Source: Monilinia fructicola
Taxonomy: Eukaryota > Ascomycota > Leotiomycetes > Helotiales > Sclerotiniaceae
Assembly: GCA_008692225.1 (NCBI GenBank)
Contig: VICG01000002.1
Location: 2,339,501-2,403,500, forward strand
DNA: 64,000 bases
Reading direction: 5' to 3'
This document shows, one piece after another, positions 1 through 64,000 of this stretch; positions within the stretch are counted from its first letter, which is position 1, and every line of letters starts with the position of its first letter. Position numbers and translations under genes: made by a program. A model generated the notes under the pieces. The model was not told the origin of the DNA, ran no database searches, and saw only the letters and a list, made by a program, of their open reading frames with translations.

Positions 1-538
1 CTTATGGCAGACATGGATTTCTTGATTTGATGCCGATGGTAAAAATAGTCCCGCTTTCAAAGCGGGAAAACGTTCAGGATTGCCAAGATACACTCTTGAG
101 TCTTGACACGATATGGTGTAATACCCACATACAGTATCAACATTGCTGAAGCTCTGGACCTTTCTGTGAGACCCCGCATATAATATTTCTTCAACATGCT
201 TATCACTACCCCTGTGGACCCATGCATGACCCCGCTAACGCATACTGGGTAAGCGAGGGCTAGGTGTCCCCCACTTTAGCCATGAAGGCGTGCCAAGTAT
301 GGCAAGTTGTTGCGCAAAAGAGCAACTTGTAACGGGCTCGCATCCTATCATCTTCTGTCTAGCTTGCGCATTTGGATATCAGAGGAAAAGTATCTGTATG
401 CCCATAGACTCTTTTTTCTTTGCTCAGAGACAATACTCGATAGCTCTCTGTCGTGGTGTAAAGTTGTATCAAACAAAAACTTATTTTTTCAACGAACTCT
501 TCTTTTTTCTTACTTGTTGGTTTCTACTGGGTGTAACA
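1..538. other. left-edge spacer
   Basis: No supportable gene is seen. The stretch before the first UstYa-like gene ends in a pyrimidine-rich run at about 480-520 that probably belongs to its 5' leader. Reading upstream of the ATG at 539 stays open, but those residues are unlike the family and carry no domain, so they were left out of the gene. Confidence 0.5.
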
Positions 539-1225
539 ATGGCAACTGAAAAAGATGAAGAATTTCGAGAATCTCAAGATCCTCTGCTCTCGGAGGAGTA
601 CGCTGAGATCAAAGGCGACTTGAGCCCTTCAAAGCGAACCTTTACAACAACACGATACCTACTCATCTTCGGGGTATTGACCATATTATTCTTCACCTCC
701 CTTCTTTCAGTCTTCTCCGCAGCAAGGAGAACGTCAGAAAAAAGTACATCTCGCCCTGAACCACCAGATCATACATTCTGCGGCAGAACCCCTGCAGACG
801 CGGTCAAAAATGGCTGTCGCTTCGAACCCATGCTCAGTTCCTGGGTACCCGAAGCCTGCTACTTCACCGATGAAGGAGACTACGACGTCTTCACCGATCT
901 TCCCTGGTACTCTGATCCCTTTCTCCGCCAGCCTCTAAATGAGACTGAGATGATGAATGTCAGGGCGGGTAATTATGGCCATGTTTACACGACCTGGGCA
1001 TACCATGATGAGCATTGCCTGTATACATGGAGGAAATTGGCCATGGCAATGGAGAAACGATTGCCTCTCATTGACACGAAAACGGCGGATGAGGAACATT
1101 CGCAGCATTGTGCGAGAGTGACGAGGAACTATGTTAGAGAGGATGGGCAAGAAAAGATTGCGGATCTGAAGACATTGGGGCTGAAGGTTACGTTGACTTA
1201 TTTTGGTTGTGTAAACTTGTTCTGA
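539..1225 (+). CDS. UstYa-like (DUF3328-related) HxxHC membrane protein A
   Basis: Single-exon gene for 228 residues. I chose the ATG at 539 because it has a good context (ACAATGG) and gives a short charged cytosolic tail, one membrane segment at about residues 39-60 and a lumenal domain. The lumenal part has a CGRTP...GC element (81-93), W/Y-rich stretches and two HxxHC motifs, HDEHC (156-160) and HSQHC (187-191). Two HxxHC motifs after one membrane anchor are the hallmark of UstYa/DUF3328 proteins, which act as oxidases on ribosomal peptides such as ustiloxin in the secretory pathway. The assignment to that family is inference from the motifs; overall sequence is divergent. It lies about 1 kb from a Kex2-repeat peptide precursor and is paralogous to the gene at 3696, so a role in maturing that peptide is likely. 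Confidence 0.72.
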   Translation: MATEKDEEFRESQDPLLSEEYAEIKGDLSPSKRTFTTTRYLLIFGVLTILFFTSLLSVFSAARRTSEKSTSRPEPPDHTFCGRTPADAVKNGCRFEPMLSSWVPEACYFTDEGDYDVFTDLPWYSDPFLRQPLNETEMMNVRAGNYGHVYTTWAYHDEHCLYTWRKLAMAMEKRLPLIDTKTADEEHSQHCARVTRNYVREDGQEKIADLKTLGLKVTLTYFGCVNLF

Positions 1226-2208
1226 AGGACATATCTTTGGCGTTTTGTATCAAATCCATCTGAAGAAGGTGTACCGTTTGGTGAACGGTCTATGAAGGAA
1301 ATCCTGCCGTTGATATCATGAAGCGAGAGGGATTGGAGTATTCCGTAGCCGGATTTCAGTCAAGGCTCCAAAGTTTTCAAAGCTTGAAGTACTGGAAAAA
1401 TCTTAACGGAGTCCAGATGTTTGAACGGGGCTGAATTACCAAGACCCTTCGATAGTACATGAAATAAATACCTGAAATAGATTCAAATTTCCAAAGAAGC
1501 TCTAGACGTACACAGTTTGATACCTCAGGAAGATCCATTGTGTTCAATAAAAACAATGACTCGAGTGTTTTGGTTACATGACGGCATTCCATTTGGGGTT
1601 TATACTCCCAATTTTCATGGAAGAAGAATTAAGTATTTATTCACCAAAAATATCAATCCTTCTGCCAACAAAAACAACACAGCACCACGTAGACTCATTC
1701 TCGTACACCAGCCCCAAAGTCTAACTGAACTCTCGGCGATTTTTCACGGGGTATCGTTGAATTGTTGGCCCTGAAAGCTATAATATTTGTTTTCCAGCAT
1801 AGCAATAGTAGAGCAAAAGCTTTGCAAGCATAAAGATTTGGATAATTAGTTACACCGAACTAAGATTTTTAAATCCAGAGTCACTCCAATCATCCACGTG
1901 CAGCACGACCTCAAAACAGTGAAGACAAAGTCATAAGCACTGGGGATAATTCTGCATCTTCAAAGTGGTTGAAAAGACTAGGAGAGGTCAAATTCATGTA
2001 TTTCTAGTATCACCAATCCCCCATGTAGGCTATCCTTGTACTCTATAAATTACGGTACACTGTTCAGCAAGCCCGCAATCAGAAAGTTCCATCACTTAGT
2101 ACTTAAGGAAATGTCTATTGTAGACCCTTCATCTGATGCTCATCCTCGTAGCCATAATTCGTAACTCATTTCGCATACCCTCCAAAATCCAACCATCAAC
2201 CGTATTAT
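1226..2208. other. spacer between UstYa-like gene A and the peptide precursor
   Basis: The 3' ends of two convergent genes meet here. I see no further gene: open stretches are short, lack domains and are interrupted. No repeat or mobile element is apparent. Confidence 0.5.
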
Positions 2209-2694
2209 CTAGGACGCGGACTCCTCAACTTCCTCACCCTTGACACGAACAATCTGTTTCGCAATCATGCTCAGCAAAAACCCAATTCACTCCGGAAAAT
2301 CCATTCGAGAGATAGTACTTACGACGATGGTCTTTTCCTCTTCGAAAGCACCCTCAGTAGATGCAACGGAAGCCTCATCTCTCTTTTTGGATGCAGCCTC
2401 TTCAACTTCGTCACCCTTGACACGGACAATCTATTTGCGCATGCGATTAGCGAGCTATGCCTCAAGTTGGTATACCCAGGCCCCTTGGAAGAATTCACTT
2501 ACAACAATGGTCTTCTCCTCTTCAAAAGCCCCCTCAGTAGAAGCGGCAGAAGCCTCATCTCTTTTCTTCGACGCAGCCTCCTCAACTTCATCGCCCTTCA
2601 CACGAACAATCTACACACGGCTACCATTAGCAAATTCATAGATTCACAAAGATACCGCTGTCTCAAAAACCAAAGAGCAGGTATGCTACTCACC
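2209..2694 (-). repeat. tandem exon-intron cassettes of the precursor gene
   Basis: Exons 2 (2610-2503) and 3 (2430-2323) are full 108-nt cassettes. Exon 4 (2253-2209) repeats the first part of the cassette, and the end of exon 1 repeats the last part. Each intron interrupts the same point, between the two Val-Ile codons of the core. Exons 2 and 3 differ at 16 codons synonymously and at one codon by replacement, while the introns between them share almost nothing beyond splice sites. All cassettes are symmetric phase 0, so skipping or duplicating one keeps the frame. Confidence 0.85.
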
Positions 2695-2822
2695 ACAATG
2701 GTCTTCTCCTCTTCAAAAGCACCTTCGGTCGACGCAACAGCTGCATCCTCTCTCTTGACAGGTGCGGCAATAGCCATACCGAAGATGGCAGCGAGGAATA
2801 GGGTTGCGACTGAGAACTTCAT
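2209..2822 (-). CDS. secreted Kex2-repeat peptide precursor (RiPP/KEP type)
   Basis: Four exons on the minus strand: 2822-2694, 2610-2503, 2430-2323 and 2253-2209, joined by introns of 83, 72 and 69 nt, all phase 0 with GTGAGT/GTAAGT donors and TAG/CAG acceptors. The product is 129 residues. Residues 1-19 or 1-20 form a signal peptide. Then come repeats with the consensus DEASxASTEGAFEEEK followed by TIVIVRVKG and DEVEEAAS, separated by KR or KKR, the cleavage sites of the Golgi protease Kex2. Exons 2 and 3 are both exactly 108 nt and encode 36-residue cassettes differing by one residue (Ala/Val). Signal peptide plus KR-separated repeats is the architecture of dikaritin precursors (UstA, PhomA) and of Kex2-processed repeat proteins. 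Flanking UstYa-like genes and an MFS transporter support a RiPP cluster. The mature peptide and its modification are unknown; the repeat has no Tyr or Trp. Confidence 0.85.
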
Positions 2823-2944
2823 GATTGCGGTATGAGTTTAATTCTTGGAGAGAATCGATTGAGTTTGAGGTAGATGGATGGAGGCTTGAATTGAAGGTGT
2901 TGGATATACTGATGATGAGTTTGTGGAAGTCTGTGGATTGGAGT

Positions 2945-2952
2945 CTTATATA
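2945..2952 (-). promoter_or_regulatory. TATA-like box of the peptide precursor gene
   Basis: Read on the minus strand this is TATATAAG, about 125 nt upstream of the precursor ATG at 2822. The position would suit a TATA element with a leader of roughly 90 nt. The assignment rests only on sequence and distance. Confidence 0.4.
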
Positions 2953-3695
2953 TTACTTCTCGCTGAAGAAGTTGGGTGGTATGAATATCGACCTAGTATT
3001 ACTCGCTTGTAGGCAGGTATTGCATCCAGGGCTTCATCCGTCCCAAAGCCAGCCAGCCGGTCAATTCAGTACAAGCGGCAGCAATCAGCCCGCACAGAAT
3101 AATCGGATTTCCTCATCCACAACCACAGATTGTATGAAGCTCATCTGCATCGATTGAATTGTCGTATCAACTTTCCATACTCATGTTCCCTTTCGCTTGA
3201 TGTGAGGTTACAGTACATTGGTACATAAGTGGGCTAGCGCATAATCTTTCGGGCATTTTGTGTCAATCTTTACAGCGAATAGATGGCATCTGCTTTTATT
3301 GGATAATTATTGCGTATTGCCAAAACTCCATGGTCTAGAGTTCTTTGGCGCGAATTCGTTTCTCGCGACGACTTTCTATTGTTTTTCGGCCTTTCTTGGC
3401 CGAGTTTCTGGTAGTTTAGAATACAGTCCGAAACTGAAGGCAGGAAAACTCATAATTTCCTAGTACCAGTTTATCTTGTGAATTGAAATAATCTTGCAAA
3501 GATAACGAAGATCTCAAATCACTTATCATTCAATCGTAGTGGAGACTACCTGATACCGTATTTTTTGATCTCTAACTTCTTCTCCAACTTGCCATCTTGT
3601 TTTCTCTTACATGTTTCTGTTTCTTTTCAGCTTTCACGGTATTCAGAATTTCTAACCCATCTCTTTATTCAAACTTGCCACCACGTCCATCCATC
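2953..3695. other. divergent promoter region of precursor and UstYa-like gene B
   Basis: The precursor gene and UstYa-like gene B are transcribed away from each other, so this spacer plus 2823-2952 probably holds both promoters. A pyrimidine-rich stretch at about 3560-3690 precedes the second ATG. No separate gene is seen. Confidence 0.45.
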
Positions 3696-4431
3696 ATGGA
3701 TCTCGATGGCGATACACACTACAAAGACATCGACTCCCAAAGCAGCAGCGACAGCTTAGAATTCCAGCCCATCAAACGACGCAAGTCTTTAATCCCCTCC
3801 CTCCTCCTCGGGTGCATAGCAAGCTTCACACTCGCTGCCTTCCTCATCACAGTAGTACGCTGGCCATGGTCCAAAAGCGATTCCGGTTACTATGCCTATA
3901 CCGACTGCGGGAAAACACCCGACGAAGCTCGATCCAGAGGATGTAGCTACTATCCCATGGGTCGCTACTGGGCACCTCCCGAATGTTCATTCCCAGAGGG
4001 CGATGATAACTACCATCCCTTCCGAGACAGGGAATGGTTCGTTGATACCAATTTGACGATTCCGGCCGATATATCACGGTTGGAATCTGGGGATGCTCGA
4101 CGCGCCTTTACGCATTATTGGCATGATGAGCATTGCACGTTTGTATTGCAGAAATTGGCACTGGCTGTTGCGTTGAAAAAAACGATGGTTCCGGGATTGG
4201 TGGGTAGTATTCATCATGTTAATCATTGTTCGATGACGATTACGAAGACGATTAAGAACGCTTATAATGAGACGTTCTTGGAGAATGATATGTCGATAAC
4301 GGAGAGTACGTTGGGATTTATGCCCTGTGTACCACTTAAGTAAGTCCGCTCTTCCCCTTTGCCTGTGAGAGATTTACTGTACTAACAGCATTGATAGAAG
4401 CCTTATGGACAACCCAGGATACGAAAATTAG
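3696..4431 (+). CDS. UstYa-like (DUF3328-related) HxxHC membrane protein B
   Basis: Paralogue of the protein at 539. The ATG at 3696 (ATCATGG) starts a short acidic/basic cytosolic tail, one membrane segment at about residues 32-54, then CGKTP...RGC (71-83), an aromatic-rich stretch and two HxxHC motifs, HDEHC (143-147) and HVNHC (174-178). Reading straight on stops at 4341-4343 after 215 residues. A better model uses a GTAAGT donor at 4340, an ACTAAC branch site and an AG acceptor ending at 4397, adding ten residues and ending at 4431 (about 225 residues). Two HxxHC motifs imply the same kind of oxidase or peptide-modifying role as UstYa-type proteins. Two such proteins are common in dikaritin clusters, where they may act as a pair. 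Function is inferred; the membrane topology and motifs are directly visible. Confidence 0.72.
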
Positions 4432-5403
4432 TGTGCGCTTTGTTTGGGACATGTATAGTGGCAGTAAGGAGAGACAATTGCAGTCGAAGCATTATGACCA
4501 AGAGACTTCTGGGGATTTACTATAGCTACAAACCGCAGGAGCAGAATGATAAACACCATGCTCAAATTTTAATTTCTCTTGAATGTGTACAACAACACTG
4601 CCCTACATAGACATTTTTATGCCCAAAAAGAATTAAAAAAATGTGGCAAATATAAAAACCTGCACGTACTCCGGATACTCTACTATCAAACACTCGTCGA
4701 TACTGAAAATCGCACATCAACCATCCATTCCATTGCAAATCCAGACCACAAACCTTCGCCAAGTTATTTTCAAGCAAATGCGGGGGCCAAGACTCAAGAC
4801 CCCTCCTTCCCCCTCCCCTGTCCTCTCTTATCGTCTCGAGCCGTTTCCAGGGGCTAAAATCTCACTGTAAGCACACTTGTGTTACTTGGACTGTGACATG
4901 GCATTGTGGGCAATGATGCAAAACGATATCGTTATGATAACAATTCCATGGCACCGCCAAAAGAAAAGATAATCGGGATTGTATAATCCCGGCATGCAGT
5001 CAATAGTGGACCCCTGATAGAACTGTCGTTACAACTTGCCATTGCCAAACACGTTCGGATCGCCTTTCTCCCTGCGAATGTGTATCCCGATCTCATGAAT
5101 TATGAGCGAAAGAATAGTTCGCTATCTCTTGATCATTACTTGTAAGGGTTCTGGTAAGAAACGTGAAGAGATATTTCGGGGTTTGTTTGATTTTTAGTTT
5201 TTGCCGTCGTGAAAGGTTTACCTCGTGATTGAACGGAATATTGAATCGCTCTTGATTTTCAGTAACTCTGCACTGACTTTGCAGTCACCTTATCCCGTGA
5301 TATCAATCTGATAATACCAAACTCACCTCACTCCGTATATTCATTTGACCTCCAGTGATATTATTATCGTACACTCTAAACATCTCCAAAGAGTAAATCA
5401 ATA
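4432..5403. other. spacer before the MFS gene
   Basis: Probable 3' end of UstYa-like gene B and promoter of the transporter. No coding signal with domains was found on either strand. Confidence 0.45.
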
Positions 5404-6884
5404 ATGATTTCCTCAGAGGATCTCGAAAAGAGCACCAACTCATCACCTCAAATCTACCCTCCCAGCTCCACCATCTATCTCCTCCTCCCCTACATATGGT
5501 GGCAGCTCGACGATTTCTGTAAGTCTTGCTCCCCCCTCCCACAGACGAAGACCCGACAAACTAACGAAAGAAAGTCATAGGACAAGCCCGCACCGCCGGC
5601 CTAGCAACGAACTTCCAACTCGCACAAATCGACTCCGAAGAACTCTACACCGATACAAAGTTCGTACTCTTCGCCTTCGCATGGACACTACTGCTATGGC
5701 AAATATCCAATATCAATATCCGCAAGCTGGCTCTGCTTATCACGACTCTGCAGACGTTCCTAGTATTCGCGCAAGTTGCTGCTCCCTCTATTGAAATACT
5801 GCTAGTTGTGCGATCTCTGCTTGGGATTGGTGGTGCCATCTTTCCTGGGGCACTTTTGCTGGCTATTTCGAAACTTCCTAGGAGGAAATTGGCGACGACT
5901 ATTGCGATTTTTGTCGCCGTGTCTCCTGCGGAGATTGTGGTGGCTGGGCCACTTCTCTCTGTTTTAGTTAGTTTTATGAAGGATCTGTCGATTCTTAGTT
6001 GGCAGACTATCTTCGCAATTGATGGAATAATCGGTTTGGCCGTCATATTCACGTTATGGGTGAAGCTACCACTTGCCGTATCTACTCCACCCTCGACAAA
6101 GTTTTCATGCCCCATTGACTCGACAAGCTGGAAACGGAAATTCCTGAACTTTTTCGATCCGAAAAGCTTTATATTTGTAATCATGTTCATCTGTTGCAAT
6201 TTAGCAACTGCGGCAGCACCCTGTTACTTAGCCGCACACCATCGCATATCTTTCGTTTCCATGCCTTACTTTTTCTTCACGGTGGTTTCCGATCTGGCCC
6301 CATCATCGCACTTAATCTTCAATCTCCTCACCATTTTTCCATACCTCATTTCGATCACTACAACATTCATCGTGGCGAGAATTTCCGATAAAAGGCAAAT
6401 TCGGGGCTATTTTGTTGCTACTTGTGGACTTGTCTCCGCTGCCGGCTTTGCTACCATGTCCTTAATTGCCATGTACAACTGGAATCTCTGGTTCTCGTTT
6501 TTTGCCATTTTCCCCGCTTGTATAGGATCATGTGGTGCGATGACGACCATTCTTTCTTGGGCTTTGAGCAGTGAACGATCGGGTTTTAGACAAGGGCTTC
6601 TGTTGTCAATACTTCTGGGTGCGGCACAACTAGCTGTTATATTTTCTCCTGCTGGGGTAAAACCATGGTGGAGAGCCGAGGACGAGCCTGCGCATCCAAG
6701 AGGCTTGGGGGCGAGCGCAGCATTAATGGGTCTGTGTGCCCTATTAGCGCTAGTTTTGAGGGCATACCTGATGTGGAAGAATTCAGATAGCAGGAGAGAG
6801 GATCATCTCTATGTGCCCGTTGAAGCTGAAGATGCACTTGATGATATGATAGAGGAAAAGATTGTAGACAGATATGTTGTTTAG
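5404..6884 (+). CDS. MFS transporter, probable cluster exporter
   Basis: Two exons: 5404-5518 and 5575-6884, with a 56-nt intron (GTAAGT donor; the acceptor AAAG ending at 5574 keeps the frame, whereas the next AG would create a stop). The protein is about 474 residues with roughly a dozen hydrophobic segments, matching a 12-helix major facilitator. The join recreates a first helix ending WWQLDDFF followed by the IGQAR loop, typical of the family. An RSLLGIGGA segment, a basic cytosolic loop (PRRKLA) and a second-half basic loop (SDKRQIRG) fit MFS topology. Substrate cannot be read from sequence. Its position on the same strand directly after UstYa-like gene B suggests export of the processed peptide, but nutrient uptake (allantoate-permease-like) is possible. 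Confidence 0.75.
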
Positions 6885-7323
6885 ATGTTAATAGAACAGA
6901 GCTTAGGGACAGATATCTCTAAGCCTAGAAACTTCACGCTTTCTATACACATATATAGCACGTATCTTGAAATATGAATATCCGACAAAGTAGATGTACG
7001 AAAAATTATGTGCAAAAAAACACTTTTTCACTGGTTTAGTGAGTTGCATGGATCATAATCATTAAATTCAGTACTATAACTGGCATGATTTTAGGACTTC
7101 TAAGAAAATCCAGCTTACGCTTATCAAGATTCTGGAAACTCAAAATTGATACTCTCATTTTTCGAGAAAATACCCCGAATATTTACAGTAGAACATATCC
7201 CGGAAATCTGGTGCAGGTATCGTTTGCAGTGTACTAGCGGTCACTTACGACATCTACTCGACCCAAATGCTCAGACTCGTCTCATTCACTCTCCCTTCCC
7301 TCAACTTCCTCTCTGAGGTGCAA
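6885..7323. other. convergent spacer
   Basis: AT-rich 3' flanks of the MFS gene and of the F-box-like gene on the opposite strand. Nothing else is seen. Confidence 0.5.
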
Positions 7324-8748
7324 CTATAAGTCGGCCAGTTCTCCCTCAAATTTCTCCTGTTGAGAAATCAACACCTTAAGTTCATTCATGATATGGTGCT
7401 CTATTTCGGCATGATCCATTCGACCTTTCTCCTTTTCGGCCTCCAATCTTTTAGCTTCGTCTTTAAGATAATGATTATACCATGTTGGAATATGATCATC
7501 GTAAAACGTCCATCCTTCAGGCTCTTGGCCCGCCATTTCGCGGGCAATGTCTGCACAGCTCAAGTTAACCTCATCCATTCGGTGGCCGCGAAGAGAAGGG
7601 CGCTCGATCCAATGGTACTTCAAAAGTTGAGAATGGACCAGGCTATCCAGCTTCCGCTGTACTGATGCCCAAAATGCGAAACGGTCATAATTCTTGATTG
7701 ATGTCGTGTATTGGTAACGAAGAATACAAGTCATTAATATTCGCATGTGCACGATATAACTCCCTGGTTCTTCGCCTCCTCCCAGTTCTTCAACTCTGAA
7801 GAATGAATGTTGTAGTACAGGCGTAGGTTGCCCAGGTGTGATGCCGTTTGTGTCGAGAGCCATAGACCATGTGTACGAATCACCAATCCTCCTACGGCCG
7901 CCCAATTGTAGGGAATGTAAGTTCTTCGTATCACCACATGCCGCTGCTTTCTCAAACTTCCATCCTCTACGTGTGTACTTCACTCTAGGATCTTGGTAAT
8001 CTTCACTTTCCGCGTTAATGTTGTCGCCATTAATTTCGTAAGTTGTTTTCTTGACAAAATTCAAATCGGGGAAGAGTGAATATGCAAAGTCCCACGAGAT
8101 AAAATTCATGACGAGTGTATGATGGAAAACCCGCGACAATTGCCTGCAAAGGGGTATTCATTGTGTAGATTATCTGAATCTGATTCGGCATTTTCTTGCC
8201 AGGGCGTCTTCTATGATATGTCTTAATCTGTATTCACGTAAGCAATCTGGTCAAAATTGATTGGGGATATTTCCATAGATTACCTGCAAAATATGCTCTA
8301 TTCGGTTTACATGTCCATACATTAATGAGTCACTTTCTTCTTCTTGTTCGGTTTTCGCAGATCGTAGCTTGTATCCTTCTCGCTCGACCAAGTACTCGCC
8401 TATTGGGTCAGGACTCCTTAGTTCATTCGAACCATCCACATAGATATCTAGGTCAGAATCATGCCAGAATCTTCTTTCGAAGAATTGTAGAGCGAAGCTA
8501 CCAGAGATGAGGGCATCGTGTTTGGCTAACTTTGACCGAAAGTTGACGGGATCATTGACAAAACGAGTGAGCTGGCGATTGACATTCCACTGGGTATTGA
8601 AGAGGGACTCAAATGACGGAGAAAGTTTCTTGGTGGTCCGCCGGAGAAATAAGATGTCTTGAGGATCCAAATGGGCACAGATATTATCAAAGATTGGGTA
8701 ACACAAGAAAACATCTTCCCAGCCCAAAGATCGAAGTGATTCGGACAT
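7324..8748 (-). CDS. F-box/nucleotidyltransferase-fold-like protein, frameshifted
   Basis: Minus-strand gene with exon 1 at 8748-8284 and exon 2 from 8227 to the stop at 7324, joined by a 56-nt phase-0 intron. The N-terminus resembles an F-box (hydrophobic IFDNICAHL, LFLRRTTKKLS). It is followed by DALISGSFALQFF...SDLDIYV, a pattern like the GS...DxD core of nucleotidyltransferase folds seen in a large, uncharacterised family of fungal proteins. The C-terminus is charged and helical. At 8126-8129 (AAAA on the plus strand) the frame changes by one base between the conserved AIVAGF and the following HHTLVMNFISW, both of which look coding. Either one extra base in this homopolymer is a sequence error, or the gene is a recent pseudogene. 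Function is unknown. Confidence 0.6.
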
Positions 8749-10699
8749 CGTTTCTTAGACTTGATTCCCTGTATTATAGAATCACGAGTGGTAAAGGCAT
8801 CGACTCGCACCGCAAGAAGATGAAATGGAATGAAATATGAGGAGTTTGGAAATATGATGTCGTTGGTTTTTTGGCGGGATGTGATTGATATATACGATGG
8901 GAGTCTTATCCTTATCAATCAATAAATAGCCGGTACGTGCTAGGTAGGTGGTGGTACTGGACTCATCCATGGATACAGCCAGCCATTCTGGGTGTTACCG
9001 TAAGGTTACTAGGCTGAAACTAACAGTTGGACTGTCAGAAAGAGAAACAAAGGATACGAAGATACCGTGTATACGTGAAGGAGATGTTGCAGGAAGGAAG
9101 GCTCACCAGCTGAATGAATCAATCAAGGAAGCAATCCATCAATGATGGCTGTGTGAGAAAAGGTACAGATTTCTTTCCATTAGTTGGCACCACTTCTACC
9201 CAATCATCATTAGAATCGCGTACTCTCAGAAATGCTGATATGTAAATGAATGTAAACATCTAGTAGGTACCTAGTATGTAGAGTAGATATCTATCTTTAC
9301 ATCATCCATCGTATGCATGGGAATGGTATCAATGTCTAAGGTTATGTCGTCAAGTTCCAAAGCTATCACGTGCTCCTGAGTGAGCGTTAGAACTACCTAC
9401 CTAGGTAGGTATGGTATGTAAAGTGATCTGGTGCTCCTAAGTTTAACATGACTAAGCAACTACACGCAAACTCTGTCCAACTCACCTAACCTTACCATCT
9501 CTAGACGCGGTGCCCCTATTAACTGATGCAACCAATACAAACAGATTATTTATCCAATGAGGCTTGTTTCAGGGTAATCTGTCTTTATTGCAAGTATATC
9601 TTCAGTCTATTCAAATCCGTCAAACTGTTCCTTTTCTTCTTATTCTGTGAATACCCCCCCAGCTGTGCCTAAAAGCAACTGTCCAACCCCGATAACCTCC
9701 AAGTTATCTCGAGCTTCTGAGCTACTCGAATCCAGCCATCATCTCTTAAATAGTAGACATTGGACCACATCTCATCCCATCGGCAATTGCCTATCACCCA
9801 GCTCTTTCACTACTATCTCGCCCGTCGGATATAAACACCAGCATGTACGAGCAATGCCGCAAACACTCAGCTAGGATCTGATCATCGGGCGTCAAGGGAT
9901 CCGTTATTCACACTGAAGTCATGTCGGTAATCTGCATGGACAGCAAAAGTTCTATACCTGAGAGTGCTATGTTGCCAAGGGAGCTGATCTTATGACATGT
10001 GATATTCGTGGCAATCTAGTCGTTCAGGTGAACAGACTGTGACGCAAGAGCCTATCTGTTGGACGAAAACCCAAAATTGTCCTTCTGGCACTAAAGCCAT
10101 GCTTGGTTCACTAATATATATGTCAGTATCTACATAAACTGTTAGAAGTACCTTACCTTTGCTTACCGACAGCAGCACTCTATCGTCAAGATCGAATATC
10201 ACCGAAACATGTCACTCACAGAATCATGAAAAGATCAAAAGTAAAAATTCCTTTTAGACTGTTGAGGTTATTCTCATTAAGGTGCTGCAATCGCAGTAAC
10301 CCCAAGGGTACTCTCAAACTATAATCATACAGTGCCTTATGACTGCAAAAAAGGACTAAATACTTTAACGACACACCAAAGAAACCAAATAGCAAATACT
10401 CCAGTATGCACGAAGTCAGGAAAACCGTCCGACTTCTGTAGTAACAGCAAAACTTCTTGGGACCTGCAGACCTCTTGATCTTTGCCAGGATTACACCATT
10501 TTTGCTCATACCAAGTCCATATCCATCCAAAGAACGCCAACCCGCAAAGCTTTGTCCTTTTGCCAAGTGGTATCTACACCCCCATAACTCCGTCCATCTC
10601 CATGCCACAAGCCACCAGCCGGTGCAAGTAAGCCTTAAAAGAAGTCCAGCCCGAAAGCCTTCATTCTTAAGAAGTCCAAACTTCTAAACCTCCATAAAG
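8749..10699. other. gene-poor spacer
   Basis: No convincing gene. A CTACCTAGGTAG-type palindromic run lies at about 9396-9413. Short open stretches at 9990-10202 and 10216-10608 (minus) have no recognisable domain or signal and were not called. Confidence 0.45.
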
Positions 10700-12530
10700 T
10701 TGTGTTTCAAGCAAGACAGCGTAGTACGCGAGAATAAGCTCCTTGCCAAGGGAGTGAGTACCTCTTTGCGACTTTTGCTTCCGCTATCATTAACGTTTGT
10801 AAGAGAAAGTGTATGAGAAGTCTCCGTGCCAAGGGAGAGCATCTACGTTTCACATTTCCTTAGAACTGTGATGAAGCAAGACCGCGCAGTACGTGAGGAT
10901 AAGCTCCTTGCCAGGGGAGTAAGTACCTCTTTGCGACTTCGCGTCCGCCATCGTTAAATTCGAGAGAAAGTGTATGAGAATGCGATCCTGGCCAAGGGAA
11001 AGCACCCGCGTTTCACATTTCTGCTTCGATAAATTGTGTTTCCAGCTAGATAGCACAGAACGCGAGAATACCCTCCTTTCCAAGGGAGTGAATATCTCTT
11101 TGCGATCTTACTTCTGCTTTTGTTATCACGCGTAAGAGAAAGTGTATGAGAATACAATCCTTGCCAAGGGAAAGCATCCGCGTTTCACATTTCATCTTCG
11201 ATAAAATTGTGTTTCCAGCTAGACAGCGCAGAACGCGAGAATACCCTCCTTGCCAGGGGAGTGAGTACCTCTTTGCGACTTTACTTCCGCTTTTGTTATC
11301 ACATGTGAGAGAAAGTGTATGAGAATGCGATCCTTGCCAAGGGAAAGCACCCGCCTTTCACATTTCATCCTCGATAGAATTGTGTTTCCAGCTAGATAGC
11401 ACAGTACGCGAGAATACCATCCTTGCCAAAGGAATAGGTACCTCTTTGCGAGACTTTACTTCCGCTTTTGTTATCACACGTAAGAGAAAGTGTATGAGAA
11501 TGCAATCCTTGCCAAGGGAAAGCACCCGCGTTTCACGTTTCATCTTCGTTAAGTTATGTTCGTAGCCAGAGAGCGTAGGTGCATGAGGGTAGTTCCGTGC
11601 CTAAGGGAGGCCCTGCCTGCAATCTAGCTTCTGCTAACGTTAAAAAGTGGAGTAAGAGAAAGTGTATGAGAATGCAACCCTTGCCAAGGGAAAGCACCCG
11701 CCTTTCACATTTCGTCTTCTTTCCATAAAGTGAATCCAGTAGGATAGCATAGTGCGCGAGGGTATCTCCTTGCCTAAGGGAGGCCCTGCTTTCAAGCTAG
11801 CTTCCGCCTTCATCGGTATTGTCAACGGGAGAAACTGGTGTATGGAAATGTCCTTGCCTAAGGGAGCATCTACGTTTCACTATTCTTGTACCGTGATAAG
11901 TGGTCTTAACAACAGTAAAGACTAGTGTATGGAAATGTCCTTGCCTAAGGGATCATTTACGTTTCACCATTCTTGTACCGTGATAAGTGAGTGGTCTTAA
12001 CAATAGTAGAGACTGGTGTATGGAAATGTCCTTGCCTAAGGGATCATTTACGTTTCACCATTCTTATACCATGATAAGTGGTCTTAATAACAGTAGAGAT
12101 TGATGTATGGAGATGTCCTTGCCTACGGGAGCATCTACGTTTCACCATTCTTGCACTGTGATAAGTGTTCTTGGTAGCGGAAGAAACTGGTGTATGGAAA
12201 TGTCCTTGCCTAAGGGAGCATCTACGTTTCACCTTTCTGGTACCGTAATAAGTTTTCGATTTCGAAGAAGAGGGTTGGAAAGCAGTCCCCTGCTAAGGGG
12301 GACGAGTATTTCCGCGCGGCTTACATTCGCACCGAAGTATTTGTGAGGTGGTATGTGCATCGATTTCGAATAAGTGGGTTGGAAAGCAGTCCCATGCTCA
12401 GGGGGGGTGGTGAACATTTCCTCCCAGCTTACATTCGTACCGAAGTTGTTATTGGGTGACAAATATAAGTATTTCGTAGAAGGGTGTGCAGGAATGCAAT
12501 ACCTTGCTCAAGGGTATCCGCCTCCGGTTG
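10700..12530. repeat. degenerate ~87-bp tandem array with CCTTGCC(T)AAGGG core
   Basis: About 21 units are spaced 82-110 bp apart, most at 83-91 bp. Each carries a core near CCTTGCCAAGGG or CCTTGCCTAAGGG (for example at 10741, 10909, 11160, 11332, 11508, 11679, 11768, 11852, 11939, 12030, 12117 and 12205). Early units alternate between two types, one followed by GAGTGAGTACCTC and one by AAAGCACCCGCGTTTCAC, giving a higher-order period near 172 bp. Units from 11830 onward are more alike. The core is an interrupted inverted repeat (CCTTG-C-CAAGG). On the minus strand two neighbouring units read as 29-codon repeats, but stop codons interrupt most of the array, so it is probably not coding now. 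Confidence 0.8.
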
Positions 12531-12689
12531 TACCGTTCATCCACATCATAATGATTGTTGACAGTTGGATGCAGTTCGAAAAAGCAGGTTTTCAACAGCA
12601 TAGAAACAAACACCTCGTTAAGATTTCACACAAAAATTCTCGTCATTAGAGGCACGTCTACCTCCTAGAGAAATTTTCATGTGAACTCC

Positions 12690-13530
12690 CATCAAGGCAT
12701 TCAAAGTCTGTGCTATCAATGTACATTGTAGGATATTGTACTGAGGGGCTAGTAAGCGGCGTTCCAGATGTTCAGATGGTTGGAGAACATCAGAATGCAG
12801 GGTACTGAAAGAATGGGAAGCAGCACTCGCAATATTCGAGCGACCGCAGGACATTGAGTTTGGTAGTATCAGAAAGCTTGAGATTGATACCTTCAATATC
12901 CATGTTAGACAGGGGCATTGGATTGAACTGGTCTTCAAGGTTAGGAAAGACCGTCCAGAACAATCAGGTTAAGAGTGTAAATTGGCGTCAGCGACACAAA
13001 AATGGTTGATAGTAGTGTCGTCAATGTCCAGGTTAGTGGAGGACATTGATGTGGCTTATAATTGAAGCCTGGCGAAGCGGAGACCATTTGAAATGATCGG
13101 TTGTAGTGTGTGTATATTGGAGTATTGTCTTAGACAAAGTTTGAAAGGATTGTTGTCAATATCTACAGTAGAAAGATATCGACGTGGCTTTTAGTTGAAG
13201 CTTGGCAAAGACCATTTGAAATGATCAATTGTAGACTTGTAGTATACAGTAAGGTATTGTATTAGAAAAAGTCCATGGGGGTTGTTGTCAACATCTAGAA
13301 TAGAGAAGGATATTGACGTGGCTTTTAGTTGAAGCCTGGCGAAGACCATTTGAAATGATCAGTTGTAGTATACATTGAGGTATTGTATCAGACAACGTTC
13401 GAAGGGGGTTGTTAATATCTAAAGTAGAGAAAAACATTGATGTGGCTTTTAGTTGAAGCCTGGCAAAGACCATGTGAAATGATCAGTTGTGTTATACATT
13501 GGGGTACTGTATAAGAAAAGCGTTGAGGGA
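12690..13530. repeat. degenerate ~128-bp tandem array
   Basis: At least four clear units share GTGGCTTTTAGTTGAAGCCT followed by GGCAAAGACCATTTGAAATG, at about 13050, 13175, 13318 and 13440; the GACCATTTGAAATG blocks are spaced 128, 134 and 124 bp. More diverged relatives extend left to about 12690 and slightly right. Unit lengths are not multiples of three and all frames have stops, so the array looks non-coding. It differs in sequence from the adjoining 87-bp array. Confidence 0.7.
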
Positions 13531-15149
13531 ATTGGCATCAATATCCATGTTGTAAGAGGGTATTGATTGAGTTGCTCCCGAAATGTTTTGAAGACCGTTT
13601 AGAACAGCCAGGTTGTAGTAGTACATTGGTATGTTGTGTACTCGAGGGTTTGAAGCAAGTGCTCGTAATATTCCGGTTGTTCTGAAATATTGAGGTGTGG
13701 TACACCAGAAGGTTGGATAGTATACCAAACCTGTTTGTATTAGTGAGGGCTGAATAGTTAAAGACATTTAACTCTCAGACTCATCCTCTCAGCTGGCCAA
13801 AATGCCGTTCCCATTTTTTCCTCCCTTCCGTCCATTCCATCCATAAACGATCCTTCCTCCTAAGATGTCGAGTTCGCTGCTTAAGACGATCCGCTTGAGA
13901 TCCAACTAGGCTTGACGCACCTAGCCGTGGTACCGCGCAAAGGGTAACCGTTGCATCTTAAATAGAATAACTACTGACTTTCCTGCATGGCGCAAGCGCA
14001 ACGACACCGAAGTGTCTCATTGGCAGTAATTGACATGTCAGTTCCCCCCACCACGTCACGCAGGAGGTGGTGTTGGAAGAGAATCTTCACCAGACCCAAC
14101 ACGTTGTTGGCAAGGTTGGATATCTCAATTATTTTCTTCATCTTCGGAGGGAAATGTGTTGATTAAAAAATATTATTGTCGGGAAGCCTTCCAGGACCAA
14201 AATGTCTCTGGGAAGCTATCGAGAAGGGTTGTGCAGATGGAAGGCACAAAAGAAACTGAGACGTTCTTCCATCTGCTGAGTATGTTGCATAGTAAATGAA
14301 CCAGCGAACAATTATTAATGGTAGAGGTGTCTCTGGTATTGGTGTTGAAAGCTGGTGGATATGAGCATTGTCTGAAATGACCACCAGTCACCGAGAGACC
14401 AAGAGAATAGTATTCCTCGACCATTGATTGAGTATGTTGAATCTAGGAACCACATGAGGAAGGTTCATGAAACCAAGGCTGCCGAGAAAGAATGCAAGCC
14501 TTGATTATCCAGATATTCAAAGCCATCAGGGACGAAAGCTTTGAGCGAGAAGTAGAATAATCTGCACGGCGGGAAAGGGATATGACCGAGAACCCAATTA
14601 ATGCCGAGTGCTGATAGAGTATAGGTGTAAGTTCCTGAAATCGAAGGACACCGTGAGAAAAAATTGTCCATCGATCCAGACGCTCCAGATCAACGAGGTA
14701 AAAGATTTGGGCGTGTGAGAATTAAGTAACATGTACAAAAGCAGTAGTACTGTCATGTTCAAGTCGTGGACGGAACGCGCTAGAATGACGACGCCATTCG
14801 AGGTTTGATTGCGATCGAGCCCATGCCAATAAACCGAAGATAACCAAATAGCTCTCTTCTTGAAAATATAGTTCTTAGTTCTGCCGACTGAACAGAGTCT
14901 TATTGGAATTGCCCAAAGCAGATTCCCGCTGAAATCAAATTCGATCCTACCATTTCCAAACGAAGACTCGACTCAAGTTCTTCTGGTGCTCGTGCCAATA
15001 GAGTGAAGAACCCCCCATCAAAGTAGTAGGGTTTTTGTCGAAGTGTCTGAGCGTTAGGAAATGATAGTTGGTGATCAAGAAATCAGGATAAGACTGTCAG
15101 ATCCATGAGCAAGTTGCCCTGCGAGGATTAATGGACAGAACTGAAGAGT
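13531..15149. other. spacer with no supported gene
   Basis: Nothing recognisable on either strand. Open stretches at 14030-14299 (plus) and 14163-14424 (minus) overlap each other and lack domains. Confidence 0.4.
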
Positions 15150-15400
15150 AAACCGTGGACCGCCTTCCCAGCCTTCTCGGGAGCGAAAGGATCGGTGAGG
15201 TTGTCGAAAAAGGTTCATCATAAACAATCAACGTGCTTTGCCAAAACAACGAAGAGTTTGGATGACCATAATAAGTATATCCTGGGCTGCAAGACCGTGG
15301 CCTTCTCGGGAGCGCGGTGCATGCAGTAGGAATTGTCGATTAAACCATGGACCGCCTTTCTAGCCTTCTCGGGAGCTAAAGGATCGGTGGGGTTATCGAT
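15150..15400 (+). repeat. pair of ~58-bp direct repeats 191 bp apart
   Basis: AAACCGTGGACCGCCTTCCC at about 15151 recurs as AAACCATGGACCGCCTTTCT at about 15342. Both continue with AGCCTTCTCGGGAGC and AAAGGATCGGTG. A shorter third copy of CCTTCTCGGGAGCG lies near 15301. They sit just downstream of the 3' end of the coiled-coil gene. Confidence 0.65.
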
Positions 15401-15517
15401 AAATAACAATGCCGAATAGAAAGTGCCAACAGAAGAGAATACAGGAGACTCCTGGACTGGACCAACGGCTTAAAAGCAGGTATGGTACCAGTAGGAGACT
15501 GCCCGAAGGCTTCGAGT

Positions 15518-17995
15518 TTAACCACCGCGAGCGAAAAAATTCACAAGACGGTGGCGCAAGATATCCTCAAAGCGCTTCCAGTATTCCAATGCATTGGTAA
15601 CTATCATATGACTAAGTCGCGGCATCTTAAAAGAATAAAATACCTGCGGCAAGTAGTCATGCTTAGGAACGGCAGCAACCTCTGTAGAAGCAGGAACTTC
15701 TACGAAGGAAGCTGTCGTGTATTGGTAAGCTTCGACATAGTTAGAGGGAACAAACACCGGGGTGTCTGTTGTAGGAGTGCTGACAGCTGACAAAACTCGA
15801 GGTGGTGGTGCATCGATCAAAGCAACTTGATACGAAGCAGGTGGACCATCAAGAATTGTCAGAGGCCCGACTAACAACCACATCAAAATGAAAAAAGAAA
15901 TGAAGTTCGACCACGATACGAAAGAGAAACGAGATGACCGAGTGGTTGTGGGAACCACAATCGCCACTGGCATCTTCTCTTCGCTGATGGCAACTTGAAC
16001 AACTGGGGCAGGCACCGCAGTTGTTTGAGTTCCGGTGGTGACATTCATGGCAGTTCTTTCATTTGAAACTGAAACAACTGGGGCAGATCCCCGGGTTGTC
16101 TGAGTTCCAGTGGTGGTTTGTGCGGCGGCGATGGGATTGACACTTGTTGAGGGTTCTGTTTCCTGTGCAAGAATAGAAGACAAGGACAACTCTTCAGGAC
16201 CCAGGAATGCTTTTCGGGTAGCTTTCTCGAGCGCATCATCGAATGAATCTCGTCGCAATAAGCGGGAGAGAGTCATTCGAGATGTGCTCGAATCAAGCTG
16301 TGACCGATAAGCCCGGGGCTCTGCCTCGATATACCTATCAAGAGCAGACTTGGTAGCCTTGTGAGCAGCCTCCTCTTCAGCAAGCTCAGTTTCCTTCTCC
16401 AACAAGTTCGACTTTGCTTCTGCAAGCTTGCGGTCGGCAACCACAACAGCTTGTTTTGAAGAGTCGATCTCTTCCATCAAGTTGTCAAGGTCGGTTCGGA
16501 GGGCGCTAGCCTCGAGACGAACCTCCCTAGCAGACTCCTTTGTCGTGCGAAGATGTTCTCGGAGTGTAGTGGCTTGGACATTGGCGGCACCAGCAGACTC
16601 TTGGGCTGATCGAAGATCGCTTTGGAGAGAGCTGATTGTGGCGCCAAGGCCACTGACCTCTACCTTAGAAGCGGACAATTCTTCGGTAGCTACACTTCGA
16701 GCATTGACATGAGCTGCTGCTTGAGTTTTGGCATTCTCAGCAACCTCATTCTTCTCTTCGACGGCGGATTGTAGTAGGGCGGAAAGGTGGTGGAGTTCGA
16801 TCCGATGAGAAAGCTGGAGTTCCGAGATCTTCTGTTCATGCTCGGCCACAAGAACAGAGATCTTTCCTTCCATGGCAGCAATCGCCTTCTCATGCTGCTG
16901 TTGTTGTTCGGGGTCGGCCGGGACAACACTGTTGCCAGTGTTGCTGGCCACCAGAATAGCTGCTGCATCTTGTACAGCGGCATCGAACCTCGACTCGGCG
17001 CCTCGCATCAGCTCAAGGAGCTGCTCGTTCTTGGTAGCGAGTTCAGAGTTCTGGGCACGAAGCCCGGAAACCTGACCCGCTTCCATCTCGAGTTGCTGAA
17101 TGCGAGGTTTGGCTTCGTCAATCTGGTTCTGGAGAGAATCACGCTCGTCCGTAATTCTCTGACCCGCGATCAGCAACAGTCTGATCTTCTCCTCACTCTC
17201 CTCCAATGACTTCAAAGCTTCGCTTCGAGAAGCGAAAGCAGCCTGGTAGCCTTCTTGGGCAGCCTGCAGCTCGAAAGCCTTGGCGTCCAATTCGACTTCG
17301 TCGGCGCTTACTTTGTCTTCGAGGTCATTGACGTTCTCCCTTAACGTCTCAACGGAAGTCCTCAATCGGCGGTTGAGGATTTCCACATTCGACTTTTCGT
17401 TGGCCAATGTGTTCTTCGCGGAGGTGATCTCGGCAATGGTCTCCTCCGCTTTATCATTGTTGTCGTTGGCATCGACAAGAGCGTTATAAAATTTGGTCTT
17501 CTCAGCGACCTGGAAATCTGCTTCGTCCTTGGCAGCCTTCAAATCGGATCTGGCTTTATCCAGATCTGAAGACATGCCGACGAATTTTTTCGCAGCGATG
17601 GCTTGTTCCCGTCGGAGCTGATCGACCTCCTTCTGTAGCTCAACCAACTTGGTTTGCACCCGGGGTGCGTTCTGTTCGGTAGGCGGGGTGGGAAGGGTCG
17701 GGAGGTTGGCTGGACCTCTGAATTGGAAGGTGGTGGCTGACCCACCTCCAAATACTACAATTGATTAGCAAATTGTCAATTTACGTTGAAGAATGGATGA
17801 CATACAGTTCGAACCACTTCCATCCATCGTGGTGTCGGCAGTGGTGGGGGGTTGGCGGGATGACTGCGCCGCTGCTTGTCTTTGATTGAGCTGCTCGCTC
17901 AAAGACAGCAGCGGCTGTGTCTCCTTCTTCTTGGGCGCGAAGAGAGGAGGGGGGGTCTGCGGAGAGTATTTGTCTTGGCTTCTGTTTCCCGACAT
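15518..17995 (-). CDS. coiled-coil protein with a C-terminal membrane segment
   Basis: Exon 1 is 17995-17806 and exon 2 is 17754-15518, with a 51-nt intron (GTATGT donor, GTAG acceptor). The product is about 808 residues. The N-terminus is polar and proline-rich, and the splice join creates a Gly/Phe patch (FGGGSATTFQF). From about residue 95 to 550 there is an almost uninterrupted heptad-rich coiled coil full of Glu, Lys, Ala and Gln. A Ser/Thr/Pro stretch follows, then one strong membrane segment (SFISFFILMWLLVGPLTIL) and about 110 further residues. A long cytosolic rod anchored by one C-terminal helix recalls golgin or nuclear-envelope linker proteins, but no family is recognised and this is only analogy. 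A 71-nt intron in the 5' leader (18003-18073) ends seven bases before the ATG. Confidence 0.75.
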
Positions 17996-18002
17996 TTTGA
18001 TT

Positions 18003-18073
18003 CTATTGATAGAATGGATTAGTAAACTGTGCGATAAACAGTGTGCGACCGTGGGATAGATGGAGATACTTAC
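18003..18073 (-). other. intron in the 5' leader of the coiled-coil gene
   Basis: On the minus strand a GTAAGT donor at 18073 pairs with an AATAG acceptor ending at 18003. An ACTAAT branch-like site lies in between, and the ATG follows at 17995. Confidence 0.55.
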
Positions 18074-18133
18074 GCTTTTGAAATTGTTGGAAGATGGTAT
18101 GTGAATGTAAGTGTGGTGGGAATAATTCTCCAA

Positions 18134-21100
18134 TGGTAAGTTTTTGAATTATTTTTGGTTGTAAGATCGAAGGAGAAAGTGGGAGATTGGAAACTCTTTA
18201 GTAGCTAGGTGGGTAGATTGCAGATTTCGTTACGGGCGCTAGTGATACTGAAGGTGAATAAACTACGGCGACTACAGTTTAATTAGCAAGGCTGGGAGAA
18301 ATTTTTCTTCACGTTGTGGTCGTCGTCGCGTGGTGAATATGCTTAGCGCGGGGCTTAGACAACCTCATTTTATCAACAATTTCATTTCATTCACTTTCAT
18401 ACGCCAGCCTTGACTCATCTCCTGATGAACCGGAGTGCTCCCGTAGCTCTGAGATGATAGTAATCTGTATGCTTTTGATTGTTCGAGATGTTTTAGGAGA
18501 TTAGACGAGAATCTAGAACGATACTCGCTTAATGTTTGAAATTTGGTAGATCTTCGAATCGGCTATTACTACAGCTAAAGACAACTCTGAGTGATATGGT
18601 TTCGATTTACTTGATCTGTGGAATAGCACTTGAGTATATAATGGTTATCTTGAATGATGCATATTGATTTCTTGAAATTAGTTACCATTTGAACTGAGTA
18701 TCGTTTCGTTTACAAAGAGGTTAAGTTGATTTGATTCGATGATATATACTATAGGATTAGTGCCATAACAACAACCAAAGATAATATAAATTCAATCCCA
18801 GAGTATAATTCAAGAGGCTAATATACTATTATTATCATAAGTTTAAATTAGATATTCTAAGATCCTAAGATTCTTAATTGAAAGTAGATATCGTCTTGTC
18901 TAATAGAATTCAGAAACCAATTTTATTTATATATATGATAGCATTGATACCATAGTAAAAGCTTCAGATGGTATCAATATAATATAAAAATGGAACTAAA
19001 ATAACCTTGAAGCTACTTGGCTATCCATCGACTGTAACCTAATAATAGGCTAGAATTATATATTTCAAATTAAAATTGCTTTTTAAACTATAGATTTTTT
19101 CAAAAACCTATGGACTTCTTAGATTTGTTTATAATCAAAGATGTACCGGCTCAGGATTTGATATTCCATGAAAAAAGATCACAGTATTCCAAGGTTGGTT
19201 TGGATTCAGAATTCCAAGGTTAATAGTGCATTTATCTAATTACCTACTCAAACTGAATAATCATCTCAACTTGACTTTCCGACTTTCACTTTTCAATCTT
19301 TGTCTATCTATCTACGTATGTTTGAAATCTCTTCTGTTATCTTTATCTTTCACCAGCCATCTCTAGAAATTACAGAAACAGAAAAGTCTAAGAATCTTTA
19401 GTCGCGTGTTTTGGTGAATCTATTCTATTTGTTGATAATCTCCACAAAATTCCGCTCCTTCCTCAAATTCTCATAACAAAATCTCTCCAACCGAGATCTT
19501 CATCTTTAACTTGATTGATTTTCTGTCAGCCTCGTCGCAATTCACTCTGATATCTTTCTAGCGCGATTTAAAATTGGCATCCGAGGCCCAAGGTCTATTG
19601 TAAATTTATCTGCTGCGCCTCCTACGCAGCTCCTCTGTCTTCCCAGCACAATGCGGTAACTTTATCGTACGTCAGTAATAGTTTGAGCATTTCATTAGTT
19701 TTGATTCTTGAAGTTTCAAAATAAATCTTGATTCTCGAACGCAGATTCCCTCTACAAATTCAAATTCACCCAGTATCGATAGTGATTCGAGGGATACGTC
19801 GGCATAGAAATCCATATATACCTAGGCATCGGCAGTCAAGCACAGAGGTAGAGGTTTGAGGATCCATGGATACAGCAAGTAAGTTATTGGCAGCGAGAAG
19901 ATGAATAAAAAGTTGAATAGATTCAAAACTGAAGTCATTTGTAGTAAAGAAAATTTGCATGCGAAACAACTGTAGTAGAATTAGAGATGATTAGCTGAAG
20001 CTGAAGATTGGTGAATTTTTCTAGATTGTGGTGTGAGAATTGTAAAGGTTGAAAATTTCCTACTCATCTGTCTCACCTTTGGCCCACTGGTTAGAGATGG
20101 ATTTCATTTTGTACTAGTAGAATTATATTGAAAGTTTCTGGACGTTTTGAATACACGAGCTGAAAGCATCGAGTTCGATCATTACTTGAAAGACAAATGT
20201 TGCACGTACTACCTATGCTCCCTCTGTTAAATAGTAGTGACAAGAAATGGCTTGGTTTCTTCCGGTCGCATCGCATGTTATTGATGAGTTTCAAACTTTT
20301 CCAGACATGGGAATTGGTATTTTTGCCCCTCTCCTCTCCCGCCTCTCCCCCCGAAAACATTTACAGAGATGGCTGTATGCCTTCTTAAGGGCACACGGCA
20401 GATTTACGTTTACTCCCCAAGAACGGCTCTTACGGTATTACAGGTATTACGGTGAGCTTAGGACTTGGAACACAAGGTGAGTTTCTATACTTTCTATTGC
20501 CATAGACTGACCGTATTGACCACTTTCAGCGATAGGAAGAGCAGCAAAGCAACAAGATCAGCACGATTCAAGTAGACATTGGTCTCCACGTAGCATCCAC
20601 TGCGAATTTACGGGTGCATTGTTCTGAAACTATGACATATCTACGGTGATAATCTGCCACGATCAAAGATTGACATTGTCATTCACTACAATATGGCAGC
20701 TTTCAAATATTGCTATTGGTAATTTGGGCTCAATCTCCATCTCATCAAAGAAAGGGCCACGGCTTCTTCAAATTTGTACTCAATGTAAAAAGCAAATAAC
20801 ATGTGGAGGGGCCAGGGGCACACATACCGATCGGATGGACAGAAGGGGGTAAGTTGCAACATGAAAGAAACGAGATACTTTGTTGGCAACTCACCGACAT
20901 ACATTTAATGATGTTATCTGAATGGTTTAGCATCATCTGATGATTAGATGCATTGTGCGAGCACCTATCATACTGACCTGAGACAGGACTGAAAGACGAA
21001 TGATAGCAGCAGATATCCTCCTCACTCTTTCAAACAAACGAACAGACGCAATGGGCAGCGTTGCATACCAAAGCAATCCGAGCTTAGACACGAATATCCC

Positions 21101-24100
21101 CACTCCATTTCTGGTATCTCTGCCATGGTCAAATAACAGGTGCATAATCTCCATATTCGGCGGGAAATTTTGATCTTACCTTTAGCCACGGCCAGATACA
21201 TGTTTGCGCTATAAATGGAGGTGCCTGGATACGCGAGCATGACAAGAGTGGATTGCTGGAGCTGGAAGTATCAAGAGTGCAGCAAATAGATGAGTATTCA
21301 AACTTCTTGGCTTTTTATATGCAATAACTCCATAAAAGATGGTCTTGGGAGTTTAGAGGCATTCGAGCAGAACTGTAGAGTTTAAGGTGCTAGGGTGATG
21401 AATTTAGGGCGAGGAGGGTCACGAACTTGATCAGAAGTGAGGAAAATCATGCAAGTAGCGGACTCATGCAGATTTCTGTGATGTGAAGTATGATGTTAAA
21501 CTTTAAATCCAGGCGAGTTGATATCGCCATGGTTAGTACTGTCGTAGATGTGAAGATAAGTAGAGATCTCAAGAGAAACCGCAGAAGAAGGTTTTGGTGG
21601 ATGAAAGGAAGGGCAATAGATTTCAAATGAATTATCGAGTCACAATTGGAAGTGTTAGACCATGAACAAATAGATAAAGTCATGCATACCGATGATCATG
21701 ATCCCACGGCTTTTCTAATTCTGCTGCACTCATTTGAGTGGCTGTTATACTGCGTGCACAACTTGGACATTAGATGAAATAAAACTACCACATTAAGACT
21801 CAAAAAATTTATTATCACCATATTCAACAACTTAATGGATGTTTGAAGTAAAAGCGTAAGAAAATGGTGGCTACCTAAGCTTAGTAGTTCTTCTACACGG
21901 TAAAGCGCGGAAACTAACTGTATGTAAACTTCACAGTATCTGTATTAGATGCACGAGTTGGATTCTACGGCTCACTATTAGTCTTAATACTTGTTCAACA
22001 ACAATGGGAGCAGGACCAAGGAAACAAGACGGCAAATGCTATAACCAAAGTCCATCCGGACTACTTGCCCTGAATACGCGAGCAGCATGTTTTCGTCAAC
22101 CCAACAAGTGAGCCCCAGGGTAACTAATCTGATAATAGAGCACAATCAAGCATTAATTGCGTCGTGCGGATGGTACGCCTCGTATTCTTAGCATTTATCC
22201 AATCCGCAGTGCGGACTCTGAGGGTAGTCGGGGTTTGCATGCGACCCCTAAATCTGGCACGTGATTTTGGCGAGGGGTGATGTGAATTTAAGGTTTAGCT
22301 TCAGCCCCACACGATGCAGATCGCGGACCGTCTTTAAAATCTCTGAGGGATACCTAACTGTTGAATTAGAACCTTAGATGAGAAGTCGTGTTAGATGTTA
22401 GGTTTTTAATGTCCTCATATAATTTTAGCTCGTAGGTTATGTTAAGGGAACGATGGTATATAATTGGATAGTGCGGGATCAAGGGGGGGTCTTGGCATAC
22501 AAATGAAGTATAGTAGCGATGAGTTACCATGTCTCTTCTTCCTTTGAGACGCTTAGACTGGGGTCTATAGAATCAAAAGATTTCTATATTACAGTAGCAG
22601 ATTGATAGATGAAAGGACAATCAATGATTTTGTTTCTCTTCTCAGAGATTTTTAAGCTATTGGTGCCACTATAGAGCTTCTTTCTTTCTTGGTAAGAAGA
22701 TGTAGCGTTGAAGGATGTCAATGTGCCGCGACATTATCTGGTACTACTTTGTAACTCTTACACATCTTTGAGGACCGTAAAACTTGTGGATTTAATAAGT
22801 TACCTGGGTAGCTTGAGATACCCATTCAATGTGAAAAATAGGATTTTAGCCACCGTGAAGCATCTATGTATTTCTTTTCCCTTGGTAAATGAGTCACTAG
22901 AACATTCCAGATTTATGCAATAACTGATTCCATGATGTGTGGAGCTGGAATTTTGACCAACAAACATGTCATCTAATCCAATCTTTTGACACCAAGTAAG
23001 CTGGTTGTATCTGTTTTTGGTTGAAGCTTTGTGGCTAGTAGGACAAAGGTCTCGAGTTAAGGATTCGAGATGAAGCCTGGATGAAGAAAGGGTTCTCGTA
23101 CTTCTCTAATTTTTGGTACCTTGTCCATATTACATTAATCAGCTTTTATTAGTTCGCGAGTTGTAATAAACAAACCAAAAGGAGACTAAAGAGGGAAGAC
23201 AGTAATCAAAGGAGCAGGAAGGATAAGATAAACTTCATTCCATGCATTTTGTTCTTTCTGGAAGCCTCCACTATGCTACACTATAACCCCTTGGACGAGC
23301 TTCTGCCCTTATTGATAATATTATCGCCTGCATTGTGTTCCAAGAATTAACTTGACTTGAATACCTAGTGACAAAATACGTTTTCTCGCCTCATTGCTCA
23401 CCATATATATCGACTTTCTTAAGTTCCCCTCCGAAATATCCAATTCTTCACACAACTTCTGTGCAGACTTGCTTTTCTTTTTTGACAAAATCAATGAGAA
23501 GTGGATTTGACCACATGCTTTGGGTATTTTTTGGAATATCACCTGGCAATCCTCAGAATTTCCAAAGGCTTGTGAAGTGATCATCCATTTTGTGATGCTC
23601 AATGTCATGCTGAGAAGACTATCATGGTTACCAATTGAGGAGCTCCTGAGTATATTGTAGTGATTATCACTTGAAGTAGTTGGGCTATGATTATTTCTCT
23701 TATTGCGCCAGATATTGATGCCGCAAAATATGGATTCTGAGTACACCGCGACATTTCAGATAAATCTAATCATCTAGATAGATTTGACATGATGAAGGAG
23801 CTTCATATATTAATTAATATGAACCTCTTCAACAGTATTCATGTTGTTGAATATCAATGTTTGATCGAAGAACGTCAACTGTCATAAGTTGAATCTTATC
23901 CAACTGGTAATCTTATAACATCTTACAGTCTATATGAGACACGTATCTGATCAAGAGATACTTATTCCATATCAATATCATGCTTGAGGAATGTTGCGTC
24001 TTGAGGTCGAGTAAATATAGCTATATACCAACCAATTATGCAGTGAAGATCAACTAATCGCGACATTGAACTCGCCCCTTGCAGATAGATGACCATGCGG

Positions 24101-25127
24101 GACACTTTTATGATCAAAGCTAAGGATTAAGCCATACGTCTGAGGCGACTGCTCTCAATTCCTAGCCATCGAACAGATTCCTCACATATAGGACCGCTGT
24201 ACAAAGACCATGACATAGACTGGGGGAAACCAAATTCTCTCGTATTAATTGTTGATTCCTTGAGCATCAAGCAAAAACTTATTACACACGCAGACCTGTA
24301 GACTCCTGAGAATTGGTTCTTGGGGTTCATGATTTGTCGCCCATTACAGGAGCGAGTACCCACATCAGGATTCAAAGCTATTGAAATACCTAGAATGTAG
24401 AAGTTTCTCCCGCTCCCCCTTCCCTCCCACAAACCTCCTGAAGTTCAACATTGACTCGCCAAATTCGACAAAGTTCTATCTTTCAGCCATATAATACACC
24501 AAAGTATTGGCAAGTTCACACAGTAACCAACATTCCCAACCCAATGTATCTACTGCTAGCATCTAGACGCCATGAAACTGACCTTACCTACGCAGTATTA
24601 CACGATCGAATGCAGACAATGATCGTAGAGTGCTCCAAACAAAAATTCTCATACTCATCGGGAGAGTATTTCGGCTTTCAAACTTGTACATTGGACTGGA
24701 AAATAAGTGTGAACTGTCCAAGCTGGAGAATTCATCTTTTCAGAGCTGTTTTATTTATAGAGATACGAGATTTAGGACCCTGCTTCTTGATTCTTCCTAG
24801 CCATCAGGTGGAATTAGTGCGATGAAGTCGCATGTACTGGTTTTGGATATGGGGATGGAATGTAGGTTACGTGTAGAAGATCTCAGATATGTTAATATTG
24901 AATACCAAAGCCCGTTTGATTCTGGTGATGGGGTCATTGCGGAAAGTTGGATGATGGACATCTCTTAGAGAGACAACATGGAAGTACAAACTCATGGGTT
25001 GAAGAATACTTCATTTGAACGTCAATGTTTGATTGATATCACATATGAACAAACACCGGGAATCTTTTCCCAGTAGTAGACCTAAAAGCTACCACCACAC
25101 AATACCCAAGGGAAAATGAGAATTCAG
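18134..25127. other. 7-kb AT-rich gene-poor block
   Basis: Long AT-rich stretch. No gene with a recognisable domain is seen. The longest open stretch, 23321-23746 on the minus strand (141 codons), and a set of short hydrophobic ones at 20933-21683 on the minus strand could be exons of unknown or decayed genes, but nothing supports a call. Its right end borders a clearly decayed reductase gene. Confidence 0.4.
22203..22215. promoter_or_regulatory. TCCGCA-G-TGCGGA inverted repeat
   Basis: Perfect 13-base inverted repeat with TGCGGA half-sites, in a locally GC-richer patch that also has CACGTGA at about 22258. CGG-type inverted half-sites are typical of Zn2Cys6 transcription factor targets. No adjacent gene was recognised, so its role is open. 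Confidence 0.3.
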
Positions 25128-26045
25128 TTACTTTTTCGCGAGATCATGTTCCACAATCACATCAACGTAATCCTCCAAATCCTGTTCTGTTTTCTCGGTA
25201 GTCCATTCCAATTATTTGGCCGCATCTGCATCGGTTTTCGAGCTGACTTGTGTTGGTTTCATATATTCTGTATCATAACCTAAGACTTACTTTGAAGCAA
25301 GAGCTGACTCATCATATAAAATACTCCGACTAAACCAGCATTTAGCTTCTTCAAGACTGATTCTCTACCAATATTTTATTGGTATCAGTCCCCGTTTAAA
25401 CCATGCTTCACTAGTATATTCTGCAAATTGTTTTAAGTAAACCATTCTGCGGAAGAGAAAATGATGCCTTTTGCACCCGTGGGAAATTCTTCTCCTCTTT
25501 TGTGTCTTGAAAACTATGACATCAGATAAATTTGCAACATCTGAAATTTGAGCATAGTCTAAAGAACCCTTTCCGTCACCAATATATCCAGCTTGGCCAT
25601 GCTTTAGGACGTATGGAATGACAATCGTAGCCTAGATTTAGTGACTATTGAAGAAGCCAGACCCTTTGCCATGAATCTCGGGCGGTATGCTGATTATGGC
25701 CTTGACACCCAAGAAAAGCCATGTTTCTATGAGTGCGATTTCAGTTGTTCGTTGGACTAATTTAGTTTTTGATTCGCGAAATTTCTCCTAGTCGAAGGTA
25801 CTTTCTTTATCAATGAAGGCTTAATCCTCGATTAAAACCCCAGAAATTGGCTGATCAGCCAAATTAAAAGTTACGGAAACCTGGTGATTGCGCGCCAAAA
25901 CGATAATTACGGAGTTTCCACATGTAGATAATGAACTTCATTGCCGGTCTGTCTCTTACGATCACCTAGACCAGAAACGAAAGCTACTGCGACAACTGTA
26001 TGGACTCCTGAAGCATCATATAGTTCTACTACGACTTTAGCGAAC
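25128..26045 (-). pseudogene. NmrA-like NAD(P)-binding reductase pseudogene
   Basis: Minus-strand translation matches the C-terminal two thirds of the fungal NmrA/epimerase-like family in the right order. HTVVAVAFVSGLGDRK is followed by FRESKTK..QRTTEIALIET, KAIISIPPEIHGKGSGFFN, YVLKHGQAGYIGDGKGSLDY, AQISDVANL, and a C-terminal helix DLEDYVDVIVEHDLAKK. It is broken by several in-frame stops (for example TAA at about 25212 and about 25287, and TAG after KYW at about 25370). At least two frame changes occur around EEFPTGAKGII at 25440-25500. The N-terminal NAD(P)-binding loop was not found. Such proteins bind NAD(P) and act as reductases or redox sensors; this copy cannot make one. Confidence 0.8.
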
Positions 26046-26901
26046 CAGTGATGTTGATGAGCTAGATTGAGAGAAGCTTACTGTCATACTATCCACTTTT
26101 CGAGGAAATCCATGTCGTCTAGAGAGGTGGAAAGAACTGTCTTAATGCCTCTGGTTGAAAAAACTTTCGCATATTCCTCTCCTCTCATAAGTACGGAGCA
26201 TGAATACTCTGTAGGATATCATGATTTTCTCAAGAACAGCTGGGAGAATTGATCTTCCACTGCAACAAGGTAAGCTAATACTCAAGGACATCGGTAAGAT
26301 GGGTCGTCCAACATTTACCAAGTAGCTCCCACGGTTGTATTTCTGTTAGCGTACATCTTAATTAGATTGAATGTTTCCACTGAAAGTATGTGTGATATTG
26401 AGTAGGTCTCAGATTCGAGTAAAATAGATACAATGTCCAAACGTGTGGTACCGATTGAGAAGAGAATAAAAAATGCCAGAAGTATGCGATTCTTAAAGTT
26501 AAAGTCTTGTATACACTTATGGCTACAGATTTACCAATATCCCGTGCCATACCTTTATCTTCAATTCAGTTTCTGATTTCCAACTCACTCCATATATATT
26601 ATAGTCTGGAAGAAACAGGTCTGTTTAGGAGCAAGCGCATCGCTGCCACTTATTAAGGTTAAAGGGACGCTCTTTAACCGACCGGTAAACCTACGGGTAC
26701 CTAGGTACCCGACCTAGGTACCCGACGCTACGTGTAGCTCGCGGGCGTACCCCTGGAGTCAAGCTAGAAGGCCGGCCCAAAATTTAGCGCAAGGCTACAA
26801 ATAAATAATAACAAGCGAGGTTCAACTTCCATCTCCAATCATCTTGAACTTTTCTATAAGCAAGCAATTTTCCTTCAGCATTGATTTCAAGCGCTACAAA
26901 T
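26046..26901. other. spacer and SAD1 promoter
   Basis: AT-rich to about 26640, then a short GC-rich patch with palindromes (26660-26760) about 150-250 nt upstream of the SAD1 ATG. No gene seen. Confidence 0.45.
26695..26710. repeat. 16-bp perfect palindrome GGGTACCTAGGTACCC
   Basis: Perfect palindrome, followed at once by a second ACCTAGGTACCCGAC copy, inside a GC-rich patch upstream of the SAD1 gene. It could form a cruciform or be a protein site; related CCTAGGTA runs recur in other spacers of the window. Confidence 0.6.
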
Positions 26902-28671
26902 ATGGATATCACGACCAGGAAACGCAAAGAACGCGATGATGACTCTGCGACCGCAGCCACGAAGAGTGATGATGAGAATTCAATCAATGGAGCGCATCTC
27001 GAGGCAGAGCCTACTCACAAACGACAGAGGACTGTGGAGCCTAAAGCAGTGCAGATTGAGGATGAGGAAGAATTAAAGAATGGAATGAAAGATCTCGAAG
27101 TTGAGGATGAAAATGAGGATGAGGATCAGGATCTGCAAGTTGTGGTTCCGCGAGAAAAAGCTCCAATGGAAGGCTACGATGACCTCTACCTCGATACCAT
27201 AAATCGCAATGTACTAGACTTCGACTTCGAGAAGCTTTGCTCAATTTCCCTCTCCAATATCAATGTATACGCCTGTTTGGTTTGTGGGAAATACTATCAG
27301 GGACGGGGGACAAAGTCTCATGCATATTTCCATGCTCTTGAAGTAGGACATCACGTATTCATCAACATGCAAACTCAAAAAGTTTATGTTCTTCCAGAAG
27401 GATATGAGGTCAAGAATAAGAGTCTGGACGACATAAAGTTTGTATCCGACCCAACATACACAAAGGAACAGGTCATGGCTATGGATCGTGAAGCTAAAAC
27501 TTCCTGGACTCTTTCTGGCAAAGAATATATACCAGGGTTTGTTGGCATGAACAACATCAAAGATAACGACTATTTCAATGTAATAATACAAGCACTTTCA
27601 CATGTACCACCACTTCGAAATTTCTTCCTATTGGAAAACTTCAGTAACAGGCCGGAACTCATAAAGCGTGTGTCTATTTTATTCCGAAAGATATGGAATC
27701 CACGGGCCTTTAAATCTCACGTCTCTCCTCATGAACTTCTTCAGGAAATCTCACTCAAATCCAACAAGAAGTTTAATCTAACCACCCAATCTGACCCCGT
27801 CGATTTTCTCTCCTGGTTCCTCAATAACCTGCATCTTGCACTCGGAGGTTCCAAAACTAAGCCTGGCTCTTCAGTCATCCAAAAGATATTTCAAGGAAAA
27901 CTAAAAGTCGAATCTCAAGCTATCACCGCTAAAGCCGACGCTGGTGATCGATTACGATTCGAAGACGCAGATGTCAAGACTGATGTGAGTAGATTCATGC
28001 TACTCACCTTAGATTTACCCGCTGCACCATTGTTCCAAGATGAATTAGAACGAAACATCATCCCCCAAATACCCCTCACCAGTATCCTCGCCAAATATGA
28101 CGGTCTAAAGGCCCAAGAACATCTCAACATGCGCAAACGATACAGGTTACTCCATCCACTCCCACCTTTCCTCCTCTTTCACATAAAACGCTTCTCCCAC
28201 AATAAATTTGTCGACGAGCGTAATCCCACGATCGTCACTTTCGACGCGCGCAATCTCGATATGTCACCATACATCGAACCTGATATGAAGCATGCCAGAC
28301 CTGGTGAACCTATATGGTACGATTTAGTAGCGAATATAGTGCATGAAGCAGTGAGGGGACGAGAAGATAGCGTAGAGGGCGAATCGGAAAAGAGGAGTTG
28401 GAAAGTGCAGTTGAGGGATAAGGCGACGGGGGAGTGGAAGGTAGTGCAGGATTTATTTGTGGAGGGGGGGCAGAGGGAATTCTTGCATCTGGGAGAGAGT
28501 TATTTGCAGGTTTGGGAAAAAGAGGAGGGAGGTGGTTGGGAAGGGGAAGGCAAAGGCTGTTTAGAGGTTGGTTTCGGCGGTCTCATAATGAATGATCTTA
28601 CCTCTTTGCCTTATACCAAGATTAAATCAGAACCTCCTACAGCCAATTCTATCACAATGATTCGGCGCTAG
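26902..28671 (+). CDS. SAD1: SAD1/USP39-type tri-snRNP splicing factor
   Basis: Single-exon gene, 589 residues; ATG at 26902 in context AAATATGG. After a charged nuclear N-terminus comes a UBP-type zinc finger (CLVCGKYYQGRG...SHAYFHALEVGHHVFI, about residues 123-155), then a ubiquitin-protease fold. The usual catalytic Cys box is replaced by NNIKDNDYFNV (Asp at the Cys position), as in the SAD1/USP39 family, so it is a pseudo-protease. LPPFLLFHIKRFSHNKF and a YDLVANIVHEA segment follow the family order. SAD1/USP39 acts in the nucleus in assembly and stability of the U4/U6.U5 tri-snRNP and hence in pre-mRNA splicing. The last codons run into an 18-bp tandem duplication. Confidence 0.92.
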   Translation: MDITTRKRKERDDDSATAATKSDDENSINGAHLEAEPTHKRQRTVEPKAVQIEDEEELKNGMKDLEVEDENEDEDQDLQVVVPREKAPMEGYDDLYLDTINRNVLDFDFEKLCSISLSNINVYACLVCGKYYQGRGTKSHAYFHALEVGHHVFINMQTQKVYVLPEGYEVKNKSLDDIKFVSDPTYTKEQVMAMDREAKTSWTLSGKEYIPGFVGMNNIKDNDYFNVIIQALSHVPPLRNFFLLENFSNRPELIKRVSILFRKIWNPRAFKSHVSPHELLQEISLKSNKKFNLTTQSDPVDFLSWFLNNLHLALGGSKTKPGSSVIQKIFQGKLKVESQAITAKADAGDRLRFEDADVKTDVSRFMLLTLDLPAAPLFQDELERNIIPQIPLTSILAKYDGLKAQEHLNMRKRYRLLHPLPPFLLFHIKRFSHNKFVDERNPTIVTFDARNLDMSPYIEPDMKHARPGEPIWYDLVANIVHEAVRGREDSVEGESEKRSWKVQLRDKATGEWKVVQDLFVEGGQREFLHLGESYLQVWEKEEGGGWEGEGKGCLEVGFGGLIMNDLTSLPYTKIKSEPPTANSITMIRR

Positions 28672-28699
28672 CTTCATGATAGGCGCTAGCTTCATGATA
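28664..28699 (+). repeat. 18-bp tandem duplication at the SAD1 stop codon
   Basis: GGCGCTAGCTTCATGATA occurs twice in a row; the first copy contains the SAD1 stop codon. This moves sequence into the 3' UTR without changing the protein. Confidence 0.75.
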
Positions 28700-29400
28700 G
28701 GCGCCACTGGCTACTTCATGGCTTGGATCATACCAATTCATTGGACTAGGAATAGATTGAAAGGTAGCGTGGAGAATGATTGGATAGTTAGTCATTGAAG
28801 CGGAAGCGCGAGCGCGAACGAAGTAGAAGAGAGAGAGAAAACACCAGATCCATTGCAACATGTAATTAAGCAACGATACCAACAAAAATCGCACACATAA
28901 ATTCCACCTATTCTCCATCTTCACATTTCCGTCAGCTATGCATGTGCCGCGATAATATCTGGGGCATGGAAAATCCAAGCAAAGTTCCTCCATCATTTCT
29001 AACGCATGTTGGATTTTGTATACTTGCACCCTGTGCGAGAGGGTTTGGCTGGGGCGTTCGGTTACCTTGTTGGAGTTAGGGGGGCGGGAATTCAGCGTAT
29101 GGTGCGTTCATATTCCTAGCACGATACAACATGGCCATATGCATACATCTCGAGAGCTACCCGTGGACATATACAATTGAGCCAGATCAGATTGAATTGG
29201 GGCAAGGCGAGATAAGACTGAGAGTAAAGTAAAGTCAAGTAAAGTAAGATAATCGTAAAAGTAATCACAAATGAAGATATCATGCATCCATCCTTTTATA
29301 ACACAAAACTCCTAGCCTGGCCAGGTTATTCCTGGCTTTATGTTTGCATTGTAGGTACATGCTGCAGTTATGCGCAACCGGTTCAAAAATTACATGCAAC
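28700..29400. other. convergent spacer between SAD1 and RRP9
   Basis: 3' flanks of two convergent genes, with a GTAAA-rich simple run at about 29222-29250. No gene. Confidence 0.5.
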
Positions 29401-31142
29401 TCAAGCTTCCTCTTTATCTTCATCTGCATGCCCATTTACACCATTACTAATCTTTTTCCTCGAGACTTCAAATACCACTGCTCCGTTTCTCCCTGCTGGT
29501 GTCTTTTGCCAGTTACCCAAGCGATGGGCTTTTCCTACTGCTGCGACGATACATACGCCATCTTTTCCCCTGTCTCCGCGCTCAAATACTGATATGTCAT
29601 TTATGATGCCGCGTGCTGATGCTTGTGAATCATGCGCATTTGATTCTGTGCCTTCCATGGTAGCATCTGGGATTCGACCGACGGGGCCTACGGATTCAAG
29701 AGTCTTTCTATCGGGGCTGATTCTCCAGGCTCGGACTACACCGTCCCAGCTACCGCTTAGTACGACGTCTGAGTATGGAATTGTGGTTAAGGCGGTAATC
29801 CAACGGGGTGAGGGGCGGGGTACGATCCTTTTGGAAGGATCAGTTTCGGCTGATGCTTCTTCGGGCTGTATTGGTTCGTCTGCTCCGTGTGCGAGAGACA
29901 AGCTGTAAATTGGTTTCTTCTTGTGAATGGTCCATAAAGAGAGTGATCCATTGTCGCCCCCGGTAATGAACATATCCTCATCAACCATAGCAATACGATC
30001 GATACTACCCTCGAGAGTACGAAGATCTTTTGGGATTGTTCTTGTGACGAGATTTCTTCTCACCTCCGCCACCACGGAAAACAAGTTGTGTTTCCTCAAC
30101 CACTTTCCACAAGCGAGCTGTACGATCGCGAGCGCCAACTGATATGCAACGCTCTTGAGCAAGAGAAGCAATATCCACAACCTCATCTTGATGACCAAAT
30201 AATGTTTCCACATATGCACCTTCATCCAAACTCCATATCTTGATTGTTCTATCCCTTGAACTAGAGTACAATTGATTTGTACCTCTTCGGAAAGCGAGAC
30301 CTGTGACAGCATCGCGATGCTGCGAGAAAACTCGTATAGGTCGAAGGGTTTCTGCGTTCCAAACGACGATCTTTCGATCCACACCACCAGTTACGACGAA
30401 TTTACCGTCTTGAGAGGCAGCCACACAGATAATTGCATCGGTATGTCCCATGAAAGATGATACTTTCGACTTTCGCTTGTCTCCTCGCACTGAAGCTAGT
30501 AAGGTAGGCTTTTTTTTTCGGCGGTGGTATAGGCTTCTTGCTCTTCTTCTTGCCCTTCTTCTGCGGATATTGATCTCGCGGTAACTCTTGCAACTTCCAT
30601 TTAACCAGCCACATATCCTTGGTGACAGTATATACATATGGCGCACATATGGCTACACCCGTAAAAGAATGCGCATCCTTCTTAAAGTAACAACTCGAGG
30701 CGTCTCCAAATTCTAATTCGTCTGCCAATGTTTTGTATATTCTCCCTTTCGATTCTGCAACATCTTCTTCCAAACGTTCTGCGATTAAATCCCGATCAAT
30801 GTCCTCGGCATCGAATCCAACACCATCATCTGCTACCTCTTCCCGAATATTCTGTAGATATCTTTCTGCAAGTCTCAGCCTGCGCTCTGCAGCAGTTTCT
30901 TCCTCCCCCTCTCCATCTAAGTCGTCATCTGAGGAGGTATCTGCAACATCGTCATCCAATTGACCCCCTTCACTCTCCGAATCACTCCCAGAAATCGATT
31001 CATCTCTTTCGGGTCTTTTCGCAGGCTTTGGTTGTTTCGCGGAGGCTTTCGATGAGGCTGCTAATCTTTTCTGGGGTATTTCTGGGGCATCATTTCTTTT
31101 CCTTTTCTTCTGGCCATTGGGTATGGTGAAGAAGGAGGACAT
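29401..31142 (-). CDS. RRP9: U3 snoRNP WD40 protein Rrp9 (U3-55K), two apparent frameshifts
   Basis: ATG at 31142, stop at 29401; about 579 residues once two single-base shifts are allowed for. The N-terminus is basic then strongly acidic (nuclear/nucleolar type). It is followed by YLQNIREE, DRDLIAERL and YKTLADEL, as in Rrp9, then by WD40 repeats such as SFMGHTDAIICVA, FVVTGGVDRKIVVWNAET, LYSSSRDRTIKIWSLDEG, CISVGARDRTARLWKV and FITGGDNGSLSLWTIHKKK. Rrp9 binds the box B/C motif of U3 snoRNA and is needed for early 18S rRNA processing in the nucleolus. The frame shifts by one base at a run of nine T (30510-30518, plus strand) and again near 30053-30060 (TTTCTTC). Both look like single extra bases in homopolymers. 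Because the gene is normally essential and otherwise intact, assembly error is the likelier cause. Confidence 0.85.
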
Positions 31143-31617
31143 AATTGTGGTTGTTGGGGAGGGAAAAGCTCGTGGGAGGAAGGGTAGAAAAATGTCTGTC
31201 TTATCGAAATAATTTTTTTGGAGATTATTCTGCCGCAGAATTTCGAGACAGGGATTCTGTGGATCCAGAACGGAATACCTACACGTGATACATTTCAAGA
31301 TTTGAGGTCATAGATTCAAAGATTACCATGGCAGAAAAGCCAAAAAAAAGACATCATTGATTGGTTTCAGATATTATATATAGATTACTTGCACTGATAG
31401 TTGAATGGTAAAATTGATTTGATACTTAATTTTTCGGGAATTTCAATCATTCTTCGTTCTATCGAAAATGATAGCATTTTTAAGCTTTCTGCGCTAAGAC
31501 ACAAGTATACTAGCGTCATATAGGACGAGGCAACGAGAGCTACACGCGTTGGAGCTCCAGAGTCTCATAAGTGAGAACAATCTGAAGCTTCAACATACAA
31601 CTTAAAACAACATCAAC

Positions 31618-32346
31618 ATGTAAGTATTCATACAAATTTGACCATGGGATATTCAACTGATACTAATGTTTTCTCAGGGAGGTCTTACTTGGAATAACTG
31701 GCAAGGACTTTACTCTCATTGCCGCCTCAAAAGCTGCTATGAGAGGTGCAACCATTCTCAAAGCTTCCGACGACAAGACAAGAGCATTAAACCAACATAC
31801 CTTGATGGCATTTTCTGGAGAGGCTGGAGATACAAGTAAATACCTACCATCTTTCACAGGAATAATGTATGATATTAATAACAACACTTCATAGTTCAAT
31901 TCGCAGAATACATCCAAGCCAACGCCCAACTTTACTCCATGCGCAATAACATCGACCTTTCTCCATCTGCTGTCGCCCACTTTGTCCGTGGCGAATTAGC
32001 ACAATCCCTCCGCTCCCGTAAACCCTACAATGTCAACCTTCTCCTTGGTGGTGTTGACCCCATCACCGACAAGCCCAGCTTATACTGGCTCGATTACCTA
32101 GCGTCACTTGCTCCCCTCCCATATGCAGCTCACGGCTACGCACAATACTACTGCTTGTCGATTCTAGATAAACATCATCACCCAGATATTGACTTTGAGC
32201 AAGGATTGAAGGTTTTGAGGATGTGTACGGATGAGCTGAAGAGGAGGTTACCGATTGATTTCAAGGGGATGACCGTAAAGGTCATCACGAAGGAGGGAAT
32301 TCGGGAACTCGATTATGATGATAGTGCGAGAATCGATTGTCCTTAG
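31618..32346 (+). CDS. PRE1: 20S proteasome beta-4 subunit (Pre1/PSMB2)
   Basis: Three exons: 31618-31619, 31678-31835 and 31895-32346, giving 203 residues. The first coding exon is only AT: a GTAAGT donor begins at the G of an apparent ATG, and the acceptor TCAG ends at 31677, so splicing joins AT to G and creates the start codon. The protein then starts MEVLLGITGKDF, the expected beginning of beta-4. Internal matches include GEAGDTIQFAEYIQ, LRSRKPYNVNLLLGG, YWLDYLASLAPLPYAAHGY and a C-terminal DKNG-like KEGIRELD. The subunit is a non-catalytic part of the beta ring. It is transcribed divergently from RRP9 with about 475 bp between the starts. Without splicing the ATG is followed at once by TAA. 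Confidence 0.9.
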
Positions 32347-34928
32347 GAGCTTTTGGTCTGAGGATAAATGGGTATGAGGGGCTTTTTATGACACAGGAGA
32401 TAAACTATGAATTAAGGCATGGGTGTATATTAGCGTGGCATCAAATGGCATAAAATGACAATGTTTACTTCCATGATGTTTTGCTGGAACGGAATTGTGG
32501 TTCGAGTCCACGATATCTTTTACCAGTTGGATCAAAGTTTGTGGAAGTATGGGGTAAGTGGTGTAGCCAGTCAAAGCTACTGCGTCAGTGGGCATGGAGA
32601 GGCAAATAAAAGGCTATAAGTGGTTCAACCCTCAATGAAAGATACCGCTCCTTGTTGTTGAAACCATGGGCCACTGTCTTCCAAGTAACGTTTCTCTATG
32701 TCTAGCCCTTTCCCCAGCACACACATCTTAGATGGCTGTGTATATAGCCATCTATATGAATGATCATTGGTATACATCAAACACACTTCATCGCCATGAC
32801 CATTAAAGCGCAGAGTCTAAACTCGACGGCGTTCAATACCATACTGTTCAGGGCTGATATACGGTACCAAGAGAAGGAACTTGCAACCCCCTCCCTAGGC
32901 ACAATCATAGCACCCAGAGACCCGGAATCATAAATACGGTATCCACAGCATCAGAAAATAAGCTGGCTTCCCTTGCTGCCCGAAGATTAAGATGAATGTC
33001 TCATGTTTGGTGTCCATTATTATTCCGGAGAAGATGGGGGAACTCTAATTGGATGCACTGTGTTTATCGATAACCTCCAGGGCTACATAGATTATGCATG
33101 TATCCAGAGGCTCCTCCTTTTGGCGAATGTTCGTTCTCACTTTGTTGGGAAGATGCGTTGGACCGTGTACTTTAATGGGGGCGGGGGGGGGTTGAGGAGG
33201 TAGAGTGGTAGAGAGGTAGGTAGGTAGGTTGTAGAGCAGAGCCCTGGAGAGTTCAAGGTTGAAAAAAATGATCTTGATTAGGAAGGAGGAGCTGATTCAT
33301 GTAGAGGTACTTGGACAACTACCTATGGTCCTTGGTAGGTAGAGGTTTTTTTACTTCTATATAGCCGACCCTCTTCACAAATAAGAAGTAGACCGACTGT
33401 GGTGTTTTGACGTCTCAAACTCAACCTACTTGGAACATTGCGTGGCGGTCTTGGATATGCAAGTGTTCAACATCATGTTCATTTTCCTATTCCTACCTCC
33501 CCTCCTCGAACGTGAGATCTCGATTGATGGATGTTGTTCACTTCCAGTTGAGACACAAATGATGATTGTACAACGTCATTTGGTATGATGCACTACGTAG
33601 GTAGGATAGGTAGGGTAGGTACTTACTTGGGTCCCTTGTTGGATGTTTTTGTAGAAGGGGAGAGGAAAAGAGAAGAGAAGAGCTCTGGAGAAGGTTAGAA
33701 TAGAAATTATAGGTCAAGTAAGTGATTATTAAGGTATTACCTAATATATATAGTATACCTGCTAGGCAGTAGTATATATAGCCGTGCCTGGTACTATTGC
33801 AGAGATATCCGTCTATTAGGTAGGTGGTACTTGTAGGTAGTAGATACCTAGGTAGTAGATAGTAGATAGTAAATAACAAATAATAGATAATTAGTAAGTA
33901 ATAAATAATAAGTAATAAATAGCGAATAGGAAATAGTAGATAATAAGTAGTAGATAATAAATAATAGGTAATTAGTAGGTAGTAGGTAGTACTTGTAGGT
34001 AGTAGGCACCTAGTAAACATGAATAGTATAATTACCTAGTAGTATCCATTCAAATGATAACAAGTAGTAGGTGGGAGGTGTCTCTATAAATTGATAAATT
34101 ATTCTTCTAGAACAACAGTGGGTGCTACCTAGCACGGTACGTCTATTGTAATACCGTCCCTAGTACAAGGACCCTTCATAGGATAAAACCATACTACTAG
34201 GTGTCTATATCCACCATCCGTAGCATTTGATCAATCTAAATCTCAATGAGGATTAGCCCAGAGGTCTTACTGTACCACTTAACTCAATCCGGCTACCTTG
34301 CTTTTTATTTTTTTGCCTCACAACAAGATTTACCTGCTACCTACTTACTCCTACCTAGTACTAGGTAGTTATTAATCGATTAAAAACTACCACCACTTGG
34401 GCAAAATTCTCTTTTCCTCAAAACCTCTCTTCTCTTCTCTTCTCCTCCCGTCTTCTCTTCCTTCTTACACAAAAAATATTGAACTTCCTCCTACTATCCC
34501 GATAACAACTTCTCTTTCTTTTACCATCAATTCTCTCTCTTTTCTTAGTTGCTGTCTTTGAATTTTCTTTCGAAGGCTTTTGAAAACCAAGTTAAAAGAG
34601 TTTTACTATTGTCTTCTCAACGTTTTCCTACTCTTCTTATAAAGAGAGCGAGCGGAAGCAAACAAACCGCCAAATTTTTCTTTTGAATCGTTGCGATTGC
34701 GTTTCGGTTTCTTAGATTTCATCTTCAATATTAAGATCTCCTTACGGTCTTTTTGTCACGATCTTACTGTCTTTACACGATAGTTCAAAGCAACCAAAAG
34801 ACTTCAAAGTCAACTTAATTTGTTCGATAATACTGCGGCCGAATTAACGAGAAAAAAACACCCTCATAAATCGATACCCTTCCAGCCTTACAGACTTTCA
34901 AATCTCGATCTTCTAAAATCTATTCAAT
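32347..34928. other. long spacer and leader of DED1
   Basis: No gene is supported. It contains a run of Gs at 33179-33191, a TAGGTAG/TAGTAGATA satellite (33590-34010), and from about 34420 a long pyrimidine-rich leader that runs into the DED1 start. Confidence 0.5.
33590..34010. repeat. TAGGTAG / TAGTAGATA composite microsatellite
   Basis: Irregular runs of GGTAGGTA, AGTAGATAGTAGATAG, AATAATAAGTAATA and GGTAGTAGGTAG alternate, densest at 33830-34010. On the minus strand this reads as a spurious Tyr-Leu-rich open stretch. Confidence 0.7.
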
Positions 34929-37200
<2,272 letters not shown>

Positions 37201-39796
37201 ACCACCAACAAAACCGCTTCTCGTTCCTTTTTCGAACTCTCGCTTCGAATCGGTACATCTTAGACCTTGGACAGAAGCGTCTTACAGATATCGATGAGCT
37301 TTGTACCCCTGATTGATATCACCAATTTCTTTTATTTTTTGACTTTTCCTTACAGCCCAGCTTCACATCTGCTCTGCATCGATTTATTCTGCGACTTTTT
37401 CGATTTTCCGGTGGCGGTATCCACGATTGAAGTCTTCTTTTGCATTTTGCGATAGAGCCGACTTTATACGTGGTCACGACCATTGATCGGCATACGATAG
37501 AACCTGTCTTTTGTTTATGACTGTCTGTCGCCTCGTCTCGATACCCATTATAGATAAAAGGCGATTAGGCAGACTACATGAGATGTCAACCTTTACGGCG
37601 TACCGGTCATGATGCTTTTTTTCTACCTGGAAGAGTGGGTTATAAAAGCTTTGGTTTTTTAAAGAACGCATTATGACGGTCATGTCCCCCAAAAACTTTC
37701 TGGTCCTGCTTTTAGCATTTCGGCGGTCATGAAGTCCTCCACCACGGAAGATCTTGCAAATATCTTCGTTGTTTTTTTCTTTGCATTTTGCTGCGTTTCT
37801 AGATAGATAAAAGTGGGATTCATATTCTCAAGCTTTTCTTCTTTAATGTGTTTTGTTCAATGGCACATGGCGACGAAGGATACCATTTGAGAGCTTGAAT
37901 TAAAGACTTTCCTATTGCTTTTTCATTTTTCCCATCATCTGCGAGTGGGCGTCTTTTACGATCAAATCGATATACGACAGTGGCACAACGTAGAATAGGC
38001 ATTTCTCTTCTAAAAAAAAGATTTAAAGGAAGAGTTGGTGCTTGTTCTCAATAACGCTGATGGCATTCGGAAGTGCTCCTGTCCATTCAGACTGAGACTG
38101 AGACCCAAAAGTTGGCATTTAAGCTGATAAGCAGGCAGAAAGAAGTCTGCTTCATATGATTGATGGAGGAAGGAATATGGGATGGGATGGATGATCAATT
38201 ACTTTGATACAATATAAAAAAGTCTTTTCCACAAATAATTCCGTGTTTTGGTATGTGATATCACTATGATGTACCCGAATGAAATGTGATACCTATGCAA
38301 GTGTTTGGCATCTCCACTTGTCTATCTATCCTGCATTCAGTGCTACGTATATTAAATGGTGTGGAGCGTCACGTGTTATGATGCTTCATATCTACTGCCT
38401 ATACAGAGCAAGGTGTGCATGCATCTCCAAGTATACAAGGACATCCGTTCTTTCCATTCTATATGTACCATCTTTTCCGTTCCATCATATACATACTTCA
38501 GCATCAAGTGCGCTCATTGGAAACATTCTCAAGTCTTGACAAGATACCATTAGATCAAAATGTGGTTGATTTATCCCACATCCCCTGAATACGGTTCTAA
38601 AGCTACGACCATCCTCCTACCTCTTCGAGCACTGCTAATTTGAAACTGTCTTTTGTTCTTGGTCGGGAAACACGCTGTAGGCCTTCGATGCTTCCAGACG
38701 TGAGGGGGCGATTACTGAGGATGGCACTTGTTCGACTGGGTTGTTGCTGGGATGTTTGCGGGATCCTTCATGTTGTGAGATCTTGCGTTATATTTTTGTC
38801 GATTGCTTGATTGATTGCTTATTTATTTGTTTTGTTTGTTTCTTTGTTTGTTGGTAGGTTTGTTGGTAGGTTTGTAGGTTTTCTCTTGGTGGAAATCTTA
38901 ATCGCTGAATCGTGTATTTGTACATACGCTCATCCTAATAAGCAAAGGAAACCCCCCGACACCTAATTATTGACGATTTTGGCGCTGTCATCAAAAAGCT
39001 ACGTTCGATGACCTTTTTACGCTCGCGAAAGTTTCGATATGAGCCCCGCCACTTCAAATGTTTATCCGTGCTGGCGTATATAAGAATCCAATGAACGGGA
39101 TCCCTAGCTCGGGCTTCGCTCGTGGCTTTCGATAGAATCACAATGATGTGTTTGCAGTGTACGCGAGTGTTTGGGAAGTCTAAGCTCGAGCGGCCATCTG
39201 GCTGTCGAGCCAGGATTCAGATGTTTGATTTTGAATAGTGTCGTGGGGAACAGAGGCCTGGAGAACACTTGCTTGCTCGATGTGGAGTGGGGAATTGAGA
39301 GGTGTTTCGAGGCGTGGGGGAATCTACGGTGGGGATCGCAGCATATACGTGACGATGGGATAGAATCCAAAATCCAAAATTAGCCTCCAATCCCCCAATG
39401 ATAGATCGATACATTCGACCGTGCATAGATGCGTCTCTTCAATTGTGTGATACTTCTTATGCTTTGAATCTGTACGGTTGCGGGTGCTATGAAGTCGGTA
39501 GAATCAAAAGGGTGTATCGATCTACGCAACATTCCTTCACGATGCACGTTTTGTAATTTCTGAACAAATGCAAGACCTTCAGTGATAAGCTCTACCTGCC
39601 TATAGCTACTGGTTACTAAGACAGTGCCAGTATAAATGTTTCCCCTCTATCAATGTCCCGCGTTATTCATGACCCGCTCTATTTCGCCGTGAAGTCCACT
39701 ATAATTTTAGGAGATATCTCATCTCGTACTGCCCCATCCACCAGGCCAGACACTATCCACGCCCGTTATTATAACTTGGAGGACCCAGAGCATACA
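37201..39796. other. DED1 3' flank and spacer
   Basis: Includes a T-rich 3' region of DED1 and a TTTGTTTGTTGGTAGG simple run at about 38825-38880. A somewhat GC-richer piece at 39100-39380 is open on both strands but has no domain, so no gene is called. Confidence 0.45.
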
Positions 39797-41070
39797 CTAA
39801 TCGGGTCGGGTGAGAAACGTCAACGCCGCTGCCACCAAGGCCTTCAGTCCCGTTAACATTGTCGGCTGTGTCACCGGCGGAAACCACGGACCGTGGTTCA
39901 TCGGTACATTCACCGTTGATCCATTCCCTCTAGCCTTCATAACAACATCAGGATCGGCCCCGCCAAGAAGCCAAAAGCACGACGGGACTCCTTTCCCACC
40001 CAACTTGTTGGGGACTTCCGCTGCCAAAATGCCAAAATCTTCTGTCCCGCCCCACAGCACGCAATCCCTAGCATGATCTTCTTCGAAAGTCGCATCAAAA
40101 GAAGCTGATATCATGTGCGTGATGGCGGGGTGGTTTACCAAGAGGGGTAGGCTTCTTATCAGTTCGACCAGCGACTCTTTACTGGCATTCCCCTCTAGCT
40201 GGACTTCTTTCACAATCATCTTCATCAAATACATGGTGTTATGTCTTGCCAACGAGTCAAAGTATCTTATGTTCAGCTTCAAAACCGCCTGGTCTGCAAT
40301 GACATCCCCCATATTCCCCGCCATCACTCTATCAACCGTCACGATGGCCGAATCATGCAAGTCTAATCTCTTGCTGGTGATCTCCTGCAATCGTACCATG
40401 ACGCTCGCAGCCATAGCCATGGGATCCGTCGTCACATGCGGCTGTGACGCATGGCCCCCCCTGCCGTAAAGCGTCACCCGGTAAGAATCGAGCCCGGCCC
40501 CGAAGATTCCGTCGCGCGTTCCGATGGTGCCAGCCGCCAATGCCATGACGCGCTGTCCCAGGATCACATCGGGGATGGGACACGCGTGTCTGGCGGGGTC
40601 GCAGAGTCCATCTTCGATCATGCCCCTCGCTCCCGCGCCTTGATTCACGCTCGGTTGGAAGAGCAGCACCAGCGTCCCTTTCCACAGGGTTTGCATTCCC
40701 CGCAGACCCGTCGCGGCAAATAGCACTCTCGTCATCTGTATACACGAAACGTGCACTTCATCCTGCTCCGCACCGCAGCGCAGCAGCCTACCCCCGCGCG
40801 ATCACGCGACCATTCCTGTCCCATGTACATCGCCGCACGGAGGAGCACGGTAGGTCCCCAGGAATTCCTCAGGATGCCAATACAGCCGGCGCCGCCGATG
40901 TCCGAGCGGGCCTCGAATCCCGGAAACTGTGCCAGGTATGTCTTGGCGGCGTTTCGAGCGTCGGCGCCATCCGGGCGCTGGGAGCCTCGTCGGAGATTCT
41001 CGTACATGTCGTCGAGATACTGGACGTTGACGAGTGCCGCGCAGTTGCTCACCAGCGTGGGGATATCCAT
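39797..41070 (-). pseudogene. M20-family amidohydrolase (aminoacylase-like), active site lost
   Basis: Minus strand, ATG at 41070, stop at 39797. The ends match fungal M20D amidohydrolases, which hydrolyse N-acyl or N-carbamoyl amino acids: FEARSDIGGAGCIGILRNS, GPTVLLRA, GTLVLLFQP, RVTLYGRGGHASQPH, WGGTEDFGILA and NHGPWFPPV. The middle is damaged. After LLRA the DMDALP stretch is replaced and the segment is shortened. The frame then changes near 40756, and the metal-binding HACGHD motif is missing (the sequence passes from GAEQD to EVHVSC). The Glu pair after FQP reads SVNQ, and the expected GQH reads GQR. The metal ligands are thus mostly gone while the remaining 319-codon frame is clean. 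I call it an inactive remnant; a repurposed pseudo-enzyme is possible. The DNA is clearly more GC-rich than its surroundings. Confidence 0.7.
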
Positions 41071-41865
41071 GTTTGCTCTTGACGGCCGGTCTCGAGCTCA
41101 TCGTGATGCGATCGCTCGTGCCAAAGCAACTGTATCGGGCAACGAAGCTCAACGAATCGGATACTGAGTTGGCCCAGGCAATGTAGCAAATCTCGTAGAA
41201 CGCGGTGAATAAAGACATGCCTGCGCAGTGCAAGAATTGTTCACATGCTCAGACGCCTATTAGGAACCCAATTTTGGATCAGAAGTCTTGGTTGAATAAT
41301 ACCTTCCCCGTCGGGTTGAGAGTTTAAGGGGGAGAGATCTCAAGATCGTACTTTCTCAAAGGAGGGATAGTTGGAAGTCGTATACAACTTTATGATACTA
41401 ATACTTCAATAGTCCCTTCAGATAATAACATAAAAGAAACCCGGTTGAATACGAATGGATATAAGAATTGAAATGGATAAATTGAAATCCAATTCGTTTT
41501 CAACCTCATCACACCTCAAACCCTTCCCCTTTCCCCTCTTACTTCACGCCTCTCTTTCTTCTTCTCTATCCCCCTTCCACCTTCCAAAAGTTATCACAGA
41601 ACAAATCGGGAAGATCAAAAGTAGATTAGAAAGATAATCAGGAGATAGAAGGAAGAAGGTTGAAAATTGAAAGTATGAAATGTATATATATTCAACATCA
41701 CAATCTGCAAATGATTGATGATTCCATGGATAGGCATATCTGTACCGTGCTAGGGACTGGGAAGTAAATTTCACAAATTCAGGCCGTATGTCATCTACAC
41801 CCACTTCTTTCTTTTAACATTTCCCACCATCATCACTTGCATCCACCATACCAAGGACCACTCAT
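41071..41865. other. spacer between M20 remnant and SDR gene
   Basis: Presumed promoter of the M20 remnant and 3' flank of the SDR gene. Pyrimidine-rich at 41500-41590. No gene. Confidence 0.45.
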
Positions 41866-42742
41866 CTACTTATGATTCAAGCCTCCTGCCAGCAACAGAC
41901 TCTGACCGGTCGCATATCCAGTCTTGGCAAACATGATAACCGCATTGGAACATTCCTCCGGAGTACCCAATCGATGCAAGGGAATGGCATCGAGTATGCC
42001 CGGGACGATGTCGGCATTGGGGATCATGCCCGTATTGCCAATCATCGCCGGCGCCACATCATTAACCGTGATTTTGTACTCGGCAAGATGGAGCGATAGA
42101 TTCTTCATCATAGATGTGAGACCCCCTTTCGACGCCGCATAATCTACGGATATTTTAGTTCAACGAGCGAGGGGCAAAAGGAAAGGCGAGGGGGTATCAT
42201 ACGACAACCATTAACACCAGCACCATAAGCAGCTATGCTCGAAATAAAGATAATCCTCCCCCACCTCTGGGCCTTCATAGGCTCCACCACCCCCTTCACC
42301 AACAGAAACGAAGCCCGCAAATTCACATTCAGCGTGTAGTCAAACTCCTCGAGCGAAATGTCCGAAACATCCACGATCCTCTTCCCATGGCCCGCGTTCG
42401 AAACCAGGATGTCCACCGCGCGCCCCCCATGCTCGCGTGCAATCTCGCCAAAGAGACGCGCGATCTGCTCCGGAGACCCCATGTCCACCTGGTGAATCGA
42501 GATGCGCAGCGCGCTCCCCGGAGACGTGCGGCGGAGTTCCGCGAGGAGCTGGTCAATCGCGTCTTTGGATGTGGAATATGTGAGGGCGAGATGAACACCC
42601 TCTGCGGCAAATGCACGGGCGCAAGCTGACCCGATGCTGGCTTCTGGTTATTTTCTGAGTTTGGGTGCTTGGATGCTGATTCTTACCCGCCTGAAGCTCC
42701 TGTGATCAGGGCAAGCCGGTCACGTAAGTCATTGTCGGCCAT
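41866..42742 (-). CDS. short-chain dehydrogenase/reductase (SDR, FabG-like)
   Basis: Three exons on the minus strand: 42742-42687, 42636-42203 and 42143-41866, giving 255 residues. Splicing at GTAAGA/CCAG rebuilds the cofactor loop TGASGGIG, and splicing at GTATGA/GTAG rebuilds the catalytic YAASK. Also visible are SNAGHG, the active-site Ser in IISS-type IFISSIAAYG, and a C-terminal GQSLLLAGG. The length and motif set are those of classical SDRs that reduce 3-oxoacyl groups or small carbonyls with NAD(P)H. Substrate cannot be read. It lies tail-to-head with the M20 remnant about 0.8 kb downstream on the same strand and shares its higher GC content. Confidence 0.88.
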
Positions 42743-43719
42743 TTTGGTCCTGGGTAGTGAAGAGGGTAGGATTAATCTGTTGTGTGGAGTTTGGCTGATA
42801 TTTGGGTATGTTGATTGAGGTTTTGTCATTGAAGCTCAACATTCATACAGAATCTTGGACGTAGTCTGTCTGCCCCGCACAGCGGGGAGTTCTTGATGTA
42901 GATGGGGAATTGTGGGTAAGGTATCGGTTTTTGGCGGCGTTTGTGGTTATTGCCGAATATACCCGCTGAACAACCACAACCTTAATGTCTAGTCACGAGA
43001 AACTCACATGATTTGACATGGAAAGAATTCCACCACTCCCTTTTGCTCCTTCTCTCATACCCCAAACGATGGTGCGGGAAACGTGGTAGAGATCGAAGAA
43101 GCGACATGCTGGATAGGGAAAATAAGAATAGGAAGAATAAGAGGCGAGGAACACAAGAGAAGATGAGCAATATTTCAAAACAATACAAGTAATCAAACAA
43201 TAATAGCGGTTTGAGTCTGAACTACTATATGACAGATCGTCTGTAGGTATTTACCAGGAGTTTATTGATATAAAAGCCAATCGGGTTGACGACATATAAC
43301 CATGAGACCATGGTTATATCCACTTCTTCCCAATGATAAGTGTGAAATGGTCAGTCATACACTCTCCGAACCACTGATGAACGGACTTAGATATAGACAT
43401 TGCGGACATGTAGTCACTTGATATCAAAGCACCGTGTATTCTTGAGTATCTTGAGTATTTCAAATAGAAAAGTAAAAAGCCTGGCAAAGCCAAAAGAGGG
43501 TATCACTCAAATCTTACGTCCCACATCACCAACCTCCCACCCCAAAAAACCTACTCCAAAAACCCATTCACCATTACCGAAATCCCAAATCTGTCCGCTT
43601 ATCATCTGCCTGTAATACATTCTTGATCTCATCCTTCTACCGGTCCATGCAGGATTGAAAAGTACAGGTAATCTTACAGATTCCCAGGAGAAAGATGTGG
43701 AAAGATATGTTGAGAACGG
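42743..43719. other. spacer
   Basis: SDR promoter and LITAF-gene 3' flank. AT-rich, without a recognised gene or repeat. Confidence 0.5.
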
Positions 43720-44604
43720 TTATGCACCAGGTACTCTAACTTCGGTTCTACCACTTCTGTGCCAGATGGCAAGTAATGCACCGCAGTGTCCACATTTTTG
43801 TTCGACGTCTTTGAGGCCTGATACTAGGTAGGGTATGCATCCTAGACAGGTCACTGCGCAGCAGAGGAGTGCGATCAGACTGGTGATGGGTTAGCGTGTT
43901 GATATTGATATGAGAGAGTGTGACATGGGGATAGAAAGGGAAACATACTGTGTAGTCATTCCACTGTGATGTTCAACAGATGTCACTTCGCGTACACCAC
44001 ATACAGGACAATCTACAGGAGTAGGACCGCTTTGCAAAGAACGAATGGGCATGGCAGTTGCATAGTTATTTTTCCCTTGATTGATATTTGCTCGGGGTGG
44101 AGGTTGGGGGGCATAGTGACCTTGGGGAGGATATTGTTCTTGAGCAGGAGGCGGAGCCTGATATTGTTCTTGTCCAGGAGGTGGTGATTGATATTGTGGT
44201 GCTTGTTGATCCTTCTCATTGGTGAATCCCTCTTGTTGAGGGGGGATTTGTTGTGATGCCATTGTATCTATATTATGACTGACGACTTCGATACCTTCGT
44301 AAGGTTCTGGCTTTATTTTCTCTCGAGACTTTTGTATTTGAGGAGGTAAATCTTGATGAGGCTGTAGTTGTGGTTGTGGTTGTGGTTGCAGTTGTGACTG
44401 TGACTGTGGATGTGATTGTTGTTGAGTATTTGAAGTAGATGAATCAGTAATGCCAGTTATCTGTGGAGAGATAGGCGTAGGGGTATAACTGGTTATGCCA
44501 GTTGATTGAGGAGAAACTGTATCGCTGGCATGTACGACGGGAGAAACTCCTTCATGATAGGGTGATGTGGATTGATTATCATTATGATTGTTATAAACGG
44601 ACAT
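43720..44604 (-). CDS. LITAF-domain membrane-associated protein
   Basis: Exon 1 is 44604-43949 and exon 2 is 43879-43720, with a 69-nt intron (GTATGT donor, CCAG acceptor), giving 271 residues. The first 190 residues are low-complexity, rich in Pro, Gln and Ser (PQPQPQLQPH, QYQAPPPAQEQY). The C-terminus is a complete LITAF domain: CPVCG, then HSGMTT, a hydrophobic ALLCCAVTCLGCIPYLV stretch that dips into the membrane, and KCGHCGALLA. The two CxxC knuckles bind one zinc ion. LITAF proteins sit on the cytosolic face of endosomal and plasma membranes; their Pro-rich tails often recruit ESCRT or ubiquitin-ligase partners. The intron falls inside the domain between the two knuckles. Confidence 0.88.
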
Positions 44605-47226
44605 TGCGTTTAATTGTTCTTGGTAAATTGATTATGAAAACTTGAAAGGATGATGTTTTGTTTAAAGAGGCGTGGAATGTATTATGATGTAAATAATTGT
44701 TCCTTTCAGCTGAGACTTTCCCTTCCAAGAATTGGTTCGCCGTCTTTCTTCTCCCCTTATGGAATGTAAAATATGAGATGTGAGATATGCGACGTAAGAT
44801 ATGAAAATACGATAAGGGCGTAAGTATCCTTATGGATATTTCAAGCTTTGGCCGAGATTTCTTTGCTAATCTCTGGATATGTGGATTTGTCTTTGATATC
44901 AATTGCCCAGGTGTAATTTGATGTCTTATGATATTTATATTGTATATAAATCAATGTTTAATGACCTTTTCGGAACTCGGAAGTGACTGGACTCGTTGGG
45001 GTGTGCAATTTAGGTATCCTCGATTAATTATCAATGAAGCTGTATCTCGTAGGACCTCGGGAGAGGAAGATGTTGAGGAAGACGTTGAAGGAGAGAAGTT
45101 GAGGAAGAGGTTAAGGAGAGAAATTGAGTAAGAGGTTGAAGGAGAAGAAGAAGCAGAAGAAGAAGAAGTTGAAGAGGAAGCTGAAGATACTCTCAAAAAG
45201 AGAAAGATGACAGCACTACCATCTAACCTTACTTACAATAAGGATAACCTTGAAAATCAGACTCACAGCTTGACCTCAGCTGAAAACCTGCAATTGACGA
45301 ACCTGGAAGTAGCAGTAGCAGTAGCAGTAGCACATACTCTGTAGTCAGCATCCTCCATCTCAATGCAAGAATGCCAATTAATGTAAGAATCCATCCATGG
45401 ATGTTTGAGAATCGATCCAGAGATACTTGTATAATGATAAAATCAACGTTTAAGCTTCACCTGCACACGCTAATGCAGGTGTATTGAAGGATGTCAAAAG
45501 TGGATCTCTTGCATAAGGTTCCAGGTTGGGACTGATGACTAAGCTCGACTAATATGAGTTAATCGTCTACTTTCAGTTTACTGCAATAGACCTCGGGAAC
45601 CTTGGCAATTACGGAGTACTGTACGGAGTAACCTCCAGAGTAAAGGAGAATCACACTGGCACTGGAGCATCATGAACTTCCAAGGTTGATTGATATGAGT
45701 GGCTCATGTGGCTCATGTGGCTCGGTTAGCACGTGCTGATATGGAAATAGAGGCTGTGGCGTGTGAAGGAGGCTCTTCACGTCAAGATCATCAAGTAGGT
45801 AACTCCAGGGCTAAGGTAGGATGTAGTTAGTTGGGTAGGTAGTTGGGTAAGTAGTTGGGTAGGTAGGTCATTTCAGTCACTCTTTCTTCTCGTCTTCGAA
45901 CCTGACGCTGGTGATGGTGATGGTGAGGGTGATGATGAGGGTGGTGGTGATGATTTAGTTTAACCTTAAGGTTAATACTAAGAGCTAGGTACTCTCACCT
46001 TGATCAAAGGTTCTTTATGTGGAAAAGTCTCAACAAATTGACGGGTCTTTTTCAATCATGACTCGGTATGGAGAAGGATCTTGTGGGTCTATGTATCATT
46101 CTCATTGAGGCATCATACATTAGAGATACAGCGCGTCTAGTACCTTGCTGCAGTCTGACGATAAGAGAATGTATAGTGGATGATTCGATCAGCAATTTCA
46201 TGGAACTTTTGGTCGGGGCTTTTAGTGAAGTTCTTTTTTGATTTCTCCCACATCTACCTGTTCTTATTGACCTGCTTGTCGTCCTCATTTCATTTATCTG
46301 TAGAATCTGCTTCGAAGTTTCGCCTGGAGATATCAGATGTTGGAGCTCATACCAACAGTCATGACGCGTGTTAATATCCATTCCCATACTATGAAAGCAG
46401 GTAATCTTCAGGTTATGCTTGTTGATCTAGATGCACCAAGATCAAGTTTTGCGGTAGTCCGTTGGGGTATCGAAGTGCTTTTTCGGTCCTGTAACATGTG
46501 AAATTCCTCGGTAAAATTGGTACCACCGCACATCATTATGATATCCTGGAAAAGTTCTTCACTATGGCGCAATCAAATCATGGATCTTCATGGAGTCTGG
46601 GGTTGTGGATAAATTCATATTCTTATCGGTGAGATTTTGCCGTTCTTTTATTGTTTCAGGTTTTAGAAGGACCGAGGGTTATTTCGGACGAAGTTCTTCA
46701 GCGATGTAACTGGTCAAAATTTTCCCTGAAGCTGGTATCTTCTCCCACATACAATACCGGAATCCCGATGGAATAGAATTGACGGGAAAGTCATCTTGGA
46801 ATGGAAAAATATGCTAGAATCTGGAGTAAAGTAAGCCGCAGGGGCTAGTGAACCTGCAGAAACTACCCTTGCTGGGTAAGGATTGTTCGGAGAAATTTCC
46901 AATCGGGTAGGTAGATTATTACTTTATCTACAATGACAAGGAGCTGGTTCTTGAGGCTGCTTCAGTTCCGGCATTTGGAATACTATAAGAGTTGCTCAAT
47001 TCTTCTTTGTCCTGTGGTGTATAACTTTGGTTGCAAGTTTGGCGGCAAGAACCCCACGATACGTTCCTTTACATTCCATTTTTGTGCTCTGTTTGTATTT
47101 ACAGCGTAAGTGATTTTCCTAAGTCAAGTTCATTCGACAATGACTAACAATTTCTCAGTTTTCCCACCACTACCAAAATCTTTCATACCACTCTTCATCC
47201 ACATCCTCTCACACCCCTCAATCACA
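44605..47226. other. spacer with simple repeats
   Basis: Holds a GAAGTTGAGGAAGA-type purine run (45060-45190), AGCAGT repeats (45311-45330), GTGGCTCAT repeats (45702-45725), and ACGGAGTA motifs at about 45612-45630. No gene could be supported; a 111-codon open stretch at 46052-46387 (minus) has no domain. Confidence 0.45.
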
Positions 47227-47571
47227 ATGCACCTCTCACTCATCAACCTCCTCCCCTTCCTAACTCTCACCATCTCTGCCCCAACAGCCACCCTCAACCC
47301 CAAATCCTCCATCCTCCAAACCTGCTCCAAATCCGACTTAGGCAAATCCTGCAATGCCGGTTTCATCCAGGGCGTCGCAGCAACCGGTATCTGCACCTCA
47401 ACCATCATCGACGTCGAAACCGGCGCATTGGCTTGTTCCGTCGCGTCCACATCGACGGCAAGCGCCCCCGTACACTCTATCTCGGTTTATGATGAACTTC
47501 CGACGACGGATAAGGGGAAGCGGTTGAAGGATTTGAGGAGGTTGATTGAAGATGGTCTTCTGATGCTTTGA
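47227..47571 (+). CDS. small secreted protein with four cysteines
   Basis: 114 residues from the ATG at 47227 (ATCACAATGC). Residues 1-18 form a signal peptide (MHLSLINLLPFLTLTISA). The mature part has four Cys (QTCSKSDLGKSC, GICTS, ALACS) and a charged helical C-terminus. An open frame continues upstream to 47110, but those residues are not signal-like, and the downstream Met fits secretion. No family is recognised. Size, signal peptide and cysteines fit the class of small secreted proteins that includes many plant-interaction effectors and cell-surface proteins; which of these applies is not known. Confidence 0.6.
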   Translation: MHLSLINLLPFLTLTISAPTATLNPKSSILQTCSKSDLGKSCNAGFIQGVAATGICTSTIIDVETGALACSVASTSTASAPVHSISVYDELPTTDKGKRLKDLRRLIEDGLLML

Positions 47572-50500
47572 GTTGGAATTGGGATGTTGTGTAGAATTCG
47601 GGGGTAGGATACAATGGGATGGGATGGGTATATTTCTGACAGATTCTGGATTCAAAATCTCATCATCATCTTACTTCATACACTTTCTTTAAGCGAGGGC
47701 TTTTTTTTTTTCTCAGGACGAGGCGATTCTTCGGTCTTGTGGTATACTTCCAAGCAATCTGATGACAACAAATCTATCAATAGCTTTCAAACAATGATCT
47801 ATCTGGCCATGAAACTTACCGAGCACGGGATATGATACCATCAACGTACAGATTCTGGATATCTCTCCATTATCTCATCAATACTCTTTTCCTCCCCTTG
47901 CTCATAAATCTGACCTCCCCTCGTCCGTCTCATACAAAAAGCCCCCGTCTAGCCATCAACCATCATACCATATCATATTTCATCACATCGTATCATACAA
48001 CAACTCCCCAAATCCATCCATTCGTTGCACATAATGTTCACCATCCATTGCCAGACACCCTCGGGAAAAACATGGCGGGTTTTCCTTCTGCTGGCTTTCT
48101 CCTCTTTGGCTCTTCGATCCCATACGGCCCCATGGATCCCATCAACCATGATCCCCCAACCATCTAGATCCCCTGGAAAAATAAAAGTTTGCCATTGCCA
48201 TTCATTCCCCTCTTTAAGGATTTCCGATCTCACAAAGAGGGTATGCCTCGGCAGACTTTTTCTCTTTCTTTGCCTCTGGCTCTTCCTCTTCTTTTCATGT
48301 TATATCTTAATTCCTGGGAATAACTAATGCTAGAAATACCAAGACCGACCGACTGCGGATGATGAAGGAAGACTCTGTGTATAATATATGTTCTTTGGGT
48401 ATGTATGTATGTATGTATGTATGTATGTATGTATGTATGTATGTATGTATGTATGTATGTATGTATGTATGTATGTATAACAAAATACCCATGCTATATA
48501 TGAAGTTTATATCTGTCGACGATATAGGGGGAGCTTTTGTCGTATATATGTATGATATATCACACAATGTACTATACACAACCAAAATTACAAACACAAC
48601 CTGTAAACGCTCTCGTAGTAGCGAGCATTCGAAGAGACAAACCCGACAATATGAATCCTGCGACATGGCACATTATCAGCGATGCAGAAGCCACCACGGG
48701 GTAGCATAACATGTCCTGCGTATGCGTAGCGAGGGAGCGGTTGAGTTACCCGACCGCATAGCTCTTATAGCGAGGGGTTGGTGTGATGACTAAAATTTCT
48801 TGCTACTTGGTTGGGAGAGATGGAGGGAGGGTTGTAGAATACATGGTTGCTTACTTTTTCGTTCTTGGGGTTGTGTATTATTTGCTGCGTTTGCGAGATG
48901 GTCTCTTCGCTTGCTAGATTTTATGTTTTGCTCCCCTGGCTGGCGGGCAGGCTTGAACCATTGATATCTGAGGATATTTCCGTCGTTCATATACTCGTAT
49001 GAACTTCCAGCTTCCAGCTTCCAGCCTCCGCCCTACACTCTTCAACATCTTTCATCTCCCCTCCCGAATTAAGGGTTGTGCTCGTCTCCAGGGCTATCGT
49101 CTGGCGCTACTCCATCCCTTCAATCTCCACACCAGCACCAATCGCCACCTGTCGCAAGGAAACTAAGAATACAGAGATGAGGGAAATGAAATAAAGTAAA
49201 ACGTGAATTACTTGCTCATACACAAAATACAATACAATACCCCGCAACTTACCTCGTATATCAAGCGAAGCGCATCCCGACGCGTTTCCCAGGCGTTCTC
49301 CCTCCAATTCTTCCCTCACCTTATTTATTGAACAGCAACCTTATATCAACACCATGTACTCCTTTAGCACCAATTAACGAATCCGATGTTCATTTTAAGC
49401 ATCTTAATCCGGGTGGCATTCGGACGCAAAATATAAGTCGTCGAGTGCCACATCACAGTGATGACGGATACCCCCAACCCATATCAAGAAGAGGTCTTTC
49501 TCCCTACCAATAGCTGCGCGAACGACTCTATCACCCTCGGCGAGCCGAGCGCATCCGCGATGATCGCCAGGTCTGGGGCACGAGTGGAGTTCGGGGCAAG
49601 TGTCGATGCAAGTGGTGGTCCTGTAACATTCGTGCCGGTTTACTTTACTTTGGTTTCAATGCACGTTTTGATGGGAGACGTCTTCTGTGCCGTGGTACGC
49701 ATGTTCTGCCGAGTGATGTTGTGAGTGCTGCTGTTCGTATTTGGGTGTTTGTATTGTTCGGGGTGGTTTCTGGTTGAGGGGAATATTTCTTGGTTGATTT
49801 GGAGAACTGCACAAGAAGGGGGATGCAAATGCTGATAGAGAAGAATATTCTCGACCGTGAATAATTTCAATAAATAAGATGTGTCATATATGAGCCAAAA
49901 AAAAGCCTGAAATTCTTAAATTTATAATAGATAGCCTACAATGAGAATATTCAAGGATGGCATGTTAGTGACCCTGGTGAAGATATATTTCCAAAGTCAT
50001 GATTAGCTACAAGAATTAGCTACAGGTGCTGAGACGTTGTTGATCATAGTTCCACCACTAACATATCTAACTTGCATTGAGGTACCACAATCTATCCCGG
50101 TCAGATGTTAACCAACACTCCAAGGGGACATCTAGATATGTCATTACTAATCAAGACGGATATCAAGCCATCCGTGGAAGATATAAAAACAAGCGAGAGA
50201 AGTCGACTGAATTCTATAACTAGACAGAATCTAGAGTAGAAAAAGCCCCAAGAGCTATAGGTATAGGGCATATTGGTTAATGGGGAAAATAGCAATGCAT
50301 CGCTAATTCCAGTCATTCGGGAATAATCCATAAATCTGTTAAATCTTCACCTGTCCATCGATTATTACAAAAGCATGGGTATGACAGTAGTTCAGCCATA
50401 TCGATGACAGGTAGCAACTAGCTAGCATAAAAACGATGTAATCAGTTCATACCCTGCCTATTGTTTTTCAAGATTTGCGGAATGATGTCTGGTAACACGG

Positions 50501-51346
50501 CGGTAAGATAGCTTGATAGATATGATGTAAATGAGATAGTCAGGGTAGTGTAGGTATATGTTCTGATTCATTTGATGTTCAGTGAATTCTGATATCTGTT
50601 TCGCCCTTTTATCGAAACATTATACTCTGTACATGTCAAGGCCATATCGATGCGGAGACTTGAAGCATTGCTCCATAAACATTAGTCAAGCTTGTAAATT
50701 GAAGTAGCAGTTCATCTTCGATGAACCTTAAACCAAAATAGTCATCATCGCAGGACAAAATCTCATGCTCGATAACTGTCAAATTAGAACCATGCGTTTT
50801 TTTTAGTGAACAGCACAACTCGAATCTGGCTATTACTTTGTTTACCCACCAGAACTTTCTGGTCTTTCTCGCGATTCAATGTGCGCGACAGGTGGCAGTT
50901 ACAGACAGAGGAATGATGAATCCTATTCGACATCCTTTCTTTGATTCAAACATATGTGACGAGGAGTCAGTTGTCAATACATAAGTTGAAGAATGATTTA
51001 GCCGATACTTGGGGGTGGGGTGAGAACCGCCATTAAGATTCATGATCATCATTAATTTATGCGTTGTCGCTCCCAAGTCAAAATGCACCACTTCGTTTCT
51101 GAACGATACGTGGATAATTCTCATGTAACTATGTCACATGAAAGTGTCGATTCGTCATGGAGTCATTGAAATAAATACAAGGGATTATCTCTTCGAATTC
51201 AAACTTTTGATATTCGATTGAGCAGACCATGAATTCCTGACGTTACTCAACGATTGCAGCAATTGCTCCCAAACGACCAAACGACCTCTCCTTCAATCCA
51301 CCTTGCATATTATTGAATAATCATTGACATCTCCCACTCTGACAAG
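47572..51346. other. long spacer
   Basis: Contains a (GTAT)n microsatellite and a triple AGCTTCC run at 49009-49026. Open stretches at 47832-48167, 49458-49724 and 50101-50331 lack domains and signals. No gene is supported. Confidence 0.45.
48400..48478 (+). repeat. (GTAT)n microsatellite, about 20 copies
   Basis: Uninterrupted tetranucleotide run of about 79 nt. It creates spurious Met-Tyr-Val-Cys reading on one strand and Tyr-Ile-His-Thr on the other. Confidence 0.95.
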
Positions 51347-51779
51347 ATGTGCGTAGAGCAAGAAGTTCGTTGTACTGGCTGCAACGAATCAAGCACCAGC
51401 GTTTACATTTGTACGAGACTCAAGCGATGGCAGAAAAATCACAAGAAGATTAGAAGCCATCGATTTTGTCGCGAATTCAGCATATCTCGTCCAAGGAGGC
51501 AAAGTAGTTTAGGTCACATTGATTGTCCCATTGTAAGTCAATCTCGGACTACCTACTAGAATTCAATCGAGCCGGGGAGTCGTCCTGTTGCTCTTGAAGA
51601 CTCCTTTTACCGAGACTGACTGTACTAACTTTGGTATCTGCTAGCGACCTGAAGAGGAACAGATCGAGTACCAACATGAGGAAGAATTCGTGTATGACTA
51701 TGCTTTTCAATGTCCCAGTCCAATCCAGACATATCCAACTCCATACCCATACTCATTCTACCCTTCATGGTGTGTGTGA
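51347..51779 (+). CDS. small Cys-bearing intracellular protein of unknown function
   Basis: Two exons, 51347-51532 and 51645-51779, joined by a 112-nt phase-0 intron with GTAAGT, a TACTAAC-type branch site and a CTAG acceptor. Product 106 residues without a signal peptide. The N-terminus has CxxC-like spacing (RCTGC, then VYIC), a basic middle with RFCREF and DCPI, then an acidic tail ending in a Tyr/Pro-rich CPSPIQTYPTPYPYSFYP. The scattered Cys pairs suggest a small zinc-binding fold, but no named family is recognised. The strong splice signals and composition change at the exon border support it being a gene. Confidence 0.55.
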
Positions 51780-52403
51780 GGAAAGAAAAAAAGAGCTTGG
51801 AGGGGGTTTTTCGTCGTGCCACTCACTCATTAGAGGGCTGGATGGCCAGAGTTCTCGAGGGATTTTGGATGAATATGATAGCCACGATGACGAAGCTTGA
51901 ACGACACGGGTTATTTCGTTGATATCTTATTTCATTTTGAGGAGCTGGCTCTTCTCTATGATACCTAAGGTCAGACAGGATGTGTGATATACAATCGGGT
52001 TTTACTTGTTGCGTTTGCCCAGGTGGCGATTGATACCCAAATGAATGGATTGCTTTCTATTGGATGTCTGGTGATGGAGAAGAAACAAATACGGAAAGGG
52101 AAAAAAAGGTGGTGACGTAGTATATTCATTCAATTGGTAGTGGCCAGGCATGTGGCGGGCGGTTGAAAGGAATAAGATGAGTCGGGTCCGGTAGATGGTT
52201 CTATCTATTTATTTCCAAGGTGACTCTGTTCTATCCACGGATCTGTTCTATATGTTCTATTTGTTCTATCCATGGATCATCTATCTACTCTGTATTTACT
52301 TGTAGACATCTACTTTACTTGTTCCCGAGGTCATTGGATAAGAGCGGATGAAGTGAATTTGAAGATCATTATATATCAAGTTAAATATATTGAAAATGGA
52401 AAT

Positions 52404-52446
52404 CAAAAATAAAAATAAAAATAAAAATAAAAATAAAAATAAAAAA
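52404..52446 (+). repeat. (AAAATA)n simple repeat
   Basis: About seven copies of a six-base A-rich unit, with a second shorter run at 52458-52478. Confidence 0.9.
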
Positions 52447-52948
52447 TGAATTTGAATATAAAAATAAAAATAAAAATAATTATAAGATTATTTTACCTTC
52501 TATATTACTTAGAAAATATCCATGGATATTCGAATATTTTTCTATTTATCTATTTGTCTTAATATATCATTATAAATAATTTTAAATATATATAACTTAT
52601 CCAAATCCCTACATATTTATATCATAAAATGCGGATTCCCAATATAAATTACTATAATTCATAATATATATTTGATTTGAAATACAATTTATCTAATAAG
52701 GTTTCCAGGTTATTAATTAATCTCCCTGATCATTTTGCTGACATGATTTCAAAATGTTCTGACCACATTGACGTCGTCAGTCATCCCCCCAAAAAGGCTG
52801 ATTGATGCATTCCAAGTTGGTCCCAGCTCAGAATTATGGGATAAGATGCGTTTAGCCAGATAGATCATCCTTCTGGGAACTATTCTTTGACTTGTTTTCT
52901 ATTTCTTTTTCACCTCGACGCTCTCACTCCTTCTTGCCCAAATAGATA

Positions 52949-53008
52949 CCTCATCCTCATCCTCATCCTCATCCCCATCTCATCCTCATCCTCATCCTCA
53001 TCCTCATC
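52949..53008 (+). repeat. (CTCATC)n run in the EDEM-like leader
   Basis: About nine CTCATC copies, one altered to CCCATC, lying 160-220 nt before the ATG at 53168 and probably transcribed. Confidence 0.85.
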
Positions 53009-53167
53009 GTTTTCATTTTCATTCTCATTTCACTTGTTCTTGTTCTTGTTCTACTACTTATATTCTTTTGAGCTCAAATCTTCACAACCAACAACATTTG
53101 CAGTATTTTGATTGCTATTACAATATCTTCAAGCGCACATGCCTTCTTACATAACTAAGCATCGGTG

Positions 53168-56100
53168 ATGCCACTGCGATGGCTAAGAGGTTGGCTGGAC
53201 CTCCCTTCCAGTAGTCAATCAATCTTCAGATCAAGATGGCCTCTACTTCTTCTTTTTACAATATGGCTGGCTCTAGTAAATGCAATGACCCCTGCGCGCA
53301 TTGCAGAGTTGCGGAAGGAAACGGTTGAGATGTTTTATCATGGCTTTGACAATTATATGAACATTGCATTCCCGGAAGACGAGGTTTGACCACAACCAAA
53401 GTCCCAAAGACATCTAGCTAATATCTTCCTTTAGCTAAGACCCGTATCCTGTACTCCTCTTACTCGAGACACACAAAATCCTCGACATCTCGAATTAAAT
53501 GATGTCCTCGGAAATTATTCTCTTACTTTGATCGACAGTCTCTCGACTCTTGCAATTTTGGCATCTGCCCCTCCAGACAAGGAAGGAACTGGCTCGACAG
53601 CACTCGAAAATTTCCAGCGTGGAGTTGCTTCTTTAGTATTACAATATGGCGATGGGACAAGCGGAGCGTCCGGCCAAGGCTTACGTGCCCGAGGTTTTGA
53701 CCTGGACAGCAAGGTTCAAGTCTTTGAGACAGTAATCAGAGGTGTAGGTGGGTTGTTGAGTGCTCATGAATTTGCTGCCGGGATTTTGCCAATAAATGGA
53801 TATGAAGCACGGAGTAGCAAGACCAAATCGAAAATGAGCTCAAACAAAGGTCAGTCTTCGATTTTGTGGCCCAATGGTTTTAAATATAATGGACAACTTC
53901 TGCGCCTGGCTCTGGATTTGGCTGAGCGTCTACTTCCCGCTTTCTATACCGCAACCGGTATGCCATACCCTAGAGTCAATTTGCGACATGGCATACCATT
54001 TTATGTGAATTCGCCTCTACATGAAGGGTTGAACCTTGATGATTTTGTAGAAGATGGTGTCCCTGAGATTACTGAAACATGTAGCGCTGGAGCAGGTAGT
54101 TTGGTATTGGAATTCACTACCTTGAGCCGTCTCACCGGAGATCCAAGATTCGAACAGCTGGCCAAGCGAGCTTTCTGGGCAGTTTGGAATAGGCGGAGTC
54201 CTATTGGACTTATTGGAGCAGGCATTGATGCAGAGACAGGTCAATGGATTGGACCTTATGCTGGAATAGGTGCGGGTACTGACAGCTTCTTTGAATACGC
54301 GTTCAAGACCCACATCCTACTTTCCGGACATGGTACTCCCAATATTACGTCTCATAGACAAAACAGGATGAATCGTGGTTGGACCCAAATACGATCTATA
54401 GAGATTTGAGTGATGAAGAAAACTCCCCAGATACTTTTCTCGCAGTTTGGCGCGAAGCTCATGCAGCAATCAAGAGACACTTATACAGTTCAACTCACCA
54501 CCCGCATTACGTTAATGCTCATCTCGTCACCGGCTCTGCCCAGGCATTCTGGATTGATAGTCTTGGAGCTTATTATCCTGGTTTGCTGACCCTAGCTGGT
54601 GAGGTTGAGGAAGCAATTGAAACTAGTCTTTTGTATACTGCATTATGGACTAGGTATGCGGCCCTTCCTGAAAGATGGTCAGTACGTGATGGACACATAG
54701 AGGGGGGGCTCGGTTGGTGGCCTGGACGCCCCGAGTTCATTGAGTCCAATTATCACCTTTATCGGGCGACTAAAGATCCTTGGTATCTGCACGTCGGAGA
54801 AATGGTGTTGAAAGATATCAAACGAAGATGCTGGGCAGCATGTGGCTGGTCAGGCCTACAAGATGTGCGTACTGGAGAAAAGAGTGACCGCATGGAAAGC
54901 TTCTTTCTTGGAGAGACAGCCAAATATCTCTATCTACTTTTTGACCCAGATCATCCGATGAACGACCTCGATGCCGCTTATGTATTCACAACTGAAGGAC
55001 ATCCCCTGGTGCTTCCTCGAGAAAACTCAAAGCCCCCATCACGTACGCCTACAAGTAGTAAAGCAGTTCAGCCGAGTTACAGGCCACCTCTTCGAGATAC
55101 TTGTCCTGTACCACCACCGCCTTTACCTTTTACTGTCTCTTCGACAGCAGCTAGGACGGATGTGTTCCATGCATCGAGTCTGATAGGTTTACATATGATT
55201 CCAAATCATCAGGCCACGATGGACGGTGAAAATTTCCAGGTCAACAATCATACATACTTCCCATGGACTTTACCAATGTCAATGATACCAAGCAATGGCA
55301 CTTGCGATCGCCTCCCAATTACTACCACTTTTACGATCGAGTTTCCCAACAACAATCCTTTGAATACTCATTTGAGTAAGAATGGTTTCACCTTTAACAT
55401 TCCATCAACTTTTGATCATACAAGTGATGGCAGGATATTTGTCAAGAGCTTGTCCGGCCTGAAGATGGGTATGATACATGAGAGCCAATCGCTTCCCGCA
55501 GAAACTAAGCAACAGGCATCAGACTCTTGGAGAGTGGGCAGTATCGGCAATATGCCGTTAGGGAGGGATGAGCAAATATTCATACCACGAGATGTGATAG
55601 GAGATCTTACAGATCCTTCATTCTCACGCATAAGAAACGCAGTCATGCTTGATATAGTCATACAACTTGAACACGTTCATGACCAAAATCAAAACATGTC
55701 AGGAAACGTTGAAGAACTGTTTGAGGAAGATCAAACTTATGATGATGCCCCAGGTCTAGCGTTGGAAGAATCAATGAGCAATGTGGGACTGGCAGAATAC
55801 AGAACCTTGCTAAGTTCTCTCCTTCAGCAAGTTACATCTGCCCTTCGCGATCCTACCGCTACTTTACTTCCACAACCCGAGACTCCTTCTTTCTATACCT
55901 ATGCAAACCTTCCTGCTGTCCTACCCACCGGCAAAGGTGCTCATCTCCTTATCAATGCACCAGAGGCTCCAGATCTTGTTTCCGCCCAGACTTCGTCGGC
56001 CACTCTTTCATTTACAACTGTTTTCTTCGCTGGTGAGGCTTGCGACGGTAAACTTCCGGATGAATCAGTTAAACAGCATCACGTTATTGTCATGAAACGT

Positions 56101-56460
56101 GGTGGTTGCACGTTCTCTGAAAAATTATCCAACATCCCAAGTTATACACCCACATCTAAAGGACTCAAGCTAGTCATCATGGTAACAGATGACAAGGATG
56201 ATGCAGACTCGAGTGAGGAAGATATGGAGGATCATGGTAGTGGCTCAACCAGAAGAGAGCAAGAACTATTCAGACCACTATTGGATAAGCCACAACTAAC
56301 TCCAAGTGGCCTTTTGAGACATCATCAAATCAGCATGGTAATGATAGGAGGAGGTGATGAAGCCATTGAGGCTTTGAGAAGGGCCAAAAGTGTCGGTATC
56401 AGAAGAAGATATCATGTAGAAAGTCAAGGACTTATGGTTAGCAATATTGTTGTAGTTTGA
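53168..56460 (+). CDS. EDEM-like GH47 alpha-mannosidase with PA domain, one apparent frameshift
   Basis: Exon 1 53168-53383 and exon 2 53435-56460 (51-nt phase-0 intron); about 1080 residues if one missing base is allowed for. An N-terminal hydrophobic anchor or signal (WPLLLLFTIWLAL) is followed by the GH47 domain: FYHGFDNYMNIAFPEDEL, TLIDSLSTLAIL, SLVLEFTTLSRLTGDPRFE, GAGTDSFFEYAFKTHIL, GRPEFIESNYHLYRATKDPWYL, DRMESFFLGETAKYLYLLFD and TTEGHP, all EDEM hallmarks. A protease-associated domain (LPTGKGAHLLI...KRGGCTFSEK) lies near the C-terminus. EDEM proteins trim mannose from misfolded glycoproteins in the ER and mark them for degradation. At 54366-54367 (GG) the frame shifts between SHRQN and WLDPNTIYRDLS; no canonical intron fits, and one lost G would explain it. 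Confidence 0.88.
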
Positions 56461-58817
56461 TTCCATATAGTATGGGTGGCTTGAAAACATATCAAATAGA
56501 TTCATTATGGGAACGGGTGTTAGGGTATGTATGGTATTGGGTTGGGTTGGTGCACTGATCAATCAAAAACAAGAAAAATACTTTTTCTTGTTGCGTTTGG
56601 AGGCTTTCTACTCCTATATCAGCAAGAACTGTTACTTTGGGTGTGGAGTGGGAAAACGTAGCATGTTGTACATATACCACCCATGAATGCTTGCATTTTG
56701 CATATAAGCGTAAATACATATATATATTTCTACAAATCTTGCTTGTTGAACTCTGATCAAAGTGTAATATTTAACTACTAAACCCATTTATCATAAAGCA
56801 AAAAGCAAAAAGCTTTATCACATATGTCCCTCCCGTTTACCAGTAAGTATATCGTTTCATCACTGCTCTCACTCCCCACCTCTATCTCACCTCTTACAAA
56901 ATCCATCTCGGCTAAACCAATATCTACAACAGACCCCCTTCCTTACATACATACACACACCACCATCCAAGCACCAAATAACTTCCTCCCACCCAATCCA
57001 ACCCAATCCATCATCTTCATCGCCGCCCCCACGGAAACCCAAACATCTATCTATACATGCATACCGCACACTCCCTCCTCGAGGACTCGAGAAGTCATAT
57101 AGTGGAAAAAATGGCATGCGGGGGAATTGGAAAATATTTGGCGGAAATTTATCGATCATTGGAGCGGAGTGGAGTGGAGTGGAGTGGGGGGATTCAGATC
57201 GTCGTCTGCTTTTCTCGCTGGGAGCGTGGGTTCTTGATGATGGTGGTTGATCGTGAGCGAAGACGTGGGTGTTTATTTGCTTGGGCTTTCGATGGTAGGT
57301 TGGGGTGGGCGAGGCGGGCTGTGGTGGTTGGTGGTTGAGGCGTTGAGGTGTTGTTGTGGCCTTTGGGGATGTCGGTTGCGGGCATGGCATGGCATGGCAT
57401 GGGATGGTGCGCGCTGGTCAAGTTGGGCGGGATATCGGTGGATGGTCCTTCGTCACTTCCACCTCCACATGCACTTATCAATCAATCAATTATCCATCCA
57501 TCCAACCACCCGTGTCCATGATCCCCGGCTCGCTACCTCTCCCAGGCTTTGCTCAGACGGTCCACTGGCGACCCTCGAGCAGCACGTTTCTGGTCGTATA
57601 TCGTGTGTGTTTTGTGTGTATACGAGGGTAGTAATGAAAGCTCTTAAGCGTTCGCATGGGAAGATTCCGGGTTTGGGGAATACGGGATTGGTTGAGATTG
57701 GGTTTGGATAATGAAGGTTACTAGATGGAGTAGGTACTTGCTATGTTCACTTGACAATCTTCATGTACCATTCTCAATCCCACTTTGACTCTTCGATTTC
57801 ACTTTACTTTGACATCCCGAGGTCGGTAGTTTCGCTTCGATATCATCCATACCAATATCATCAATATCTTATCAAAAGTAAGCTATCTACAAAATGCCTT
57901 TTCCCCTTCGCCTTCGCTCCCCCTATTCTATCGAAAGCGCGCCCTCTCCTCCAATAACATCTTAACCACTTCAAATTCCCAATAGCCCCAATCCTCATCG
58001 CAACACCCACAACACCACCACCAACAACGATCACACTATGCATCCCAACAGATCCCAAGATGCCCACAGAAAACAATACGCGTGAATGCGCCGCGATTTC
58101 CCAACATGCCATACTCGATTGAATACGTACCTACCTACGTATACGCTCCACAACTCCACACCCATGGTCCTCAAAATCAAGAAACAAGCCGGGCGCAAAG
58201 GAACGTGGGTGTGCAGGGTCGGCATTGGGTGGGTGCGTGCCCTTCTATTGGTGTAGATATAGACTCTGATGGATTGCCATGTTGGATATAGCGAAATGCT
58301 ATCTGTCCTTTCATGCAAGGCATGTGGCCATATCTTTGGTGCTCTGGGATCCCCTCCCATTCTTTGAAGGTGAGGTGAGGGGATGAGAAGGAGAGGGGGA
58401 AAGGGGGGGAAAGGGGAGGAAAGGAGAGGAAAAAGAAGTGATGAGTGGGCGTAGGCATTGAAATTCAAGGCTTTGAATTTTGGGTTGAAGTGTTCTAGTA
58501 CTGGTGTATGAAAGGATTTAGATAAATCTGACCTTATTCAAGGTCCACGGGTATTGGTGATTTCTGCTGAACCCTTGCATGATCCTATAGAACAACATGT
58601 ATCAATCAGAAAGAGAAAGGGGTTGCGTGAAGGAAGTGTCGTCTCATTCTTAGATGTACAAAAATATATGCCATACGCAGTTGGATTTGTCAACCTTTTG
58701 ATACCCCATCTATGCAAATTTCCTACCAATGAATCATTTCAAAGAAAAAACTCCATACGCTATGCCATGCTACAATATCCACAAGATCCACAAACTCCAT
58801 GCATGTTGTTTCTCATC
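56461..58817. other. spacer with simple repeats
   Basis: GGAGT repeats (57169-57187), GGCAT repeats (57382-57402) and a G/A-rich run (58360-58440) dominate. Several open stretches on both strands are by-products of this composition. No gene supported. Confidence 0.5.
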
Positions 58818-60736
58818 CTAAAGTTCATCAAAATTTGGGCGCACGATCGTCCATTTTCTCGGAGACACTGGAAGACCGATGTAATATTCCCAAAATCGAG
58901 AGATCTCGAGAACAAAGATTTCCCACCTAGAGATGTGGTCAGTATTGAGACGTGTGATAACTGGCGAGAAGAGAACGTACATAGTCTTAGGAAATCTGAT
59001 CCATCCCCAAATCACATATTTGAAGATATTCCACGTTAACCTTAATTCTTTCCAGAACATATCTGAAGCGGTAGGCGTTTCCTTCTTCAACCTTTCCTGC
59101 TTATCATAGTCCTCAAAATCTTCTGCGATTGGATCTGCACGAGATCTTTCAGGAATGACATTGTGTGGCTTGGTCACTCGATCTGTCAACTCAACAGGTT
59201 CTTCATGCTTACCCTCTTCGGCTTCCATTAAGGCTCGGAAGTCATTGATGGCCCGCAAAGAATGCGAAATGCGACCCAAGGTGTTGAACAAGGCGACGAG
59301 TTCGGTTCGTTTCAATATCGGAACATCTTTCGAATTATTATCAGTTTCGAATAAAACTTTCAGCGCGGCTCCATAACCGGCGGTTTGAACCTTTCCCCAA
59401 AGTCGGCATTTATCACAACCCACGCAATCCATAATTCGGCTAACATTTCTGAAGCGATTGCGGAAATCCTCCTTTAGACTTGGACCTTCACCATTCACAA
59501 ACATCATGCTTTCGTCAAATATTTGAGTTTCTCTTGATGCTTTTGACATCAATGTTTGTACCTTGAATTGAGTGAGCTGGTCTTGAGCTGGATCACCGGA
59601 ACAGAAAGTGTAATCCTGAAGGGAAGGGCCGAGTTTCGTGACTGCTCGTAAAACGAGAGCGTAGTTAAAATAAAGATTTGAGACACGGTCCGGGAACCCA
59701 TGTAGACGGGCCTTGTAACATTGAAGATTCGGGCCCCATTCACCAGTTGTTTGGTTCAAATACTCATAGCAAAGATGTGTGCTGATCGAAGTGTGCATAC
59801 CAGAAATGACTCGGTAAAAAACACGCTTCTCCAAACATTCATCTTCTAATTCAAGGCCAGTCTCTGCGACAAATGGAAGGTTTGGTGAATGCTCTCGTTG
59901 CTCTTCCAGAATATGTTGACGGCCATGTTGTTTAAGTACCGACTTGAGTTCGTTTGCCGCTGGTTCTTTCAAGGAGAATGGGGAGCGCCCAAGGGATGCC
60001 GAATGAGGGAAAGATGATTTCGAAAAGCAATTCTCTCGATATATCGCGTCCCAAACTTGCTTTGTCCCCTCACCCGCATAGCCGGTAAACCTTTCCGGGT
60101 TGTCTACCAAGCTCACATAATCACCTTTCGATCCGGCACCTTCATCATCCGGCACACAATAATCTCTCTCGTCGCATTCATCATCGTATTCCACCACACA
60201 ACTTTCTCCCACGTCCTCGCCGAGCATGCCTTGCAATGGCTTCTTTTGGACGCTCCTGTTGTAATTTCTTGCCCGGATGACCAGCTTTAGGTCCTTCTAG
60301 CTTCCCCAATTCCTCCGCCCTCCATACCAGTGGTATATCTTCTTCATTGTCCAAGGTGTTGACGGCGCAAGCGATATTGCCGCACATGCCACTCTCATCG
60401 TTCCAAAATGGACATTCCTTACCGAACAAGTTCAGTCGGTAATACGCGAAGAAATCCGTGGTTTGTGTAAGATCATCTAGGGCAGGTGATACTTCTCGAT
60501 TGAGGTCATCGAGGGTAGCGTATGTTGTGCACGCGTCGGAAACGGTGGCTTTGGGGGAGATCTGGGTGACGGCATTAGACACATATGCCTGGGAAAAGAA
60601 AAGTAAAGCATACCGCGCAAACATCTGGACTTTGTACTGTCTTGGATTTTGAAGATTCCAAAGCTTCTACATGGGGACTACAAGTACTCAAGAGAGTAAA
60701 GAGGCCCAAATAGAACGCTCGAGCTGCGGTCTTCAT
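58818..60736 (-). CDS. ERO1: ER oxidoreductin ERO1, one apparent frameshift
   Basis: Exon 1 60736-60614 (41 residues with signal peptide FYLGLFTLLST) joins exon 2 from 60561 through a 52-nt phase-0 intron. Family marks are YRLNLFGKECPFWNDE, the shuttle pair MCGNIAC, YVSLVDNPERFTGY, FYRVISGMHTSIS, and the active-site/FAD region MDCVGCDKCRLWGKVQTAGYG. ERO1 uses FAD and oxygen to reoxidise protein disulfide isomerase in the ER lumen. At 60244-60247 (TTTT, plus strand) the frame shifts by one base between KLQQERPK and PLQGMLGEDV; an extra base is likely. Near the 3' end a 54-nt stretch (58927-58980) has GTACGT and CTAG borders and no stop, so it can be spliced or read through, changing the tail by 18 residues. 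Confidence 0.9.
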
Positions 60737-61207
60737 GATGAGACTGACACTTGGCCTTTTGTTTGATATTTCAGATAGAGTTCATTCAGGCGGGGGTTCC
60801 AAAAGTTTAAAGGGTTTCCGAGGTTGAATAGAGTAATAATGAGTTATTCAGAGGACTAAAAGTCCAAATTAATGAAATGGTCTTCTCGTATTATTGAGAC
60901 CCCGTTCTGTTGATTTTGGTAAAAGGAACCTCCAGCTTGAAAGGACAAGATGTAAATGAAGATATAAATAGTTTTGGTATAACCTGGAACATAAAAGAAC
61001 AAACCAATTCCAAGATAGGATAAAGATTAAAGAAAGACCCTTTCAATGAAGTTTCATGTACATAATGTATGCACTCGAGTAGAACGTTGGAAATCAATTT
61101 GAAAGGAGGAATCTTTATTGTTCATATAAAAGATAAGGACAGATAAATAATTGATTTGATTTGAAAGCAAATGATTTTATTATTTTATTATTATTTAAGC
61201 AATTGAT

Positions 61208-61238
<31 letters not shown>

Positions 61239-62885
61239 TATTTATATATATAATTTATCTATTTTATTTTATTATTGCTAAGTAGGTCACCCTTATTATA
61301 TATATTATTTATTTGTATATGTTTATCTATTTTATTTTTATTATTGTTGAGTAGGTCACCCTTATTATATATATATATATATATATTTATTTTATGTATT
61401 ATGTATTATTATTATTATTTATTTATTTATTTATTAATAGCCTAACTAGGTACCATCAATCTGTCCAATTTCAAAAAAAAGGAGACTTGGAGTGATTCAG
61501 AAGTGGTTCGATTGTCATCAAACATCATCAACATCATCAACAACATCATCATCATTCAATTGATCGTCAAAAGCATCTGATTACCTATATATGGGTGGAG
61601 CTGGTCATGAAATGTGCCACCACTAAAGGAAAGCCACAGAAGCAAGTGACAGGAGTGACGGAAGCAGAACCTTGAACGGAACATTCAACGGCCCGGATTA
61701 TCTGAAGGTCCTCGGGTGCATAATTAGGTACTAGGTAGGTACAGTACTTACTTGTAGGTACAGTATGTATGATACTTGTATATAATTAGCATATACCAAG
61801 GTAGTCTCCCTTGTACGGAGTATCTAGGTGCCTAGGTAGACATAGCCGGAGTAATAAGTACCTACGACCTAGGGAAGGAAGGTTACGGAGTGCGAGGAGC
61901 AGAGCCAGGATGGAAATACGGAAATATGGAAATGCCGAATGCGGGAATCTTGCTTTCCAACACACCTGCAGTATTTTATATTTCATATATGGATCGTTCT
62001 ATGGGTATGAGTATGCGTACAGTAGTACTGTATACTGAGACTTAGCCGAATCACAAACCCCGTCCTTCAGCCTCGATACCAACTTCAAAGGGGATGATGA
62101 TGCCTCTTTCTACACGGGTCTGTCTCTACTTCGAGGTTGTACTGTATACACAAGGACTTTAACGTGAAAGCTCGTATACCTCCCCCCTAGCACCCCGGCT
62201 AACCTTGGAAGCTTCAATATCATCGTGATCACTTCATCCGTATCCGACACATCCAGGAACCGGGAAGAGAATAGAAGTGCAATCAGAATGATTAGCCCAA
62301 ACAATCATATGACTATCCCATCTCATCGACTCACTTTGACTATCTGACCATTTCAATCCAACAAGCTGAAAATAACATCATCATGCAATCAATCACATTA
62401 AATACAAAACATACAAACATACACGTAGATACCGATGATTTATTCTAGTTTGTTGATACCTCTAACAAAACCTCGCCTACTGACTGTATCAATCTGAGAA
62501 CTGCTACCCAGTATGCTCTCGTAAGGTCCATCCTCTAATTTGCATGTACTTCTGCTGATACTGCCATGCATCAGATGTTTCTCAATATTTGCTTCTTTTC
62601 TGCTTTTCTGCTTTTCTTTACCTTTACCCCCTTTAAATCCATTGCATCCAGCTCTGAAAAGCATCGCTAATGTTGACTTCCCAAAACGAACCAGGACCAG
62701 TATATAGCAGCGGAGATGATGTTAATTAATCCTGATCTGATACATCAAACTGATAATCGAAAACCATAAAGCGTAATTTAGGAGAGACATAAGACGTTAC
62801 ATCGGCAAAGCATATGCCTCCCTGTCTAAGGTATTATGCCGGATCAAAGACTGGCTGAAGTCTACTTTGAGAACAAGCGACAGAT
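60737..62885. other. spacer between ERO1 and CKS1
   Basis: AT-rich with an AT microsatellite (61206-61440), CCTAGGTA and ACGGAGTA motifs at 61725-61900, and no supported gene. The 62440-62664 minus-strand open stretch has no domain. Confidence 0.5.
61206..61440. repeat. AT microsatellite with duplicated AGTAGGTCACCCTT block
   Basis: Three (AT)n/(TTTA)n runs are separated by two copies of AGTAGGTCACCCTTATTATA, 69 bp apart (about 61281 and 61350). Confidence 0.85.
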
Positions 62886-63421
62886 TTACTGCTGCTGAGT
62901 TGGTGGTTGATAATTAATTGATCTCCTAGATACATCAGATTAGTATTGGAGGATAGTTTGATGACATCCAATGACTTACTTGAAGAGTAGGATATGGGGT
63001 TCTGGCTCATGTACTTCATAGTGTTCCCAACCAAGACTCTATTTGCACCAGGTTAGTCTTCTCTCCAATTGCAATCCATGGTCCTCTTCTCTCCATACCT
63101 GTGTAATACCCAGTGCTCTCCATTCTTCCTCCCACAGTAACTTCAAGGTACCGGTTTGGGGATCATGGTATTCCTTTGGGATAACCTTCAACATAGCTTT
63201 GGGCAATTGGACGTGTCTGTACTCATATTGATCATCAGAGTATCTGTATGGAGAAATTAGTTTATGCGCCATAGATCTCAAGATCTGAATTTGAAAGCAA
63301 AGATTCATACTGACCTTGCGGAATAATGGATTGCATCAATGAATTCATCCAGACGCTCCTTCTCAGCCTCCGACAGTGGTCTGGCATACTTGTTTCTTCT
63401 ACTGTAATCTATTTCCGCCAT
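62886..63421 (-). CDS. CKS1: cyclin-dependent kinase regulatory subunit Cks1/Suc1
   Basis: Four exons on the minus strand: 63421-63315, 63243-63099, 63038-62980 and 62925-62886, giving 116 residues. The protein has [17 protein letters not shown], then [65 protein letters not shown] and the final beta strand KRSINYQPP. The HxPEPH hinge (as HEPEPH) that allows strand-exchange dimers is intact. Cks proteins bind Cdk1 and phosphorylated substrates to drive cell-cycle transitions. The third intron splits the codon for the conserved Lys in LLFKR. The short Gln tail (TQQQ) is the only unusual part. Confidence 0.95.
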
Positions 63422-64000
63422 GGTGCTCTTAATTTGATGACCTCTGACGCGGCCGCGACTTTGTTTATATTGTCGATCTAGTTATAGGTGGGGCGGGCAA
63501 TGACGCGACAGAAAATAATCTGAAGGTAGGTTGATTATTAGATTATATCTGCGATTCTCAAATATTTAAATTGAGAAAGATTAAAAGGAATGGCGCCGGC
63601 GCAAACTGTATTGTATGAAACCAATCGAGAGCAGAAGGAAGAGGAAGGTGTTGATGGATGGGTAGGTTGATTGAGTTTGTATCGAGTTTGTATTGAGTCT
63701 GTATTGGTGGTACCTTTCGTTGTGAAGAAAGGATGCGCGAAGGTGAATAGAAGAATGGGAAAGTAATTGCAGATTCTGTTTTTATTTACTTTTCACAGAC
63801 ACGAAGGTGGTTCTTAAGCAAGTAGTTGAGAAATTGCCAAATTATTTAAGTGTTGTGAGTGTGAGTGTGAGTGTGATGTGAACGCAAGTGTGAATGTGAA
63901 TGTGAATGTGAATGCGATTGAGGGACAAGCAGACCGACAGACCGACAGACCGACAGAGACAGACAGTTGGGATTGCAGGTGTGAGAGTGGTATTTGGTTA
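63422..64000. other. CKS1 upstream region with simple repeats
   Basis: Promoter side of CKS1. It ends in GTGAGT/GTGAAT runs (63855-63915) and a GACAGACC run (63930-63965). No gene. Confidence 0.6.

Follow-up and report, generated by a model that had tools for sequence, protein, structure and literature searches.

UstYa/DUF3328 proteins are binuclear-copper enzymes that modify fungal peptides. The described systems that most closely resemble the locus reported here are the dikaritin clusters (ustiloxin, phomopsin, asperipin-2a and victorin), in which the precursor has a signal peptide and Kex2-separated repeats and is adjoined by UstYa-type proteins. In the accessible portions of the published accounts, the dikaritin cores known so far are crosslinked via Tyr or Phe (PMC9233826), and working clusters exist that do without some accessory enzymes, the asperipin-2a cluster having a single ustY gene (PMC12048977). 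The available text of a further study defines UstYa/DUF3328 proteins by a membrane helix followed by HxxHC(x)nHxxHC, and describes an enzyme of the family, CctR, in which a two-copper centre in the HxxHC motif pair is required for aliphatic C-H oxidation (PMC12435403).

Kex2-processed repeat proteins (KEPs) offer a second point of comparison. A survey of these proteins, as far as its accessible text goes, counted 7878 KEPs in 1461 strains, or about 5.4 per strain, and found Tyr in 65.6% of the repeats near DUF3328 genes, with di-histidine or Trp instead of Tyr in some abundant repeat types near such genes (PMC7329392). Epichloecyclin (GigA) also derives from a secreted multi-repeat ascomycete precursor for which Kex2 processing has been proposed. 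However, its products are reported as cyclic nonapeptides with Tyr-Ile crosslinks (PMC9233826, accessible text), whereas the units described below are about 33 residues long and carry no Tyr.

A gene of comparable layout is present in Monilinia fructicola. Within the window (the whole 64,000-nt stretch of DNA that was analysed), four phase-0 exons at 2822-2209 on the minus strand yield a predicted spliced product of 129 amino acids. We believe that this gene is probably the precursor of a fungal RiPP-type cluster, and that its product would be modified by the UstYa-like proteins encoded on its flanks. In the literature covered, which consisted largely of papers outside subscription, we found no account of the precursor, of the locus or of a KEP with one exon per repeat. 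The parts of the gene are as follows.

2694..2822, minus strand: precursor exon 1 (129 nt), encoding a signal-like N-terminus (MKFSVATLFLAAIFGMAIA-A), a KR site and the first half of repeat 1, to TIV.
2611..2693, minus strand: predicted intron 1 (GT-AG, 83 nt), with CTAAT 20 nt before its 3' end.
2503..2610, minus strand: precursor exon 2 (108 nt, exactly 36 codons, phase 0), a single repeat unit.
2431..2502, minus strand: predicted intron 2 (GT-AG, 72 nt), at a repeat position identical to that of intron 1.
2323..2430, minus strand: precursor exon 3 (108 nt, exactly 36 codons), a single repeat unit.
2254..2322, minus strand: predicted intron 3 (GT-AG, 69 nt), at the same repeat position as introns 1 and 2.
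2209..2253, minus strand: precursor exon 4 (45 nt), encoding IVRVKGEEVEESAS and the stop.
2751..2756, minus strand: Kex2-type site KR (residues 23-24), positioned from the translation; putative cleavage.
2560..2568, minus strand: Kex2-type site KKR (residues 58-60), positioned from the translation; putative cleavage.
2380..2388, minus strand: Kex2-type site KKR (residues 94-96), positioned from the translation; putative cleavage.

The initial annotation had proposed a 129-residue product spliced from four exons, and re-reading gave the same length, with GT...AG splice sites in phase. All four exons comprise whole numbers of codons, and the branch-point-like elements of introns 1-3 (CTAAT, CTAAT and CTGAG) lie 20-21 nt upstream of the intron ends. 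The product runs from MKFSVATLFLAAIFGMAIA-APVKR through three repeats that are closed by KKR, KKR and the stop. Its N-terminus is hydrophobic with an A-I-A/A site (judged by eye), and the dibasic sites named earlier, KR at residue 23 and KKR at 58 and 94, are all in place. The near-identical repeats that had been described as carrying EEEK-TIVIVRVKG-DEVEE read EEEKTIVIVRVKG[DE]EVEE in all three copies. The precursor shows the near-identical repeats separated by Kex2 sites (three repeats; KR, KKR and KKR) that the accessible text of the survey gives as KEP features (PMC7329392), together with a signal-like N-terminus judged by eye. Unlike the KEPs described in the literature covered, it has internal exons that each correspond to a single repeat unit, and all of its introns interrupt the best-conserved stretch, with TIV on one side and IVRVKG on the other.

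Comparison of the repeats with one another is informative about their history. A stretch of 20 residues (ASTEGAFEEEKTIVIVRVKG) is invariant across the copies, and 12 of the 20 codons that specify it vary. Over 99 nt the repeat pairs show 19, 19 and 15 nucleotide differences, yet these translate into no more than 4, 5 and 3 residue differences over 33 positions, with third codon positions taking 17 of 19, 17 of 19 and 13 of 15 of the changes. The dN/dS between copies is 0.04-0.06, and equally few residue changes arose in none of 5000 random placements of the same number of changes for each pair. For two of the three intron pairs, similarity does not rise above that of shuffled sequence, and the third marginally exceeds all 200 shuffles (43 identities against a maximum of 42). 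Given the synonymous excess, the low dN/dS and the mostly dissimilar introns, the repeats appear to be old and to have had their likeness maintained by selection on the peptide. The reading that these exons are not a gene at all, and look like one by chance, is scarcely credible, as it is opposed by the synonymous excess and the random trials, by GT-AG sites that are intact and in phase, and by orthologues in two further species.

These orthologues came from a precursor search of about 5.8 billion proteins (E<=0.01), which gave three matches: P0003 from Botrytis elliptica (93 aa, E 7e-39, two repeats, read in the same way), P0004 from B. fragariae (93 aa, two repeats) and one 74-aa unspliced first exon. 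A search of the M. fructicola genome for paralogues recovered only the gene itself, as three matches to its own exons. Both Botrytis proteins retain the core, the Kex2-type sites and the signal-like start, and the layout noted initially, a signal-like N-terminus followed by Kex2-separated repeats, occurs in a two-repeat version in B. elliptica. With two repeats there and three here, it seems that repeats are gained or lost as entire exons. The second repeat of P0004 has EDLGRKR where other copies have EEEKTIV, which is perhaps a fault of the gene model.

The public name of P0003 is 'Inhibitor I9 domain-containing', yet the protein has no Pfam I9 match. One might accordingly ask whether the gene encodes a folded small protein (Inhibitor I9 or ACT-like) whose KKR sites stay uncut. 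Beyond the UniRef name, this reading could draw on Pfam TTHA0829-like_ACT, which scores 26.4 bits on the 129-aa protein (cut-off 27.4; E 7.1e-6), 21.1 bits on P0003 and 18.9 bits on P0004. However, neither the 129-aa protein nor P0003 or P0004 gave an I9 row at E<=10 (a range in which the HMMER filters lose most matches beyond about 0.1), the ACT score sums over the repeats and spans about 30 of 70 model positions, and the AlphaFold2 model of P0003, built from only two sequences, has a mean pLDDT of 39.5. We regard a folded protein as very improbable. The I9 fold, which came from the UniRef name and is absent from the Pfam results, was rejected, and the ACT-like and other weak Pfam matches on the repeats were taken as repeat or composition effects, even though the ACT match is only 1 bit short of its cut-off. 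The P0003 model also has a helix at 3-19 (low confidence).

The genes around the precursor provide the second line of evidence for a RiPP-type cluster.

539..1225, plus strand: UstYa-like protein P0001, 228 aa (HDEHC...HSQHC; PF11807 E 0.0014, 19 bits against a cut-off of 25).
3696..4431, plus strand: UstYa-like protein P0002 (HDEHC...HVNHC), including a short putative last exon, 4398-4431, placed by eye.
L019:5816-6547, 3.5 kb left of the window, minus strand: third UstYa-like gene (HxxHC...HxxHC).
Last recognised frame ending 0.43 kb left of the window: Zn2Cys6 regulator (PF00172, PF11951).
5404..6884, plus strand: MFS transporter and possible cluster exporter (PF07690, 1.1e-15 on 5565-6881; first exon by eye).

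A gene for a HxxHC...HxxHC protein flanks the precursor gene on each side, and both encoded proteins, P0001 and P0002 (27% identity), have a hydrophobic N-terminal stretch as well as the two motifs. The proposal of a candidate fungal RiPP, made initially from the precursor, gains support from this neighbourhood, in which three UstYa-like genes are accompanied by genes for a transporter and a regulator. A Zn-finger regulator and an MFS transporter are likewise described for the ustiloxin B cluster in the accessible text of PMC6941272. In contrast to those dikaritin clusters that have them, this locus has no recognised tyrosinase, methyltransferase or nearby peptidase among the 29 ORFs scanned (part of all ORFs), the only peptidase-family match among them being an M20 ORF at 39800-40801, 33 kb off.

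Several other features of the region can be recorded. An ORF that by its appearance resembles a housekeeping gene starts farther left (L019:950-2731). Within the window, minisatellite-like arrays lie at 10689-12253 and 13040-13490 (periods of about 173/348, 87/178 and 124 nt), and a perfect (GTAT)20 microsatellite (100% matches) lies at 48399-48478. A 748-aa open frame at 15518-17764 on the minus strand has only sub-threshold coiled-coil-type Pfam matches, and an Rfam search of the window at gathering scores returned 0 matches.

The three local UstYa-like proteins belong to a clade that lies at the edge of what Pfam detects. Their Pfam UstYa scores are 19 bits, 14 bits and none, P0002 having no match of its own, so that not one of them reaches the curated PF11807 cut-off of 25. 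A genome-wide PF11807 search gave 30 matches, none of them at the precursor locus or at a second locus, C1:3165771-3174018. When P0001, P0002 and P0021 were used as queries over the 44 Mb of the genome, with only the best candidates scored, at least six clear clade members were found, three at each of these two loci; a weak extra match of P0002 (C11:143517, E 0.135) was set aside. All six have both HxxHC motifs, as read in unspliced frames (two of the C1 genes have introns).

A profile of four clade members reached 25 proteins, none with a precomputed Pfam domain; the 11 with organism names come from Botrytis, Monilinia, Clarireedia, Hymenoscyphus or Lachnellula. Both HxxHC motifs are present in 21 of the 25, and the exceptions are all short models of 143-163 aa (both motifs are absent from P0026 and P0029, and one from P0027 and P0028). 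The public models of P0026 (B. cinerea), which lacks the HxxHC part, and of P0019 (M. laxa), which has a divergent tail, look faulty. P0001 is matched by an M. laxa protein at 100% identity with 56% coverage, and another M. laxa protein, P0008, differs from its M. fructicola counterpart.

An alignment of 17 sequences combined four members from this genome with 13 of the 25 matches. The other 12 matches, which were near-duplicates, short or simply unselected, were left out, as were two genes of this genome whose frames are broken by introns. In the alignment, both HxxHC motifs and C81, C93, C107 and C224 are invariant. PF11807 is the only Pfam family that this set matches, with 10 of the 17 sequences at E<=0.1 (best 6.8e-5), and a comparison of shallow profiles aligned both motifs with those of three ordinary M. 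fructicola UstYa proteins (probability 66.7%, E 5.3e-5). The motif, the sub-threshold Pfam matches and this profile match suggest that the local HxxHC proteins are divergent UstYa/DUF3328 relatives.

The predicted structure is consistent with this assignment. An AlphaFold2 model of P0001 as a monomer without metal (mean pLDDT 77.2, pTM 0.60) has a disordered N-terminus, a long N-terminal helix at 34-68, and the HxxHC motifs on two helices at 154-172 and 185-193. We read the 34-68 helix by eye as a predicted membrane helix, which would give P0001 the UstYa/DUF3328 layout in this single model. The disordered N-terminus, single N-terminal helix and paired HxxHC on two helices are also features of CctR in the accessible account (PMC12435403), although CctR acts on a non-ribosomal peptide, and copper binding and activity of P0001 are putative. 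PDB sequence searches gave best E values of 0.39, 0.51 and none, and a fold search of the P0001 model against the PDB gave 50 matches at E<=10, with a best E of 1.3 and none at E<=0.001.

The peptide itself also departs from the dikaritins. The repeat contains no Tyr or Trp, TIVIVRVKG contains no Phe, and the sole Phe sits outside this stretch, in GAFEEE. It is present in six of the seven repeat copies over three species, and is replaced by Leu in B. fragariae repeat 1. A true dikaritin, with a UstYa-type crosslink via this Phe, could be argued from its near-constancy and from the precedent of victorin, which is cyclised via Phe according to the accessible text of PMC9233826. However, the Leu of B. 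fragariae, the scores of the enzymes under the UstYa cut-off and the aromatic-free KVKV core of the C1 locus make this reading improbable. The local UstYa-like clade is divergent from dikaritin enzymes and has extra conserved Cys. As the enzymes fall under the UstYa Pfam cut-off and the repeat lacks Tyr and, in TIVIVRVKG, Phe, we withhold the dikaritin label and class the locus as a RiPP-type cluster that resembles the dikaritins in layout but has enzymes from a divergent clade. Given that di-histidine and Trp repeat types exist, the absence of Tyr is unusual but not unprecedented.

The second locus of the clade also has a repeat gene. About 2 kb from the three UstYa-like genes at C1:3165771-3174018 lies a gene with one intron (C1:3175939-3176927; L022:5939-6927) for a 312-aa product that has a signal-like start and in which KVKV recurs 25 times, within units like DNDPTKVKVAR. 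There is no dibasic site anywhere in this product, and Kex2 cutting there is therefore doubtful. A relative from Clarireedia jacksonii (P0031, ACMFMG_012077), matched at E 1.9e-4 when the query was shortened, carries EPTKVKV units and five KR sites. Its locus tag is near that of a clade UstYa-like protein, ACMFMG_012069, both entries give a longest contig of 150,680, and the two genes likely lie on one contig. Also at the C1 locus are a Zn2Cys6 regulator (L022:9668-9997) and a frame that looks acetyltransferase-like by eye (L021:7142-7971).

Ordinary UstYa loci, of which the genome has about 18, were also examined for repeat precursors. Single frames were scanned for repeated words in 15 ten-kb stretches round eight loci and in eight pieces of 3.2-3.6 kb round others, a procedure that may miss intron-rich genes. 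The scan was positive for the C1 repeat gene and for a window row extending to 2236, inside the precursor gene. Rows L030, L033, L037 and L043 were also flagged, none of them with a signal peptide and Kex2 repeats as judged by eye (L033 and L037 from frames in full).

A rival reading is that the precursor is simply a KEP, giving rise to unmodified secreted signal, surface or amyloid-like peptides while the UstYa-like genes serve another pathway. In the accessible text of PMC7329392, a DUF3328 neighbour is recorded for 1758 of 7878 KEPs, so that the majority lack one. The middle of the repeat alternates V and I between acidic flanks, with short strands predicted by AlphaFold2 at very low confidence, and the absence of a Tyr or Trp that could form a classical crosslink would fit as well. 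Against this, the enzyme clade stands on both flanks of the precursor, and the searches (which give lower bounds) located it at just two loci of the genome, each with a repeat gene. From the published KEP counts, and assuming random placement, we roughly estimate the chance of a KEP in a random 20-kb locus at about 0.25%, so a two-of-two pairing by chance is unlikely. An unmodified KEP is thus a reading that we consider unlikely, though it deserves more weight than a true dikaritin.

In the RiPP-type cluster that we favour, the precursor gene would be transcribed and the signal peptide would carry the product into the secretory pathway. A Kex2-type protease might then cut after KR/KKR to release three peptides of 33 residues each, or shorter trimmed forms centred on TIVIVRVKG. 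Without modification, Kex2 cutting and removal of the basic residues would give peptides with predicted monoisotopic masses of 3477.70, 3465.66 and 3523.71 Da. The three UstYa-like proteins would sit in a Golgi/endosome-type membrane with the HxxHC-HxxHC domain luminal. With two bound coppers they would oxidise unactivated C-H bonds in the side chains of the repeat, by hydroxylation or by a crosslink between aliphatic, Lys or Arg side chains. The two-copper oxidation of aliphatic C-H by CctR offers a possible mechanism that needs no tyrosine. The MFS protein may export the product, and the Zn2Cys6 protein may regulate the cluster.

The repeat cores of both loci are basic and beta-branched, with no aromatic residue in the core stretch. 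It is conceivable, at somewhat less than an even chance, that such clusters form a separate RiPP class. In it, copper UstYa-like proteins from a divergent clade that Pfam does not see would work on cores in which V, K and R alternate and aromatics are absent (here TIVIVRVKG; [DE]P[TS]KVKV at C1 and in Clarireedia) by aliphatic/basic crosslinking or oxidation, with exon-wise change of copy number in the first precursor.

Two surveys, in their accessible portions, recognise a fungal RiPP precursor as a repeat protein with a DUF3328 gene in its vicinity (PMC7329392, PMC9632046), and a Monilinia genome study lists 18 clusters with no RiPP among them in its accessible text (PMC8959702). Given that the clade falls under the Pfam cut-off, with a precomputed Pfam domain in none of 25 members, such clusters probably escape ordinary database searches or are counted as unmodified KEPs. 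The setting is one of fungi related to the agents of stone-fruit rot and grey mould. If it is true that these enzymes act on aromatic-free cores, the known range of UstYa-type copper chemistry would be extended.
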